A stretch of DNA of 63,530 bases from Flavobacteria bacterium RIFCSPLOWO2_12_FULL_35_11 (GTDB taxonomy: Bacteria > Bacteroidota > Bacteroidia > Flavobacteriales > Flavobacteriaceae), in assembly GCA_001800975.1 (NCBI GenBank), contig MGWK01000088.1, positions 1 through 63,530 of the forward strand, given 5' to 3'. The position numbers and the translations under genes are program-made. Positions 1 through 63,530 of the stretch are shown here, in pieces; within the stretch, counting starts at the first letter, position 1, and the number at the start of each line of letters is the position of its first letter. Under the pieces are notes generated by a model. It ran no database searches, was not told the DNA's origin, and saw only the letters and a list, made by a program, of their open reading frames with translations.

Positions 1-85
1 ATACTGAATTTCAGTATCTTGACCAATATCTAAACCTCTTTTTTAATCTAAAATAATTGCACCCAACGGGTTAAACAATAAACCA

Positions 86-781
86 ATGAGACATCTTTTA
101 TATATAGCAGCATTAAGCATCACTTTATGGTCCTGCGGCGGCGGCGGAGACGACCCAACACCTCCTCCGGTTGTAAATACGGCACCAACAGTCCCAACAT
201 TGACCTATCCGACCAATAATTTATTGTGCATAGACAATGTGTTGAATTTTCAATGGAGCACTTCAACCGACAGCCAGGGCGACGCCATCACCTATCAGAT
301 ACAGGTTGCCAAAGACAATCTTTTTGCTCAAATTTCGCACACACTCACCTCAACCACCGCCAGCAAATCAATTACTTTGGAAAAAGGAATTGCCTATTAT
401 TGGCGGGTAAAAGCAACGGACAATAAAAGTGCATCGAGCAATTATTCAACAACCTTTAGTTTTTATACCGAAAGTGTTGGCATTACAAATCACCTGCCGT
501 TTTCACCGGTATTGGTGAGTCCTGTATTGAATTCCGTTCAAACCGGAACAAGTGTCACCTTGCAATGGATGGCAAGCGATGTAGATGCCAGTAATATTTT
601 GACTTATGATGTTTATTTTGGCACTGTAAATCCGCCAACGATTATCACCTCAGCAAATCAAAGTGCTGCCACTTTAACCAAAACCGTTACAGCTTCAACA
701 AAATATTACTGGAAAGTGGTGGTGAAAGACAGTAAAGGCGGACAAACAATTGGGCAGGTTTGGAGTTTTGTAACAACCTGA
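86..781 (+). CDS. Surface lipoprotein with two fibronectin III-like domains
   Basis: The 231-residue protein begins with a lipoprotein signal whose lipobox ends at Cys17, followed by a Gly/Asp-rich linker and a Pro-rich stretch. Two similar modules follow (about residues 35-130 and 138-231). Each has the alternating pattern of a fibronectin type III fold, with a FQWSTS or LQWMAS strand and a YYWRV or YYWKV strand. No catalytic motif is visible. The Gly/Asp-rich linker after the cysteine resembles lipoprotein surface-export signals known in Bacteroidota. A binding or adhesion role on the cell surface is an inference from the fold. Confidence 0.8.
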   Translation: MRHLLYIAALSITLWSCGGGGDDPTPPPVVNTAPTVPTLTYPTNNLLCIDNVLNFQWSTSTDSQGDAITYQIQVAKDNLFAQISHTLTSTTASKSITLEKGIAYYWRVKATDNKSASSNYSTTFSFYTESVGITNHLPFSPVLVSPVLNSVQTGTSVTLQWMASDVDASNILTYDVYFGTVNPPTIITSANQSAATLTKTVTASTKYYWKVVVKDSKGGQTIGQVWSFVTT

Positions 782-907
782 TAATTATCATATTAGCTAT
801 AATAAAAGATTAAATTAACTTTTTATGCTTTTTTTAGGCCGTTTTTTACAATAATTGGAAAAAAATTGTATTTTGCATTCACATTAACCAATATTATAAA
901 GGATATT

Positions 908-3670
908 ATGAAAAAACTATTAAGTATTATTTTTGTACTTTTTACGGGTTCAGTTATGTTTGCCCAAACTTCAATTACAGGTTCTGTAAAGGAAGCAAAA
1001 ACCGGTGAGCCCATTCCGGGCGCCAACATTAAAGTTGTAGGAAAATCAATTGGAACTACAACCGATTTTGACGGTAATTTTTCGTTTAAAGTAGCCCAGA
1101 ATCCTCCTTTCACTTTAGAGGTTTCACTTATTGGGTATGCATCAACTAAAGTTGAAATTACCCGAAGTGAACAAACTGTTAGCGTGGTTCTTGATGAATC
1201 TGCTACTGCATTGGATGAAGTAGTTGTATCCGCTTCAAGAACACCTGAACGAATTTTGGAATCTCCAGTGACCATTGAAAGAATGGACATTAGAGATATT
1301 AAAAATACATCTTCCCCAACTTTTTATGACGGATTGGAAAACCTAAAAGGAGTGGATGTTAACACCAATAGTTTGACATTTAAATCCATTAATACCCGTG
1401 GTTTTGCCACTTTTGCCAACACGCGTTTTATGCAATTGGTTGATGGGATGGACAATTCTTCCCCTGCTTTAAACTTCAACTTAGGGAACTTGTTGGGGAT
1501 GTCTGAATTGGATATTAATACTGTTGAATTGCTTCCGGGAGCTTCTTCTGCATTGTATGGAGCTAATGCTTTTAATGGTATTTTATTTATGACTAGTAAA
1601 AGTCCGTTTGAATACCAAGGAGTTAGTGTTTATGGAAAAACAGGAATTACTTCCCAAAAAGCGGCTGGAGACAATCAGTTTGCCGACGTTGGAATTAGAA
1701 TGGCCTATAAATTTAGCGATAAGTTTGCCGCAAAAGCATCCTTCTCTTATTTAAAAGGAACTGAATGGTGGGCTACGGAATATAGAGATTTTGACAATCC
1801 AAGTTTTGACAGAAGCAATCCTGCTTATAATGGACTAAACGTTTATGGGGATGAGGTTGCCACTACTTTAAATTTTGATGCTTTATCTGGTTTGCCAGCA
1901 GGAACACTGGGTGCTGCAAGAATTTCTAGAACTGGGTATAATGAAGTAGATTTAATGGATGGTTACGGCGCCTCAAGCGCTAAAGCCGATTTTGCTTTTC
2001 ATTACAAACCATTTGCCAATGATTTGGAAATTGTTTATAATGGTAAATTTGGACAAGGAAACACCATTTATCAAGGACAAAACAGATACAATATTAAAAA
2101 TTTCTTTTTGCAACAGCATAAAATTGAAATTAGAAATGACAATTTCTTTATTAGAGCGTATGTTACTGATGAAGATGCAGGAGATTCTTATGACAGCCGT
2201 TTTGCCGCCATTAATATAAACAGAAGTTGGAAATCTGATAAAGATTGGTTTACCGAATACGCACAAACTTATATTGGTGGTCGTTTAGGAATGATTCCTG
2301 GAATGCCAATGTTGGATGATGCAACAGCACACAGTGTGGCAAGGCAAGTAGCGCAAACAGGTGCATTAGTTCCTGGCACACCCGGTTTCAAAAGCGCTTT
2401 TGACATTGTGACTTCTGATCCAAATTTAACAACAGGATCTAAATTCTTAGATAACACTAAAATCTATCATTCAGATGCAAATTATAATTTTGGAAGCATT
2501 ATTGATTTTGCGGAGATTCAACTTGGAGGTTCTTGGAGAAAATATTCCTTAAATTCTTTTGGAACTATTTTTACTGATTATGATGGCCCAATCAATTATG
2601 AAGAATATGGCGCTTATATGCAATTGCAAAAGAAATTTGTTGATGACAGATTGAAATTTACAGGATCTTTGCGTTATGACAAATCTCAAAACTTTGAAGG
2701 AAATGTTTCGCCAAGAGTTTCTTTGTCTTACTCTTTAGGAGAAGGCAAAACACGTAATTTAAGAGCTTCATTTCAAACAGGTTTCAGAAATCCAACCACA
2801 CAAGACCAATATATAGGATTAGATGCAGGTGCTGCAATTTTGGTGGGCTCTGCACCTGACAATTTAGATCGATATACTTCATCACCATTTGGAGTTAGTG
2901 CCGGTGGACAAGCATTTACAGGAAGTAGCACTATTCAATTATCGGGTAGAGCTGCCTATGATAATTCATTCTCTTTAGCATCAATAAATAATGGCACTTT
3001 CCAAAAATCAGATTTCGATTTAGTAAAACCTGAAAAAGTAACCGCGTATGAAGTGGGCTATAGAGCAGGTTTTGGAAGATTGTCCTTAGATATGAGTGCT
3101 TATTACAATGATTATCAAGATTTTATGGGAGTTAAAACAGTGGTGGTTCCATTTTATGGAACAGTAGGAGATAACTCATTGTCATTATTGGCGCTTCAAA
3201 ATGGTGATATTAAACCATTCCAGGTGTACACAAACTCCCCAGCCGATATTTCATCTTATGGAGCTACTATTGGTGTGGACACAAAAATATTGGGAAATTA
3301 CAGTTTTGGCGTAAATTATACGCTTTCAAAGTTTGAATTTGACCAAGCTTCAGATCCAGATTATGAAGCAAGTTTTAATACCCCAGAACATAAAGTCAAA
3401 GTTTCCTTTGGAAATACAGAGCTTTTTGAAAATTTCGGATTTAACATCAATTATAGATGGAGTGATATCTATTTATGGGAATCGACTTTTGCGAATGCAA
3501 TAGTTGATGCACGTTCTGTAGTTGATGCCCAAATTAACTATAGCATTCCAAAATGGAAGTCGCTATTTAAAGTAGGTGGTGCCAATATTGGAGGAAAAGA
3601 ATATTATAGTGCTCCAGGTGTTGGAAAAATAGGCTCACAATATTTTGTGTCTTGGACTATTAACCCATAA
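908..3670 (+). CDS. TonB-dependent outer-membrane receptor
   Basis: This is an outer-membrane active transporter of 920 residues. The start at 908 is preferred over the upstream in-frame ATG at 866 because it begins directly with a signal peptide ending in MFAQ. After the signal comes a CarboxypepD_reg-like beta domain (about 22-105, with GEPIPGANIKV and DFDGNFSF), typical of Bacteroidota receptors. A plug domain begins near DEVVVSASRTPERI, and a long beta-barrel ends in an aromatic-containing C-terminal strand. No SusD partner follows; instead an SGNH-fold lipoprotein lies 37 bp downstream. The substrate cannot be told from the sequence. Confidence 0.92.
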   Translation: MKKLLSIIFVLFTGSVMFAQTSITGSVKEAKTGEPIPGANIKVVGKSIGTTTDFDGNFSFKVAQNPPFTLEVSLIGYASTKVEITRSEQTVSVVLDESATALDEVVVSASRTPERILESPVTIERMDIRDIKNTSSPTFYDGLENLKGVDVNTNSLTFKSINTRGFATFANTRFMQLVDGMDNSSPALNFNLGNLLGMSELDINTVELLPGASSALYGANAFNGILFMTSKSPFEYQGVSVYGKTGITSQKAAGDNQFADVGIRMAYKFSDKFAAKASFSYLKGTEWWATEYRDFDNPSFDRSNPAYNGLNVYGDEVATTLNFDALSGLPAGTLGAARISRTGYNEVDLMDGYGASSAKADFAFHYKPFANDLEIVYNGKFGQGNTIYQGQNRYNIKNFFLQQHKIEIRNDNFFIRAYVTDEDAGDSYDSRFAAININRSWKSDKDWFTEYAQTYIGGRLGMIPGMPMLDDATAHSVARQVAQTGALVPGTPGFKSAFDIVTSDPNLTTGSKFLDNTKIYHSDANYNFGSIIDFAEIQLGGSWRKYSLNSFGTIFTDYDGPINYEEYGAYMQLQKKFVDDRLKFTGSLRYDKSQNFEGNVSPRVSLSYSLGEGKTRNLRASFQTGFRNPTTQDQYIGLDAGAAILVGSAPDNLDRYTSSPFGVSAGGQAFTGSSTIQLSGRAAYDNSFSLASINNGTFQKSDFDLVKPEKVTAYEVGYRAGFGRLSLDMSAYYNDYQDFMGVKTVVVPFYGTVGDNSLSLLALQNGDIKPFQVYTNSPADISSYGATIGVDTKILGNYSFGVNYTLSKFEFDQASDPDYEASFNTPEHKVKVSFGNTELFENFGFNINYRWSDIYLWESTFANAIVDARSVVDAQINYSIPKWKSLFKVGGANIGGKEYYSAPGVGKIGSQYFVSWTINP

Positions 3671-3707
3671 TGTCTTAACTAATCACATAAAATTAACAAA
3701 TAATATT

Positions 3708-5216
3708 ATGAAAAAAATTAAATATTTATTTTTTATCGCTCCTTTTATTTTTTCTTCGTGCAGCGATGATGATTTTGGGGTATCTCCTATTATAGAAGAG
3801 GTTAGTGTACCTGAAACTGTAGATGTTACTTATACAAGCGGCACCGCAAATTTCAGTAAATTTGTGAGCGTTGGGAATTCATTGACTGCCGGTTATTCTG
3901 ATGGAGCTTTATTTATTGACGGACAAACAAACTCTTTTCCAAATATTTTGGCGCAACAATTTGCATTGGCAGGTGGTGGCAATTTTACGCAACCGTTAAT
4001 GAAAGATAATTTAGGAGGTTTGTTGTTAGGAGGAAATCAAATCACTTCAAACAGACTGTTTTTGTCGTTTGCATCTGGATCTCCATCCCCAATTCCTATT
4101 TCTGGAACGCCAACTACTGAAGTTAGTAATGTTCTTGCAGGTCCTTTTTCAAATATGGGCGTTCCCGGCGCAAAAAGTTATCATTTGGCAGCACCAGGTT
4201 ATGGAAATGTTGCAGGTGTTGCCACAGGGCTTGCAAATCCTTATTTTGCAAGAATGGCCACAAGCGCAAATGCCACGGTGATTGGTGATGCAGTTGTGCA
4301 ATCTCCAACTTTCTTTTCTTTGTGGATTGGTAATAATGACGTTTTAGGCTTTGCCACTTCAGGTGGTGCTGGAATAGACCAAAAAGGTAATTTGAACCCT
4401 GCAACTTATGGAGGCAATGATATTACAGATCCAAATGTATTCGCAAGTGTTTATAATGGTTTATTGTCTGGTTTAACTGCAACTGGCGGCAAGGGCATTG
4501 TGTCCAATCTTCCAAGCGTAACCATAATTCCTTATTTCACGACTGTTCCTTATAACGCTATTCCTTTAGATGCAGCCACTGCCGCTATGTTAAATCAAGC
4601 ATTTGCGCCTTATAACGGAGGGTTGTTGCAACTTCAAGGAATGGGAGCTGTTTCTGCAGCCGAAGTAAGCCGAAGAACAGTTCATTTTACCTCAGGGAAA
4701 AATCCAGTGTTAATTTTGGATGAAAATTTAACCAATTTAACGGTATACAATCCTGCTTTAACAAATATGAGACAAGCAACCTCAGCTGATTTATTGGTGC
4801 TAACATCAAGAACTTTTTTAGGGACTACCGTAGGTGGAAACGCTTCCCTTATCAATGGTGTTTCTGTGCCACTGGCAGATAAATGGGTCTTAACACCAGA
4901 AGAACAAGATGCTGTAGGAACTGCAATAGAAGCATACAATATAACAATTGAAGCTTTGGCGCAGCAATATGGTCTGGCATTTTTTGACGCAAATGCATTG
5001 TTAACTCAATTGGTAAATGGTGGAATTACGCAAAATGGAATAAAAACTACAGGAGTTTACGCTACTGGAGGAGGTTTTTCTTTGGATGGAGTTCATCCGT
5101 CACCAAGAGGTTATGCTATCATAGCCAACGGAATGATTGACGCGATTAACTTAAAATATGGCTCAAATTTGCCAAAAGTTAATGTTGGAAATTACAAAGG
5201 CCTTTACATAAATTAA
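3708..5216 (+). CDS. SGNH/GDSL-like hydrolase lipoprotein
   Basis: The 502-residue lipoprotein has its lipobox ending at Cys18. The start at 3708 is chosen because the longer frame from 3645 would overlap the receptor gene and lacks a signal at its N-terminus. SGNH-hydrolase blocks are visible: VGNSLTAG with the candidate nucleophile Ser58, WIGNND (block III Asn), and DGVHPSPRG with the Asp460/His463 pair. The family cleaves ester bonds in lipids or acylated glycans. Being 37 bp behind the TonB receptor gene and ahead of a strong terminator, it probably forms a two-gene operon and may process the receptor's ligand. Confidence 0.85.
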   Translation: MKKIKYLFFIAPFIFSSCSDDDFGVSPIIEEVSVPETVDVTYTSGTANFSKFVSVGNSLTAGYSDGALFIDGQTNSFPNILAQQFALAGGGNFTQPLMKDNLGGLLLGGNQITSNRLFLSFASGSPSPIPISGTPTTEVSNVLAGPFSNMGVPGAKSYHLAAPGYGNVAGVATGLANPYFARMATSANATVIGDAVVQSPTFFSLWIGNNDVLGFATSGGAGIDQKGNLNPATYGGNDITDPNVFASVYNGLLSGLTATGGKGIVSNLPSVTIIPYFTTVPYNAIPLDAATAAMLNQAFAPYNGGLLQLQGMGAVSAAEVSRRTVHFTSGKNPVLILDENLTNLTVYNPALTNMRQATSADLLVLTSRTFLGTTVGGNASLINGVSVPLADKWVLTPEEQDAVGTAIEAYNITIEALAQQYGLAFFDANALLTQLVNGGITQNGIKTTGVYATGGGFSLDGVHPSPRGYAIIANGMIDAINLKYGSNLPKVNVGNYKGLYIN

Positions 5217-5235
5217 TTAGAAAAGAAAATTTATT

Positions 5236-5278
5236 AATCCCCTAAAAAATGGTTAAATTTTTTAGGGGATTTTTTTTG
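5236..5278 (+). terminator. Rho-independent terminator after the SGNH lipoprotein
   Basis: A 14-bp stem built on AATCCCCTAAAAAA and its complement is followed by a run of T residues. It lies 20 bp after the stop codon. Confidence 0.9.
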
Positions 5279-5309
5279 TTTTTTACTTTTCAAAATAAAA
5301 TCAAAAAAC

Positions 5310-5317
5310 TATCTTTG
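5310..5317 (+). promoter_or_regulatory. Candidate -7 box for atpD
   Basis: TATCTTTG followed by CA matches the Bacteroidota TAnnTTTG box and lies 62 bp before the atpD start. No clear TTG -33 element is seen at the usual distance. Confidence 0.55.
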
Positions 5318-5367
5318 CACCTTGAAAATTAAGGCTAAACCTAAAAGAGTAAATATCTAAAAAATAA

Positions 5368-6894
<1,527 letters not shown>

Positions 6895-6895
6895 T

Positions 6896-6936
6896 TCAAT
6901 TGATAATTATCAATTGACAATTATCAATTATCAATT
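6896..6936. repeat. AATTGATAATT-type palindromic repeat between atpD and atpC
   Basis: The spacer is made almost wholly of AATTGATAATT units. It includes a perfect 20-nt palindrome at 6897-6916 (CAATTGATAA then TTATCAATTG). Related units occur at 55420-55452. Confidence 0.85.
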
Positions 6937-6944
6937 AAACAAGT

Positions 6945-7223
6945 ATGATTTTAGAAATAGTAACACCGGAAGCCACGATATTACGCACGCAAGTTGATGT
7001 AGTTTCACTTCCCGGATTTGACGGCAAATTTCAGTTGTTAAATCATCACGCACCAATAGTATCGTTACTCATTGAAGGAGTCGTTAAATTTAAAGGCGCC
7101 AACATCACAATTGATGAGCAATTCGAAAGTAAATTTACAAATATCAAAGGCGAGTTCTCGTTTCCTATTAAAAGCGGCACCATTGAAATGAAAGAAAACT
7201 ACGTAATTGTGCTTGCAGATTAA
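6945..7223 (+). CDS. atpC: F0F1 ATP synthase subunit epsilon
   Basis: The 92-residue protein is a short form of the epsilon subunit of the F1 central stalk, consisting of the N-terminal beta-sandwich (LEIVTPEATI, VSLPGFDGKFQLLNHHAPIVSLL). The C-terminal helical hairpin found in longer epsilon subunits is absent, as is common in Bacteroidota. It sits 50 bp behind atpD and ahead of a terminator, so the two form an operon. Confidence 0.93.
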   Translation: MILEIVTPEATILRTQVDVVSLPGFDGKFQLLNHHAPIVSLLIEGVVKFKGANITIDEQFESKFTNIKGEFSFPIKSGTIEMKENYVIVLAD

Positions 7224-7243
7224 AAATTAAATAAAATACATAT

Positions 7244-7279
7244 AAAAAGGTCTTCATTTTTTAATGGAGACCTTTTTTT
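7244..7279 (+). terminator. Terminator after atpC
   Basis: The stem GGTCTTCATT pairs with AATGGAGACC (one G-T pair) and is followed by seven T residues. Confidence 0.88.
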
Positions 7280-7362
7280 GCTTAAAATATATGAATAAGG
7301 GCTTTGATAAATGATTAGTTTTAAAGAACTTTAGCTCAAATATTTAATCAACCAAAACTCTT

Positions 7363-9924
7363 ATGAAATTTTATAAATTACTCTTATTTTTTTTAATAAG
7401 CACAGGTGGCATTTACGCACAATTAAAATCCAATACTAATGAAAGTGAACTTAATCCGCTGCCAAATTACCGATTGGCCGCCAAATTTTCACCAGATAAT
7501 TTGGCTAAATTGGTTCATTCAACCACGGTAGCTCCGCATTGGCTAAAAAAAGGAAATCGTTTTTGGTATCAGTACAAAACCACTTCCGGTTCCAATTATT
7601 ATTTGGTTGATGCAGACCAAAGAACAAAAAGCAAATTATTTGATAATGAAAAAATGGCAAAGTGGTTAACAGAAATTACCAAAGATCCTTATGATGCGCA
7701 ACATTTGCCGAAATTCGATTTTAAATTTGTTAAAAATGAAACCGCCATTCGTTTCAGAATTACTTCAACCGAAGAAGTGGAAGCAGTTGAAAAGGATGTG
7801 AAATCTGACAAGAAAAAAGAAGAGACAGAGAAGGATTCAACCACGGTTAAAAAGGATAAGAAAAAGAAACCTAAAATGGAGAAAAAAGTGTATCACCTGG
7901 AATATAAATTGGGTGATAACAAATTGACCATTATCGACAATAAAAAGGAAGATGAAAAATTAAAACGCTGGCCTAATATTGCGCCAGACAGCTCAATTGT
8001 ATTGTTTTCGAAGAACTTCAATTTATATTGGATGGACAAAGAAAATTTTTTAAAAGCCGTTAAAAATGAAAAAGACTCCACCATTGTTGAAAATAAATGG
8101 ACAACTGATGGGGTCGAAAATTATAGTTATGGAGGAGAAAGCCGTGATGAAAATAACGAAACCAAAGAAGAAAAAAAGGATGAAAGAAAAGGAATATGGG
8201 GCACTTGGTCGCATGATTCCAAGAATTTCATTTTTCAAAAATCTGATGACAGAGATCTTAAGGATTTGTGGGTAATCAACTCGGTTTCCAAAAAAAGACC
8301 AACATTAGAAACCTATAAATACCATATGCCTGGTGAAAAGGAGTTCTCCAAAGAAGAACTGTTGATTTTTAATATCGCCACAAAAAATATTACTAAAGTA
8401 AAATTAGACACGGTAAAACAAAAAAGTTTATCGGTTTACAGAGCTCCTGAAAAAAAATCTAATGTAGATGATGAATTTAAGCCTGCTTTATTATTATCAA
8501 AAAAAGGAAAAATTTATTTTAACAGCATCAGCAGAGATCGGAAAAAATTAGATATATGTGTGGCCGATATGGCTACGGGTGAAGTAACCGTTTTAATTGA
8601 AGAAAGATTCAATACCTATATTGAATCAAAACCGTTGGTGTTGTTTAACAATGAACAGGAAATCTTACATTGGTCGGAACGCGACGGTTGGGCGCATTTT
8701 TATTTGTATGATAACAAAGGAACTTTAAAACAGCAGGTAACCAAAGGCTCATTTCACGTTGATGATTTTGAAAATATCAATGAAAAAGAACGAGTGATTT
8801 ACTTTACGGCAAATGGCGTTGACGCCAATCAGGATCCATATTTTTCAAATTTGTATCGCATTAATTTGGACGGAACAGGCTTGAAAAATATAAACCCGGG
8901 CGAATTCAACACCGATGTGAGCATGGGCGATTCCAATGCTTATTTTGTGAGCAATTATTCCAGAGTAAATACGGTTCCGAAATCGGAATTAAGAACCAAT
9001 ACGGGAAGTGTTGCTATGGCGCTAGAAGAAGCCGATTTGTCGCAATTGTTTGCAACCGGTTATAAATTTCCTGAACCTTTTAAAATGAAGGCTGATGACG
9101 GAATTACAGATCTTTATGGCGTAATGTACAAACCTTACGACTTTGATTCCACAAAAGTATACCCGTTAATAGAATATGTGTATCCAGGTCCTCAAACTGA
9201 AGCGGTGGACAAATCTTTTTCCATCAGAATGAACAGAACCGACCGTATTGCACAGGTTGGATTTATTGTGATTACTTTAGGAAACCGTGGCGGACATCCA
9301 GATCGTTCTAAATGGTATCATAATTATGGCTATGGAAACCTGAGAGATTACGGTTTGGCCGATAAAAAATATGTAGCAGAACTAATGGCCGATAAATATT
9401 CATTTATTGACATTGAAAAAGTTGGCATTTTCGGACATTCAGGCGGCGGATTTATGTCAACCGCAGCGATGCTGGTTTATCCAGATTTCTTTAAGGCCGC
9501 AGTTTCTTCCGCAGGAAATCACGACAATTCTATGTATAACAGCTGGTGGAGCGAAACGCATCACGGAGTAAAAGAGGAAATGGAAGACGACGGAAAAATT
9601 TCTTATAAATATGATATCGATAAAAATCAGTCGTTAGCCGCAAATTTAAAGGGGAAATTAATGCTGGTTACGGGAGATGTTGACAATAATGTACATCCTG
9701 GAGCCACCATAAGAATGGCAGATGCCTTAATAAAAGCAAATAAACGCTTTGATTATATGATTATGCCGGGCCAACGCCACGCTTTTGGAGATATGACCGA
9801 ATATTTCTTTTGGCTGACTGCCGATCATTTCAGCAAGCATTTATTGGGTGTTGAAGCAACCAATGTTGATATGCTTGAAATGAATAGAGACAAGCCTAAA
9901 GGCGAAGCAAAAAAAGCTTTGTAA
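7363..9924 (+). CDS. S9 family prolyl oligopeptidase (dipeptidyl peptidase IV type)
   Basis: This 853-residue exported serine peptidase has a signal peptide ending near IYAQ, a long beta-propeller region, and a C-terminal alpha/beta-hydrolase domain. The catalytic triad is visible as GHSGGG with Ser693, GDVDNN with Asp774 and GQRHAFG with His806. The Ser-Asp-His spacing (81 and 32) resembles that of DPP IV. A Lys/Glu-rich stretch (about residues 145-180) interrupts the propeller. The expected role is removal of N-terminal X-Pro dipeptides in the periplasm. It appears monocistronic, bounded by terminators on both sides. Confidence 0.93.
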   Translation: MKFYKLLLFFLISTGGIYAQLKSNTNESELNPLPNYRLAAKFSPDNLAKLVHSTTVAPHWLKKGNRFWYQYKTTSGSNYYLVDADQRTKSKLFDNEKMAKWLTEITKDPYDAQHLPKFDFKFVKNETAIRFRITSTEEVEAVEKDVKSDKKKEETEKDSTTVKKDKKKKPKMEKKVYHLEYKLGDNKLTIIDNKKEDEKLKRWPNIAPDSSIVLFSKNFNLYWMDKENFLKAVKNEKDSTIVENKWTTDGVENYSYGGESRDENNETKEEKKDERKGIWGTWSHDSKNFIFQKSDDRDLKDLWVINSVSKKRPTLETYKYHMPGEKEFSKEELLIFNIATKNITKVKLDTVKQKSLSVYRAPEKKSNVDDEFKPALLLSKKGKIYFNSISRDRKKLDICVADMATGEVTVLIEERFNTYIESKPLVLFNNEQEILHWSERDGWAHFYLYDNKGTLKQQVTKGSFHVDDFENINEKERVIYFTANGVDANQDPYFSNLYRINLDGTGLKNINPGEFNTDVSMGDSNAYFVSNYSRVNTVPKSELRTNTGSVAMALEEADLSQLFATGYKFPEPFKMKADDGITDLYGVMYKPYDFDSTKVYPLIEYVYPGPQTEAVDKSFSIRMNRTDRIAQVGFIVITLGNRGGHPDRSKWYHNYGYGNLRDYGLADKKYVAELMADKYSFIDIEKVGIFGHSGGGFMSTAAMLVYPDFFKAAVSSAGNHDNSMYNSWWSETHHGVKEEMEDDGKISYKYDIDKNQSLAANLKGKLMLVTGDVDNNVHPGATIRMADALIKANKRFDYMIMPGQRHAFGDMTEYFFWLTADHFSKHLLGVEATNVDMLEMNRDKPKGEAKKAL

Positions 9925-9937
9925 AAAATATGCACCT

Positions 9938-9977
9938 AAAAAAAGCGCCATTCAAAATTATTGAATGGCGCTTTTTT
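9938..9977. terminator. Bidirectional terminator between S9 peptidase and rseP
   Basis: The stem AAAAAAGCGCCATTCAA with its complement surrounds an AATTA loop. A-rich and T-rich flanks allow it to act on both converging transcripts. Confidence 0.9.
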
Positions 9978-9993
9978 GTTTTAGAAAATATTT

Positions 9994-11310
9994 TTAAGAG
10001 AACAGTTTTACGATGTCATTTCCGTTTGCCAGAATAAGCAATGCAATTAAAAGAAGAAATCCGGTGATTTGAGCATATTCTAAAAATTTATCGCTTGGCT
10101 TTCTGCCGGTAATCATTTCATATAAAGTAAACATCACGTGGCCGCCATCCAATGCCGGGATTGGCAATAAATTCATAAAGGCTAGCATGATTGACAGGAA
10201 TGCAGTAATTCCCCAGAAAGATTGCCAGCTCCAAGTGGCCGGAAAAATATTGCCGATGGCAATAAAACCGCCAATACTTGTTGCGCCTTTTTTTGTGAAA
10301 ACGTATTTAAATTGTGTGATGTAATCTTTTAAAGTCCAAATGGCCAAAGAGTTTCCTTTTGGAATACTTTCCATAAAAGAATAGTCTTTATGCTCAATGG
10401 AAAGGCTACGCAATTGCGAGTTAGAAACGCCAATTGTCTTGTCTTCTCTTGGTGATAAAGTAACGTTATTAATAGTTCCGTTTCTTTCCACGCCAATTGC
10501 AAGATCAGCTTCTTTAGAATTTTGGATTAATTTGGTAAAATCTTGCCAATAACTAACGGGAGTTCCATTCACCGAAATGATTTTGTCATTTTTTAACAAC
10601 CCGGCTTTTTCAGCAGGAGAGTCCACTACAACACTGTCAATAATTGGTTCAGTTCTAATGGAAAATGGTTCCATAACACCTTTTGCCCACATTTCATCTC
10701 CAATATTTTCTGGAACTGAAAGCGTTTCTGTAGTTCCATCTTCATGCAATACCTCAAGAGAGGTAATTCCCCTTAAAAATAAATGTTTGTTAATGGCAGT
10801 TACGTCTAACGGTGCTTCTCCATTAAATTTCAGTAATTTATCGCCATCTTTAAAACCATATTCATGCAACATTTCATTAACGGCAAAGCCATGTTTCACT
10901 TCGGTTGGTTTTACATAATCAACTCCCCAAACAAAGACAATCATAATGTAAATTACAATACCCAAGATAAAATTTACGGTAACGCCGCCAAGCATAATAA
11001 TTAAGCGTTGCCAAGCCGGTTTAGATCTAAATTCCCAAGGTTGCGCTGGCTGTTTCATTTGTTCGGTATCCATGCTTTCATCAATCATACCGGATATTTT
11101 CACATAACCGCCCAATGGAATCCATCCAATGCCGTAAACCGTGTCCCCAATTTTCTTTTTAAACAAGGAAAATTTATAATCAAAAAATAAGTAAAATTTT
11201 TCAACGCGGGTTTTAAATATTTTTGCAGGGATAAAGTGTCCCAACTCATGCAGTACAATTAAAAATGATAAACTTAAAATAAACTGTAAAGCCTTAATCA
11301 ATATGTCCAT
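9994..11310 (-). CDS. rseP: Site-2 intramembrane zinc protease RseP
   Basis: This 438-residue inner-membrane M50 metalloprotease cleaves membrane-spanning anti-sigma factors and signal-peptide remnants. The HELGH zinc motif is at residues 21-25 in the first membrane helix. A PDZ domain follows in the middle (SPAEKAGLLKNDKIISVNG), then the second metal-binding region LPIPALDGGH near residue 385. The length fits the family. It is transcribed towards the S9 peptidase gene. Confidence 0.94.
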   Translation of the reverse strand: MDILIKALQFILSLSFLIVLHELGHFIPAKIFKTRVEKFYLFFDYKFSLFKKKIGDTVYGIGWIPLGGYVKISGMIDESMDTEQMKQPAQPWEFRSKPAWQRLIIMLGGVTVNFILGIVIYIMIVFVWGVDYVKPTEVKHGFAVNEMLHEYGFKDGDKLLKFNGEAPLDVTAINKHLFLRGITSLEVLHEDGTTETLSVPENIGDEMWAKGVMEPFSIRTEPIIDSVVVDSPAEKAGLLKNDKIISVNGTPVSYWQDFTKLIQNSKEADLAIGVERNGTINNVTLSPREDKTIGVSNSQLRSLSIEHKDYSFMESIPKGNSLAIWTLKDYITQFKYVFTKKGATSIGGFIAIGNIFPATWSWQSFWGITAFLSIMLAFMNLLPIPALDGGHVMFTLYEMITGRKPSDKFLEYAQITGFLLLIALLILANGNDIVKLFS

Positions 11311-11339
11311 ATATATTTCTTCAAATTACTAAAATCGCA

Positions 11340-11347
11340 CAAATGTA
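11340..11347 (-). promoter_or_regulatory. Candidate -7 box for rseP
   Basis: On the minus strand the box reads TACATTTG and lies 29 bp before the rseP start. No TTG -33 element is evident. Confidence 0.4.
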
Positions 11348-11417
11348 CGGTTTTAAAAAGCGTTGTAAAAACTAAATAATTAGGTTATTGCCTGTTTTAA
11401 CAAAGTTTTAAATGAGT

Positions 11418-11451
11418 TTGACAACTATAATAATCATTTGCCTTAAATTTG
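11418..11451 (+). promoter_or_regulatory. Promoter of the SCO1-like gene
   Basis: TTG at 11418-11420, 23 bp of spacer, then TAAATTTG at 11444-11451. This fits the Bacteroidota TTG/TAnnTTTG promoter and lies 18 bp before the chosen start. Confidence 0.6.
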
Positions 11452-11469
11452 TGTTTTAATTTTCTAAAA

Positions 11470-12144
11470 ATGAATCTAAAATTTTTCAAAAAATCTGTTC
11501 CTACGCTTGTTATTATGGCTGTTTTTTCCGTTGGGATGATTTTCGCCATTTACACGCTTTTAACGCCTGAAAAAAAATTGCCTGTTTTTAATCCTGCCGA
11601 CGTAAACCCGAAATTGGTGGATAAAAGTGTGATTAATATAACAAGAAACCACAAAGTGGCCGATTTTAAACTCATCAACCAAAACGGTGAAATTGTTACC
11701 CAAAATGATTATAAAGACAAAATTTATGTGGCCGATTTTTTCTTTACGCGTTGCATGACCATTTGTCCGGTGATGACAAATAATATGGGAAAATTGCAGG
11801 AAGTTTTTAAGAATGATGATGAAATTAAGTTTTTATCACATTCTGTAACTCCGGAAATGGACAGTATTCCAATTTTAAAGGAATATGCCGTTAAAAAAGG
11901 GGTAATTGACGCCAAATGGAACATTACCACCGGCGATAAAAAACATATATATGAGCTGGCTCGCAAAAGCTATTTTGCTGTTTTGGATGAAGGCGATGGC
12001 GGATTACAGGATTTTATACATACCGAAAATTTTATATTGGTCGATAAAAAACGTCAGATACGCGGTTTCTATGACGGCACAGACAGTAAGGACATTGAAC
12101 GATTAATTTTGGATATTAAAATATTACAGAATGAATCTAAATAA
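11470..12144 (+). CDS. SCO1/SenC/PrrC-family copper chaperone
   Basis: This membrane-anchored thioredoxin-fold protein of 224 residues delivers copper to the CuA site of cytochrome oxidase or acts in redox sensing. One N-terminal membrane helix (about residues 9-31) precedes the domain. The copper ligands are visible: Cys95-x3-Cys99 in FTRCMTICPVM and His184 in FIHTENF. The start at 11470 is preferred to the in-frame ATG at 11449 because the latter overlaps the -7 box. It lies upstream of feoAB but has its own promoter. Confidence 0.9.
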   Translation: MNLKFFKKSVPTLVIMAVFSVGMIFAIYTLLTPEKKLPVFNPADVNPKLVDKSVINITRNHKVADFKLINQNGEIVTQNDYKDKIYVADFFFTRCMTICPVMTNNMGKLQEVFKNDDEIKFLSHSVTPEMDSIPILKEYAVKKGVIDAKWNITTGDKKHIYELARKSYFAVLDEGDGGLQDFIHTENFILVDKKRQIRGFYDGTDSKDIERLILDIKILQNESK

Positions 12145-12145
12145 G

Positions 12146-12157
12146 TGATAATTATCA
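12146..12157. promoter_or_regulatory. TGATAATTATCA palindrome, probable operator of feoAB
   Basis: This perfect 12-nt palindrome directly abuts the -33 element of the feoA promoter. It matches the core of Fur boxes and equally the TGAT-N4-ATCA form of Crp/Fnr sites. The extended form GTGAT-AATT-ATCAT differs by one base from the palindromes at 52670 and 62174. Which regulator binds is not decidable from the sequence. Confidence 0.6.
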
Positions 12158-12189
12158 TTGTTTAGAATCATTCTAATTTAGTATATTTG
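12158..12189 (+). promoter_or_regulatory. Promoter of the feoAB operon
   Basis: TTG at 12158-12160, 21 bp of spacer, then TATATTTG at 12182-12189, 26 bp before the feoA start. Confidence 0.7.
12162..12176. promoter_or_regulatory. TTAGAAT-C-ATTCTAA palindrome between -33 and -7 of feoA
   Basis: A perfect 7+1+7 palindrome lies between the two promoter elements, a position suited to repression. The TTAG/CTAA ends recall DtxR/MntR operators and the TTTAG/CTAAA palindrome before the DtxR-family gene at 16363. Confidence 0.55.
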
Positions 12190-12215
12190 CCTATTATTTA
12201 TAATTATTCTTAATA

Positions 12216-12446
12216 ATGGGAGATACTATAGCAAATTTGAAGATCGGTGAAAGAGGAATTATTCAAGATTTTTGCCTAGATGCCATTCCATTAAATCTAT
12301 TGGAAATGGGCTGTTTGCCGGGTAAAGAAGTTAGATTATTACAAATTGCTCCTTTAAAAGACCCTTTATACATAAAAGTAAACGGCAGCCATTTAGCCAT
12401 AAGAATAGAAACTGCAAAACAAATTAATATTACCAAGTTGCGCTAA
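12216..12446 (+). CDS. feoA: Ferrous iron transport protein A
   Basis: This 76-residue cytoplasmic SH3-like protein of the Feo iron(II) system carries the family pattern LLEMGCLPGKEVRLLQIAPLKDPLYIKVNG. It is the first gene of an operon with feoB, and its stop codon overlaps the feoB start (TAATG). FeoA is thought to regulate or stabilise FeoB. Confidence 0.95.
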   Translation: MGDTIANLKIGERGIIQDFCLDAIPLNLLEMGCLPGKEVRLLQIAPLKDPLYIKVNGSHLAIRIETAKQINITKLR

Positions 12447-14557
12447 TGAAAAGCAATTCGCTTTTAAATATAGCCTTGGTTGGAAATCCCAATACAGGCA
12501 AAACTTCATTATTCAACCAGCTTACGGGTTTAAATCAGAAAGTTGGAAATTACCCGGGAATTACAGTAGACAAAAAGCAGGGGAAATGTAAAATTTCAGA
12601 AGAGTTAACTGCTGAAATCACTGATTTACCTGGAACTTACAGTATAAATCCAACTACTTTAGATGAAACTATTGTGTTGGAAACTTTACTCAATAAAAAC
12701 AATGATTCCTATCCTGATTTGGTAATCGTTGTTGCTGAAGTTGAAAACCTAAAAAGAAACTTATTCTTATTTTCTCAAATAAAAGATTTGCAATTTCCGT
12801 CCATATTGGTCATAAATATGTCGGATCAAATGGCCCGAAAAGGAATTTCTATTGATATTGATGCCTTAAAAAAGGAACTTAAATCTGAAATAGTTTTGGT
12901 TAGCGCCAGAAAAAAAATTGGGATTGACGACTTAAAAAAAGAAATTGAAAATTTCGAAAATTGGAATACAGAACCTATTGCCAATATTTCGGACAAAATT
13001 GATACCGTATTTTTTGAAGACATAAAAACCACTTTTCCTGAATTTTCTTTATATAAATCGTGGCTGTTAATTACCCAACAAAAAAACTTAGGTTTTTTAT
13101 CAAGAGAACTGCATCAAAAAATAACGGCGTTTAATACCGAGAGTGAAAAAATTAAAAAGTATCAGCATAAAGAAACTATTTACAGGTATCAGATTATCAA
13201 TGAAATTTTAAAGAAAACGTATGCTGTTGATAAAAATGAAGCAACGGATTTACGTTCTAAACTCGACAGGATATTAACCCACAGAATATTTGGTTACCTC
13301 ATATTTTTTGGCGTTTTAATGCTCATTTTTCAATCTATTTTTGAATGGGCAAGTTTCCCCATGGATTTAATAGACGGGTTTTTTGCCAATCTTAGCGAAC
13401 TTGCCAAAACCAATTTGCCAAAAGGGACATTTACCAATTTAATTGCTGAAGGTGTAATTCCCGGCATAGGCGGCGTGGTCATTTTTATTCCGCAAATCGC
13501 TATTTTATTTATGTTTATTGCAACCCTGGAAGAAACTGGTTATATGAGCAGGGTAGTGTTTTTAATGGATAAAATTATGCGCAAATTTGGAATGAGCGGA
13601 AAAAGCATCATCCCATTAATTTCTGGAACAGCCTGTGCAATACCTGCAATTATGGCTTCACGAAACATCAGTGACTGGAAAGAAAGGTTGATTACCATAT
13701 TGGTGATTCCTTTTACAACCTGCTCTGCACGATTGCCGGTTTACGCCATTTTAATCGCTTTGATTATTCCGGATGAGCGCGTTTTTGGTATTTTTAATTT
13801 ACAGGGATTAACCTTAATGGGATTGTATCTTTTAGGTTTTGCAGCAGCAATTTCCTCAGCAATTTTATTGCATAATGTGTTAAAAATTAAAACCCAAGGT
13901 TTGTTTGTCATAGAAATGCCAAATTATAAATTGCCTTCTTTTAAAAATATTTTTTATGAAGTTGTTGAAAAAACAAAAGCTTTTGTTTTTGGTGCGGGTA
14001 AAATAATTTTGGCATTGTCCATCATATTGTGGTTTTTAGCTTCAAATGGATCTGCAAAATTCAAAAACGCAACTGAATTTGTTACCGCACAAGAATCCAC
14101 AAATAACTTACCGGATGCGGTACTTAACAAAAAAATAGCTTCCTACAGATTGGAACACTCCTATATTGGAATAATGGGAAAAGTAATTGAGCCCGTTATT
14201 AAACCGATGGGTTATGATTGGAAAATAGGAATTGCTTTAATAAGTTCGTTTGCGGCGCGAGAAGTATTTATAGGCGCTTTGGCCACTATTTATAATGTGG
14301 AAAGTGAAGGGGAAAGCAATGGTACCATAAAAGAACGCATGGCGGCGGAAGTCGATCCAATAAGCGGAGAAAAAAGATTTAATTTGGCTACAGGAATGTC
14401 CTTATTGCTTTTTTACGCATTTGCCATGCAATGCATCGGTACGCTGGCGATAGTAAAGCGGGAAACCAAAAGCTGGAAATGGCCAATTTTACAACTAACA
14501 GGAATGGGCGTTTTGGCTTATCTTGTCGCCGTAATAACCTATACTATTTTAAGTTGA
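12446..14557 (+). CDS. feoB: Ferrous iron transporter B
   Basis: This 703-residue inner-membrane iron(II) transporter has an N-terminal G-protein domain: G1 GNPNTGKTS at about 13-21, then NYPGITVDKK and DLPGTYSINP. The membrane core has the Gate regions, including VIPGIGGVVIFIPQI and SGTACAIPAIMASR with the conserved Cys. The length is typical. It is translationally coupled to feoA upstream and to the small Cys-rich gene downstream (TGATG overlap). Confidence 0.97.
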   Translation: MKSNSLLNIALVGNPNTGKTSLFNQLTGLNQKVGNYPGITVDKKQGKCKISEELTAEITDLPGTYSINPTTLDETIVLETLLNKNNDSYPDLVIVVAEVENLKRNLFLFSQIKDLQFPSILVINMSDQMARKGISIDIDALKKELKSEIVLVSARKKIGIDDLKKEIENFENWNTEPIANISDKIDTVFFEDIKTTFPEFSLYKSWLLITQQKNLGFLSRELHQKITAFNTESEKIKKYQHKETIYRYQIINEILKKTYAVDKNEATDLRSKLDRILTHRIFGYLIFFGVLMLIFQSIFEWASFPMDLIDGFFANLSELAKTNLPKGTFTNLIAEGVIPGIGGVVIFIPQIAILFMFIATLEETGYMSRVVFLMDKIMRKFGMSGKSIIPLISGTACAIPAIMASRNISDWKERLITILVIPFTTCSARLPVYAILIALIIPDERVFGIFNLQGLTLMGLYLLGFAAAISSAILLHNVLKIKTQGLFVIEMPNYKLPSFKNIFYEVVEKTKAFVFGAGKIILALSIILWFLASNGSAKFKNATEFVTAQESTNNLPDAVLNKKIASYRLEHSYIGIMGKVIEPVIKPMGYDWKIGIALISSFAAREVFIGALATIYNVESEGESNGTIKERMAAEVDPISGEKRFNLATGMSLLLFYAFAMQCIGTLAIVKRETKSWKWPILQLTGMGVLAYLVAVITYTILS

Positions 14558-14676
14558 TGCAGGATTATTTGGTATATATCGCTTTAGGACTTGCCATAGG
14601 TTTCTTGGTAAAAAATTATTTTTTTAAGTCCAAAAAGAAAGGCCATCGCGATCCAGGATGCGACGGTTGTCACTAG
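14557..14676 (+). CDS. FeoB-associated Cys-rich membrane protein
   Basis: This 39-residue protein starts at an ATG that shares its A with the feoB stop codon. One membrane helix (VYIALGLAIGFLV) is followed by a Lys-rich segment and the C-terminal motif DPGCDGCH. Small Cys-containing membrane proteins of this layout commonly follow feoB and replace FeoC. The two cysteines and the His could bind iron. Confidence 0.82.
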   Translation: MQDYLVYIALGLAIGFLVKNYFFKSKKKGHRDPGCDGCH

Positions 14677-14748
14677 GATGTTAAATAGTTTATGCGTTTA
14701 ATCGTTGAATTGTTAAAACGTGTAATTTCCAAATTGGCTAATTTTTTC

Positions 14749-14843
14749 AGTCTCTTTTCTCTCTTCTCTTTTTTCTTTTGGGCTTTTTCAATTTCCAACT
14801 TCCAGCTTCCAGTTTCTGTCTTCCGTCTTCGGACTTCGGTCTT
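14749..14843. repeat. Polypyrimidine repeat tract between convergent genes
   Basis: About 95 nt of near-pure CT on the plus strand, with short degenerate repeats (TTCCAACTTCCAGCTTCC, then CTTCCGTCTTCGGACTTCGG). It lies between the feoB operon and the ZIP gene. A similar purine tract occurs at 24839. Confidence 0.7.
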
Positions 14844-14845
14844 TT

Positions 14846-15667
14846 TTAACTAAGTCCCACATCCAAAGTCATCATGACAATAAATCCGCCAATAAATCCA
14901 AGTGTCGCCACATCGGTATATTTGTCTCGTTGTGTTTCCGGGATAACTTCTTCAACCACCACAAATATCATGGCACCGGCGGCAAACGACAAGGCATAAG
15001 GTAAAATAGGCTGAAAAGTCATAACCGCCCAAGCGCCGATTACTGCCGCAAGAGGTTCAACCATTGCAGAAGATTGGCCATACATAAAACTTTTAAATTT
15101 ACTCACTCCTTGTCTTCTTATAGGCATAGAAACCGCAAATCCTTCAGGAAAGTTTTGCAGCCCAATTCCAATGGCGAGCGCAACTGCCCCGCCAATGGTT
15201 GCACCTGGAAACCCTGCAGCGACACCGCCAAATAAAACACCAATGGCCAATCCTTCGGGAATGTTATGCAAGGTAATGGCAAGCACTAAAAGCGTTGTTC
15301 TGTGCCAAGGTGTTTTTATTCCCTCTTTTTCAGTTTCTTTAAAGTTGACGTGTAAATGGGGCAAAATTTTGTCCATTCCGAACAAAAACAACGCACCCAT
15401 ACCAAAACCCATAACTGCCGGAATCACTTTTATAAATCCTTCTCCCGGACTCATTTCTATTCCTGGCGCCAACAAACTCCAAAAGCTGGCCGCTACCATA
15501 ACGCCGCCCGTAAACCCAAGCATTCCATCCAATAAGGCGCGGTTCATTCCTTTAAGCAAAAATACCAATGAAGCACCTAATGCCGTTAAAGCCCAAGTGA
15601 ATAAAGTGGCATATAATGCAGCCAAAATAGGATCGATACTTTCAAAATAGGTAATAATTTGTTCCAT
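14846..15667 (-). CDS. ZIP-family metal transporter
   Basis: This 273-residue inner-membrane carrier of zinc, iron or manganese has about eight membrane helices. The family signature HNIPEGLAIG is in one central helix, with a second metal-site motif NFPEGFAVS and EPLAAVIGA in the next ones. It resembles the ZupT/GufA branch. It lies 3 bp after the DtxR-family regulator gene and is probably co-transcribed, which points to a metal-responsive unit. Confidence 0.92.
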   Translation of the reverse strand: MEQIITYFESIDPILAALYATLFTWALTALGASLVFLLKGMNRALLDGMLGFTGGVMVAASFWSLLAPGIEMSPGEGFIKVIPAVMGFGMGALFLFGMDKILPHLHVNFKETEKEGIKTPWHRTTLLVLAITLHNIPEGLAIGVLFGGVAAGFPGATIGGAVALAIGIGLQNFPEGFAVSMPIRRQGVSKFKSFMYGQSSAMVEPLAAVIGAWAVMTFQPILPYALSFAAGAMIFVVVEEVIPETQRDKYTDVATLGFIGGFIVMMTLDVGLS

Positions 15668-15670
15668 CTT

Positions 15671-16330
15671 TTATAATTTTTTTACGAATATATTTTTTGA
15701 AATTTGATTTGATATTGAAATTGATGCTGATTCAGTTTTCACAAGCATTGAATTGTCAAACGGTTCTTTCGAAATCACTTTTAAAGTGCTTCCCAATTGA
15801 ATTTGCAGTTTGTCCAAAAATTTTAAAAAGGGATCAGAAGAATCTTTAATCCCAATAACTACACAAGATTTTTCTGTTTCTACTGAAGAAAGCATAGTGT
15901 CTTTATGATGTTCAATGTTTCCTTCCTTATCCGGGATTGGATCTCCGTGAGGATCGTGTGTGGGAAATTCTAAAAATGCTTCTAACTTATCAGTTAAAGT
16001 GTCCGATTTAATGTGCTCCAATTGTTCGGCCAATTCGTGCACTTCATCCCAATTGTAATTGAGTTTATTCAATAAAAACACTTCCCACAACCGGTGTTTT
16101 CTTACAATTTCCACGGCAATTTTCTGGCCAATTTTGGTTAAAGAAACGCCCTGATATTTTTTATAATGAACCAAATCTTTATCGGCTAATTTTTTAATCA
16201 TATCCGTAACGGAAGAAGCTTTTGTTTTTATCGCTTCTGAAATCATCGTGGTGCTTACATTATTTGCATTGGCGTAGGCCAAATTGTAAATGGCTTTTAA
16301 ATAATTTTCTTCTGTTTGCGATAATTTCAT
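15671..16330 (-). CDS. DtxR/MntR-family metal-dependent transcriptional regulator
   Basis: This 219-residue metal-sensing repressor has an N-terminal winged helix (about 1-65; TEENYLKAIYNL and KASSVTDMIKKLADKDLV), a dimerisation/metal-binding domain with RKHRLWEVFLLNKL and the HELAEQLEHI segment, and a C-terminal FeoA-like SH3 domain (about 145-215). It is the first gene of an operon with the ZIP transporter. A palindrome overlapping its promoter suggests autoregulation. Whether it senses iron or manganese cannot be told. Confidence 0.92.
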   Translation of the reverse strand: MKLSQTEENYLKAIYNLAYANANNVSTTMISEAIKTKASSVTDMIKKLADKDLVHYKKYQGVSLTKIGQKIAVEIVRKHRLWEVFLLNKLNYNWDEVHELAEQLEHIKSDTLTDKLEAFLEFPTHDPHGDPIPDKEGNIEHHKDTMLSSVETEKSCVVIGIKDSSDPFLKFLDKLQIQLGSTLKVISKEPFDNSMLVKTESASISISNQISKNIFVKKL

Positions 16331-16346
16331 TATATAAATATTTAGA

Positions 16347-16354
16347 CAAATATA
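16347..16354 (-). promoter_or_regulatory. -7 box of the dtxR-ZIP operon
   Basis: It reads TATATTTG on the minus strand, 16 bp before the regulator's start codon. Confidence 0.6.
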
Positions 16355-16362
16355 ATAAAATA

Positions 16363-16378
16363 TTTAGACAAGCCTAAA
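16363..16378. promoter_or_regulatory. TTTAGAC-AA-GCCTAAA operator candidate
   Basis: A 7+2+7 inverted repeat with one mismatch overlaps the expected -33 region of the DtxR-family gene. An additional direct TTTAGAC half-site lies at 16341. DtxR-type operators have TTAG-N-CTAA ends. Confidence 0.55.
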
Positions 16379-16417
16379 AATATAAATGGGTTTACAAAAA
16401 ATAAAAACACACCCATT

Positions 16418-16450
16418 TTGGGCAATATAAATTTTAAAACTTTATTTTTG
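16418..16450 (+). promoter_or_regulatory. Promoter of the ketopantoate reductase gene
   Basis: TTG at 16418-16420, 22 bp of spacer, then TATTTTTG at 16443-16450, 18 bp before the ATG at 16469. Confidence 0.55.
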
Positions 16451-16468
16451 ATTTTAAATAATGATTCA

Positions 16469-17392
16469 ATGAACATAGTTATTTACGGAACTGGTGGTGT
16501 TGGCGGTTATTTTGGCGCGCGATTGGCGCAAGCCGGGAATACCGTTACATTTATTGCACGCGGAAAACATTTGGAAGCCATTCAAAAAAATGGACTGCAG
16601 CTAATAAGTCCGAAGGGAGATTATTTGGTATATCCCGCAAACGCAACAGCTAATATTGCTGAAGTCACCGACATCGATTTAATTTTGGTTTGCGTAAAAA
16701 CCTGGCAATTGGAAGCCGCAGCCAAGGATATTAATCAGGTTTTAAATGAAAAAACGATGGTTATTTCGTTGCTGAACGGCGTAAATAATGCGGAAGTTTT
16801 GGGCGCGGTTATCGATAAAAAACATTTATTGGGCGGACTTTGCAAAGTGGTGAGTAAAATTGAAGATTATGGCGTCATAAATCATATTTCTTTTGAACCC
16901 ACCATTGTTTTTGGAGAACTGGACAATGTGAAAACCGAAAGAGCGTTATTGCTGGAAAAAGTATTTTTAGATGCAGGTTTTAATACAAAATTGGCTGAGA
17001 ATATTCAAACAGAAATATGGTCCAAATTTTTATTTATCTCAACAATCAGCGCCATTGGCGCCTTAACCAGAGCAACTGTTGGCGAAATAATGGCCTCACC
17101 GCAACTCAAAAAAATGATGCGCGAAACTGCTGATGAAATTGTGGCTGTAGCAAAGGCAAAAGGCATTTATTTATCGGAAATCCTTGTTGAAAAGCAATTT
17201 CAGATGATAGAATCCCAGCCATACAACACAACTTCTTCACTGCAACGGGATATTATGGAAGGAAAACCATCGGAATTGGAAGCGCAAACCGGCACAATAG
17301 TAAAATTGGGTTTGGAGTTAGGTGTTCCCACTCCTGTAAATGCATTTATATATGCATGTTTAGTGCCGCAGGAAAAAAAGGCCAGAGGATAA
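16469..17392 (+). CDS. panE: 2-dehydropantoate 2-reductase
   Basis: This 307-residue protein would reduce ketopantoate to pantoate with NADPH in pantothenate and CoA synthesis. It has a Rossmann motif GTGGVGGYFGARLAQAG at residues 6-22, the LVCVKTWQLE segment, and the C-terminal helical domain with KFLFISTISAIGALTRATVGE. The start at 16469 is chosen because an upstream in-frame TTG at 16418 falls inside the promoter. Other ketoacid reductases of this fold cannot be excluded. It is not clustered with other pan genes. Confidence 0.85.
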   Translation: MNIVIYGTGGVGGYFGARLAQAGNTVTFIARGKHLEAIQKNGLQLISPKGDYLVYPANATANIAEVTDIDLILVCVKTWQLEAAAKDINQVLNEKTMVISLLNGVNNAEVLGAVIDKKHLLGGLCKVVSKIEDYGVINHISFEPTIVFGELDNVKTERALLLEKVFLDAGFNTKLAENIQTEIWSKFLFISTISAIGALTRATVGEIMASPQLKKMMRETADEIVAVAKAKGIYLSEILVEKQFQMIESQPYNTTSSLQRDIMEGKPSELEAQTGTIVKLGLELGVPTPVNAFIYACLVPQEKKARG

Positions 17393-17442
17393 AAAAGTTG
17401 AAAGTTCAGTTCATGCTATTTTTAAAATTGTAAATTCAATCT

Positions 17443-17556
17443 GCGTTAAGGATTGCAACGGAAATACTTTTTAGCGGTTTTTTGCCGATAAAAAGATTGT
17501 AGCGAAAAGCCTGACCCGCAGGGTAACGCCCACAAAAAAGGAGGGCAGGCCCAAAA
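17443..17556. repeat. Structured intergenic repeat, copy 1
   Basis: This ~115-nt element runs from GCGTTAAGGATTG to GGGCAGGCCC. It contains a hairpin (CTTTTTAGCGG ... CCGATAAAAAG), a CCC/GGG stem and a GCCC/GGGC stem. It is clearly related to 28579-28697 and lies between convergent genes. Confidence 0.85.
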
Positions 17557-17566
17557 GATTATTGAA

Positions 17567-18481
17567 TTAAATTAGCGGTATTTTCGATTTTTTACTGATT
17601 AAATAAACCCCCGCAACCACCAATAAACAGCTAAAAATTTTAACAAAACCGATGTCTTGCGCATATTCATCAAAATTTAGGACAAAAGCATAAATGGCGA
17701 CCATAATAAAACTGACGACGGGCTGCAAATAAATATAACTGCCGGTTACGGAAGGTGCCACTTTACTCAACGCATAAATATTAAAAAGGTAGGTTAAAAA
17801 GGTTGTTCCAAGCACAACAAACGTTATAGTTAGGTAGGTATGTGTTGTAAAAGCCGCAAAATCTGTACTTAACAAATCGGTGATGCCTACGGGAAACATA
17901 AACAGAAATCCGAATAAAAATGCCCAGCTGACGATGGTAATCGGGTTGTATTTTTTCATCAATGGTTTCACCAAAACCAAATATAAGGCATAGGTGCTGG
18001 TGTTTATAAAAACAAATAAATTACCTAAAACTGAACTGGTTCCGCCGACTTTTTTCCCATATAAAATTAAAATAACTGCGCCAATAGCTCCAAGTGTGAT
18101 GCCAATAAGTTTAATCAGCGTAATTCTTTCTTTCAAAATAAAAGCGCTAAAAACCAAAACCAATACGGGAACTGCAGTAATTATAATGGACGCATCTATT
18201 GGCGAGGTCAAACTTAAGCCGTTAAAGAAAAATAGCTGATTGGCGGCAACACCAAGCAATCCGCAGAGAATTAGCAACGGGAAATCCTTTTTGTCGATTT
18301 TTTCTTTGATAAAAGATTTGATCATCCAAAACAGCAATCCTGCCCCCAAAATTCTTAGAAAAACAAAAGCAGACGGCCCAATTTTATTGGGCATCACACC
18401 TTTTGCCACAATATGGTTGATTCCATAAATAATGTTGGCGCCAAGCAAGGCCAAATGCGCTTTGTAGTTGGATTTGTTCAT
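17567..18481 (-). CDS. EamA-family (DMT) transporter
   Basis: This 304-residue inner-membrane protein has about ten helices in two EamA repeats (about 7-137 and 152-292). Repeat landmarks include NIIYGINHIVAKGV, GLSLTSPIDASIIITAVPVLV and APSVTGSYIYLQPVV. The family exports amino acids, metabolites or drugs. The substrate is unknown, and the neighbours give no hint. Confidence 0.88.
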   Translation of the reverse strand: MNKSNYKAHLALLGANIIYGINHIVAKGVMPNKIGPSAFVFLRILGAGLLFWMIKSFIKEKIDKKDFPLLILCGLLGVAANQLFFFNGLSLTSPIDASIIITAVPVLVLVFSAFILKERITLIKLIGITLGAIGAVILILYGKKVGGTSSVLGNLFVFINTSTYALYLVLVKPLMKKYNPITIVSWAFLFGFLFMFPVGITDLLSTDFAAFTTHTYLTITFVVLGTTFLTYLFNIYALSKVAPSVTGSYIYLQPVVSFIMVAIYAFVLNFDEYAQDIGFVKIFSCLLVVAGVYLISKKSKIPLI

Positions 18482-18615
18482 TTGCTTTTATTGAATGAAA
18501 GTCGAAATTTACCTATTTTCCGGAAAATAAACTGGTACTATTTAATCATTTAATCCTATTTAAAATCCGGGGCGATTTATTCAAAACAAACATTTTACAG
18601 TTTTCTAGATAAAAC

Positions 18616-18626
18616 GTAACTTCGCA
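18616..18626 (+). promoter_or_regulatory. Candidate -7 region of leuS
   Basis: GTAACTTCGCA contains TAnnTTcG, a one-base variant of the -7 box. The same motif with one change (GTAATTTCGCA) precedes ileS at 28893, at nearly the same distance from the start. Confidence 0.4.
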
Positions 18627-18648
18627 TCTTTAGAAATGGAATAGCAGC

Positions 18649-21600
18649 ATGGAATATAATTTTAGAAAGATAGAAGCAGATTGGCAAAAGTATTGGGCGG
18701 AAAACCAAACGTTTAAAGCCGAAAACAATTCAACCAAACCAAAATATTACGTATTGGATATGTTTCCGTATCCGTCGGGTGCCGGTTTGCACGTTGGCCA
18801 TCCGCTCGGCTACATCGCTTCCGATATTTATGCACGCTACAAACGCCACAAAGGTTTTAATGTTTTGCATCCACAAGGCTACGATTCTTTCGGATTGCCG
18901 GCCGAGCAATATGCCATTCAAACCGGTCAACATCCTGCAATTACCACGGAAGAAAATATAAAAACCTACCGAAAACAATTGGATCAAATTGGATTTTCAT
19001 TCGACTGGTCGCGTGAAGTCCGCACTTCCGATCCCAATTATTATAAATGGACACAGTGGATTTTCATTCAACTGTTCAATTCCTGGTACCATAAAACAAC
19101 TGATAAAGCTGAGGATATTTCAACCTTAATTTCCATTTTTTCTGCGGAAGGAAACAGCAAGGTAAAAGCTGCTTGTGATGACACTATCGAAAAATTTTCT
19201 GCGGATGATTGGAAAAACTTTTCCGAAGAAAAACAACAAAAAATATTGTTGCAATACCGATTGACTTTCTTGTCGGAAACCGAGGTAAACTGGTGTCCGG
19301 GCTTGGGAACGGTATTGGCAAATGATGAAATTGTGAACGGCGTTTCCGAACGCGGAGGCCATCAGGTTATTCGTAAAAAAATGATGCAGTGGAGTATGCG
19401 AATCACCGCTTACGCACAACGATTGTTGGACGGATTGGCAAAAATAGACTGGCCGCAACCGCTAAAAGATTCACAAACGTATTGGATTGGCAAAAGTGAA
19501 GGTGCGATGGTTTCGTTCAAAGTCCTATCCCCAGCCCTTTCCGAAGGAAAGGGAGCAAGAGATTCGGGATATTTAACAGGAAATCAAGATATAGCTCATG
19601 TTTTATTGGAAAGGGCCAAAGAAATGAGAGTTAACCCTACGCAAGCAGAAGCATTTCTTTGGGAGCAACTGAAAAGCAAAAAATTAGATATAAAATTTAG
19701 GCAGCAGCACTTAATAGATGATTTTATTGTGGATTTTGTGTGTTTGTCTAAACGATTAATCATTGAGGTTGATGGCAAAATTCACGAATCTCAGATAGAA
19801 AAAGATTTTGAAAGAACTAAAATCCTTGAAAATAAGGGATATAAAGTAATTCGATTTACAAATGAGGAAGTCATTGGGAATATTGATGAAATTGTTTCAA
19901 AAATTATAATAGAACTAGAAAAACGTCCAACCCTTTCTGAAGGAAAGGGAACCAACGAGAACATTGAAGTCCTTCCCTTAGGGAAGGATTTAGGATGGGA
20001 GATTCCTGTTTTCACCACGCGTCCCGACACCATTTTCGGCGTAAGTTTTATGACTTTGGCACCTGAGCACGATTTAGTTCCGATAATTACTACACCTGAG
20101 CAAAAAGCAGCGGTGGAAGCTTATATAAAATCGACCGCAAAACGCAGTGAATTGGAACGCATGGCAGATGTAAAAACCATTTCCGGCGTATTTACAGGCG
20201 CGTATGCCTTGCATCCGTTTTTGGGTAAAAAGATCCCAATTTGGATTGGCGATTATGTGTTGGCAGGTTACGGAACCGGTGCTGTGATGGCAGTTCCTTG
20301 CGGCGATCAGCGCGATTACGATTTTGCAAAACATTTCAACCTTGAAATTCCGAATATTTTTGAAGGTGTCGATATTTCCGAAGGTGCTTATACCGATAAG
20401 GAGAATTCTGTAATTGCGAATTCCGATTTTTTGAACGGGTTGCCTTACAAAAAAGCATTGAAACGCATTATTGACGAAACAGAGCAACTTGGCTTTGGGT
20501 ACGGAAAAGTAAATTACCGCTTGCGCGACGCCGTTTTTAGCCGTCAGCGTTATTGGGGAGAACCATTTCCTGTGTATTACAAAAATGGTTTGCCGCAAAT
20601 GATTGATTTAAAATATTTGCCAATTGTGTTGCCCGAAGTAGAGAAATATTTGCCAACGGAAGACGGAAAACCGCCTTTGGGAAATGCAACGGTTTGGGCT
20701 TGGGATACTGAAAAGTCGGCAGTTGTCAGCAATCAGTTGATTGATCATAAAACCATTTTTCCGTTAGAATTAAACACCATGCCGGGTTGGGCGGGAAGTT
20801 CCTCCTATTTTAACCGGTATATGGATCCGCATAATGCCGAAGAATTTGTAAGCGAAGATGCGGTTAATTATTGGCAGGATGTTGATTTATACATTGGAGG
20901 CAGCGAACACGCAACCGGACATTTATTGTATTCCCGTTTTTGGCAAAAATTTCTGTTCGACAAAGGCATTGTTCCTGTTGATGAATATGCGAAAAAGCTG
21001 ATTAATCAGGGAATGATTTCCGGAACAAGTGCTTTTATTTATAAATTGACACCATGGCTTATTGGAGAACTTTTTGGAATGGAAACTCATGAAACTATTT
21101 TATTTCCTCCAAAAGTCTTGTCAAAAAATATATTCAATCAAGAAATTAATAAGACTTTTATTGATGAAAATTTCGAAAATCAATTTTTAAATGACCTAAA
21201 AGAAGAAATATCGGAAAACACACTACAAAAGATAGAAAGCATTTTTGGTAAAAATTATAACGTTTTAAATAGTTATGAATCATCAGGAATAAGTGGGGTA
21301 ATAAATTATTTGACAGGAAAAATAGAATTTAGTATCAACCTAATTCATGCAGATGTTTCTTTGGTAAACGCTGCTGACGAATTGGATGTGGAAGCTTTTA
21401 AAAAGTGGCGGCCAGAATATAAAAATGCGAAATTTATTTTGGGAGACGGAAAATATATTGTTGGCCGCGAAGTAGAAAAAATGTCGAAATCCAAATACAA
21501 TGTGGTGAATCCGGACAAGATTTGTGAGGAATATGGCGCCGACAGTTTAAGGATGTTCGAAATGTTTTTAGGTCCGCTGGAACAGTCAAAACCTTGGAAA

Positions 21601-22158
21601 ACTTCAGGAATATCCGGAGTGCTTAGTTTTTTAAAGAAATTATGGAAACTGTACATTGTGGAGAATAAATTTTCTGTATCAGAAGAAAATCCATCAAAAG
21701 AGGAGTTTAAAATTCTGCACAAAACCATCAAAAAAGTGGAAGAGGATATTGAAAATTTCTCTTTCAACACTTCGGTTTCAACCTTTATGATTGCGGTAAA
21801 CGAATTAACCGCCTTAAAATGCAATAAACGTGCAATTTTAGAGCCAATGGCCATTCTTTTGGAACCTTATGCGCCGCACATTTCAGAAGAATTGTGGAAG
21901 AATTTAGGACATAAAACATCGGTTTCTAAAGTTGATTTTCCCCTATTTGAAGCAGCACATTTGGTTGAAAGCATGAAGGAATATCCGGTTTCATTCAACG
22001 GTAAAATGCGATTTAAAATTGAATTGCCATTGGATTTAACCGTAAAAGAAATTGAAGATGCGGTAATGGCCCATGAAAAAACACAAGAGCAATTGCAAGG
22101 ACGCTTACCTAATAAAGTAATTATCGTTCCGGGGAAAATTATAAATATTGTTGGGTAA
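18649..22158 (+). CDS. leuS: Leucyl-tRNA synthetase with inserted DUF559 endonuclease domain
   Basis: This class I synthetase charges tRNA-Leu. It is 1169 residues long, about 230 more than the roughly 930 I expect for this phylum. The catalytic motifs are HVGH (FPYPSGAGLHVGHPLG) and KMSKS (EKMSKSKYNVVNPD), and the editing-domain motif TTRPDTIFGVSFM is intact. Two insertions explain the extra length. Residues 292-450 form an in-frame palindromic element carrying a DUF559/Vsr-like nuclease domain at the entry to the CP1 editing domain. About residues 797-898 (LTPWLIGELFGM to TGKIEFSINL) replace a normally short loop before HADVSLVN. The frame is intact throughout, so the gene is expected to be functional since it is essential. 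Confidence 0.95.
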   Translation: MEYNFRKIEADWQKYWAENQTFKAENNSTKPKYYVLDMFPYPSGAGLHVGHPLGYIASDIYARYKRHKGFNVLHPQGYDSFGLPAEQYAIQTGQHPAITTEENIKTYRKQLDQIGFSFDWSREVRTSDPNYYKWTQWIFIQLFNSWYHKTTDKAEDISTLISIFSAEGNSKVKAACDDTIEKFSADDWKNFSEEKQQKILLQYRLTFLSETEVNWCPGLGTVLANDEIVNGVSERGGHQVIRKKMMQWSMRITAYAQRLLDGLAKIDWPQPLKDSQTYWIGKSEGAMVSFKVLSPALSEGKGARDSGYLTGNQDIAHVLLERAKEMRVNPTQAEAFLWEQLKSKKLDIKFRQQHLIDDFIVDFVCLSKRLIIEVDGKIHESQIEKDFERTKILENKGYKVIRFTNEEVIGNIDEIVSKIIIELEKRPTLSEGKGTNENIEVLPLGKDLGWEIPVFTTRPDTIFGVSFMTLAPEHDLVPIITTPEQKAAVEAYIKSTAKRSELERMADVKTISGVFTGAYALHPFLGKKIPIWIGDYVLAGYGTGAVMAVPCGDQRDYDFAKHFNLEIPNIFEGVDISEGAYTDKENSVIANSDFLNGLPYKKALKRIIDETEQLGFGYGKVNYRLRDAVFSRQRYWGEPFPVYYKNGLPQMIDLKYLPIVLPEVEKYLPTEDGKPPLGNATVWAWDTEKSAVVSNQLIDHKTIFPLELNTMPGWAGSSSYFNRYMDPHNAEEFVSEDAVNYWQDVDLYIGGSEHATGHLLYSRFWQKFLFDKGIVPVDEYAKKLINQGMISGTSAFIYKLTPWLIGELFGMETHETILFPPKVLSKNIFNQEINKTFIDENFENQFLNDLKEEISENTLQKIESIFGKNYNVLNSYESSGISGVINYLTGKIEFSINLIHADVSLVNAADELDVEAFKKWRPEYKNAKFILGDGKYIVGREVEKMSKSKYNVVNPDKICEEYGADSLRMFEMFLGPLEQSKPWKTSGISGVLSFLKKLWKLYIVENKFSVSEENPSKEEFKILHKTIKKVEEDIENFSFNTSVSTFMIAVNELTALKCNKRAILEPMAILLEPYAPHISEELWKNLGHKTSVSKVDFPLFEAAHLVESMKEYPVSFNGKMRFKIELPLDLTVKEIEDAVMAHEKTQEQLQGRLPNKVIIVPGKIINIVG
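19522..19998 (+). mobile_element. In-frame palindromic element with DUF559 nuclease cassette inside leuS
   Basis: This 477-nt (159-codon) element is bounded by VLSPALSEGKG and PLGKDLGW at the protein level. Its left hairpin (CCCTTTCC-GAA-GGAAAGGG, 19535-19553) is repeated at 19931-19949 with one change, exactly 396 nt (132 codons) later. A third palindrome, CCTTCCCT-T-AGGGAAGG, is at 19971-19987. Between the two hairpin copies lies a DUF559/very-short-patch-repair-like nuclease domain (protein residues about 318-424), with NPTQAEAFLWEQL, KFRQQHLIDDFIVDFVC, LIIEVDGKIH and GYKVIRFTNEEV. All expected catalytic residues are present. The outer parts match the 84-nt element in ileS. Confidence 0.85.
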
Positions 22159-22188
22159 AACCCAAAATTTCAAACCAAACCAAATAAA

Positions 22189-22446
22189 ATGATAGACAAC
22201 TTTGAAATTATAGGATTGATAGCCGGCGTTTTAACAACATCGGCTTTTGTGCCGCAAGTGTATAAAACATGGAAATCAAAATCGGCCGAAAGTTTGTCGT
22301 TAACCATGTATTTGGTGTTTTTTATAGGCATTATTTTGTGGTTGGTTTATGGAATCCACATTAAAAGTTTGGCCATGATTTTTGCAAATGCGGTTACTGG
22401 TTTTTTGGCGCTGTTGCTTATTTTTTTCAAACTGCGCTATAAATAA
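22189..22446 (+). CDS. SemiSWEET-type sugar transporter
   Basis: This 85-residue membrane protein has three helices forming one triple-helix (PQ-loop/MtN3) unit, with the signature TTSAFVPQVYKTWKSKSAESLS (PQ motif in helix 1) and a conserved Trp/Asn pair (ILWLVYG, FANAV). SemiSWEETs dimerise to move sugars down their gradient. It lies 30 bp after leuS. Confidence 0.9.
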   Translation: MIDNFEIIGLIAGVLTTSAFVPQVYKTWKSKSAESLSLTMYLVFFIGIILWLVYGIHIKSLAMIFANAVTGFLALLLIFFKLRYK

Positions 22447-22511
22447 CGGTCTTGGTATGTTTATTGTGATTTGACAGTTCATTTATCATTATATTTACTT
22501 CAAATTTTTGC

Positions 22512-22599
22512 ATGAAACGAGCATAACAAATTTAGACACACAAAGGAATGATTAATTGCGAACAACATCTGTTACCAACAAAAAATAAAATTTAAACAG
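22512..22599 (+). repeat. 88-nt leader repeat, copy 1 (before histidine kinase)
   Basis: It begins ATGAAACGAGCATAA and ends AAATTTAAACAG, immediately followed by the kinase ATG. It is homologous to 35412-35499 over its whole length and more distantly to 53294-53381. Confidence 0.85.
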
Positions 22600-24054
22600 A
22601 TGAAAATTAGACAACTTTCTTTACGCATTCGAATATTTTTAGCAATGATCTTGTTAATATTGCTGGCATCAATTTTAATTGCCACCGTTACCATTTATCA
22701 GTATAAAGAACAAACCGAAGAGTACAATAAATCGCGACTCGAGCGAAAAGAACAGTCCATTCACGCAGCTATAACTTACTGGCTAAACAGCGGAAATACC
22801 TTTCCGTTGGAAACAAAAAACCTGCCTTATATTTTTAAAGATAAAATTTACGAAATTTCCAACATTGAAAAATCAGAAATCAATATTTACGATTTAGAAG
22901 GAAATTTGGTTAAAAGTTCACATTCAGGTTTTGTAAAAAGCGATGCACCGGTAAAATTATCAGATACCGTTTTAAAAGCCGTTTCCAACAATTATAAGCA
23001 TCTTTTTGTAAGCGAAAAAGTAATTAATGACAACAGTTACCAATCGTCCTATTCCTATATAACCGACAATAAATTTAAACCATTCGGGATTTTGAATTTA
23101 CGGTATGTGCAAGACAATACTGAGCAAAATAGGGACTTGAAAGAATTTTTGTATCGCCTAACACTGGTATATGCATTAATGTTTGTTTTGGCTATTTTAT
23201 TGGCATATTTTATATCAAGCTATATTACACGATCACTAAAAGCCATTACAGAAAAAATTAGTCAAACGCGTTTAAGCAAGTTGAATGAAAAAATTACTTT
23301 AAGCGATTCAAGCACAGAAATAGCCACTTTGATAAATGCCTACAATGAAATGGTTGACGAACTGGAAGAAAGTGCCATAAAATTGGCAAAAGGCGAAAGA
23401 GAACAGGCTTGGCGTGAAATGGCAAAACAAGTGGCGCATGAAATTAAAAATCCGCTCACGCCCATGCGACTTACCGTTCAAAGTTTTCAGCGGAAATTCG
23501 ACCCAAACGATCCAAATATTCAGGATAAAATAAATGAATTCAGTAAAATGTTAATTCAGCAAATAGATACTTTAAGCACCATTGCGTCAGCATTTTCGAA
23601 TTTTGCAAATATGCCCGCACAAAATAGAGAGGAAATAGATGTTGTTGAAGTGGTTAAACAAGCCTTGGATATTTTTACGGAAGATTACATCTCTTTTTTC
23701 CCAAAACAGAAATCCATAATTGCCAAATTAGACAAAACGCAAGTCATTAGAATTGTAACGAACCTTGTTAAAAATGCCACGCAATCTTTGGAGGAAGTCG
23801 AAAATAAAGAATTGGAAGTTACTGTTGATGAAGACAATGGAAATATTTGCATCATCATTGCCGATAACGGAAAAGGAATTTCCGAAGTTGATGGTGAACG
23901 GGTTTTTGAACCTAAATTCACAACAAAAACAAGCGGAATGGGATTGGGATTGGCGATGGTAAAAAATATTGTTGATGCCTATGACGGCAGCGTCTCCTTT
24001 ACTTCCAAAATTGATAAAGGAACCGTATTTAAAGTTAAATTACCTAAAAATTAA
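22600..24054 (+). CDS. Sensor histidine kinase
   Basis: This 484-residue inner-membrane kinase has a first helix at about 11-31, a periplasmic sensor region to about residue 190, and a second helix at about 191-208. A HAMP linker follows, then a HisKA domain with phospho-acceptor His280 in VAHEIKNPLTPMRL, and a HATPase_c domain (N box TNLVKNATQSLE, G1 ADNGKGI, G2 GMGLGLAMV). It resembles NtrY-like kinases. No response regulator is adjacent, so the partner is elsewhere. The start is fixed by the 88-nt leader repeat just upstream. Confidence 0.92.
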   Translation: MKIRQLSLRIRIFLAMILLILLASILIATVTIYQYKEQTEEYNKSRLERKEQSIHAAITYWLNSGNTFPLETKNLPYIFKDKIYEISNIEKSEINIYDLEGNLVKSSHSGFVKSDAPVKLSDTVLKAVSNNYKHLFVSEKVINDNSYQSSYSYITDNKFKPFGILNLRYVQDNTEQNRDLKEFLYRLTLVYALMFVLAILLAYFISSYITRSLKAITEKISQTRLSKLNEKITLSDSSTEIATLINAYNEMVDELEESAIKLAKGEREQAWREMAKQVAHEIKNPLTPMRLTVQSFQRKFDPNDPNIQDKINEFSKMLIQQIDTLSTIASAFSNFANMPAQNREEIDVVEVVKQALDIFTEDYISFFPKQKSIIAKLDKTQVIRIVTNLVKNATQSLEEVENKELEVTVDEDNGNICIIIADNGKGISEVDGERVFEPKFTTKTSGMGLGLAMVKNIVDAYDGSVSFTSKIDKGTVFKVKLPKN

Positions 24055-24058
24055 TATT

Positions 24059-24835
24059 ATGCATTTTGAAAATATCATTGTAACTCAGCAAGAAAACACT
24101 GCAATTATCACTATTAACAGGCCTGCAAAATTAAATGCGCTAAACATAAAAACCATTGAAGAATTGCACGAGGCTTTTAGTGCCTTGGAAACCAATGAAT
24201 TTGTAAAAGCAATTATAATTACCGGAAGCGGCGAAAAGGCTTTTGTTGCCGGTGCCGATATTTCTGAGTTTGCAAATTTCAATATTGAAGAAGGAACAGA
24301 ATTGGCGCGACAAGGCCAAAAAATCTTATTCGATTTTGTGCAAAATTTAAGTACACCGGTTATTGCTGCCGTAAATGGATTTGCTTTAGGAGGCGGTTTG
24401 GAATTGGCGATGGCGGCACACTTTAGGGTTGCAAGCACAAACGCAAAAATGGGATTGCCGGAAGTTTCTCTGGGCGTTATTCCCGGTTATGGCGGTACGC
24501 AACGATTGCCACAATTGGTGGGAAGAGGAAAAGCCATGGAAATGATTATGACAGCCAATATGATTACTGCAGCTGAAGCCAAAGATTGGGGTTTGGTAAA
24601 TTATGTGGTGGAACAAGAAGAATTATTGCCTTTGTGTGAAAAATTGGCGAACAGAATGGCCCAAAATTCTTCCGTAGCCATCGCTGCGGCAATTAAAGCC
24701 ATCAATGCAAATTATACCAATTGCGTTAACGGATTTGGGGTTGAAATAGAACAATTCGGACTTATTTTTGACACAGATGATTTTAAGGAAGGAACCACCG
24801 CATTTTTAGAAAAACGCAAACCTAATTTTGAATAG
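24059..24835 (+). CDS. Enoyl-CoA hydratase/isomerase (crotonase) family protein
   Basis: This 258-residue crotonase-fold enzyme probably hydrates 2-enoyl-CoA in fatty-acid oxidation. The oxyanion-hole segments KAFVAGADISEF and GFALGGGLELAMA, and the LPEVSLGVIPGYGGTQRL region, provide both expected catalytic glutamates. The ATG at 24059 lies 4 bp after the kinase stop. The longer frame from 23969 would run into the kinase gene and lacks family homology there. Substrate chain length is unknown. Confidence 0.9.
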   Translation: MHFENIIVTQQENTAIITINRPAKLNALNIKTIEELHEAFSALETNEFVKAIIITGSGEKAFVAGADISEFANFNIEEGTELARQGQKILFDFVQNLSTPVIAAVNGFALGGGLELAMAAHFRVASTNAKMGLPEVSLGVIPGYGGTQRLPQLVGRGKAMEMIMTANMITAAEAKDWGLVNYVVEQEELLPLCEKLANRMAQNSSVAIAAAIKAINANYTNCVNGFGVEIEQFGLIFDTDDFKEGTTAFLEKRKPNFE

Positions 24836-24838
24836 GGA

Positions 24839-24893
24839 AAAAAGAAAAGAGAAAATAGAATATAGAGAATAGAGAATAGAGAAAAGAGCAAAC
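24839..24893. repeat. Polypurine repeat tract between convergent genes
   Basis: About 55 nt of A and G with repeated AGAGAATAGAGAA units. It resembles the complement of the tract at 14749 and likewise lies where two genes converge. Confidence 0.65.
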
Positions 24894-24899
24894 TGAAAA

Positions 24900-25793
24900 T
24901 TATTCTTTTTCCTTTACGCCTAAAACCCTATTTATTTGCTTAAATCTTTTAGAATAATAAGCTTCTTTGATAGAGGAAACAATAACGCCTAAATGAGTTG
25001 ATGAGTGAATAAATTTTATTTCGTCTCCAATAATTTCTGTAATCATCCCAACGTGATTGATGGATCTACTGCCATTGGTGGCGAAAAATATTAAATCCCC
25101 TTTTTGAGCCTGGGAACGGTCTATTTTAGTTCCTATTTTAGATTGTTGGTTGGACGATCTTGGCAAAGAAAAATCTATTTCTTTAAAAGTGTTGAACATC
25201 AATCCTGAACAATCAAAACCTTTTAAAGTTGTTCCTCCAGCTCTGTATAAAGCACCTATATTTTTTGACGCAGTATCAATTAATAACTGAATCATAGAAG
25301 GCTCTACCGTTACAGTTTTTTCAGTTTTTTCAACTATTGCATTTGTTCCAAATTCTTTTGTAATGGCTTCAACGGTTGGTGGTGTTTCTCTGATAATTAA
25401 TGAATGGCCAATAGGAAGTTTATTAATCACAGTTGGGTTTAAACGTTCCAATTCTTTAATGGTAGTGCCATATTTTCTTGAAATTTTAGATAAAGTTTCC
25501 CCTGATGCAATTGTATGGTTTTGTACTTTAGATAAGTCTTCGGTTGGTGTGTTTATAGCTGTTTGTTCCGAATTGGCTTTATTGTTAGGAATCATTAAAA
25601 CAGTATTCAATTTTAATAATTTTCCTTTAACTTTAGGATTTAATTCATAAATGGCAGCTTCTTTTACATCATATTTTTTAGCAATTGCATAAATACTTTC
25701 GCCTTTAGTGATTTTATGTTTAATGCTGTTTTGGGAATAAATCAGCGAACTGGTCAGTAAAATCAGGAATGTAAAAAGTTTATAGATATTCAT
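24900..25793 (-). CDS. LysM and NlpC/P60 peptidoglycan hydrolase
   Basis: This 297-residue exported cell-wall endopeptidase has a signal peptide ending near IYSQ and two LysM domains (about 23-70 with GESIYAIAKKYDV, and 93-137 with GETLSKISRKYGT). A C-terminal NlpC/P60 domain contains the catalytic Cys in FDCSGLMFNTF and the His in INHVGMITEI. It would cut stem peptides of peptidoglycan in the periplasm. Confidence 0.93.
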   Translation of the reverse strand: MNIYKLFTFLILLTSSLIYSQNSIKHKITKGESIYAIAKKYDVKEAAIYELNPKVKGKLLKLNTVLMIPNNKANSEQTAINTPTEDLSKVQNHTIASGETLSKISRKYGTTIKELERLNPTVINKLPIGHSLIIRETPPTVEAITKEFGTNAIVEKTEKTVTVEPSMIQLLIDTASKNIGALYRAGGTTLKGFDCSGLMFNTFKEIDFSLPRSSNQQSKIGTKIDRSQAQKGDLIFFATNGSRSINHVGMITEIIGDEIKFIHSSTHLGVIVSSIKEAYYSKRFKQINRVLGVKEKE

Positions 25794-26012
25794 TTAATCT
25801 TATATTTTTCTAGAATTAATTCTATGGAATTATTAAAAGTGAGTAAAGATATAAAAACTATCAATTGATTTGAAATTTTAACATAACTTTATTATCCCAG
25901 GATTAATTGGTTTTAGGATTTTCAGAACTGTTTTCGACGAACCATAAAGAAATATTAACGCCGCTAAACATTCTTTATTACATTAATTTATAGAAGTTTT
26001 TCACTTTATAAA

Positions 26013-26666
26013 TTACAGTTTCCCATTCCATTCATCATAAAACTGAGTTAAAAAATGCTCCATATAAAGATGTCTGTCGGCAGCAATTTCACGTCCGGTG
26101 ACTGTATTCATTCTGTCTTTTAACAACAGCAATTTTTCATAAAAATGATTGATTGTCGGCGCTTCTGAATTTTTATAGGCTTCTTTCGTTTGATTTAGAT
26201 CAGGCGAAATTTCCGGATTGTAAAGCGGCCTGTTTTTAAATCCGCCGTAATTAAATGTCCTGGCTATTCCAACCGCGCCAATGGCATCCAACCTGTCGGC
26301 GTCTTGGATAACTTCCAACTCTGGCGAGTTAAAGTGTTGCTCAAAATTTCCGCCCTTAAAAGAAATATTGCTGATAATATTTTCAATATGGACAATTATT
26401 GAATCATCAACCTGTTGGTTTTCTAAAAATTCACGGGCTATTTTTGGTCCGATTGTTTCGTCGCCTTCATGAAATTTTGAATCGGCAATATCGTGCAGCA
26501 AGGCGCCCAATTCCACCACAAATCCATCAACATTTTCGTTTTTTGAAATTAACTTTGCGTTGTTCCAAACGCGTAAAATATGAAACCAGTCGTGACCACC
26601 TTCTGCATTTTTTAAGGCATTTTTTACAAAGGCTTCGGTATTTTTAATTATTTGCTGGTTGTTCAT
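26013..26666 (-). CDS. HD-domain phosphohydrolase
   Basis: This 217-residue protein carries the HD metal-binding motif: GGHDWFHILRVWNNA, then the HD pair in LGALLHDIADSKFH, and a later QDADRLDAIGAVGIAR segment. This layout is that of the YedJ/PF01966 phosphohydrolase group acting on nucleotides or related phosphates. The precise substrate is unknown. Confidence 0.87.
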   Translation of the reverse strand: MNNQQIIKNTEAFVKNALKNAEGGHDWFHILRVWNNAKLISKNENVDGFVVELGALLHDIADSKFHEGDETIGPKIAREFLENQQVDDSIIVHIENIISNISFKGGNFEQHFNSPELEVIQDADRLDAIGAVGIARTFNYGGFKNRPLYNPEISPDLNQTKEAYKNSEAPTINHFYEKLLLLKDRMNTVTGREIAADRHLYMEHFLTQFYDEWNGKL

Positions 26667-26734
26667 GGTTAAAAAAAATGCTTAAAATCTGAAAACCACA
26701 TAAATATCAGCAGTTTTATTTTGTTTGAACTTAA

Positions 26735-27124
26735 TTAGTAAACTGCGGTACACTTTCCTGCAATGCAAGTAATATCCACTGGTGGTATTGGTACAGAACA
26801 ATCAGATGCAATGCCCCATTTTTGGTTGTATGCATTATCAAGCGCGTTGTAAGTTGCCACTTTTTGCTGAAGCAATTCAACATCAATTGAAGTGCTGAAC
26901 ACAAGGTAAGTTTTTGGTCCGCCGCAAGCTTTGCTTCCGAAGGCTATATAATCACAATCCGAATTTTCGGAACATACGCCCGAATCAACCAATAGTTCAA
27001 TTTCTTCTTGCAAACTGTTTAGTGCTGCCAAATCTTCTTCTTTGCTGGATTCCGTATTGTTTGTGCAACTAAAAACGATTGCCAATAAGGCAATCGTTTT
27101 CGAGATATTTTTAATTATTTTCAT
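26735..27124 (-). CDS. Small Cys-containing lipoprotein, unknown function
   Basis: This 129-residue protein has a lipobox (IVFSC) near residue 20. The mature part has a short coiled-coil-like stretch (LAALNSLQEEIELLV) followed by CSENSDCDYIAFGSKACGGP and a C-terminal CSVPIPPVDITCIAGKC. Counting those segments, six cysteines lie after the lipobox, which suggests three disulfides. I do not recognise a named family. Confidence 0.75.
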   Translation of the reverse strand: MKIIKNISKTIALLAIVFSCTNNTESSKEEDLAALNSLQEEIELLVDSGVCSENSDCDYIAFGSKACGGPKTYLVFSTSIDVELLQQKVATYNALDNAYNQKWGIASDCSVPIPPVDITCIAGKCTAVY

Positions 27125-27140
27125 TAGAAGAAAATTAGTT

Positions 27141-27551
27141 TTAACAAAACTCTTCGTAAGCAGATGCTAAATTTGAAGCAATCACTTCAGCAGGTCGTCC
27201 TTCAATGTGATGACGCTCTAACATATGAACCAAAACGCCATCTTTAAATAAGGCAATTGCCGGTGATGATGGAGGAAAAGGAATCATATTTTCACGTGCT
27301 TTTGCGGTGGCTTCACTATCAACGCCTGCAAAAACGGTCACTAAATTTGTTGGCACTTTGTCGTATTGCAAGGAAACAACAGCTCCAGGTCGCGCTGTAC
27401 CGGCGGCACAACCACAAACTGAATTAACGACAACCAAAGTGGTGCCTTCTTTTTTTAATGCTGCTTCAACTTCCTGAGCGGTATGTAATGATGTAAAACC
27501 TGCATTTTCTAATTCTGCTTGCATAGGTTTTACCAATTCTGGTGGATACAT
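27141..27551 (-). CDS. Bacilliredoxin BrxA/BrxB family (YphP/YqiW)
   Basis: This 136-residue thioredoxin-fold protein removes bacillithiol or similar thiols from proteins. The CGC active-site motif is Cys46-Gly-Cys48 in VNSVCGCAAGTARPG. The start at 27551 (protein beginning MYPPELVKPM) is preferred over a GTG at 27587, because the GTG overlaps a -7 box and family members start with this motif. It is the last gene on the minus strand before a divergent promoter region. Confidence 0.9.
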   Translation of the reverse strand: MYPPELVKPMQAELENAGFTSLHTAQEVEAALKKEGTTLVVVNSVCGCAAGTARPGAVVSLQYDKVPTNLVTVFAGVDSEATAKARENMIPFPPSSPAIALFKDGVLVHMLERHHIEGRPAEVIASNLASAYEEFC

Positions 27552-27586
27552 ATTTTTAATTTTTTTAGTTAAACGTAATTTAGCCA

Positions 27587-27594
27587 CAAATATA
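27587..27594 (-). promoter_or_regulatory. -7 box of the bacilliredoxin gene
   Basis: It reads TATATTTG on the minus strand, 35 bp before the ATG at 27551, and rules out the longer GTG-started form. Confidence 0.6.
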
Positions 27595-27711
27595 AGCGTT
27601 TAAATATGAATTGGCTAAACACAAATTTTTATTATCACTTCAATAAAAAAAGTTTATAACTATTTTAACAATTGTGATATAACTAACATTTATGATACTG
27701 ACAAATCAATG

Positions 27712-27719
27712 TATCTTTG
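27712..27719 (+). promoter_or_regulatory. -7 box of the TerB-DnaJ gene
   Basis: TATCTTTG lies 17 bp before the start codon. No clear TTG element is seen upstream. Confidence 0.5.
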
Positions 27720-27736
27720 CGCTCTAAGTAAAAATT

Positions 27737-28477
27737 ATGGGAAATTTTGTTAAATGGTTGGGCGCCGGATTGGGTTTTACGCTTGGAGGTCCAATCGGCA
27801 GTATTTTAGGTTTTGCGGTTGGCAGTTTTATTGATGGATTTTCAAGAGAAGATATTGAACTCGCAAGAACTTATGGTGCGTCCGGCACAAATGCACAATC
27901 TGGAGATTTTGAAGTCAGTTTATTGTTATTGTCATCGGTGGTTATTAAAGCCGACGGAAATGTAAACGAGCGTGAATTGTTATTTGTAAGAGAACATTTT
28001 AAGCGGATGTACGGCGAAGAACGCGCCAACAATGCGTTTAAATTGTTTAAGGTATTTATTAAAAACAATGAGATCTCAACGCCTCAAATTTGCACCCAGA
28101 TACGTCAGAATTTAACGCATGCATCACGTTTGCAATTGATTCATTTTTTGTTTGGTATTGCAAATGCCGACGGAAACGTTCATGAAGTTGAGGTAAATAT
28201 TATTAAAACCATAGCCGGTTATCTGTATGTGAATCCGCACGATTTTGAATCGATAAAAGCGATGTTTTATAATAGTTCAGACAGCGCTTACCGGATTTTG
28301 GAAATCGAAAAAACGGCGACCAATGATGAAGTAAAATTGGCATATAGAAAAATGGCGAAAAAATACCATCCTGATAAACTGCAACATCTTGGAACCGAAC
28401 ACATAAAAGGCGCCGAAGAAAAATTTAAGCAGGTGAGCATTGCTTATGAGCAAATTCAAAAAGAAAGAGGATTGTAA
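27737..28477 (+). CDS. TerB-like and DnaJ-domain co-chaperone (DjlA-like)
   Basis: This 246-residue protein has a Gly-rich hydrophobic N-terminus (about 7-30, [22 protein letters not shown]) that may be membrane-associated. A TerB-like helical domain follows (about 55-160, with paired [11 protein letters not shown] and [11 protein letters not shown] repeats), then a C-terminal J domain with the HPD motif ([10 protein letters not shown]). This order is that of DjlA. The J domain would stimulate an Hsp70 partner encoded elsewhere. Confidence 0.9.
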
Positions 28478-28578
28478 TGAGTATAAAGAGTTCATCCAAG
28501 TTTTGAGGTCGCAAATTGCGTCTTCAAATATTTGATTTCTTATTCATTTTATCCACATTTTAATTATTCAATCAAATC

Positions 28579-28697
28579 GCGTTAGTGATTGAAGCGGAAA
28601 TCCTTTTTTGAGGTTTTTACCGAAAAAAAGATTGCAGCGGAAAGCACGCCCGCATTTTCGCGGGAACGCCCACCGAAAAGGCGGGCAGGCCCAAAAA
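28579..28697. repeat. Structured intergenic repeat, copy 2
   Basis: It runs from GCGTTAGTGATTGAAGCG to GGGCAGGCCC and aligns with 17443-17556. The stems are CTTTTTTGAGG/CCGAAAAAAAG, CCCGC/GCGGG and GCCC/GGGC. The middle stem is longer here than in copy 1. Confidence 0.85.
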
Positions 28698-28892
28698 TTT
28701 CAACTTAATTTTTTTATTATTTTCAACAAAATCGCATCAATTTCAGCATAAAATAGGTCGGTATTTTTTTACAATTATTGAAATAAGCATAACGGAATTT
28801 CAATTCATATACAGGTGAAAATATGCGAATTACATATGACCGAATTAAAACAATAATTATTTACATATGAAATGATATTTTCAATAAAATCC

Positions 28893-28903
28893 GTAATTTC
28901 GCA
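28893..28903 (+). promoter_or_regulatory. Candidate -7 region of ileS
   Basis: GTAATTTCGCA differs by one base from the motif before leuS and ends 24 bp before the start codon. Confidence 0.4.
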
Positions 28904-28927
28904 CACTAATTGATTTAAGGGCATAAA

Positions 28928-31900
28928 ATGAGCAAAAAATTTAGAGAATATAAAGGATTGGACCTCACCAAAGTAGCAGAAGAGACTTTGGCATTTTGGG
29001 AAGCGGAACATATTTTCGAAAAAAGCATTAGCACACGAGACGAGAATAAATCATTTGTATTTTATGAAGGACCGCCATCTGCAAACGGATTGCCGGGAAT
29101 TCACCATGTGATGGCCCGTGCCATAAAAGATATTTTTTGCCGTTACAAAACCCTTAAGGGTTTTCAGGTAAAACGAAAAGCTGGCTGGGATACGCACGGA
29201 TTGCCAATTGAATTGGGTGTTGAAAAAGAACTGGGAATTACCAAAGAAGATATTGGCAAAAAAATTTCTGTAGAAGAATATAACGAAGCTTGTAAAAATG
29301 CCGTAATGCGCTATACCTATGTTTGGAATGATTTAACCAAACGCATTGGCTATTGGGTAGATATGGAAGATCCTTACGTGACCTACAAACCAAAATACAT
29401 GGAAACGGTTTGGTGGTTGTTGGCCCAATTGTACAAAAAAGGATTGATTTACAAAGGATATACCATTCAGCCTTATTCGCCAAAAGCGGGTACGGGTTTG
29501 AGTTCACACGAATTAAACCAGCCGGGAACTTATCAGGATATTACAGATACCACGGTTGTTGCGCAATTTAAAGTCCTATCCCCAGCCCTTTCCGAAGGAA
29601 AGGGAGTTTCAAAACAGGATTTAAAAGTAAATCCCTTTGGGAAGGATTTAGGATGGGACAATACTTACTTCTTGGCATGGACAACAACGCCTTGGACATT
29701 GCCATCAAACACAGCGCTTACGGTTGGAAAAAAGATTGATTACGTTTTGGTTTCCACTTTTAACCAGTACACCTTTGAGCCTATCAACGTAATTTTGGCT
29801 AAAGCATTGGTTGGGAAGCAATTTTCGGGCAAATTTTTTGCTGTTGAAAATGAGTCTCAACTTTCTGATTACAGCGAAAACGACAAAAAGATTCCTTATT
29901 TTATTGTTGGAGAATGTAAAGGAGCCGATTTGGTTGAATTTAGATATGAGCAATTGATGCCTTACGCGCTTCCTTATAAAAATCCGGAAAATGCTTTTAG
30001 GGTCATTGCCGGTGATTTCGTGACTACCGAAGACGGTACAGGAATTGTGCACACTGCGCCAACTTTTGGGGCAGATGATGCGATGGTTGCAAAACAGGCT
30101 TCGCCTGAAGTGCCGCCAATGTTGGTGTTGGACGATAACGGGAATCCGGTTCCTTTGGTTGATTTACAAGGAAGATTCACCAAACATATGGGAGAATATG
30201 CAGGGAAATACGTAAAAAACGAATATTATGAAGACGGAGAAGCGCCAGAGCGCTCTTTGGATGTGGAAATTGCCATTCAATTAAAAGAAGAAAACAAAGC
30301 GTTCAACGTAGAAAAATACAAACACAGTTATCCACATTGCTGGCGAACCGACAAACCGGTTTTATACTATCCGCTGGATTCCTGGTTTATAAAAGTGACC
30401 GACAAGCGCGATCGCATGTTCGATTTGAACAATACCATTAACTGGAAACCAAAATCAACCGGTGAAGGCCGATTTGGCAACTGGCTGAAAAATGCCAACG
30501 ACTGGAACTTATCACGTTCCCGTTACTGGGGAATTCCTTTGCCAATTTGGAGAACGGAAGACGGAACAGAGGAAATTTTTATTGGCTCGGTTGAAGAATT
30601 GATGAATGAAATGAAAAAATCGGTAGCCGCCGGACATATGAAAGCCGCTATTTTTGCTGATTTTGAAGTGGGAAATATGAGCGAAGAAAACTATGATAAA
30701 ATCGACTTGCATAAAAATGTGGTTGATGCAATTGTCTTGGTTTCAGCTTCGGGAAAACCAATGAAACGCGAAGCAGATTTGATTGATGTTTGGTTTGATT
30801 CTGGCTCTATGCCTTATGCACAATGGCATTATCCGTTCGAAAATAAAGATTTAATAGACAATAATAAATTCTTTCCGGCCGATTTTATTGCGGAAGGTGT
30901 TGACCAAACAAGAGGTTGGTTTTATACGCTTCATGCAATTTCAACCATGGTTTTTGATTCCGTTGCGTATAAAAATGTGGTTTCAAACGGATTGGTGCTG
31001 GACAAAGACGGCAAAAAAATGTCGAAACGTTTGGGAAATGCCGTTGACCCATTTGAAACGATGGACAAATATGGTGCAGATGCCACACGTTGGTACATGA
31101 TTGTAAATGCAAATCCGTGGGACAATTTAAAATTTGACTTGGAAGGAATTGATGAGGTTCGAAGAAAATTCTTCGGAACGCTTTACAATACGTATTCTTT
31201 CTTTTCATTGTATGCAAACTTGGATAATTTTTCCTATTCCGAAGAAGAAATTGCTTTGGATGAAAGACCTGAAATCGATCGTTGGATTTTATCCGAACTG
31301 AATACCTTGATAAAAAATACTGAAAGTTTTTATGAAGATTACGAGCCAACAAAAGCGGCGCGTGCCATTCAGGATTTTGTTTCAGAAAATTTAAGCAACT
31401 GGTTTGTGCGATTAAGCAGAAGACGTTTTTGGAAAGGCGATTACGAAAAAGACAAAGTTTCGGGCTATCAAACGCTTTATACCTGTCTTTTAACAGTGGC
31501 GAAATTGGGCGCGCCAATCGCACCGTTTTTTATGGACAATCTTTACAAAGATTTAACAAATGTTTCTTGTAAAGAAGCATTTGAATCAGTACATTTGGCG
31601 ACTTTTCCAATTTATGATAAAAGTTTAGTCGACAATAAGTTAGAGCACAAAATGCAACAGGCTCAAAAAATTGCCTCTATGGTTTTGTCATTGCGAAAAA
31701 AGGAAATGATTAAAGTGCGTCAGCCCTTGCAAAGAATTATGATTCCGGTGTTAAATGATGAAGAAAGGGAAGAAATTTTAGCGGTGGCCGATTTGATAAA
31801 ATCCGAAGTGAACGTTAAAGAAATTGAATTGATTGATGATGCTTCAGGAATCGTGGTAAAAACCATTAAACCAAATTTTAAGGTGTTGGGACCAAGGTTT

Positions 31901-32377
31901 GGAAAAGATATGAAAATCATCTCTGAAGCCATTCAAAATTTAACACAAGAAGACATCGCAACTGTTGAAAAACAGCAAGAAATATCGTTGGTAATAAATG
32001 ATAAAGTTGTAAATTTAAAACTTGAGGAAGTTGAGATTACGTCCCAGGATATTGAAGGCTGGCTGGTAGCCAATCAAGGAGGTTTAACAGTGGCTTTAGA
32101 CATCACAATTACGGAGGATTTACGGATGGAAGGCAATGCTAGAGAGCTGGTAAACAGGGTTCAGAATTTGCGCAAGGATTCGGGCTTGGAAGTTACTGAC
32201 AAAATAACATTAGTTATTCAAAAAAATGATATATTAGGGCGCTCAATTGCAGCAAATGAACGCTATATTAAAACCGAAACATTAACGAAAGAACTCGTTT
32301 TTGTAGATGAATTAGAAAATGGTACAGAAATTGCCTTTGACGATGTGCAAACGAAAATATTAATAAAGAAAAATTAA
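28928..32377 (+). CDS. ileS: Isoleucyl-tRNA synthetase with in-frame palindromic insertion
   Basis: This 1149-residue class I synthetase charges tRNA-Ile. The HIGH-equivalent is GLPGIHHVM after EGPPSANG, and the KMSKS-equivalent is KKMSKRLGNAVDP. The editing domain begins with TTTPWTLPSNTAL. Residues 216-243 (VLSPALSEGKG ... PFGKDLGW) are not native-looking. They encode the palindromic element also seen in LeuRS, at the corresponding loop before the Thr-rich editing motif. The frame is intact. A DksA-like gene follows 3 bp downstream. Confidence 0.95.
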   Translation: MSKKFREYKGLDLTKVAEETLAFWEAEHIFEKSISTRDENKSFVFYEGPPSANGLPGIHHVMARAIKDIFCRYKTLKGFQVKRKAGWDTHGLPIELGVEKELGITKEDIGKKISVEEYNEACKNAVMRYTYVWNDLTKRIGYWVDMEDPYVTYKPKYMETVWWLLAQLYKKGLIYKGYTIQPYSPKAGTGLSSHELNQPGTYQDITDTTVVAQFKVLSPALSEGKGVSKQDLKVNPFGKDLGWDNTYFLAWTTTPWTLPSNTALTVGKKIDYVLVSTFNQYTFEPINVILAKALVGKQFSGKFFAVENESQLSDYSENDKKIPYFIVGECKGADLVEFRYEQLMPYALPYKNPENAFRVIAGDFVTTEDGTGIVHTAPTFGADDAMVAKQASPEVPPMLVLDDNGNPVPLVDLQGRFTKHMGEYAGKYVKNEYYEDGEAPERSLDVEIAIQLKEENKAFNVEKYKHSYPHCWRTDKPVLYYPLDSWFIKVTDKRDRMFDLNNTINWKPKSTGEGRFGNWLKNANDWNLSRSRYWGIPLPIWRTEDGTEEIFIGSVEELMNEMKKSVAAGHMKAAIFADFEVGNMSEENYDKIDLHKNVVDAIVLVSASGKPMKREADLIDVWFDSGSMPYAQWHYPFENKDLIDNNKFFPADFIAEGVDQTRGWFYTLHAISTMVFDSVAYKNVVSNGLVLDKDGKKMSKRLGNAVDPFETMDKYGADATRWYMIVNANPWDNLKFDLEGIDEVRRKFFGTLYNTYSFFSLYANLDNFSYSEEEIALDERPEIDRWILSELNTLIKNTESFYEDYEPTKAARAIQDFVSENLSNWFVRLSRRRFWKGDYEKDKVSGYQTLYTCLLTVAKLGAPIAPFFMDNLYKDLTNVSCKEAFESVHLATFPIYDKSLVDNKLEHKMQQAQKIASMVLSLRKKEMIKVRQPLQRIMIPVLNDEEREEILAVADLIKSEVNVKEIELIDDASGIVVKTIKPNFKVLGPRFGKDMKIISEAIQNLTQEDIATVEKQQEISLVINDKVVNLKLEEVEITSQDIEGWLVANQGGLTVALDITITEDLRMEGNARELVNRVQNLRKDSGLEVTDKITLVIQKNDILGRSIAANERYIKTETLTKELVFVDELENGTEIAFDDVQTKILIKKN
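29573..29656 (+). mobile_element. 84-nt in-frame palindromic element inside ileS (no nuclease)
   Basis: Its first ~35 nt and last 20 nt are identical to the ends of the leuS element. The hairpin CCCTTTCC-GAA-GGAAAGGG is present once. It encodes 28 residues in the same reading frame as the leuS copy. It lacks the 396-nt nuclease cassette and so looks like the empty form. Confidence 0.85.
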
Positions 32378-32380
32378 GTT

Positions 32381-32758
32381 ATGGACGAAAATAACAGATA
32401 TTCAGATAAAGATTTGGCTGAATTTAAAGAATTAATTTTGCAGAAAAAGGAACGTGCTGAAGAAGATTTGGCACTCTTAAAAAGCATCTTTAAAAACGAC
32501 AGCGATAACGGCACCGACGATACTTCTCCAACATTTAAAGCTTTTGAAGAAGGTTCAGAAACCATGTCTAAAGAAGCAAATGTGCAGTTGGCCATTCGTC
32601 AGGAAAAGTTTATTCGCGATTTAAAAAATGCTTTGCAGCGCATTGAAAACAAAACCTACGGAATTTGCCGCGTAACCGGTAAATTGATTCAAAAGGAACG
32701 TTTAAAATTAGTGCCGCATGCAACATTGAGCATCGAGGCAAAAAATATGCAACAATAA
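32381..32758 (+). CDS. TraR/DksA-family protein
   Basis: This 125-residue protein has a coiled-coil N-terminal half (LAEFKELILQKKERAEEDLALL) and a C-terminal region aligned to the DksA zinc finger (YGICRVTGKLIQKERLKLVPHAT). Only one of the usual zinc cysteines is kept, so the finger probably does not bind zinc in the classical way. DksA proteins bind RNA polymerase through the secondary channel. It is 3 bp behind ileS, in one operon with it, and followed by a terminator. Confidence 0.9.
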   Translation: MDENNRYSDKDLAEFKELILQKKERAEEDLALLKSIFKNDSDNGTDDTSPTFKAFEEGSETMSKEANVQLAIRQEKFIRDLKNALQRIENKTYGICRVTGKLIQKERLKLVPHATLSIEAKNMQQ

Positions 32759-32778
32759 AATCAGTCATTATATTTATT

Positions 32779-32813
32779 ATGAAGCTTCAACGCGTTGAAG
32801 CTTCATTTTTTTA
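32779..32813 (+). terminator. Terminator after the ileS operon
   Basis: ATGAAGCTTCAA pairs perfectly with its complement around CGCG and is followed by a T run. Confidence 0.88.
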
Positions 32814-32839
32814 ATATGCTTATATAAAATCTACTACCA

Positions 32840-33448
32840 TTGAAAAAACCCGTCATCATCATCATTTTAATATTGTTAATTGATCAAATTAGCAAAATAT
32901 ATATAAAAACTAATTTTTTGTATGGTGAAGAGGTTATTGTTTTCGACTGGTTTCGTATTCATTTTATTGAAAATAACGGCATGGCCTGGGGCGCGGAATT
33001 TGGCGGCAGAACAGGTAAATTGGTTTTAACGGTTTTCAGGTTGTTCGCCATTGTGGGAATAGGATATTGGCTGTATAGCTCTGTTAAAAAAAATGCGCCT
33101 GCTATTTTAATTGTTGCCATTTCTCTAATTTTCGCCGGAGCTATGGGGAATATTATAGATTCGGTTTTTTACGGAGTTATATTTGATACGCCAAGAAATG
33201 CAGTTGCCACGTTGTTTGCCGAAAAACCTTACGGCACCTTATTTCATGGTAAAGTGGTAGATATGCTTTATTTTCCTATCTGGAGCGGTGATTTGCCAAG
33301 TTGGGTACCTTTTTGGGGCGGAAAACCTTTCACCTTTTTCAATGCTATTTTTAACATTGCCGATGCTTCGATTTCTACGGCAGTCGGTATTTTAATTTTC
33401 TTCAATAAAAAGGCATTTCCAAAAGAGGAAACTAAAGAAATTGTTTAA
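32840..33448 (+). CDS. lspA: Lipoprotein signal peptidase
   Basis: This 202-residue inner-membrane aspartic peptidase removes lipoprotein signal peptides. It has four predicted helices. The catalytic Asp regions are IIDSVFYGVI (preceded by GAMGN) and IFNIADASIS, with the N-terminal motif LLIDQISKIYIKTNF. The start is TTG at 32840, giving the family N-terminus. It is longer than proteobacterial LspA because of a periplasmic loop (about 110-150) usual in Bacteroidota. Confidence 0.93.
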   Translation: MKKPVIIIILILLIDQISKIYIKTNFLYGEEVIVFDWFRIHFIENNGMAWGAEFGGRTGKLVLTVFRLFAIVGIGYWLYSSVKKNAPAILIVAISLIFAGAMGNIIDSVFYGVIFDTPRNAVATLFAEKPYGTLFHGKVVDMLYFPIWSGDLPSWVPFWGGKPFTFFNAIFNIADASISTAVGILIFFNKKAFPKEETKEIV

Positions 33449-33620
33449 AATTTTATAGATTTTTTCTGATTATTTTAATCAAAAGCCACTTTTCTGAATA
33501 ATAGATGACTTCAATAATTATTTATTTCGTCTTTAAAATCGATGAAATTTAACTTCATAAAAGAAAATTACCAATTCAATAAAAATCTGTAATTTTATTT
33601 TTTTTAAATCACAGCACTTT

Positions 33621-35405
33621 TTGGAATTAGAAATTCAAATAAAAATCTTACCGTCACTTCCCGGGGTATATCAATATTATGATAAAAACGGCACTATTTT
33701 ATATGTGGGAAAAGCCAAAAACCTTAAGAAAAGGGTTTCTTCCTATTTTAATAAAACCCATGAAGCCGGTAAAACCAATGTGTTGGTTAAAAAAATTGTA
33801 AAAATTGAACATATTGTTGTAGACACGGAAACAGATGCCTTGTTGCTGGAAAACAATTTGATCAAAAAATACCAGCCACGCTACAATGTGATGCTGAAAG
33901 ATGACAAAACTTATCCGTGGATTTGTATTAAAAAAGAGCGCTTTCCTCGTATTTTTTTGACAAGAAATGTCATTAAAGACGGCTCGGAGTATTATGGTCC
34001 ATATCCTTCGGTAAAAATGGCCAAAGCCTTGCTTGATTTAATAAAAGAACTGTACCAGCTGCGTTCCTGCAGCTACGATTTGAGCGAAAAAAACGTAGAA
34101 CTTAAAAAATATATGGTTTGTTTGGATTTTCATATCGGAAACTGCAAAGGGTCTTGCGAAGGACTTCAGACAGAAAAAGAATATGATAACGATATTCAGG
34201 CAATCAGAAACATTGTGAAAGGGAATTTTAAGGAATCCATTCAACAGTTTTACGACTTGATGATTTATTATTCAAACGAAATGGAGTTTGAAGAAGCCCA
34301 AAAAATTAAGGAGAAAATAGATGTTTTGGCCAATTATCAGGCAAAATCTACCGTTGTAAATCCGTCAATAACCAATGTCGATGTTTTTTCCATTGTTTCA
34401 GATGAAAGCTATAGTTACGTCAACTTTTTCAAAATAATTAATGGCGCAATCATTCAATCTCACACCGTTGAAATTAAAAAGAAACTAGACGAAACCGACA
34501 AAGAATTATTGGAGTTGGCCATTATTGAAATCAGACAGCGATTTAATTCGCAATCCACTGAAGTTTATGTGCCTTTTGAAGTTGATTTGGGAGAAAAAAT
34601 AAAAGTGACAGTCCCCAAACTTGGGGATAAAAAGCATATTGTGGATTTGAGTTTGCGCAACGCAAAATATTATAGACAGGAGCAATTTAAACAGCTAAAA
34701 ATTGTTGATCCAGACAAGCATGTAAACAGAATTATGGCCCAAATGCAAAAGGATTTGCGTTTAACTGCAGAACCAAGGTATATTGAGTGTTTTGACAATT
34801 CAAATATTCAGGGAACCAATCCGGTGGCGGCCTGCGTGGTTTTTAAAAATGGAAAGCCAAGTAAAAAGGATTACAGGCACTTTAATATAAAAACTGTTGA
34901 AGGACCAGATGATTTTGCTTCTATGGAAGAAGTTGTTTTCAGAAGATATAAAAGGTTGCTGGAGGAAGGGCAAGAATTGCCTCAGTTAATCGTTATTGAT
35001 GGAGGTAAAGGGCAATTGTCTTCAGCATTAAAAAGTCTGGATATACTGGGGCTGAGACATAAAATTGCCATTATAGGAATTGCCAAGCGCCTGGAAGAAA
35101 TTTATTATCCGAATGATCCTGTGCCATTATATTTAAATAAAACTTCTGAATCTTTAAAAATTATTCAGCAATTGCGCAATGAAGCACATAGATTTGGAAT
35201 TACGCATCATCGAAATAAAAGAAGCAAAAACGTGCTGGTTAATGAATTGGAACAAATTTCTGGTGTTGGTAAACAAACTATTGTATCTTTATTAAAACAA
35301 TTTAAATCGTTAAAAAGAACAGCGCTTGCTTCATTTGAAGAGCTGGAACAAGTTGTTGGAAAATCGAAAGCCACTATTATTTTTAACTATTTTTCAAAAA
35401 AATAG
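33621..35405 (+). CDS. uvrC: Excinuclease ABC subunit C
   Basis: This 594-residue nuclease of nucleotide excision repair makes the 3' and 5' cuts around lesions marked by UvrAB. A GIY-YIG domain is at about 13-90 (LPGVYQYYDKNGTILYVGKAKNL). A UVR motif lies near FEEAQKIKEKID, an RNase H-like C-terminal nuclease region contains ECFDNSNIQGTNPVA and VIDGGKGQL, and a helix-hairpin-helix end has ISGVGKQTIVSLL. The start is TTG. The upstream 172 nt hold nothing recognisable. Confidence 0.95.
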   Translation: MELEIQIKILPSLPGVYQYYDKNGTILYVGKAKNLKKRVSSYFNKTHEAGKTNVLVKKIVKIEHIVVDTETDALLLENNLIKKYQPRYNVMLKDDKTYPWICIKKERFPRIFLTRNVIKDGSEYYGPYPSVKMAKALLDLIKELYQLRSCSYDLSEKNVELKKYMVCLDFHIGNCKGSCEGLQTEKEYDNDIQAIRNIVKGNFKESIQQFYDLMIYYSNEMEFEEAQKIKEKIDVLANYQAKSTVVNPSITNVDVFSIVSDESYSYVNFFKIINGAIIQSHTVEIKKKLDETDKELLELAIIEIRQRFNSQSTEVYVPFEVDLGEKIKVTVPKLGDKKHIVDLSLRNAKYYRQEQFKQLKIVDPDKHVNRIMAQMQKDLRLTAEPRYIECFDNSNIQGTNPVAACVVFKNGKPSKKDYRHFNIKTVEGPDDFASMEEVVFRRYKRLLEEGQELPQLIVIDGGKGQLSSALKSLDILGLRHKIAIIGIAKRLEEIYYPNDPVPLYLNKTSESLKIIQQLRNEAHRFGITHHRNKRSKNVLVNELEQISGVGKQTIVSLLKQFKSLKRTALASFEELEQVVGKSKATIIFNYFSKK

Positions 35406-35411
35406 AAATTA

Positions 35412-35499
35412 ATGAAACGAGCATAACAAATTTTGATACAAAAAGGAATGATTAATGCGAACAGCAGCTGTTACCGCTAAAAAATAAAATTTAAACCAG
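35412..35499 (+). repeat. 88-nt leader repeat, copy 2 (before patatin gene)
   Basis: It begins ATGAAACGAGCATAA 7 nt after the uvrC stop and ends at the patatin start. It contains AACAGC-A-GCTGTT, a perfect small palindrome. About 80 of 88 positions match copy 1 when one T insertion and one C deletion are allowed. Confidence 0.85.
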
Positions 35500-37713
35500 A
35501 TGAAAAAAATTGTACTGCTTGCTTTTATGCTTTCTCTGACGCTTTCATTTTCACAGGAAGTTGTTGAAAAAAAAGACGTAAAAGTAGGTCTTGTTCTTAG
35601 CGGAGGCGGTGCAAAAGGATTTGCTCATGTGGCAGTTTTAAAAGTATTGGAAGAAGCCGGCGTGCGGATTGATTATATTGGTGGAACCAGCATGGGCGCA
35701 ATTATCGGCGCATTGTACGCATCGGGATATAGCGCAACTCAGCTCGATTCCATTATTAAAATAACAGACTTCAATAAAATTTTGACTGATGATTTGCCAC
35801 GCAAGTCAAAACCATTTTATGAAAAGGAAAGCGGTGAAAAATATATACTCACAATACCCATAAAAGACAGGAAACTTGGGATGCCGACTGCGTTGTCAAA
35901 TGGGCAAAGCGTACTTAATTTATTAACAAGGTTAACACAACATGTAAATAGCATTAGTGATTTTAGCAAGTTGCCGATACCTTTTGTTTGCATTGCCACC
36001 AATTTAGAAACCGGGAAACAGGAAATTTTAAATAAAGGGTTTTTACCAGAAGCAATCTTGGCAAGCGGTGCATTTCCAACATTATTGGCTCCTGTTGAAA
36101 TTGATGGAAAATTACTGACGGATGGCGGAATTACAAATAATTTTCCTGTTGAAGAAATAAAAGCGATGGGAGCCGATGTGGTTATTGGAGTGGACATTCA
36201 AAGTGGTTTGGCAAATAAGAAAGAATTGATTTCGGCCGTAAAAATATTAAATCAAATTGTCGGATTTCAAATGTATAAATCCATGGAGTACAAATATGAC
36301 AGTTTGGATTTGGTGATAAAACCCAATATGGAAACGTTTAATGTGGTTTCCTTTGATAAAGCGAAAGAAATCATGATAGCGGGAGATTTGGCTGCCCGTG
36401 AAAAGTATAGCGAATTAAAAGCGATTGCAAACACGCAGATTCACACCGAAGAACTTAAAATTGATATGGGTCAAATTAAGGAATTTTGCGTAAAACAAAT
36501 CGACATTGAGGGAAATTACGATTATACACGCGCTTACGTTATCGGGAAACTTAATTTACGTATCAATGAAACCACTAATTACAGGAAAGTAGTTGAAAGT
36601 ATTAATAATTTGTCGGCCACCGGTAATTTTGAAAATGTGCAGTACCGAATAATACATGAAGATGATGGTTGTATTGTAAATCTCAAAGTGAAAGAGCACC
36701 AAATATCAAATTTTTTGCAATTAGGCGTTCATTATGATGATTTATACAAAACAGGGATTTTATTGAACGTGACAACGAAGCATATTTTGTCAAACAATGA
36801 TATGCTATCTGCCGATTTAATATTGGGAGACAATTTGCGGTATAATTTCGATTATTTTATTGATAATGGATTTTATTGGAGTTTTGGGGTGAAATCAAGG
36901 TATAATAATTTTAATTCAAATGTTAAATTTGATGCGACCAACGCGAATAAAATAAATTTAAATTATGAAGATTTTACCAATCAGGTTTATCTTCAAACTG
37001 TATTTGGAAGAAAATTCGCAATAGGCGCAGGCGGGGAATTCAAAAGAATAAAAGTGTATTCGGAAACAATTTCAGGTTTTGATAATAATGGAGAACCAGG
37101 TAATGGAAGATTGTATTTTGACAAGTCGAATTATTTAAATTTAATTGCTTATTTAAAAATTGACACTTACGACAAAAAATATTTTCAAAAAGAAGGCGCT
37201 TTGTTGGATGTGGATTTCAGATGGTATTTAGGCTCTTCTGACTTTAATGAAAATTTCGCTTCCTTCTCTCAATTAAAAGGGAAAATAGGGTATGCGCATA
37301 CGTTTTTTGATAAGTTAACTGCCCATTTTGTTTCTGAAGGAGGGCTAACAATAGGTGAAAATTTAAATAGAGCGTTAGATTTTAATGTGGGAGGTTATGG
37401 TGAAAATTTTATAAATACTTTTATTCCATTCAATGGATATGATTTTGCAGTGCTCAATGGCAATTCTTATTTGAGGTCAACATTGACATTAAGGTATGAG
37501 TTTTTGCCGAAAAATTATTTTATGGGAACAGCAAATTATGCACGGGTAGGAAGTGATTTGTTTAATGAAGGAAGAATTTTTGAAAATACCAAGTCTGGTT
37601 ATATGCTTGGCTATGGATTGGATACTTTTTTGGGTCCCATAGAATTTAATTATTCTTGGTCACCGGATCATAAGGAGAATTATTGGTATTTTAATGTAGG
37701 GTATTGGTTTTAA
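35500..37713 (+). CDS. Patatin-like phospholipase with Omp85-type barrel
   Basis: This 737-residue exported protein has a signal peptide ending near FSQE. A patatin domain follows with GGGAKGFAHV, nucleophile Ser64 in GGTSMGA and Asp208 in TDGGITNNFP. A POTRA-like segment (about 320-400, KQIDIEGNYDYTRAYV) and a C-terminal beta-barrel end in an aromatic residue. This patatin-Omp85 fusion resembles PlpD-type outer-membrane phospholipases. The barrel may anchor or export the lipase. It is preceded by the 88-nt leader repeat. Confidence 0.92.
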   Translation: MKKIVLLAFMLSLTLSFSQEVVEKKDVKVGLVLSGGGAKGFAHVAVLKVLEEAGVRIDYIGGTSMGAIIGALYASGYSATQLDSIIKITDFNKILTDDLPRKSKPFYEKESGEKYILTIPIKDRKLGMPTALSNGQSVLNLLTRLTQHVNSISDFSKLPIPFVCIATNLETGKQEILNKGFLPEAILASGAFPTLLAPVEIDGKLLTDGGITNNFPVEEIKAMGADVVIGVDIQSGLANKKELISAVKILNQIVGFQMYKSMEYKYDSLDLVIKPNMETFNVVSFDKAKEIMIAGDLAAREKYSELKAIANTQIHTEELKIDMGQIKEFCVKQIDIEGNYDYTRAYVIGKLNLRINETTNYRKVVESINNLSATGNFENVQYRIIHEDDGCIVNLKVKEHQISNFLQLGVHYDDLYKTGILLNVTTKHILSNNDMLSADLILGDNLRYNFDYFIDNGFYWSFGVKSRYNNFNSNVKFDATNANKINLNYEDFTNQVYLQTVFGRKFAIGAGGEFKRIKVYSETISGFDNNGEPGNGRLYFDKSNYLNLIAYLKIDTYDKKYFQKEGALLDVDFRWYLGSSDFNENFASFSQLKGKIGYAHTFFDKLTAHFVSEGGLTIGENLNRALDFNVGGYGENFINTFIPFNGYDFAVLNGNSYLRSTLTLRYEFLPKNYFMGTANYARVGSDLFNEGRIFENTKSGYMLGYGLDTFLGPIEFNYSWSPDHKENYWYFNVGYWF

Positions 37714-37744
37714 AAAAAGTCCTGCAAAATTTGCAGGACCTTTT
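37712..37744. terminator. Bidirectional terminator between patatin gene and rng
   Basis: GTCCTGCAAA-A-TTTGCAGGAC forms a perfect stem with an A run before and a short T run after. It serves the two converging genes. Confidence 0.85.
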
Positions 37745-37761
37745 AGATATTGATGCCTTAT

Positions 37762-39312
37762 TTAGTCAATTATTTTACCTTCATTGTCGGTAAAATCAAA
37801 TCTTAAATATTGATAGGTAATTCTGGGTAAAATTTTGATCCACTTTTTATATTTTAGGTACCAACGCATTTGTATTGACGGAAATCCCTTTTTTAAGTAT
37901 GCTACAATAAAAGGATGTGTATTTAAAGTAATATTTACATGCGCTTTTGAACTTACAAGTCTTTCAAGTTCAGATTCAATTTTGTCTAATAAAATAATTG
38001 GTGATTCAACTTCCCCAATACCGCTAGGGTTAGGTTCTTGTGTTTTTATAACCAATTCCGGTCTCACACGTTGTCTGGTAATTTGAACCAAACCAAACTT
38101 GCTTGGCGGTAATATTTTATGTTTAGTCTTGTCAAATTCCATTTCAGCCTTTAAATGGTCGAAAAGTTTTTGGCGGTGTTCAGGGGAATTCATGTCAATA
38201 AAATCAACAACAATAATGCCTCCCATATCTCGCAACTGTAATTGTCTTGCGATTTCAGAAGCCGCAATTAAATTAACCTCAAGTGCGGTATCGGCTTGTG
38301 TGTTGGCTTTGTTTGAACGATTTCCACTGTTTACGTCAATTACATGAAGTGCTTCGGTATGTTCAATAACCAAATAAGCTCCTTTACTCATTGAAACTGT
38401 TCTTCCAAATGATGTTTTTATTTGGCGTTCAATTCCATGTTTTTCAAAAATGGGAACTTGTGACTTGTATAATTGCACGATAGACTCTTTTTTAGGCGCG
38501 ATTTCTTGTAAATACTCTTTAATTTCTAAAAACAAAATTTCGTCATTAGTAACAATGCTTGTAAACGAATCATTAAACAAATCTCTTAAAATTGAAGAGG
38601 CTCTGTTTAATTCACTTAAAACTTTAACGGGTGTCTGTTGTGTTTTAACGGTAACAATTTGTTTACACATGGCAACCCATCGTTCTAAAGAATTTTGTAA
38701 ATCTTTATCTAATTCTGCGACTTTTTTATTTTCGGCCACAGTTCTGATGATTACGCCAAAACCTTTAGGTTTAATGCTTTTGATCAGTCTTTTTAATCGT
38801 TCTTTTTCTTCTGGATCATTTATTTTTTGTGAAACTGAAACTCTGTCAGAAAAAGGAACCAATACCAAATATCTTCCTGCAATGGATATTTCTGAACTCA
38901 TCCGCGGGCCTTTGGTAGATATGGGCTCTTTTACAATTTGTACTAATAAATTTTGACCTGTTTTTAGAACATCAACGATACTTCCGTTTTTGTCAATATC
39001 CTTTTCTAGTTGAAAATTCTTTAATGTGAAATCTTTAATTTTACCTGTAGTTATACCTTTTATAAATTTATTTAAGGATAGTAATTGTGCTCCTAAATCA
39101 TGATAATGCAAAAAACCATCTTTTTCATAACCTACATTTACAAACGATGCATTTAAACCAGATAGAACTTTGCCAATTTTAGCTAAAAAAATATCTCCGA
39201 CGGAGAATTTATTGCTATTGGATTCGTTGTTTAGTGCTGTTAATCTACCATCTTTTAATAAGGCAAAATCAATATCAGAGAAGTTTGATCTAATTATTAA
39301 TTCTGTTTTCAC
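37762..39312 (-). CDS. rng: Ribonuclease E/G family protein
   Basis: This 516-residue endoribonuclease would act in rRNA maturation and mRNA decay. It has an N-terminal S1-like RNA-binding segment (about 35-125, with AFSVGDIFLAKIGKVLSGLN-like order) and the catalytic DNase I-like region with IDVNSGNRSNK and VVDFIDMNSPEHR, matching the RNase E/G magnesium-binding Asp residues. There is no long C-terminal scaffold, so it is RNase G-like in size. It lies behind the HU and small basic protein genes. Confidence 0.92.
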   Translation of the reverse strand: MKTELIIRSNFSDIDFALLKDGRLTALNNESNSNKFSVGDIFLAKIGKVLSGLNASFVNVGYEKDGFLHYHDLGAQLLSLNKFIKGITTGKIKDFTLKNFQLEKDIDKNGSIVDVLKTGQNLLVQIVKEPISTKGPRMSSEISIAGRYLVLVPFSDRVSVSQKINDPEEKERLKRLIKSIKPKGFGVIIRTVAENKKVAELDKDLQNSLERWVAMCKQIVTVKTQQTPVKVLSELNRASSILRDLFNDSFTSIVTNDEILFLEIKEYLQEIAPKKESIVQLYKSQVPIFEKHGIERQIKTSFGRTVSMSKGAYLVIEHTEALHVIDVNSGNRSNKANTQADTALEVNLIAASEIARQLQLRDMGGIIVVDFIDMNSPEHRQKLFDHLKAEMEFDKTKHKILPPSKFGLVQITRQRVRPELVIKTQEPNPSGIGEVESPIILLDKIESELERLVSSKAHVNITLNTHPFIVAYLKKGFPSIQMRWYLKYKKWIKILPRITYQYLRFDFTDNEGKIID

Positions 39313-39440
39313 TCTGAATTGTTTTGTGCTTAAATATAAAAATATTTAAACGATTTATACTAAGTTTACAGGGTAATATACCCAACAATATTTGCATTTT
39401 CTGCAAATATTTATTTCAATGAACTTTAAAATTGAAAAGA

Positions 39441-39466
39441 AAAAAGTAAGCTTGGCTTACTTTTTC
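39441..39466 (-). terminator. Terminator overlapping the end of the small basic protein gene
   Basis: On the minus strand AAAAAGTAAGC pairs with GCTTACTTTTTT. The gene's stop codon (39457-39459) lies inside the stem. Confidence 0.7.
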
Positions 39467-39549
39467 TTTTTATGTCTGTTTGCTCTTGCTCTTTTTTTGC
39501 GTTTATGAGTCGAAATTTTCGCTCTCTTTCTTTTTTTACCACTTGGCAT
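39457..39549 (-). CDS. 30-residue highly basic protein, probable ribosome-associated peptide
   Basis: The peptide reads MPSGKKRKRAK then ISTHKRKKRARANRHKKKK, with about half of its residues Lys or Arg. I recognise close relatives as a short conserved protein in Bacteroidota. Its composition resembles tiny ribosomal proteins, and it may be one of the phylum-specific ribosomal additions. It lies 53 bp behind the HU gene. Translation was read by hand from the minus strand. Confidence 0.75.
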   Translation of the reverse strand: MPSGKKRKRAKISTHKRKKRARANRHKKKK

Positions 39550-39602
39550 AATTAAAAGTTGTTTTTATATTAATAAATATTTTTAACCTACTTTGAAGTT
39601 GG

Positions 39603-39890
39603 TTATACTGTAACTTTACTTTTTACTCCTTCTACAAATACTTTTGCAGGCTTAAATGAGGGGATGTTGTGAGCCGGAATTTTAATAGTGGTGTTTTTTG
39701 AAATGTTTCTTCCAGTTTTTTCAGCTCTTGTTTTAATAATAAAACTTCCAAAACCTCTTAAATAAACATTGTCTCCTTTTTCTAAAGAATCTTTTACCTC
39801 TTCCATGAACGCTTCAACAGTTGCTAAAACATCTGCTTTTTCTATTCCAGATTTGTCTGCAATATTTGATACGATTTCTGCTTTCGTCAT
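39603..39890 (-). CDS. HU/IHF-family DNA-binding protein
   Basis: This 95-residue histone-like protein has the full fold: KAEIVSNIADKSGIEKADV at the N-terminus, GFGSFIIKTRAEKTGRNI at the beta-arm base, and an arm with IPAHNIPSFKPAKVF. It bends DNA as a dimer. It is followed by the tiny basic protein gene and probably shares its promoter. Confidence 0.94.
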   Translation of the reverse strand: MTKAEIVSNIADKSGIEKADVLATVEAFMEEVKDSLEKGDNVYLRGFGSFIIKTRAEKTGRNISKNTTIKIPAHNIPSFKPAKVFVEGVKSKVTV

Positions 39891-39929
39891 TTTTAATATG
39901 GGTTATATGTTATTATAAAATTAAGACGG

Positions 39930-39937
39930 CAAATATA
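39930..39937 (-). promoter_or_regulatory. -7 box of the HU gene
   Basis: It reads TATATTTG on the minus strand, 39 bp before the start. Confidence 0.55.
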
Positions 39938-40021
39938 TGATATAATAATGAAATTCAAAAAGTTAATTCACTAAAATTTAATTAATTAAAAGATGTATCA
40001 TTGTATTTTATAAAAAATGGA

Positions 40022-41062
40022 ATGATTTTCTCTAAACAATTAAGATACTGGTATTTACAGAATAAAAGAAATTTACCCTGGCGTTCAACGCTTAACCCTT
40101 ATACCATTTGGCTGTCGGAAATTATTTTACAGCAAACACGAGTTGACCAGGGAATGTCCTATTATTTTAAGTTTATTAAAAAATTTCCTTCAGTATTTGA
40201 TTTGGCAGCGGCATCTGAAGAACAGGTGTTAAAACTTTGGCAGGGACTGGGTTATTATTCCAGGGCCAGAAACTTGCATTTTTCAGCAAAATATATTGTA
40301 AATGAGCTAAATGGAGAATTTCCAACTACTTACAATGAGCTCCTAAAACTTAAAGGCGTAGGCGATTACACCGCTTCTGCCATTGCATCAATTTGTTTTA
40401 ATGAGCCAACTGCGGTTGTTGATGGAAATGTATACCGGGTTTTGTCGCGCTACTTTGGATTAGACACGGCAATAAATTCTTCTGCGGGAATAAAGGAATT
40501 TAAACAATTGGCCCAACAATTAATTGATGAAGAAAATCCAGGAACACATAACCAGGCCATTATGGAATTTGGGGCGCTCATGTGCAAACCTAACAACCCG
40601 GACTGTACAATTTGTCCTTTAAACAACAGCTGTTATGCCTTGTCAAAAAATAGCATTAAAGACCTTCCCGTAAAAGAAAAGAAAGCAAAAATTAAAACAC
40701 GGCACTTTAATTATATTGTGATTCAATCAAGTGACCATAAAACTAAAATTGTGAAGCGAGAAACCGGAATATGGCAAAATCTTTATGAGTTTCCATTAGT
40801 AGAATCAAGCAATTTTATAGATGAAAAACAACTTATTGAACATGAAATATTTAAGGAGTTGTTCTATAATATGGAAACAACAGTAGAACTTTTTGACAAG
40901 GAAGTGCTTGTTCATAAATTAACCCATCAACATATTTATACAAAATTTTGGGTGGTAACCACCACTGCTTCAGCTAATTTTGCGCTTTCTTGGGATGCTG
41001 TAAAAAAATATCCGGTACCGGCATTGATCGATAATTTTTTAAATCGGTACAAAAACAACTAA
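40022..41062 (+). CDS. mutY: A/G-specific adenine glycosylase
   Basis: This 346-residue base-excision glycosylase removes adenine opposite 8-oxoguanine. It has WLSEIILQQTRVDQ, the helix-hairpin-helix LKGVGDYTASAIASI, the catalytic Asp region VVDGNVYRVLSRYFG, and a [4Fe-4S] loop with the C-x6-C-x2-C-x5-C spacing in CKPNNPDCTICPLNNSC. A C-terminal NUDIX-like 8-oxoG recognition domain follows. The ATG at 40022 is preferred over a TTG at 40001. It is upstream of ssb-gldE-gldD, an order I recall in related flavobacteria. Confidence 0.94.
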   Translation: MIFSKQLRYWYLQNKRNLPWRSTLNPYTIWLSEIILQQTRVDQGMSYYFKFIKKFPSVFDLAAASEEQVLKLWQGLGYYSRARNLHFSAKYIVNELNGEFPTTYNELLKLKGVGDYTASAIASICFNEPTAVVDGNVYRVLSRYFGLDTAINSSAGIKEFKQLAQQLIDEENPGTHNQAIMEFGALMCKPNNPDCTICPLNNSCYALSKNSIKDLPVKEKKAKIKTRHFNYIVIQSSDHKTKIVKRETGIWQNLYEFPLVESSNFIDEKQLIEHEIFKELFYNMETTVELFDKEVLVHKLTHQHIYTKFWVVTTTASANFALSWDAVKKYPVPALIDNFLNRYKNN

Positions 41063-41071
41063 ATTTTTTAG

Positions 41072-41079
41072 TACTTTTG
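41072..41079 (+). promoter_or_regulatory. -7 box before ssb
   Basis: TACTTTTG lies 23 bp before the ssb start, within the 40-bp gap after mutY. Confidence 0.5.
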
Positions 41080-41102
41080 ATAATTAATTGATACTTAAAA
41101 AA

Positions 41103-41543
41103 ATGGCTGGGACAATAAATAAAGTAATACTGATAGGACATTTGGGCGATGAGGTTAAAATGCATTATTTTGAGGGCGGAAACGCCATTGGACGGTTTCC
41201 TATTGCAACAAATGAAACCTATACAAACAGGCAAACCGGAGAAAAAGTCACCACAACTGAATGGCATAATATAGTAGTTAGAAATAAATTGGCTGAAATT
41301 TGCGAAAAATATTTGTCTAAAGGAGATAAAGTATATGTTGAAGGTCGCATAAAATCAAGACAATGGGAAGGTGAAGACGGAGCGAAAAGATACACCACTG
41401 AAATTCATGTAGTGGATATGACTTTCTTAACCACCAAAAAAGAATTGAATGCGCCACTTCCGCAAATGGAGGCAAAACCACCGGAGCCATCAAATCAAGA
41501 TGTCGCAAAAAATGAACATGAAGAGGATGATTTGCCATTCTAA
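41103..41543 (+). CDS. ssb: Single-stranded DNA-binding protein
   Basis: This 146-residue protein has an OB-fold (GTINKVILIGHLGDEVKM; TTTEWHNIVVRNKLAEICEKYL; GDKVYVEGRI) and an acidic tail ending DDLPF, the tip that recruits partner proteins. The start at 41103 is chosen over TTG at 41088 because it gives the usual N-terminus. It is the first of the ssb-gldE-gldD run. Confidence 0.95.
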   Translation: MAGTINKVILIGHLGDEVKMHYFEGGNAIGRFPIATNETYTNRQTGEKVTTTEWHNIVVRNKLAEICEKYLSKGDKVYVEGRIKSRQWEGEDGAKRYTTEIHVVDMTFLTTKKELNAPLPQMEAKPPEPSNQDVAKNEHEEDDLPF

Positions 41544-41566
41544 AGTTTAATTAAATTGTATTTAAG

Positions 41567-42889
41567 TTGGATCCTGAACCCACGTTTTTAACAATTCTCT
41601 TATCAGCCGATGTTTTATCGAAAGTCCTGAGTATCGCTCTACTTTTTTTATTGCTTTTTATGTCTGCTTTTATTTCTGGAGCCGAAGTTGCTTTTTTTTC
41701 GCTTTCTAAAATCGATTTGGACAGAGCGGCTGAATCAAGATCAAGTAAAAAGAAAGCTGTCGTTTCATTATTGGAAAGGCCGAAAAGATTATTGGCCACT
41801 ATTTTGGTTTCTAACAATTTCGTCAATATTTTAATCGTGCTTATTTTTGCCTATATCGGCGATTTTTTGTTTGCTGAAATAACTTCTGAACTATTAAAAT
41901 TTTTAATTGAAGTTGTTTTAGTAACCTTTTTAATTTTACTTTTCGGGGAAGTTTTACCCAAGTTGTATGCTTCCCGAAATTCCATGAAGTTTGCGGTAAT
42001 CATGGTATATCCCATTAAAATTTTAGTGTCGCTGCTGTCGTTTATTAGCTTTCCTTTATTGGGTTTGACCAATATTATTGAAAATAATTTGGGAAAGCAG
42101 AAATCGAGTTTGTCGGTTGAAAAATTATCACAGGCTTTAGGACTTACTTCCAACGAAACCACCACTAAAGATGATCAAAAAATTCTCCAGGGAATCGTAA
42201 GTTTTGGAAATACCGAAACAGGACAAATCATGACGCCACGCATTGATATTTTTGCAATTTCTAAAGATGAATCGTATGAAAATGTAGTGGCAAAAATTGT
42301 AAATGAAGGATTTTCGAGAAATCCTGTTTATGGTGAAAATATCGATGAGATTATTGGTGTTTTATACGCCAAGGATTTATTGCCTTATATAGATGAGAAA
42401 AATTTTGATTGGCAACAATTAATTAGAGAACCTTATTTTGTGCCTGAAAATAAAAAGTTAGATGATTTGCTGAAAGAATTTCAGGAAAAGAAAAACCATT
42501 TGGCGGTTGTTGTTGATGAATATGGAGGAACAAGCGGTATTGTTACTCTGGAAGATGTTATAGAGGAAATTGTTGGCGACATTAGTGATGAGTATGATCA
42601 AGATGATGCCCCTTATTCAAAAATAGATGAAAATAATTTTTTGTTCGACGGAAAAATCAACCTGAAAGATTTTTATAAAATTTCAGAAGTAGAAAACACG
42701 CATTTATTCGAGGAAAATAAAGGAGAATCAGAAACAATTGCCGGATTTATTTTAGAAATTCACGGAAAATTCCCGAGGAAACAAGAAATAATTACTTTTT
42801 TTGAGTATTCATTTAAAGTTGAAGTCATGGACAAAAAGAGAATTAAACAGGTAAAGGTGACTATCAACAGGGAATTCGTAAAAGTGTAA
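41567..42889 (+). CDS. gldE: Gliding motility protein GldE (HlyC/CorC family)
   Basis: This 440-residue inner-membrane protein has an N-terminal DUF21 membrane domain (about 12-185), two CBS domains (about 210-335, MTPRIDIFAISKDES and HLAVVVDEYGGTSGIVTLEDV), and a C-terminal CorC_HlyC domain. Assignment to GldE rests on position: it follows ssb and precedes gldD by 1 bp. In Flavobacterium, GldE is linked functionally to GldD in gliding. The start codon is TTG. Confidence 0.9.
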   Translation: MDPEPTFLTILLSADVLSKVLSIALLFLLLFMSAFISGAEVAFFSLSKIDLDRAAESRSSKKKAVVSLLERPKRLLATILVSNNFVNILIVLIFAYIGDFLFAEITSELLKFLIEVVLVTFLILLFGEVLPKLYASRNSMKFAVIMVYPIKILVSLLSFISFPLLGLTNIIENNLGKQKSSLSVEKLSQALGLTSNETTTKDDQKILQGIVSFGNTETGQIMTPRIDIFAISKDESYENVVAKIVNEGFSRNPVYGENIDEIIGVLYAKDLLPYIDEKNFDWQQLIREPYFVPENKKLDDLLKEFQEKKNHLAVVVDEYGGTSGIVTLEDVIEEIVGDISDEYDQDDAPYSKIDENNFLFDGKINLKDFYKISEVENTHLFEENKGESETIAGFILEIHGKFPRKQEIITFFEYSFKVEVMDKKRIKQVKVTINREFVKV

Positions 42890-42890
42890 A

Positions 42891-43451
42891 ATGAAAAATT
42901 TTGTTGCAATGTTTTTTTTGGCGTTTATTTTAGTTGCCTGCGGTAAAGAAACGTTGCCAAAACCTATACCTTATTTAAAACTTCAATATCCCGAGCCAGC
43001 TTATCAAAAAATTGAATCAAATTGTCCCTACAGTTTTGAGATTTCGAATTTGGCCAACATCAATTTCACTAACAATTGTTCAGCAACTGTTGAATATCCG
43101 CATTTAAAAGCCACTATCTATATTACGTACAGACCGATAAACAACAATTTGGATGAAATTCTGAAGGAAGTTGAAAAATTAACTTTTGAACATACCATAA
43201 AAGCCGATGCTATTAACGCGATGCCTTATGAAAATTTTGAAAACAAAGTATTTGGGAAATTGTATAATATTGAAGGAAATGTGGCTACAAATATCCAATT
43301 TAGGGCAACAGACAGTGTTAATCATGTGCTTTCCGGAGCCTTATATTTTTATACACGACCAAACTACGATTCCATTGTGCCGGCAGTAAAATATGTTGAA
43401 AAAGACATTATTCATATAATTGAAACGTTGAAATGGAAAAAACAACAGTAA
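42891..43451 (+). CDS. gldD: Gliding motility lipoprotein GldD
   Basis: This 186-residue lipoprotein has a lipobox ending at Cys17 (ILVAC) followed by GKETLPKPIPYLKLQYPEP, a pattern I associate with GldD. The rest is a single domain with NCPYSFEIS and TVEYPHLKATIYITY. It is required for gliding and type IX secretion-related functions in studied flavobacteria. It starts 1 bp after gldE, and its 3' end overlaps the next gene by 19 bp. Confidence 0.9.
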   Translation: MKNFVAMFFLAFILVACGKETLPKPIPYLKLQYPEPAYQKIESNCPYSFEISNLANINFTNNCSATVEYPHLKATIYITYRPINNNLDEILKEVEKLTFEHTIKADAINAMPYENFENKVFGKLYNIEGNVATNIQFRATDSVNHVLSGALYFYTRPNYDSIVPAVKYVEKDIIHIIETLKWKKQQ

Positions 43452-44497
43452 CATCTTTTAAATACACAAAGACAATTAGAATTTGGCTGCTGATAGGTTT
43501 AATTATGTTAATTGGCCAAGTTATTTTGGGAGGAATAACCCGCCTGACAGGATCTGGTCTTTCCATAACAAGGTGGGACATTATTACTGGTGTTATTCCG
43601 CCTTTAAATGCGACAGAATGGATAAGTGAGTTTGAACTCTATAAAGAAACCCCACAGTTCCATAAAATTAATTCGACACTTACCATACAAGAGTTTAAGT
43701 TTATTTATTTCTGGGAATATTTTCACCGACTTTGGGTGCGATCGCTTGGATTTATCTTTTTAATACCCTTTATAGTTTTTGCGGTTAAAAAGCAACTCGA
43801 TTTTTTCTTAATAAAGCGATTGGGCATTGTTATTTTGTTAACAATATTAACGGCTTCTGCCGGATGGATTATGGTTCAGAGCGGCTTGGTGAACCGGCCC
43901 TGGGTAAACGCATACAAACTTACCATCCATTTTACCTTGGCGGTATTGGTGATATGGGCGATGGTTAAAACTGTTTCCGATGTTTATTTACTCGGAAGCA
44001 ATAAATTAATTCCTTCAAAAAAAATAGTTCCTTTTGTAATAAGCGTTGCTTTTGTGCAAATGATAGTTGCCGGTATTATGGCCGGAATGAAAGCGGGATT
44101 GTATTATCCTTCCTGGCCAGATATGAATGGGGAATTCGTTCCCGGTGTATTGCATAATTCTGCGAATTGGGGATGGAACAACATGATTAATTATGATACT
44201 TATTTATTTGCGCCGGCTTTAATACAATTTTTGCACAGAATGCTTGCTTATTTTTTGGCAGCAGCAACAATTTATTTATTTATTAAATTAAGAAACAAAG
44301 TTGAAGAGTCTTCCAAAAAATGGTTAAATGGAGCGTTAATTTTAGTTTGGGCGCAAGTGGTATTGGGAATTTTGACCGTTTTAAATGTTCAGGGAAAAAT
44401 TCCGCTGTTTTTAGGCGTAAGTCACCAATTGGTCGGATTGTTATATTTTATGGTCTTGTTATTTTTATACGACTCATTAAGAAAATATAAGGCATAA
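43433..44497 (+). CDS. ctaA: Heme A synthase (COX15/CtaA)
   Basis: This 354-residue inner-membrane enzyme with eight helices oxidises heme O to heme A for aa3-type oxidases. Heme-ligand and family segments are visible: GGITRLTGSGLSITRWD, FIYFWEYFHRLWVR (His pair), LTIHFTLAVLV, QFLHRMLAYFL and GVSHQLVGLLYF. It overlaps the end of gldD, so it is translated from the same message, and it is closed by a terminator. Confidence 0.95.
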   Translation: MEKTTVTSFKYTKTIRIWLLIGLIMLIGQVILGGITRLTGSGLSITRWDIITGVIPPLNATEWISEFELYKETPQFHKINSTLTIQEFKFIYFWEYFHRLWVRSLGFIFLIPFIVFAVKKQLDFFLIKRLGIVILLTILTASAGWIMVQSGLVNRPWVNAYKLTIHFTLAVLVIWAMVKTVSDVYLLGSNKLIPSKKIVPFVISVAFVQMIVAGIMAGMKAGLYYPSWPDMNGEFVPGVLHNSANWGWNNMINYDTYLFAPALIQFLHRMLAYFLAAATIYLFIKLRNKVEESSKKWLNGALILVWAQVVLGILTVLNVQGKIPLFLGVSHQLVGLLYFMVLLFLYDSLRKYKA

Positions 44498-44499
44498 AA

Positions 44500-44525
44500 A
44501 AAAGCTTCAGATCACTGAAGCTTTT
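44500..44525. terminator. Terminator after ctaA
   Basis: AAAAGCTTCAG pairs with CTGAAGCTTTT around an ATCA loop. It can act on both strands, since the next gene is convergent. Confidence 0.87.
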
Positions 44526-44546
44526 AGTTTCTTTAAAGAAAAAGTA

Positions 44547-44738
44547 TTATTCAGCAGCTGGAGCTTCTTCAACTGTAACTACAGTAGTATCAGCAGCAAC
44601 TTCTACTTCAACAGTTGCTGGAGCTTCTTCAACAGTTACTTCAACAGCGGGTGCTTCTTCTTTAGGTGTTTCTTTACAAGAAACAGCAAATACGCTTACG
44701 AAAAGTGCAATTGCTATAAAAAATTTAAATTGTTTCAT
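44547..44738 (-). CDS. Small acidic lipoprotein with VEEAPA repeats
   Basis: This 63-residue protein has a lipobox ending in VSC near residue 21. The mature part is built of VEEAPA-like repeats rich in Val, Glu, Ala, Pro and Thr, with no positive charges after the first few residues. No fold or family is recognised. It is probably an unstructured periplasmic or surface lipopeptide. Confidence 0.75.
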   Translation of the reverse strand: MKQFKFFIAIALFVSVFAVSCKETPKEEAPAVEVTVEEAPATVEVEVAADTTVVTVEEAPAAE

Positions 44739-44802
44739 TTTTTGATCGATTTTTATTGTTAGTGCAAATTAACAACAAATTATATTAATAAAAAAAAAAA
44801 AA

Positions 44803-45177
44803 TTAATTATTTTCTTTATTTTCATCAATTTCAGTTATTTTAGTGGCTTTATATAAATCTCCACCTCCAATTCCGGCTATCTTTTTTGCAATATCTTCTT
44901 TGCTTATTTTGTTTTCATCATAGGTGAATTGGCCAACTTTGGCTTCAAAGTTAACTTTTGAGTATTTAACGCCTTCAGTTTTTGATAATTTAGACTCAAT
45001 TGTTTTGGCACAGCCAATTTCACAGGTCATTCCCTCAATTTCAACTTCGATACTTTTATAGTTGGCGGCAACTTCTTGTTTTTCGATCCCGGATTTTTCA
45101 ACGGGAGTTCCTTTATTGGATTCATTGCAGGAAAATAATACAAAGGCCATTGCCAAAATTGATATTGCAGTTTTCAT
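44803..45177 (-). CDS. Heavy-metal-associated (HMA) domain lipoprotein
   Basis: This 124-residue lipoprotein has a lipobox FSC near residue 17 and an HMA/ferredoxin-like domain (about 42-108). The usual CxxC metal motif is changed to C-x3-C (GMTCEIGCAKTIE). Envelope copper or zinc binding is the likely role. It is transcribed towards the VEEAPA lipoprotein, with a poly-A rich gap between them. Confidence 0.85.
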   Translation of the reverse strand: MKTAISILAMAFVLFSCNESNKGTPVEKSGIEKQEVAANYKSIEVEIEGMTCEIGCAKTIESKLSKTEGVKYSKVNFEAKVGQFTYDENKISKEDIAKKIAGIGGGDLYKATKITEIDENKENN

Positions 45178-45267
45178 AATCGATTTCCATTTAATGGATG
45201 ATGCAAAGTTATAAACTTATAAATTTAAATTCAAATATTTATTCGATTTTTGCACTTTATTTAAAGA

Positions 45268-46140
45268 ATGGGAAACAAAAAATTACGTTGGATCTATTTA
45301 ATTATTCTTTCATTAATTTGGGGAAGTTCCTTTATTTTGATGAAAAAAGCTTTGATCGGATTAACTCCAATCCAAGTTGGCGCTTTACGAATTTTAATTA
45401 CAGCTGTTTTTTTGTTGCTTATTGGGTTTAACCGATTGCTTAAAATAGAAAAGAGACATTGGAAGTATTTAACCCTAAATGCAATGTTGGGTTCTTTTTT
45501 CCCGGTATTTTTATTTTCTTTTGCGCTTCAAAAAATCGACAGTTCGGTAGCTTCCATTTTAAACGCTTTAACGCCCTTAAACACCTTGCTTTTTGGCGCG
45601 ATGGTATTTGGATTTGCATTTAAACGAAGACAGCTGACAGGTGTTTTAATTGGGTTTGTAGGAACAGCAATGCTAATTTTGGAGGGCGCTCAAATTCATC
45701 AAGAGCAGGAATACTTGTATATGGGATTTGTGATCATCGCTTCTGTTGGCTATGCCTTTAATGTGAATCTCATTAAAAAATATTTGCACGATTTAGACGC
45801 CTTAAGTATCACGGTCGGGATTTTTGCAATTTTAATTGTTCCTGCATTTATGGTGTTGTGGTTATCGGGCTTTTTTCAAGCTATTGAAATAAATGACGTT
45901 ACAGCATCTTCATTGGTTTATGTTTCAATATTGGCGGTGGTTGGCACCGGTATCGCAACCATTATGTTCAACCGACTAATTCAATTGTCAACTCCGGTTT
46001 TCTCATCTTCCGTAACTTATTTAATTCCAATTGTCGCCATCACTTGGGGAATTTTAGATGGAGAGAAAATTTCATTTTTGCAATTCTTTTCAGGTTTTGT
46101 GATTTTGGTTGGCGTATATCTGGCCAATAAGGCCAAATAA
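45268..46140 (+). CDS. EamA-family (DMT) transporter
   Basis: This 290-residue membrane protein has ten predicted helices in two EamA repeats (LIILSLIWGSSFILMKKAL and the second half with FVIIASVGYAFNVNLIKKYL). The substrate is unknown. It is monocistronic, divergent from the HMA lipoprotein gene and ended by a bidirectional terminator. Confidence 0.88.
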   Translation: MGNKKLRWIYLIILSLIWGSSFILMKKALIGLTPIQVGALRILITAVFLLLIGFNRLLKIEKRHWKYLTLNAMLGSFFPVFLFSFALQKIDSSVASILNALTPLNTLLFGAMVFGFAFKRRQLTGVLIGFVGTAMLILEGAQIHQEQEYLYMGFVIIASVGYAFNVNLIKKYLHDLDALSITVGIFAILIVPAFMVLWLSGFFQAIEINDVTASSLVYVSILAVVGTGIATIMFNRLIQLSTPVFSSSVTYLIPIVAITWGILDGEKISFLQFFSGFVILVGVYLANKAK

Positions 46141-46169
46141 AAAACGGCTCAATTTCTCAAGCCGTTTTT
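46138..46169. terminator. Bidirectional terminator between EamA and M16 genes
   Basis: AAAACGGCT pairs with AGCCGTTTT around a ten-base loop, with A and T runs on the two sides. Confidence 0.85.
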
Positions 46170-46190
46170 AAAATCAATTTAAATTTTTAT

Positions 46191-48257
46191 TTATAGAAAA
46201 TCAGCTTCAGAAACCCCTTCATTTACTTTGGCGCCTATTAATTTAAATTCAACTTTTTGAGGTCCTAAACTTCCTGTTTTTGTGCCTGGAAATTTAATTC
46301 CGTTAAATTCTTGGTAATTACTGAAAGTTGCTTCCTGATTTTGAGTTTGGCCTTGCATAGTAATCACTTGCAATTCCTTAACTTTTAATCCGCTTGTAAC
46401 ATCAAAATAAACCGATGATGAAACAATTTCGCCTTTGGTCGAAATTACATAAGCATCTTTACCGTCAACAATTTCTATACCTGTAAGTTTAGAATTTTCG
46501 TTGTTTAACAATCCCATTTCTAAAAATGTTCCGATGGTATAAGCCATTTCACCGGCCATTGGCGCTGGCAACGGTTGTTTGTTCATAAATACGCCTTCTT
46601 TAGACATGGTAATTTTCGCCACAACATTTCCGCCCATACTGGTTTCATTGGCATATTTGGTTGAAGTTCTTTTTTCAGTGGTTGATATAACACTTCCCAT
46701 CGCATTTGCTTCATAGGTAGCCAAAGTGCTTTTTAACGCTTTCACTTTAGCGGCACCACCAATAGCATTAAAGAAATTGTCCAAAACTGTTAATTTGGTT
46801 ACACCATTTGGAAGTGGTTTAGACATCTCTGGTTTTGAAGTGGCATTTGATTCCTTATCAAAATAATTGATGGCGTAAGGCAACTTTTCAAGATTTGGCA
46901 AAGCATCCAACGCTTTTCCAACAATAACGATTCTTGCATTGTCTGTGCTAAAATATTTTTGGGCAACGCGTTGAACACCGTCAACTGTTACCGCATTTAT
47001 TTTTTGCAGATAGGTTTCGTAGAAATTTTCAGGCAATTTTTTAGTGACAATGTTTAAGGCATAACTAGCTACCGTGGCAGGATTTTCAAGCGCCATAACG
47101 AAGTTTCCGATATAAGCCGCTTTTGCATTTTTCAATTCTTCATCAGTAACTTTGGTGTCCCTAAAAGTTTTGATTTCTTTCATAAATTCAACTACAGAAC
47201 TGTCTGTAACCATATTTCTTACAGAAGCAGCCGATTTAAATGTAGCCGAGGTTCTTTCGTCGTTTCCGATTCTTGAATAGGCGCCATAAGTGTAGCCTTT
47301 GTCTTCACGTAAATTCAAGAATAAGCGACCTTCTCCGCCGCCGCCGAAAATTTTATTGGCCAATAAAGCCGCAAAATAATCGGGATTGCTCATTTTTAAA
47401 TCTACCGTATTTATGACAGCGATATCAGACTGCACCGCATTCGGCATATCAATAAAGTTAATTTCAGTTTTGACAACGTCAGCTACTTTTGGAATTTCAT
47501 AGGCAGGAATTGTTCCTTTTTTCCAGTTGTTGAAATGTTTGGTTACTTGGCTTTTTACATCTTTAAAAGTTACATCGCCCACAATTACCAAATAGGCATT
47601 GTTAGGTTTGAAATAAGTGGCATAAAAATTTTGAACATCAGCCAATGTTACATTTTTAGCAGAAGTTTCAGTTTCAAATTCTCCATAAGGATGGTTTTTC
47701 CCGTAAACCAAAGCGTTTTGTGCTTTCGCGGCAATAGCGGCCACGCTATTTTCGCCCGATTTGATACCTTCAATAAGTTTGGCTTGTTCTTTTTCAAATT
47801 CTTCTTGCGTAAATAGCGGATTTTGAATTGCATCAGCCGTTAATTCCAAAATTCTTGGAAAAAATTTAGACAAGGTGTTGAAGCTTGCATTTTGGCTGCC
47901 AATATTTAAGTTAGCGCCTAAAAAATCAATTTCTTCATTAAAGGCGTTTTTTGATATTGTTTTGGTTCCATTTCCCATCATTCCTCCGGCAATACTTGTT
48001 AATCCGGCTTTTTCACCTTCAAGAATAGGGCCGTTGTCCAAAATTAAAGTGGCGGAAACTTTTGGTAATTTATGATTTTCAACCACCATCACTTTTAAAC
48101 CGTTTTTAAGTTCAAAAGTTTGTGGCTTGCCTAAATTTATGGTAGGTGCAGGCCCTGCTTTTGGTTGTTGTGATCTGTCTATTTGTGCGTTTACTCCTAA
48201 AGAAATAAGAAATAATGCAATTAATGTTGTTATTTTGGTTCTCATATTATTTTTCAT
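46191..48257 (-). CDS. M16 peptidase-like protein lacking the zinc motif
   Basis: This 688-residue exported protein has a signal peptide ending near VNAQ and two M16 halves (about 45-250 and 250-460). The inverted HxxEH zinc motif is absent at the expected place (GLTSIAGGMMGNG). A C-terminal extension of about 200 residues follows. In the M16B group an inactive subunit pairs with an active one, and the active partner is the gene 8 bp upstream. ATG at 48257 or 48245 are both possible starts. Confidence 0.9.
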   Translation of the reverse strand: MKNNMRTKITTLIALFLISLGVNAQIDRSQQPKAGPAPTINLGKPQTFELKNGLKVMVVENHKLPKVSATLILDNGPILEGEKAGLTSIAGGMMGNGTKTISKNAFNEEIDFLGANLNIGSQNASFNTLSKFFPRILELTADAIQNPLFTQEEFEKEQAKLIEGIKSGENSVAAIAAKAQNALVYGKNHPYGEFETETSAKNVTLADVQNFYATYFKPNNAYLVIVGDVTFKDVKSQVTKHFNNWKKGTIPAYEIPKVADVVKTEINFIDMPNAVQSDIAVINTVDLKMSNPDYFAALLANKIFGGGGEGRLFLNLREDKGYTYGAYSRIGNDERTSATFKSAASVRNMVTDSSVVEFMKEIKTFRDTKVTDEELKNAKAAYIGNFVMALENPATVASYALNIVTKKLPENFYETYLQKINAVTVDGVQRVAQKYFSTDNARIVIVGKALDALPNLEKLPYAINYFDKESNATSKPEMSKPLPNGVTKLTVLDNFFNAIGGAAKVKALKSTLATYEANAMGSVISTTEKRTSTKYANETSMGGNVVAKITMSKEGVFMNKQPLPAPMAGEMAYTIGTFLEMGLLNNENSKLTGIEIVDGKDAYVISTKGEIVSSSVYFDVTSGLKVKELQVITMQGQTQNQEATFSNYQEFNGIKFPGTKTGSLGPQKVEFKLIGAKVNEGVSEADFL

Positions 48258-48265
48258 CTTTAGTA

Positions 48266-49585
48266 TTATTCAATTTCCTTTTTTAGATAATCCATTTCAA
48301 CACGGCTGTTTTTGTTCAAAAACACATTTGCCACACGTTTAATGTCTTCTCTGGTTATGGAGCGATAAATGGTAATTTCGTCGTTAATTAAGTTTGCGTT
48401 GCCTTTCAACGTGTAGTTTGCGGCTAAAGTGTTGGCGATATTTTGCACTCCGGAGTTTGAATTCACAAAATTGTTTTCAAACTGATTTTGTAATTTCTGA
48501 AACTCTTTTTCTGAAATTAATTCAGTTTGAAGTTTGGCAATTTCTGCGTCCATTTCAACGCCCAAATCATCTAAGGTAGTTGCACCCATTGGCAAGGCAC
48601 CCATAATATAAGTTCCGTAATCTTCTTGTGAATCATTGAATGCCAAAACCTGTAACGCTTTTTTCTCTTCAACCAGTTTTTTGTACAAACGGGCACTTTT
48701 TCCGCTGGTTAAAATTGAAGAAACCATATCTAAAGTATAAGAATCTTTGTCTTTGTTTGATGGCGTTCTGTAAATAAATAATTTAACTGGAATTTGAATG
48801 TTTGAATCGTATTCAGTAACCTTAATGCTTTCTGTGATTGGAGCTTCTTTAATAGTTACCCTGTCTACTTTATCACCTTGTGGAATATCACCAAAATAAT
48901 TTTCAATCATTTTTTTGGTGGCTTCAGTTTCAAAATCGCCCGCAACTACCAAAACCGCATTGTTAGGCGCATAGAATTTTTTATGAAAATCTAAAAATTC
49001 CTGTAATTTGGCAGCATCTAAATCTTCCATGCTTCCAATAACGGAATTTTTGTAAGGATGATTTTTAAAGATATGCTGATTAATACCAGTACGATAACTA
49101 ATTTTCCCATAAGGTGCGTTGTCAATTCTGGCGCGTTTTTCTTCTTTAATCACTTCGTTTTGCGTATCAACGCCCACTTGGTTAATCACGGGGTGCAACA
49201 TACGTTCAGATTCTAACCACAATCCTAGTTCCAAATTATTTGATGGAAATGTTTCATAATAAAAAGTACGGTCTTGTGTTGTATTTGCATTATTTGCACC
49301 GCCATTGGCTGATACAATTTTAAAAAATTCGCCTTTAGGGATGTTTTTTGTTCCTTCAAACAACAAATGTTCAAAAAAGTGTGCAAATCCTGTTCGTCCA
49401 GTTACTTCATCTTTAGCGCCAACATGGTACATTACCGAGGTACTAATAATAGGTGCAGAATTGTCTTTGTGTAAAATAACGTGCAGGCCGTTACTTAAAT
49501 CATACTCTTCAAATTCAACTTTTTGGGCGAATAGGCTAACGCTTAAAAAAAGCGCCAAAGAGCTTAAATAGATAATTTTTCTCAT
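48266..49585 (-). CDS. M16 family zinc peptidase (active subunit)
   Basis: This 439-residue exported metallopeptidase has a signal peptide ending near LFAQ. The inverted zinc motif is HFFEH (GFAHFFEHLLFEGT), followed by the downstream Glu region (NEVIKEEKRARIDN), then the second M16 half with NNAVLVVAGDF. The start at 49585 gives a clean signal peptide, and the longer frame from 49627 does not. It is the first gene of an operon with the inactive M16 partner. Confidence 0.92.
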   Translation of the reverse strand: MRKIIYLSSLALFLSVSLFAQKVEFEEYDLSNGLHVILHKDNSAPIISTSVMYHVGAKDEVTGRTGFAHFFEHLLFEGTKNIPKGEFFKIVSANGGANNANTTQDRTFYYETFPSNNLELGLWLESERMLHPVINQVGVDTQNEVIKEEKRARIDNAPYGKISYRTGINQHIFKNHPYKNSVIGSMEDLDAAKLQEFLDFHKKFYAPNNAVLVVAGDFETEATKKMIENYFGDIPQGDKVDRVTIKEAPITESIKVTEYDSNIQIPVKLFIYRTPSNKDKDSYTLDMVSSILTSGKSARLYKKLVEEKKALQVLAFNDSQEDYGTYIMGALPMGATTLDDLGVEMDAEIAKLQTELISEKEFQKLQNQFENNFVNSNSGVQNIANTLAANYTLKGNANLINDEITIYRSITREDIKRVANVFLNKNSRVEMDYLKKEIE

Positions 49586-49818
49586 AGGTATTAATGGTTT
49601 AAAATTAATGTTGCGTATAGGACGCATTTGTTGTTTTGATGTTACACTTTTGAAGCGGAAATAGTGAATTCATTTTGTGGTTATTTCATAGCAAAAATGA
49701 ACTCAAATATATTGATTTTTTTTCGTTTAAGTGATTCATATTACAAAAATTAACCTAATCTTAAGTATGAAAATTATAAGAAGCTAAAGGTGAGTGATTT
49801 ATTTGCAGTAAATTTGTT

Positions 49819-49849
49819 TTGCAGAAATAATAAAAAAGACATATATTTG
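49819..49849 (+). promoter_or_regulatory. Promoter of rplU-rpmA
   Basis: TTG at 49819-49821, 20 bp of spacer, then TATATTTG at 49842-49849, followed by CACCC. It is the clearest match to the Bacteroidota promoter in this window. Confidence 0.7.
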
Positions 49850-49909
49850 CACCCGCCTAAGTTGAAAAGGCAACCAATTTAATTAATAAAGCGAATAAAA
49901 ACAAAGCTT

Positions 49910-50410
49910 ATGTACGCAATTGTAGAGATAGCAGGGCAGCAGTTTAAAGTAGCAAAAGACCAAAAAGTTTACGTACACCGTTTACATGAAGAAGAAGGAA
50001 CAAGTGTTTCCTTTGACAAAGTTCTTCTTATAGGCGATAACGGTACAATAACAATTGGCGCCCCAGCTATAGAAGGAGCCGAAGTAACGGCCAAAATTTT
50101 AGGTCACTTACAAGGTGATAAAGTAATCGTTTTCAAAAAGAAACGTAGAAAAGGATTCAGAAAAAAGAATGGCCATCGCCAAGCTTTAACTGAAATTCAA
50201 GTTGAAGGCATATTAGCCAGTGGCGCTAAGAAAAAAGAGGTTGCTAAAAAAGAAGCCCCTAAGGCTAAAGTTGCAGCACCAAAAGAAACTGCAGCTGTTG
50301 ATTTCGAATCAATGACTGTTGCTGAATTAAAAGCTTTGGCTAAAGAAAAGGGTATCGAAGGATACACTTCTTTGAAAAAAGCTGAATTAATTGAAGCATT
50401 AACAAAATAA
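49910..50410 (+). CDS. rplU: 50S ribosomal protein L21 with C-terminal extension
   Basis: Residues 1-103 are a normal L21 (MYAIVEIAGQQFKV; KKRRKGFRKKNGHRQ). A Lys/Ala/Pro-rich linker (about 107-130) then leads to a helical SAP/Rho-N-like motif at the C-terminus (MTVAELKALAKEKGIEGYTS). The total of 166 residues is about 60 more than standard L21. The extension may bind RNA. It is co-transcribed with rpmA 27 bp downstream. Confidence 0.95.
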   Translation: MYAIVEIAGQQFKVAKDQKVYVHRLHEEEGTSVSFDKVLLIGDNGTITIGAPAIEGAEVTAKILGHLQGDKVIVFKKKRRKGFRKKNGHRQALTEIQVEGILASGAKKKEVAKKEAPKAKVAAPKETAAVDFESMTVAELKALAKEKGIEGYTSLKKAELIEALTK

Positions 50411-50437
50411 GAATCACAATTATAAAACCATAAGGTC

Positions 50438-50698
50438 ATGGCACATAAAAAAGGAGTAGGTAGTTCGAAGAACGGTAGGGAATCGGAATCGAAACGACTA
50501 GGAGTAAAAATATTTGGTGGACAAGCTGCAATTGCAGGTAACATTATTGTTCGTCAAAGAGGAACTCAACACCATCCTGGTGATAACGTATATATGGGAA
50601 AAGATCACACCTTACACGCTAGAGTGGACGGTTTGGTGAAATTCTCAAAAAGAAAAGACAATAAATCATTTGTTTCTATCGATCCTATCGAAGCTTAA
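50438..50698 (+). CDS. rpmA: 50S ribosomal protein L27
   Basis: This 86-residue protein begins [20 protein letters not shown] and contains [15 protein letters not shown], both diagnostic of L27. The N-terminus is the unprocessed form that reaches the peptidyl transferase centre. It is the last gene of the rplU operon. Confidence 0.98.
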
Positions 50699-50719
50699 CA
50701 TTTAGATTTAATATATTTT

Positions 50720-50752
50720 AAACTCCCAAACTTTAAAGTTTGGGAGTTTTTT
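50720..50752 (+). terminator. Terminator after rpmA
   Basis: AACTCCCAAACTT pairs with AAGTTTGGGAGTT and is followed by a T run. Confidence 0.9.
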
Positions 50753-50781
50753 TATGCACTATTTAGTACATTTGTGCGTTT

Positions 50782-52035
50782 ATGTACTTTTTATACAACA
50801 TACTTATCTTAATCGCCGGTTTTGCCTTAAAAATAGCGGCACTTTTCAATAAAAAAATCAAACTTTTTATTGATGGAAGAAAACAAACATTTTTTAAATT
50901 GCAACAGGCAATTGATGAATCCGATGAAGTCATTTGGATACATTGCGCTTCTTTGGGAGAATTTGAGCAGGGACGCCCAATTATTGAAAAGCTAAAACTA
51001 AAATTTCCAACTAAAAAGGTGGTGATTACTTTCTTTTCGCCTTCAGGTTATGAAGTTCGAAAAAATTATGAATTTGCCGATGTGGTTTGTTATTTACCAC
51101 TAGACTCGGTGCAAAATGCAAAAAGATTTCTTAAGATTGTTCATCCGCAATTGGCCATTTTTGTAAAGTATGAATTTTGGCCTAACCTGTTGAAAGAACT
51201 TAAAATCAGAAATATTGAAACTTTGCTGATTTCTGGAATATTTAGGGAAAATCAATCGTTTTTTAATTGGTATGGCGGTTGGATACGCAAATCGCTGACA
51301 ACTTTTTCGCATTTTTTTGTGCAGGACGAAAACTCCAAACAATTACTGAACAGTATCAATTTCAACAATGTTACCATCAGTGGCGACACCCGTTTCGACC
51401 GCGTTTTTGAAATTACGCAACAAAACAATAAGCTTCCTTTTATTGAGGAATTTATTGACAATAAATACACTCTTGTTGCCGGAAGCACTTGGAAAGAGGA
51501 TGAAACGATGTTGGTTGATTATATCAATAACAAGGCTTCAGAAAATGAAAAATTCATTATTGCGCCACATAATATAAATGCAAATGACATTGCCGACCTA
51601 AAAAACAGCTTTTCAAAAAAGGTGGTCTTATTTTCAGAAAAACCCTTCGACTATGCTCAGGGTGGTAAAAATTTAGCCGATTACCAGATTTTTATCATTA
51701 ATACGGTTGGAATTCTTACTAAAATTTACAGTTACGCCAATATTGCGTATGTTGGTGGCGGTTTCACAAAAACCGGCGTTCACAATGTTTTGGAACCGGC
51801 AACTTTTGGCATTCCAATACTCATTGGTCCAAATTATCACAAATTTAATGAAGCCATTGATTTGGTAAAAAATAAGGCTTGCTTTGTGATAGATGATTTT
51901 AAAGAATTATCCTTACATTTAGAGCGGTTTTATCAGCTTGAAGAATTGAGGCTGAAAACTGGAGAATGCGCTAAAAAATATGTGGCTGATAAAACTGGCG
52001 CAACAGCAAAAATTTTAGAATTTATAGCGAAATGA
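50782..52035 (+). CDS. waaA: 3-deoxy-D-manno-octulosonic acid (KDO) transferase
   Basis: This 417-residue membrane-anchored glycosyltransferase adds KDO to lipid A precursors. The N-terminal helix and WIHCASLGEFEQGRPI with the catalytic Glu are present. The Rossmann C-terminal half has VAGSTWKEDE, APHNIN and YVGGGFTKTGVHNVLEPA. Residues 288-295 (PFDYAQGG) are encoded by a dispersed repeat inserted in frame in a loop. Its stop overlaps the next start by 4 bp. Confidence 0.94.
   Translation: MYFLYNILILIAGFALKIAALFNKKIKLFIDGRKQTFFKLQQAIDESDEVIWIHCASLGEFEQGRPIIEKLKLKFPTKKVVITFFSPSGYEVRKNYEFADVVCYLPLDSVQNAKRFLKIVHPQLAIFVKYEFWPNLLKELKIRNIETLLISGIFRENQSFFNWYGGWIRKSLTTFSHFFVQDENSKQLLNSINFNNVTISGDTRFDRVFEITQQNNKLPFIEEFIDNKYTLVAGSTWKEDETMLVDYINNKASENEKFIIAPHNINANDIADLKNSFSKKVVLFSEKPFDYAQGGKNLADYQIFIINTVGILTKIYSYANIAYVGGGFTKTGVHNVLEPATFGIPILIGPNYHKFNEAIDLVKNKACFVIDDFKELSLHLERFYQLEELRLKTGECAKKYVADKTGATAKILEFIAK
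51643..51665. repeat. Dispersed CCCTTCGAC...GCTCAGGG repeat in frame in waaA
   Basis: CCCTTCGACTATGCTCAGGG is a near match to a short repeat I recognise between genes in many bacteria. Here it is read through as PFDYAQGG. Confidence 0.6.
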
Positions 52036-52664
52036 GAGAAAAATTAGAAAAATATTATTCATTTGTTTTTGAAAAAGAATTGCTTGATGAGATTGTTCAG
52101 GTAGGTGTTTATAAAAAATTACGCGAAAATGAACTCTTGGTTGATTTGGGCGACAAAATGAAAGGTGTGCCTTTGCTATTGGAAGGCGCCATTAAAATAG
52201 TGAGGGAAGATAAAAATGGCGAGGAAATTTTATTGTATTTTCTGGAACGCGGCGATACTTGTGCCAGTTCATTTGCAAGCGCCATCTCAAATGGCAAGTG
52301 CGGAATTAGAGCGATCGCCGAAAAAGAATCTGAAATTATTTTTCTGCCAAAAGAAAAACTGGATGAATGGTTGGTAAAATATAAATCCTGGAGAAATTTT
52401 GTGATTGAAAGTTACAATATTCGTTTAAATGAAATGATGGAAACCATTGACAGTCTGGCTTTTATGAGAATGAATGAGCGACTGTATAAATATTTGACGG
52501 ATAAAGCTCAAATCATGAGAGAAACTTCATTAAACACTACCCACCAAGACATCGCTTACGATTTGCATACTTCTCGAGTTGTTGTTTCCCGATTGTTAAA
52601 ACAACTTGAAAATGAGGGAAAAATAAAGTTGCATAGAAATAAGATTGAGATACTGGAATTTTAA
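52032..52664 (+). CDS. Crp/Fnr-family transcriptional regulator (first)
   Basis: This 210-residue protein has a cyclic-nucleotide-binding-like beta domain (about 25-115) and a C-terminal winged helix with THQDIAYDLHTSRVVVSRLLKQL. No N-terminal Fnr-type iron-sulfur cysteines are seen, so the signal is unknown. It is translationally coupled to waaA (ATGA). The perfect GTGAT-N4-ATCAC palindrome just downstream, in front of the YeeE gene, is a likely target of this or the second regulator. Confidence 0.92.
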   Translation: MREKLEKYYSFVFEKELLDEIVQVGVYKKLRENELLVDLGDKMKGVPLLLEGAIKIVREDKNGEEILLYFLERGDTCASSFASAISNGKCGIRAIAEKESEIIFLPKEKLDEWLVKYKSWRNFVIESYNIRLNEMMETIDSLAFMRMNERLYKYLTDKAQIMRETSLNTTHQDIAYDLHTSRVVVSRLLKQLENEGKIKLHRNKIEILEF

Positions 52665-52668
52665 CTTA

Positions 52669-52712
52669 TGTGATATTAATCACAAAGTAATCTGATTTTT
52701 AGAATATTTTTG
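52669..52712 (+). promoter_or_regulatory. Crp/Fnr-like operator and -7 box before yeeE-like gene
   Basis: TGTGATATTAATCACA at 52669-52684 is a perfect palindrome with core GTGAT-N4-ATCAC. TATTTTTG at 52705-52712 is a -7 box 22 bp before the start. The centre-to-centre distance is 32 bp, placing the operator near -40, a typical activator position. Confidence 0.7.
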
Positions 52713-52733
52713 ATGGTTTTAAATAAATAGATT

Positions 52734-53291
52734 ATGGATTTTATAACACAACCTTGGGAATGGTATGTTGCCGGTCCCGTAATTTCGTTTATCATGTTTT
52801 TGCTTTATTATTTTGGTGAACGATTTGGTCTGTCATCAAATCTGGAAACATTTTGTTCAATTGGCGGAGCTGGAAGGTATGTCAACTATTTTAAAATTGA
52901 CTGGAGAGAGAATTTGTGGAACTTAATTTTTATTGCAGGTGCTATCGTTGGAGGGTTTATTGCTTCAAATTATATGACAACTACCGATGCTGTTAACATA
53001 AATCCGAAAACCATTCAAGATTTGGCCGATATTGGCATTATGAACGGAGGTCAATCGTATCTGCCCGATGAAATATTCAGTTTAGATACAATGCTAACTT
53101 TAAAAGGTTTTTCAATCTTAATCATCGCAGGTTTTTTGGTTGGTTTTGGTGCCCGATGGGCAGGAGGCTGTACATCTGGTCACGCAATTGTTGGTTTGAG
53201 CAATTTAGAACTTGCCTCATTAATTGCCGTAATTGGCTTTTTTATAGGAGGTTTGGTGATGACTTGGTTAATTTTACCACTAATATTTTAG
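52734..53291 (+). CDS. YeeE/YedE-type sulfur transport protein, first half
   Basis: This 185-residue membrane protein with about four to five helices carries the family motif ARWAGGCTSGH with conserved Cys146. YeeE/YedE (TsuA) proteins move thiosulfate through paired Cys sites. Here the transporter is split into two genes, as in PmpA/PmpB-type pairs. The other half is at 53382, and a repeat leader lies between them. Confidence 0.9.
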   Translation: MDFITQPWEWYVAGPVISFIMFLLYYFGERFGLSSNLETFCSIGGAGRYVNYFKIDWRENLWNLIFIAGAIVGGFIASNYMTTTDAVNINPKTIQDLADIGIMNGGQSYLPDEIFSLDTMLTLKGFSILIIAGFLVGFGARWAGGCTSGHAIVGLSNLELASLIAVIGFFIGGLVMTWLILPLIF

Positions 53292-53293
53292 CT

Positions 53294-53381
53294 ATGAAAC
53301 GCTTAAGACTAAATATCTTTACAAGTTGTGGAATGATAGTGAGTGTTCCATCTGTACCATTAACAAAATAAAAATAATCAG
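53294..53381 (+). repeat. 88-nt leader repeat, copy 3 (between YeeE halves)
   Basis: This diverged copy shares ATGAAACG at the left end, GGAATGAT in the middle, a CTGTACC-like segment and AATAAAAATAATCAG at the right end. The distance to the downstream ATG is again exactly 88 nt. Unlike the other copies, its first ATG opens a 25-codon frame (53294-53371) starting MKRLRLN and ending VPLTK. Confidence 0.65.
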
Positions 53382-53795
53382 ATGAAATATATTAAATTTT
53401 TTTTAGTGGGTATTCTTTTCGGAATCGTGATGAGCAAGGCCGAAATTATTTCGTGGTACAGAATATACGAAATGTTTAAGTTCCAGTCGTTTCATATGTA
53501 TGGAATTATTGGTTCTGCGATATTACTTGGGATGATAAGCATGTTTTTATTCAAGAAAAAGATGGTTAAAACTTTCAAGGGTGAAGAAATATATGTAATG
53601 CCTAAAAAAGAGGGATTGTCCCGTAACCTTTTGGGCGGAATTCTGTTCGGATTGGGCTGGGCTTTGGCCGGCGCTTGTCCAGGACCAATGTTTGTGCTCC
53701 TGGGAAAAGGGGTGGTTTCTATTCTGGTGGTCATTTTCGGCGCTACTTTGGGTGCGTTTTTTTACGGAGTATATAAAGATAAATTACCTCATTAA
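53382..53795 (+). CDS. YeeE/YedE-type sulfur transport protein, second half (DUF6691-like)
   Basis: This 137-residue membrane protein with about four helices carries LAGACPGPMFVLLGKG with Cys99, the second conserved Cys motif of the split transporter. It probably forms a heteromer with the 52734 product. The downstream Crp/Fnr gene starts 5 bp after its stop. Confidence 0.9.
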   Translation: MKYIKFFLVGILFGIVMSKAEIISWYRIYEMFKFQSFHMYGIIGSAILLGMISMFLFKKKMVKTFKGEEIYVMPKKEGLSRNLLGGILFGLGWALAGACPGPMFVLLGKGVVSILVVIFGATLGAFFYGVYKDKLPH

Positions 53796-53800
53796 TAAGG

Positions 53801-54433
53801 ATGAAAATACACGACATTGTTGCAGCTAATTTTTCAGAAGTATTTGAGGAAAATTTACGAACTGAAATTTGCAATAATGGCATTTTAAAATCTGTTGAAA
53901 CTGATAAAATTATTTTAGATGTAAGAACGGATATTGAGTTTATTCCTTTAATAGTTTCCGGGATTGTAAAAGTAAAGCGACGCGATGGAAAAGGAAACGG
54001 TATTTTTTTGCACTATTTAACGGCAAAACAAACCAGCGCAATCGCCATTACTTATGCAATTGAAAGTAAAAAATGTGAAATTAGGCTGAAAGCTGAAAGT
54101 AACGTAACGTACATAGCAATTCCCGCCAAAGTTGTAATTTCGTGGTTTTTAAAATACGGCACGTGGCGTTCTTTTTATTTTAGATTGAATCAACAGCAAA
54201 CGGCTTATTTAATTGAAAAAATTAATGACATCGCTTTTGAAAATTTAGAATTCAGGTTGTTAAAATATTTAGAATACGCCAGTTTAACAACCAATGAAAA
54301 CACAATCAATAAAAAGCATTTTGACATTGCCCGCGATTTAAAGGTTTCCCGAGAAGCAATATCAAGGATTTTGGAAAAACTGGAAAAAGACGAAACAGTA
54401 ACATTGGGAAGAAATAAAATTACCCTGAATTAA
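53801..54433 (+). CDS. Crp/Fnr-family transcriptional regulator (second)
   Basis: This 210-residue paralogue of the 52032 product has the same layout: sensor domain, then a winged helix with HFDIARDLKVSREAISRILEKLEKDE. There is no Fnr-type Cys cluster. Its stop overlaps the moaA start (TAATG), which ties regulation of the sulfur transporter to molybdenum cofactor synthesis. Confidence 0.92.
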   Translation: MKIHDIVAANFSEVFEENLRTEICNNGILKSVETDKIILDVRTDIEFIPLIVSGIVKVKRRDGKGNGIFLHYLTAKQTSAIAITYAIESKKCEIRLKAESNVTYIAIPAKVVISWFLKYGTWRSFYFRLNQQQTAYLIEKINDIAFENLEFRLLKYLEYASLTTNENTINKKHFDIARDLKVSREAISRILEKLEKDETVTLGRNKITLN

Positions 54434-55419
54434 TGGAGTTATTAGATAAATTCGGAAGAAAAATTACCTATTTGCGATTGGCAGTCACCGACCGTTGCAA
54501 TTTGCGTTGCCAATACTGCATGCCAGCCCAAGGAATTGATATTGTTGACAGGACAGAATTGCTTTCCTATAAAGAAATGTACCGAATTACACGAGTACTT
54601 TCTGAATTGGGCGTTAATAAAGTGCGTTTAACAGGCGGCGAACCTTTTGTGCGAAAAGATTTTGTAAATTTTTTGGAATCGCTTTCTTTTAATGACAAAC
54701 TCGAGGAAATTAATATTACCACCAACGGCGCTTTAATTTCAAATCATATTGATAAATTAGAAGCATATAAAATCAGTTCCATTAATTTGAGCATTGACAG
54801 CCTTCAGAAGGAAAAATTTGAAAAAATTACCCGCCGAGATGTTTTTGACAATGTTTATGACACTTTTGAAAAACTCGAAAAAAGCAACTTAAATTTAAAA
54901 TTAAACGTCGTTGTGCAGTCGGGTGTTAATACCGATGAGATTATAGATTTTATTGAACTCACCAAAAATAAAGATATTGCCGTTCGTTTTATTGAAGAAA
55001 TGCCTTTTAACGGAAAAGGGCAAAGGGACATTTCTGAAGTTTGGAATTTTAAAAAAATTCTGAATCATATAAAAAATCAGTATGCAGAAATTGACCCTAT
55101 TTTATCAAAAAAATCTTCAACTTCCATAAATTATCGAATCCCGGGTTATAAAGGTACTTTTGGCATTATTCCGGCATTTACCCGCACTATATGTAACGAT
55201 TGCGACCGGATTAGAATTACGGCCACAGGCTTGTTTAAAAACTGTTTGTTTGATGGCGGCGTTTTTAACGTGCGTGATTTTATAAGAAATGGTGCCAGTG
55301 ATGACGAATTAAAAAATCTGTTTATCACGACCATTCATCACAAACCTGAGAATGGTTTTGTTGCTGAAGCCTCCCGAGGAAATGCTGTTTCAGAAAGTAT
55401 GTCTACTATTGGAGGGTAA
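54433..55419 (+). CDS. moaA: GTP 3',8-cyclase MoaA
   Basis: This 328-residue radical SAM enzyme carries out the first step of molybdenum cofactor synthesis (GTP to 3',8-cyclo-GTP). The N-terminal cluster is C22-x3-C26-x2-C29 (CNLRCQYCM). The C-terminal cluster cysteines are in TICNDCDRIRITATGLFKNC, and the protein ends with the catalytic Gly-Gly (TIGG). It is coupled to the upstream Crp/Fnr gene. Confidence 0.97.
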   Translation: MELLDKFGRKITYLRLAVTDRCNLRCQYCMPAQGIDIVDRTELLSYKEMYRITRVLSELGVNKVRLTGGEPFVRKDFVNFLESLSFNDKLEEINITTNGALISNHIDKLEAYKISSINLSIDSLQKEKFEKITRRDVFDNVYDTFEKLEKSNLNLKLNVVVQSGVNTDEIIDFIELTKNKDIAVRFIEEMPFNGKGQRDISEVWNFKKILNHIKNQYAEIDPILSKKSSTSINYRIPGYKGTFGIIPAFTRTICNDCDRIRITATGLFKNCLFDGGVFNVRDFIRNGASDDELKNLFITTIHHKPENGFVAEASRGNAVSESMSTIGG

Positions 55420-55452
55420 TCAATTGATAATTGATAATTAACAATTGATAAA
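55420..55452. repeat. AATTGATAATT-type repeat after moaA
   Basis: Three AATTGATAA units follow the moaA stop directly. They are the same units as between atpD and atpC. Confidence 0.75.
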
Positions 55453-55487
55453 TAAAAATGGTTTTGCCACAAATTCAATAGTACAGT

Positions 55488-55530
55488 ACTTTGTGAGTCT
55501 TTGTGATTTCTTTGGGTAACTTTGTGGCAC
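55488..55530. repeat. Degenerate CTTTGTG tandem repeat
   Basis: The motif ACTTTGTG or CTTTGTG recurs four times in about 43 nt, with one copy altered to CTTTGGG. It lies in the 195-nt gap between moaA and moeA. Confidence 0.6.
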
Positions 55531-55614
55531 AGCTATAATACAAAGTTTAAGTAAAAATTAATAAGCATTAAAGATCTCATTAAAATAACAGTAGTGCCTT
55601 AATAATTAGCAGAT

Positions 55615-56814
55615 ATGAGCTTAATCAAAGTAAAAGATGCCTTAGAAATCGTATTAAAAAATTCCGAAAATTTTGGCATTGAAGAAGTGGATTTTTTGAA
55701 TGCCTCAGGCCGTGTTTTAAAAGAATCCATTTTTGCCGATCGTGATTTTCCGCCGTTTGATCGGGTAAGTATGGACGGAATTGCCATTTCTTCGGAATCT
55801 TTTAACAACGGACAAAGAACATTTAAAATTGAAGGAATTCAAGCTGCCGGAAGTCCGCAGTTAACGCTCCAAAATACGTCAAATTGCCTGGAAGCGATGA
55901 CTGGTGCCGTGCTTCCAAAAAATACCGATGCCGTAATTCAATATGAATTGTTAACAATTGAAAACGGAATTGCCAAAGTAAATTTAGAAGTCGTAAAAAA
56001 CTTTCAAAATATCCATCTAAAAGGAACCGACAAAAAACAATGCGATTTGCTGATAAATGAAAACACGCTTATTTCTCCTGCCGAAATTGGCATTTTTGCC
56101 ACCGTTGGAAAAACCAAGGTAAAAGTGGCAAAACAGCCAAAAGTCATGGTGGTTTCAACGGGCAATGAATTGGTGGAAGTTAGCGAAATTCCGACTGACC
56201 ATCAAATTAGAAGAAGCAATGTTTTTACCTTGGTTTCCCTGTTGGAAAAATTGCAAATAAAAGCAGAAACCTTGCATATTTTGGATGATAAAAAAGTACT
56301 GTTGACCAAAATTGAATCGTTGCTGGCAATCTATGACGTGCTGATTTTCAGCGGTGCAGTTTCCAAAGGAAAATTCGATTTTATTCCCGAAGTTTTGGAT
56401 GAATTGGGCGTAAAAAAACTTTTTCACGAAGTAAAACAACGTCCGGGAAAACCATTTTGGTTTGGCAAAAAAGGTGAGAAAACCATTTTTGCTTTCCCTG
56501 GAAATCCGGTCTCCACTTTTGTAAATTGCGTAAAATATTTTTATCCGTGGCATTATAAATCCGTTGGATTGAATTTTGAAAACAAGCACAATGCAATTCT
56601 TAGTGAAGATTTTTATTTTAAACCTGAAATGACTTATTTTTTGCAGGTGAAATTGATCCAGGTTGAAGGTAAATTATGGGCAACGCCCATTTCAGGAAAA
56701 GGTTCTGGCGATTTGGCCAATTTGGCTGAAGCCGATGCTTTTTTAGAATTGCCGGATAATCGCAGTAATTTTACCAAAGGGGAAGTTTTTCCTGTAATTA
56801 TTTATCGACAGTAA
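55615..56814 (+). CDS. moeA: Molybdopterin molybdenumtransferase MoeA
   Basis: This 399-residue protein inserts molybdate into adenylated molybdopterin. Domain order is as expected: DRDFPPFDRVSMDGIA near the N-terminus, AMTGAVLPKNTDAVI, VVSTGNELVEVSEIPTDHQIRRSN with the MPT-binding region, FSGAVSKGKFDF, QRPGKPFWFG and FAFPGNPVSTFV. The GGxSxG-type loop reads SGAVSKG. It is the first gene after the repeat-filled gap. Confidence 0.96.
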   Translation: MSLIKVKDALEIVLKNSENFGIEEVDFLNASGRVLKESIFADRDFPPFDRVSMDGIAISSESFNNGQRTFKIEGIQAAGSPQLTLQNTSNCLEAMTGAVLPKNTDAVIQYELLTIENGIAKVNLEVVKNFQNIHLKGTDKKQCDLLINENTLISPAEIGIFATVGKTKVKVAKQPKVMVVSTGNELVEVSEIPTDHQIRRSNVFTLVSLLEKLQIKAETLHILDDKKVLLTKIESLLAIYDVLIFSGAVSKGKFDFIPEVLDELGVKKLFHEVKQRPGKPFWFGKKGEKTIFAFPGNPVSTFVNCVKYFYPWHYKSVGLNFENKHNAILSEDFYFKPEMTYFLQVKLIQVEGKLWATPISGKGSGDLANLAEADAFLELPDNRSNFTKGEVFPVIIYRQ

Positions 56815-56816
56815 AC

Positions 56817-56847
56817 CGTCATTGCGAACGCAGTGAAGCAATCTTTC
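56817..56847. repeat. GTCATTGCGA-type dispersed repeat between moeA and moaC
   Basis: CGTCATTGCGAACGCAGTG followed by AAGCAATC is a recognisable member of the short GTCATTGCGAnnn...GAAGCAATC repeat found between genes in many bacteria. It fills the 37-bp gap and runs up to the moaC start. Confidence 0.75.
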
Positions 56848-56851
56848 ACTT

Positions 56852-57331
56852 ATGGAAAATAAATTTTCTCATATCAATAAAAAAAATCAGCCAAAAATGG
56901 TCAATGTTGGCGACAAAATCGTCACCAATCGCGCGGCAACCGCAAAAGCAACTATGTTTTTAGGCGCCGAAATTATTGCGCATTTTGACGATAAAGAGTT
57001 GATCACTAAAAAAGGCCCGGTTTTCCAGACAGCGATTATTGCTGGAATTCAAGCAGTCAAAAAAACATCGGAACTGATACCAATGTGCCATCCTTTATTT
57101 ATCAATGGCGTTGCTATTGACATTGAAATTACAGATAGGGAAAATATTGAGATTTTATGCACTGTTTTGATGGAAGGAAAAACCGGTGTTGAAATGGAAG
57201 CGTTAACTGGCGCGACTATTGCTGCACTCACCGTTTATGATATGTGCAAATCCATTTCGCAAAAAATGGTGATCAAAGAAGTGAAACTGCTAAAAAAATC
57301 CGGCGGAAAAAGCGATATAAAAAATGAATAA
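56852..57331 (+). CDS. moaC: Cyclic pyranopterin monophosphate synthase MoaC
   Basis: This 159-residue enzyme converts cyclo-GTP to cPMP. Signature segments are MVNVGDKIVTNRAATAKATM, MCHPLFINGVAIDIEI, and EGKTGVEMEALTGATIAALTVYDMCKS, including catalytic Lys and His residues. It overlaps the next gene by 8 bp. Confidence 0.97.
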   Translation: MENKFSHINKKNQPKMVNVGDKIVTNRAATAKATMFLGAEIIAHFDDKELITKKGPVFQTAIIAGIQAVKKTSELIPMCHPLFINGVAIDIEITDRENIEILCTVLMEGKTGVEMEALTGATIAALTVYDMCKSISQKMVIKEVKLLKKSGGKSDIKNE

Positions 57332-58439
57332 GCATCAAAAACATACAAAACTTAAATTAAGGGACAACGACAATTTTGCGCCGAATGAAATTGCCATTGT
57401 GGGTACAAAATGCAGCGTTATTTCAAATTTGGTTCAGCAGGTTTGCGAAAAATTGGGAATGTATAAATTGGCCTATTTGGACGCTTCACACAACGAAGAA
57501 ATCGAAGGGAAAAAGTTTGATTCTTTTACTTTTAATACCAATGGAACCCTTGCTGTTTCTGAAAAATATGCGCTAAACAAGTTCAATCAGCGCGTGCAAT
57601 TTTCTCAACACGATTTTGTTTTTATCAACGGAAATCATTTTAAAGGCGCCAAACAAATTTTGATTTTAGACCAAGACAAAGAAGCATCTGTGTTGAAAAG
57701 AAAGGAGCAATTGAACAACATTCAGTTTGTCATAAAATTAAACGATGACGCCAAATATTTCGATTTTTTGGAAGATAAAAATCCGCAAATCAAAAACTTA
57801 CTGTGTTACAAAATTGAGGAAATTGACAAGATTTCAAAACATATCGAAAATTTAATCAAGGAAAAAATAGCGCCCATTCACGGATTGGTGTTGGCCGGCG
57901 GAAAAAGCACCAGAATGGGAACCGACAAAGGAACGCTAAATTTTTATGGCAAAAATCAGCGCGATGTGGCTATTGAATTGTTAGAAAAAAACCATTTAAA
58001 AACATTTCTTTCGGTGAGGTCAGATCAGGAAATTGGCACGGAAAACAAAATCACCGACAAATTTGTTGGATTGGGCCCGTTTGGCGCTATTTGTTCCGCA
58101 TTTCAGGAAAATCCGGATGTTGCGTGGCTGGTTTTGGCAACCGATTTGCCTTTTGTGAATGATAAAGTGATCAAACTTTTGCTTAAACACAGAAATCCGT
58201 CAAAAATTGCCACCGCCATAAAAGGAAAAAACAGTCAATTTCCGGAGCCTTTGATCACTATTTGGGAACCAAAAAGTTATACCTTATTGCTCAATTATTT
58301 GGCGCAGGGCTATTCTTGTCCGCGGAAAGTTTTGCTCAATTCTGATATTGAAATTATTGAGATTGAAGATGATTTCATCAGAAACATCAATACGCCCGAA
58401 GAATTTAAGGCTGCCCACAAAGAAATAAACGAGGAATAA
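57324..58439 (+). CDS. MobA-like nucleotidyltransferase fused to a degenerate MobB-like domain
   Basis: This 371-residue protein has its C-terminal half (from about 188) as a MobA-type molybdenum cofactor guanylyltransferase, with GLVLAGGKSTRMGTDKG, GLGPFGAICSAF and VLATDLPFV. The N-terminal half begins EIAIVGTKCSVISNLVQQVCEKL, which looks like a MobB GTPase start in which the GxxxxGK[ST] P-loop has lost its Gly-Lys. It may be structural only. MobB assignment is an inference from position and shape. Confidence 0.85.
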   Translation: MNKHQKHTKLKLRDNDNFAPNEIAIVGTKCSVISNLVQQVCEKLGMYKLAYLDASHNEEIEGKKFDSFTFNTNGTLAVSEKYALNKFNQRVQFSQHDFVFINGNHFKGAKQILILDQDKEASVLKRKEQLNNIQFVIKLNDDAKYFDFLEDKNPQIKNLLCYKIEEIDKISKHIENLIKEKIAPIHGLVLAGGKSTRMGTDKGTLNFYGKNQRDVAIELLEKNHLKTFLSVRSDQEIGTENKITDKFVGLGPFGAICSAFQENPDVAWLVLATDLPFVNDKVIKLLLKHRNPSKIATAIKGKNSQFPEPLITIWEPKSYTLLLNYLAQGYSCPRKVLLNSDIEIIEIEDDFIRNINTPEEFKAAHKEINEE

Positions 58440-58456
58440 ATCCATTTTAACAGCTC

Positions 58457-59536
58457 ATGAACTTCAATAAAAAAACCTATTTTTTGCGTCAAACTACGTT
58501 GCCGGAAATTGGTGAAGCCGGACAAGAACTGTTGCAAAATGCAAAAGTGTTGGTGATTGGTTGTGGCGGATTGGGAAGTCCGGTCGCCATTTATTTGGCG
58601 GCAAGCGGTGTTGGCGAACTTCATTTGGTGGATTTCGATACGGTTTCGGTTTCAAATTTGCACCGTCAGGTTTTTTATAAAAAGGAAGATGTTCAGCATC
58701 CAAAAGTGGAAGTGCTGGCCAATGAAATAAAGAAAAGAACGCCTTTCACCAAAGTTTCCGTCACCAATGAAGCAGTCACAAAAAATTCCATTTTGGCATT
58801 GATTTCATCATTTGATGTGGTGGTTGACGGAACCGATAATTTGCCCGTGAAATATTTGATAAATGATGCTTGTGTTTTGGCGAAAAAACCTTTGGTTTAC
58901 GGCTCTTTATATAAATTCGACGGCTATGCGGCGACCTTTAATGTGTTGGGTGAAGATGGAAATTATAGCTGCAATTTGCGTGACGCATTTCCCAAAATTG
59001 CCACCGATATTCCCAACTGTGAAGAAGCCGGAACGATGAATCCAATTGTTGGGATGATTGCGCTTTTGCAGACAAATGAAGTAATCAAATTAATCACCAA
59101 AACGGGTAAATTGCTGACAAACCAATTGCTGATTTACAATGCTTTGGAGAATTCGCAATTCAAAATGAAGCTGAAGAAAAACAACTCTTTAGACATAAAT
59201 TTTATTTTTGAAAATACTGATTATGTAGCCGAAACCTGCGAAAATCAAGATCCTTCTTTGCTGATTTCTGCTTCTGAATTAAAAGAAAAAATTGACGATT
59301 CAACTTTAGAAATTGTGAGTGTACTTAACAATTCCGATGAATTTTTGCCATTCGAAGTGAACCATAAAATGCCTTACAATGCTTTCGATGTTGAAAATTT
59401 TCAACCAAATTTTAAAAAACACTATGTGATTGTTTGCAAAAAGGGAATTACCAGCTATGAAATTACATTAAAACTAAAAGAAAAATATCCATTGCTTTCA
59501 GTCGTTAGTTTGTCTGAGGGCATCATAAATTATTAA
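58457..59536 (+). CDS. HesA/MoeB/ThiF-family adenylyltransferase with rhodanese-like domain
   Basis: This 359-residue protein would adenylate the C-terminal Gly-Gly of MoaD. The ATP-binding motif is VIGCGGLGSPVAIYLAASG, followed by VDFDTVSVSNLHRQ and the catalytic Cys region IPNCEEAGTMNPIVGM. The C-terminal ~95 residues form a rhodanese-like domain with the active loop CKKGITS. The paired CxxC zinc cysteines of standard MoeB are not apparent. Position next to mobA, moaE and moaD supports MoeB over ThiF. Confidence 0.9.
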   Translation: MNFNKKTYFLRQTTLPEIGEAGQELLQNAKVLVIGCGGLGSPVAIYLAASGVGELHLVDFDTVSVSNLHRQVFYKKEDVQHPKVEVLANEIKKRTPFTKVSVTNEAVTKNSILALISSFDVVVDGTDNLPVKYLINDACVLAKKPLVYGSLYKFDGYAATFNVLGEDGNYSCNLRDAFPKIATDIPNCEEAGTMNPIVGMIALLQTNEVIKLITKTGKLLTNQLLIYNALENSQFKMKLKKNNSLDINFIFENTDYVAETCENQDPSLLISASELKEKIDDSTLEIVSVLNNSDEFLPFEVNHKMPYNAFDVENFQPNFKKHYVIVCKKGITSYEITLKLKEKYPLLSVVSLSEGIINY

Positions 59537-61306
59537 ATGCAACATCCGTTAGAATTTTATATAGCTGAAAAAGAGCGCTTTGAGCAGGAACATAAAACGT
59601 TAAAAAAGCAATTGGCATTGTCAAGTACCTTGCGGCTGCTCGTTTTTTTAATGGCTGTTGCCGGCATTTATTTCTTTTTTGGCGATGCGAAGGTCATGAT
59701 TTATGTGGTGGTTATTGCCGCAATTTTGTTCATATATTTATTGAACAAGCATGCCAAATTGCAATATAAAAGCGATCTCAATAAAGCCTTGGTTGAAATT
59801 AACAATACAGAAATTAAAGTGTTGAACAGGGACTATTTTTCCTTGAATAGCGGAACCGAATTCATAAATCCCGCACATCCCTTTAGTTATGATATTGATT
59901 TGTTCGGCAAAGGATCTTTTTTTCAATACGCCAACCGAACAGTCACCAATGAAGGCCGGCAGGAGTTTGTTGATTTATTGACCAATAACGATATTTTAAA
60001 CATTACAAATAAGCAGCAAAGCATTAAAGAATTGAGCGAAAAACCAACATGGAGGCAGCAATTTTCTGCCTTGGCAAGTTTGGTGAAAGTGGAACATCCT
60101 GCTAAAGAAATTGTTAATTGGATACACAATTACAAATCGGTATTTCCTAAATTTTTGTCCTTTTTGCCCACACTGTTTTCTATAATTTCATTGGTGTTAA
60201 TTGTGCTTATCGCGATGCAAATGATCCCAGATCAAATTCTGCTAATTTGGATTTTTGTGGGATTGGGAATTTCTGGTGCTTATTATAACAAAGTCAACGA
60301 ATTATATAAAGAGGCGAGCAATGCCAAAGACACTTTTAAGCAATACCACAAATTGTTGCATGAAATTGAAACAGCTTCGTTTGAATCACAAATTTTGAAA
60401 GAAAAGCAACTGGAAATTCAGACAGCATCCCAGAAAGCATCCGTGATTTTTGCTAAATTTTCTAAAATTTTAGACGCTTTTGACCAGCGCAATAACTTGA
60501 TTATCGCTTTTTTTGGAAATGCTTTTTTATTGCGCGATTTGAAATTGGCCCATAATCTGGAAAAATGGATGGATAGTTATAAAACCAAAGTGGCGGATTG
60601 GATCAATGTGATTGCTTTTTTTGATGCGCAAAACTCTTTGGCAAATTTTGCTTTTAACCATCCTAGTTATGTTTTCCCCGAAATAGTGCAGAATAAAAAT
60701 GTAATTGCTGCCCAAAATTTGGGACATCCATTGTTGAAAGTTTTGCAACGCGTTGACAATGATTTTACCATTGAGAACCAGCAATTTTTTATTGTTACCG
60801 GCGCAAATATGGCGGGAAAAAGCACTTTTTTAAGAACAGTTTCATTGTCTATAGTGATGGGAAATATGGGGCTGCCGGTTTGTGCGTCAGCATTCAAATA
60901 TGCGCCCATAAAATTGATCACCAGTATGCGAACTTCAGATTCTTTGGCCGACAATGAATCGTATTTCTTTTCTGAATTGAAACGATTAAAATTTATTGTT
61001 GACGAAATTAAAAATGAAGATTATTTTATCATTTTGGATGAAATTCTAAAAGGAACAAACAGCACGGATAAAGCGATTGGTTCGAAAAAATTTGTACAAA
61101 AATTGGTGAGTTCAAAATCTACAGGAATTATCGCCACGCACGATTTAAGTTTGTGTGAAATTGAAAAGGAAATGCCAGAAGTTCAAAATTTTTATTTTGA
61201 TGCGGAAATTATTGATGATGAATTGTTTTTCGATTACAAACTGAAAGAAGGAATTTGTAAAAATATGAATGCCTCATTCTTGTTGAAGAAAATGGAAATT
61301 ATTTAG
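59537..61306 (+). CDS. Membrane-anchored MutS-family ATPase
   Basis: This 589-residue protein has a MutS domain V ATPase at the C-terminus: Walker A TGANMAGKSTFLRT, the MRTSDSLADNESYFFSELKRL segment, Walker B YFIILDEILKGTNS and the IIATHDLSL switch. There is no mismatch-recognition domain. Two hydrophobic helices at about 31-70 and two more at about 205-245 suggest membrane attachment. Its function is unknown and is not classical mismatch repair. It starts directly after the MoeB-like gene stop. Confidence 0.88.
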   Translation: MQHPLEFYIAEKERFEQEHKTLKKQLALSSTLRLLVFLMAVAGIYFFFGDAKVMIYVVVIAAILFIYLLNKHAKLQYKSDLNKALVEINNTEIKVLNRDYFSLNSGTEFINPAHPFSYDIDLFGKGSFFQYANRTVTNEGRQEFVDLLTNNDILNITNKQQSIKELSEKPTWRQQFSALASLVKVEHPAKEIVNWIHNYKSVFPKFLSFLPTLFSIISLVLIVLIAMQMIPDQILLIWIFVGLGISGAYYNKVNELYKEASNAKDTFKQYHKLLHEIETASFESQILKEKQLEIQTASQKASVIFAKFSKILDAFDQRNNLIIAFFGNAFLLRDLKLAHNLEKWMDSYKTKVADWINVIAFFDAQNSLANFAFNHPSYVFPEIVQNKNVIAAQNLGHPLLKVLQRVDNDFTIENQQFFIVTGANMAGKSTFLRTVSLSIVMGNMGLPVCASAFKYAPIKLITSMRTSDSLADNESYFFSELKRLKFIVDEIKNEDYFIILDEILKGTNSTDKAIGSKKFVQKLVSSKSTGIIATHDLSLCEIEKEMPEVQNFYFDAEIIDDELFFDYKLKEGICKNMNASFLLKKMEII

Positions 61307-61315
61307 AGATTTTTA

Positions 61316-61348
61316 TCCTATCCCCAACCCTTTCCCAAGGAAAGGGAG
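61316..61348. mobile_element. Half copy of the leuS/ileS palindromic element
   Basis: TCCTATCCCCAACCCTTTCC then CAAGGAAAGGGAG matches the left end of the synthetase elements with two differences. The right end (GGGAAGGATTTAGGATGGG) is missing. It lies in the convergent gap between the MutS-like gene and moaE. Confidence 0.75.
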
Positions 61349-61389
61349 TTAAATCCGATTAATTAATTACCCATTGTGGTTATGGGACT

Positions 61390-61812
61390 TTAAGGATGCG
61401 AATTTACCCAAACTTCACCATCATTAAAATGCTCTTTTTTCCAGATGGGAACCGTTTCTTTTAGGGTATCAATGGCAAATTCACAAGCTTCAAAAGCAGC
61501 TTTCCTGTGTGCGGAAGAAACAGCGATAATCACTGGAATATCACCAATTTGCAATTCACCAACCGCATGATGAATGGCTATTTTATGGATTTGAAATTTT
61601 GTCAAAGCCAAATCTGCAATTTTTTGCATTTCCTTTAAAGCCATTGGTTCGTAAGCACTGAAATCCAATAGGGAAACCTCCTTATTTTTTGTTGAATTGC
61701 GAACAGTGCCCACAAATAAGGCAATGCCGCCACAAGCATCATCCTGCACAAAATCATAACAATCTTGAAGATTCAATTTTTCCGAAGTAATTAAAACAGC
61801 AGTATTTTTCAT
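61390..61812 (-). CDS. moaE: Molybdopterin synthase catalytic subunit MoaE
   Basis: This 140-residue protein transfers sulfur from MoaD thiocarboxylate to cPMP. Signature segments are GGIALFVGTVRNSTKNKEV, IAIHHAVGELQIGDI, AVSSAHRKAAFEACEFAID, and VPIWKKEHF with the active-site Lys. It lies 39 bp downstream of moaD on the same strand. Confidence 0.96.
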   Translation of the reverse strand: MKNTAVLITSEKLNLQDCYDFVQDDACGGIALFVGTVRNSTKNKEVSLLDFSAYEPMALKEMQKIADLALTKFQIHKIAIHHAVGELQIGDIPVIIAVSSAHRKAAFEACEFAIDTLKETVPIWKKEHFNDGEVWVNSHP

Positions 61813-61851
61813 AATTAATTTTTTAATTTCCTCTTGGGGATCAGGGTTTTT

Positions 61852-62094
61852 TTATCCTCCGCTTACCGGCGGAATGATTGCCACCACATCATTTTCTTTT
61901 AAAACCAAATCATCTTCGGCATATTCTTCATTTACGGCAATGGCAAATTCTTCGATATTTTTTAATTTTGGATACCTAATCAGCAATTCCTTTTTTAAAG
62001 CCAGAACAATTTCAGCCGAATTCAATTCATAAAAAATTGAATTTTCACCAACCAAATCGGTTGCAATCCCAAAAAATAACAATTGAATTTTCAT
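61852..62094 (-). CDS. moaD: Molybdopterin synthase sulfur-carrier subunit MoaD
   Basis: This 80-residue ubiquitin-like protein ends IIPPVSGG, the Gly-Gly tail that is adenylated by MoeB and thiocarboxylated. It is the first gene of the minus-strand moaD-moaE pair, divergent from the iron-sulfur/NrfD gene. Confidence 0.95.
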   Translation of the reverse strand: MKIQLLFFGIATDLVGENSIFYELNSAEIVLALKKELLIRYPKLKNIEEFAIAVNEEYAEDDLVLKENDVVAIIPPVSGG

Positions 62095-62173
62095 GGCTTC
62101 TATTTCTGCAAAAATAAATTATTTCTGCTTAAAAAAGGCACTTCATTTAAAATAGGTCTAAATAATCTGTTGC

Positions 62174-62216
62174 GTGATGTTTATCACAAAACTAACATTT
62201 ACATTCGCTAAATTTG
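62174..62216 (+). promoter_or_regulatory. Crp/Fnr-like operator and -7 box before the FeS/NrfD gene
   Basis: GTGATGTTTATCAC at 62174-62187 is a perfect inverted repeat. TAAATTTG at 62209-62216 is a -7 box 26 bp before the start. The centre-to-centre distance is again 32 bp, as at 52669-52712. The palindrome also lies upstream of divergent moaD. Confidence 0.7.
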
Positions 62217-62242
62217 TTGTAGTTCAAAATATTTTCAAAAAT

Positions 62243-63530
62243 ATGAAGTATGGTTTTATAATCGACAATCGCAAATGCATTGGTTGTCACGCTTGTACAA
62301 CAGCCTGTAAATCAGAACATGATGTGGCTATTGGAGTAAACAGAACCTACGTGAAGCAGGTTGAAAAAGGAGAATTTCCAAATACGCGAAGAATTTTTTC
62401 CGTGATGCGCTGTAACCATTGCACCGACGCCCCTTGCGTGGAAATTTGTCCGGTTCAAGCGCTTTACACCCGTGAAGACGGGATTGTGGATTTCGACAAC
62501 AACCGTTGCATTGGTTGTAAATCTTGTATGCAGGCTTGTCCGTACGACGCCTTGTATATTGATCCCGATACACATACGGCTGCAAAATGCAATTATTGTG
62601 CACACAGGGTAGATGTTGGCCGAGAGCCGGCATGTGTTTCTGTTTGCCCAGAACATGCCATTATTGCCGGTGACATGCACAATCCGAACACGGAGATTTC
62701 GCAATTGTTGGCGCGCCAAGCGGTGAAAGTTCGCAAGCCGGAAAAAGGGACAAATCCTAATTTATTTTATATAGATGCAGACGATTCCTCTTTGGTGCCT
62801 GAAGCAACCGACAAATCGGGTCCAAGTATTTGGAGTTCACAAGCGCGTGGTGTTGGTCATTTTGCGAAAGCTGCAGAAAAAATGATGTATAGCAATAAAG
62901 AGTTCGATTTATTGCAGATGACTATAGACAATGATATTGAAGCTGCGTACCAAAGAAAAGACAGTGAAAATCCAAATTATATAGATGTATTGAACGGGAA
63001 AGCCCGCAGGGTTTATGATACGCCGGATAAAGGAATATTGTGGGGTTGGGAAGTTTCCACCTATGTGTTTACCAAAGCCATCGCTGCAGGCGCTTTTTTA
63101 ATTCCGTTTTTGGCTATTCTTTTGGGATATGATGTGTCGCCAACCGCCAAATTATGGTCGGCAGGAATTTCGTTGGTTTTCTTAGTGTTAACAGGGTTAT
63201 TTTTGGTGATGGATTTAGACCGACCAGACCGATTTTTAAATGTTTTATTGCGTCCGCAATGGAATTCTTGGTTGGTGAAAGGTGGTTATACACTTACTGT
63301 TTTCGGATTGTTGGTAACAGTTTGGGGAGTAATGACATTTTTCGAAATAGAAACCGGTGAAACTGTTTTATTATGGATTACCGCAGTTTTTGCAATATTG
63401 TTGGCAATTTATACAGCGTTCTTGTTTGCCCAGGCAAAAGGTCGCGATTTTTGGCAAAGTCCAACTTTGCCGCTGCATATGTTGGTGCACAGCGTTATGG
63501 CGGGAACTGCAATTTTTGTGATTGCTTCTT
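62243..63530 (+). CDS. Fused ferredoxin (PsrB-like) and NrfD/PsrC-like membrane subunit, partial
   Basis: The frame is open from ATG 62243 to the window end (429 codons), so the C-terminus is missing. Residues about 1-180 hold four [4Fe-4S] motifs of the DMSO-reductase FeS subunit type: KCIGCHACTTACK with Cys12, 15, 18 and 22; CNHCTDAPCVEICP; CIGCKSCMQACP; and CNYCAHR with CVSVCP. After a linker, GWEVSTYVFTKAIAAG opens an NrfD/PsrC-type quinone-interacting membrane domain. The protein would link a molybdopterin catalytic subunit, probably encoded downstream, to the quinone pool. Substrate could be sulfite, thiosulfate, tetrathionate or polysulfide. Confidence 0.9.
   Translation, partial: MKYGFIIDNRKCIGCHACTTACKSEHDVAIGVNRTYVKQVEKGEFPNTRRIFSVMRCNHCTDAPCVEICPVQALYTREDGIVDFDNNRCIGCKSCMQACPYDALYIDPDTHTAAKCNYCAHRVDVGREPACVSVCPEHAIIAGDMHNPNTEISQLLARQAVKVRKPEKGTNPNLFYIDADDSSLVPEATDKSGPSIWSSQARGVGHFAKAAEKMMYSNKEFDLLQMTIDNDIEAAYQRKDSENPNYIDVLNGKARRVYDTPDKGILWGWEVSTYVFTKAIAAGAFLIPFLAILLGYDVSPTAKLWSAGISLVFLVLTGLFLVMDLDRPDRFLNVLLRPQWNSWLVKGGYTLTVFGLLVTVWGVMTFFEIETGETVLLWITAVFAILLAIYTAFLFAQAKGRDFWQSPTLPLHMLVHSVMAGTAIFVIAS

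Follow-up and report, generated by a model that had tools for sequence, protein, structure and literature searches.

A DUF559 nuclease between REP palindromes, in frame within a flavobacterial leucyl-tRNA synthetase: a candidate homing-type mobile element

Anatomy of the leuS cassette and its palindromes

The window analysed here, a stretch of 63,530 nucleotides from Flavobacteria bacterium RIFCSPLOWO2_12_FULL_35_11 (contig MGWK01000088.1), carries on its plus strand the leucyl-tRNA synthetase (LeuRS) gene leuS, a single uninterrupted frame of 1169 codons (18649–22158) that matches the NCBIfam profile leuS_bact (TIGR00396, E 1e-254). It is the sole LeuRS match in its own genome, both matches of a LeuRS query falling within it. 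Between the CP1 entry strand (ending in SFKV) and the VFTTRPDT motif the protein is extended by a cassette that consists of a REP palindrome, a DUF559 nuclease and a second REP palindrome, all in frame. The whole element occupies about 478 bases of the plus strand (19523–20000) and has the shared ends TCCTATCCCC and GGATTTAGGATGGGA; these ends were placed with the help of a copy in ileS and of occupied and empty relatives, and are uncertain by a few bases. A further in-frame block of about 100 residues (YKLTPWLIGELF..., 21034–21340) lies in the same gene, at a poorly conserved site of the LeuRS alignment. It has no NCBIfam match; seven close relatives in the genus have loci long enough to include it, and in one of these (L325) it is covered by a match.

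The 5' REP (19523–19553, plus strand) is made up of the tail TCCTATCCCC and a hairpin at 19535–19553, and the 3' REP (19970–20000, plus strand) is its inverted counterpart, with the hairpin at 19970–19988 preceding the tail. A sequence-only reading of this DNA had described an insertion in LeuRS with two hairpins, at 19535–19553 and 19931–19949. The insertion stands as an in-frame cassette and both hairpins are real and 396 nt apart, but the 3' boundary had to be moved: a third palindrome, TCCTTCCCTTAGGGAAGGA at 19970–19988, followed by TTTAGGATGGGA, marks the 3' end of the cassette. The hairpin at 19931–19949 (plus strand) is missing from other occupied LeuRS genes, for example L034, L035 and L045, and is therefore an internal extra REP and not, as had been suggested, a duplication made on insertion. 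At its two ends the cassette appears to carry the same REP type, oppositely oriented, with stems that differ pairwise (CCCTTTCC/GGAAAGGG and TCCTTCCC/GGGAAGGA). Across occupied LeuRS genes the 5' stem shows paired changes, whose covariation score was reached by none of 500 shuffles for alignment A4 (23 sequences) and, more weakly, by 22 of 500 for alignment A5 (22 sequences), counts that do not amount to probabilities because the aligned sequences are related. In L325/L204 and L324/L200 other small repeats have apparently been inserted in frame within the 5' REP hairpin of the leuS element, a nested insertion.

The DUF559 domain that had been recognised inside LeuRS was confirmed at residues 321–423 (PF04480, E 1.8e-33; 115 bits against a cut-off of 20.6), and the nuclease domain lies at 19606–19917 on the plus strand. 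The domain matches the EDxHD homing endonuclease I-Bth0305I (PDB 3r3p) in sequence and in predicted fold, and the prediction agrees with the catalytic domain of that enzyme and with Vsr, the fold models being of moderate quality (mean pLDDT 71 and 72.5). Conservation is concentrated at Q353, D362, E373, D375, H379 and D386 (LeuRS numbering), where 108 or 109 of 109 domains agree, whether they lie in host proteins or stand alone; the hairpin-less LeuRS copies L080 and L082 had been set aside before the count. In our reading E373, D375, H379 and D386 would represent the EDxHD motif.

The palindromes are dispersed well beyond leuS. With up to three mismatches the pattern has seven matches in the window (four places, some on both strands) against 0.05 expected; with up to two, 33 in the genome (16 forward and 17 reverse, again with some places on both strands) against none for a reversed-pattern control. 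A conserved tail is common to 22 of the 28 genome REP loci examined, and the only loci in open frames of at least 250 codons are the leuS copy, the ileS copy and L014. The ileS copy lies in frame about 10 kb downstream of leuS (29574–29658, 85 bases, plus strand; host profile TIGR00392, E 1e-299) and is a nuclease-less pair of REPs that face each other, with the same ends as the leuS element; these two ends pair with each other in the predicted fold, and the flanks of the two insertions are nearly alike (TTTAAAG before the ileS copy, TTCAAAG in leuS). A single REP of the same family is intergenic (61316–61346, plus strand). A second DUF559 domain of the genome lies in metH and is bracketed by exact inverted REPs that belong to another family; the pattern of that family has 21 genome matches against none for the control. 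In-frame palindromic inserts are thus found in unrelated genes, leuS and ileS in the window and metH elsewhere in the genome, and the leuS-type palindromes combine the features of REPs, namely pairing, a conserved tail and dispersed copies.

Occupancy and decay at the LeuRS site

The wider distribution of the insert was surveyed with a LeuRS query whose flanks had been joined, two separate matches being the sign of a large insert. LeuRS was matched in 198 of 199 family genomes, 37 of them with two separate matches. The sequence-only reading had held that a near-universal domain would be a native one; DUF559 lies within the LeuRS frame in 21 of the 198 genes, all among the 37 split matches, and is absent from the other 177. 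The remaining 16 split-match genes have 22–49 residues where empty genes have 14, and several of these short inserts are translated small palindromes of other families. The loop can be regarded as an insertion-tolerant site because these 16 genes hold short inserts of other kinds, and the open frame is kept in all 21 DUF559-bearing and all 16 short-insert genes. Among 46 compared loci without DUF559, 20 carry 16–49 amino acids instead of 14, with 16 of the 20 chosen because of their split match. That comparison and the 66-row LeuRS tree miss L036, a motif variant, and so hold 20 of the 21 DUF559 rows; the 26 empty loci in the 66-row set are not a random sample, as they were taken from among the 30 best-scoring of 198. 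On this family tree DUF559 presence needs 13 changes, nine of them forced, against a shuffled mean of 17.4 (9 of 500 shuffles as low), and there is therefore some clustering at family depth. Short palindromes of other kinds, such as GTCATTGCGAGTGAAACGAAGCAATCT and CATTCCGAACTTGATTCGGAATCT, are translated in the same CP1 loop in L083, L084, L107 and L113–L128.

Within the genus of the window, LeuRS was matched in 35 of 38 genomes and 30 were examined; the set holds these 30 of the 35 together with the named record L202, four named duplicates having been removed. Five genomes (G579, G584, G585, G590 and G594) gave no locus, three of which (G579, G584 and G585), judging from their split matches, probably carry an insert. 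The 30 genes comprise 14 that are empty, four with a short insert, six with an intact element and six with a decayed nuclease devoid of REPs. On the 31-row genus LeuRS tree DUF559 presence needs 12 changes, six of them forced by well supported branches, against a shuffled mean of 10.1, and the carriers (12 of 30) appear scattered as if at random. The Lutibacter records L200 and L201 have the same insert ends as the genus members L324 and L323, and from these shared ends the genus is probably Lutibacter. The LeuRS of the window is 98% identical over 420 residues to the empty LeuRS of G578, in which the flanks join as TTCAAA-ATTCCT after a small tandem repeat, a junction that resembles the scar of a deletion. 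LeuRS thus shows the patchy occupancy of a single conserved site that is characteristic of homing elements.

In copies that bear REPs the nuclease is intact and constrained; where REPs are missing, catalytic residues are gone and constraint is weaker. Q353, D375 and H379 are lost in the hairpin-less L080 and L082 and in the six decayed genus copies. Among the genus members, intact domains have a median dN/dS of 0.10 against 0.05 for their hosts, and decayed domains one of 0.34 against 0.105 (six sequences and 15 non-independent pairs in each case), a contrast that is to be expected of a selfish nuclease kept by turnover. In one pair, L323–L324, the domain dS is 0.10 against 0.37 for the host; over the whole insert, divergence was not significantly lower than in the flanks for either of the two best pairs (p 0.067 and 0.11), and the L323–L324 similarity was not relied upon because its whole-insert p value is 0.067. 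A co-conversion tract, which would have been direct proof of homing, was looked for beside the leuS site and none was seen, the gene remaining similar to its empty relative in both flanks as far as the insertion point.

Other host proteins and standalone nuclease genes

DUF559 has a match in 101 of 199 family genomes, weak Vsr-like matches included, and 42 of 111 domains are encoded within the frame of a host protein (LeuRS 21, MetH 7, HemD 7, RecG 6, HisD 1). At the level of the phylum 222 of 392 genomes have a match, and the phylum and named-genome scans add 105 frames, some from the same genomes as the family survey: LeuRS 51, MetH 8, RecG 1, 30 other long frames and 15 genes alone. Carriers of the LeuRS insert include a cultured bacterium, Cellulophaga baltica DSM 24729 (L215). 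By Pfam the 30 long frames include IleRS, a UvrD-type helicase, RecJ, UvrC, PurL, acetyl-CoA synthetase, CoA transferase and KsgA, along with five kinds of restriction-modification protein, which may be ordinary nuclease fusions rather than insertions, and one frame (L283) with DUF559 alone; the host proteins L280–L284 are cut by locus ends. The domain is N-terminal in HemD and C-terminal in HisD, KsgA and one PurL (L299). In-frame DUF559 has so far been found in 18 protein families, LeuRS, MetH, RecG, HemD and HisD among them, a figure that speaks for breadth and not for frequency because the hosts were found through the nuclease. The combination of hairpin and nuclease, which on the sequence-only reading should recur elsewhere, is present at many other genome locations. 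Further DUF559 sites in the same proteins or inside Pfam domains occur in L246 and L261 (IleRS), L255 and L277 (MetH) and L266 (RecJ), with the nuclease splitting the DHH domain of RecJ and the activation domain of MetH.

The domains form lineages that largely follow their hosts, as do those of site-specific homing elements. The MetH, RecG and HemD copies make up one clade each, and 19 of the 21 LeuRS copies fall into one weakly supported group (64/44), the exceptions being L063, placed next to MetH, and L066, which stands apart; a 139-row domain tree agrees, LeuRS needing six changes against a shuffled mean of 46. In the metH gene of G183 two copies align closely from AGCCCCCC to GGGGGGCT, the alignment stopping at both ends, and the two are sisters in the domain tree; the unit that moved was therefore REP-DUF559-REP. 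Pairs of equal-score DUF559 matches a few kb apart (G572:C1:330877 and 334128; G064:C2:234561 and 235953) are perhaps recent duplicates.

Standalone DUF559 genes are themselves accompanied by palindromes: hairpin stems of at least 8 are found on both sides of 28 of 68 genes against 0 of 255 control positions in the same loci, and stems of at least 7 at 42 of 68 against 1 of 255. For in-host domains the corresponding counts are 8 and 14 of 42, many having 5-base G/C stems. Comparison of the left with the right flank revealed direct repeats for standalone genes (score at least 16 in 46 of 68), and inverted repeats between the flanks of in-host copies were not clear in general (8 of 42 with a score of at least 16 against 17 of 210 swapped controls). 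The GTCCCCTNNAGGGGAC palindrome is present in 8 of 8 genomes with one DUF559 clade, as defined in the domain tree, and in 16 of 191 others. At six or more copies the numbers are 2 of 8 against 3 of 191 (p 0.013), and the leuS-type REP occurs outside leuS in 2 of 21 against 2 of 178 genomes (p 0.056), so that the link between REP families and their nuclease across genomes is no more than suggestive.

A probable homing-type element and the alternatives

The leuS cassette is probably, if far from certainly, a homing-type mobile selfish element, a nuclease with translatable palindromes that dispenses with intron and intein. Its unit would be two REPs with outward-facing tails around an EDxHD homing-type nuclease. 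The palindromes are readable in the host frame, so that the element can sit in a tolerant loop of an essential protein, with the nuclease translated as a flexibly tethered extra domain at the surface. With readable REPs in a loop that can take the extra length, LeuRS would keep working, as the single LeuRS gene of the genome suggests. The fused LeuRS would be the source of the nuclease, which most likely cuts leuS alleles that lack the element at the cognate site; repair from an occupied allele would copy the element in, the REPs being recognised in the process, and the whole unit would occasionally move to a new site. Once a population is filled the nuclease would decay, losing catalytic residues and REPs with the frame kept, and the decayed insert may eventually be deleted. 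The earlier proposal, a selfish element that resembles homing elements, is compatible with translation and uses a tolerant loop, thus draws support from the patchy occupancy and from the many locations of hairpin and nuclease. Against the homing reading, REP families also occur in genomes that yielded no cognate nuclease (16 of 191). Decayed copies without REPs are as scattered as intact ones, and ordinary allele exchange or loss must therefore contribute; with no conversion tract beside the site, homing and ordinary exchange are not fully separated.

These last two observations fit an account in which repeats and a nuclease gene entered a tolerant loop and the patchiness stems from loss and homologous exchange, without any drive from the nuclease. 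The same loop does take many unrelated small inserts, and pairwise divergence of domain and host correlates, if weakly (rho 0.25–0.39). We consider this account rather unlikely, given that the nuclease is more constrained where the REPs are intact, that the whole unit was duplicated to a second metH site and that in-frame copies occur across many unrelated proteins. Another possibility, likewise rather unlikely, is that DUF559 acts on REP hairpins genome-wide and that the in-protein copies are by-products tolerated in loops. The paired hairpins and direct repeats beside standalone genes, the dispersed leuS-type REPs of the genome and the GTCCCCTNNAGGGGAC palindrome all point in this direction. 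Much of the co-occurrence, however, reflects copies beside the nuclease itself, as the counts at six or more copies and for leuS-type REPs outside leuS indicate, and host-specific lineages point to site fidelity rather than free movement.

A native or domesticated accessory domain with a new LeuRS function is very improbable: the frame is kept and 6 of the 30 genus members examined still hold decayed copies, but the occupancy in family and genus led us to reject it, DUF559 being absent from most family LeuRS, a 98% identical LeuRS being empty and the same domain recurring in many unrelated proteins. An intein or self-splicing intron is scarcely credible. Such homing endonucleases are known from mobile introns, and 3r3p is named 'Mobile intron protein', but no Rfam family matches 18400–22300 at E ≤ 1, Pfam and NCBIfam report no intein domain in LeuRS, in line with the earlier claim that intein motifs are absent, and a spliced-out RNA needs no open frame, yet all 21 DUF559 and 16 short-insert genes are open; this candidate was likewise rejected.

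The preferred reading, a homing-type element, has partial counterparts in known systems. REP/REPIN elements are dispersed GC-rich palindromes with a conserved tail that occur as inverted pairs beside a DNA-cutting enzyme, and the RAYT transposase, an HUH enzyme, is thought to act on its REPs. The leuS-type REPs are likewise dispersed, tailed, paired in inverted orientation and beside such an enzyme; unlike RAYT, the enzyme that they bracket is a Vsr-like nuclease. In fungal mitochondrial rps3 a LAGLIDADG homing endonuclease frame is lodged directly in a protein gene, as in leuS, but the nuclease family and the organelle setting differ and no palindromic ends are known there. EDxHD homing endonucleases such as I-Bth0305I share the nuclease fold and the ED..H..D residues with the LeuRS insert; described members, as far as the accessible sources go, reside in introns or inteins or are free-standing, whereas the LeuRS nuclease is read in frame with its host, is flanked by REPs and shows no sign of splicing. 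The placement of a DUF559 gene within the EDxHD homing family is already in print (PMC9403480), as are the Rickettsia palindromic elements, small and in frame inside unrelated protein genes like the leuS-type REPs (PMC10969869). Compared by description, the latter are about 150 bp long with an ORF for a conserved peptide, and the part of that account available mentions no nuclease (PMC10969869). Our search of the openly licensed literature returned no description of this combination of nuclease and in-frame palindromes.

A homing-type nuclease seems able to live in many proteins with only a tolerant loop and translatable palindromes. Tentatively, the cassette may represent a class of bacterial mobile element absent from the literature searched, in which REPs are mobilised by an EDxHD/DUF559 nuclease and which, by virtue of translatable palindromes, homes into essential proteins (synthetases, MetH, RecG, UvrC, RecJ, PurL) without a splicing device, nuclease-less REPs spreading as satellites. 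If so, DUF559 would gain a function, and the REPs of Bacteroidota would have a candidate for the enzyme that mobilises them. Since empty, short-insert, intact and decayed states coexist in one genus, the cycle of gain, decay and loss can be studied directly.

In L081 (G109:C1:236312–236512, minus strand) an apparent intein (CFTAW...VVVHNC) holds a DUF559-related nuclease, which would place this nuclease family in its classical intein context.
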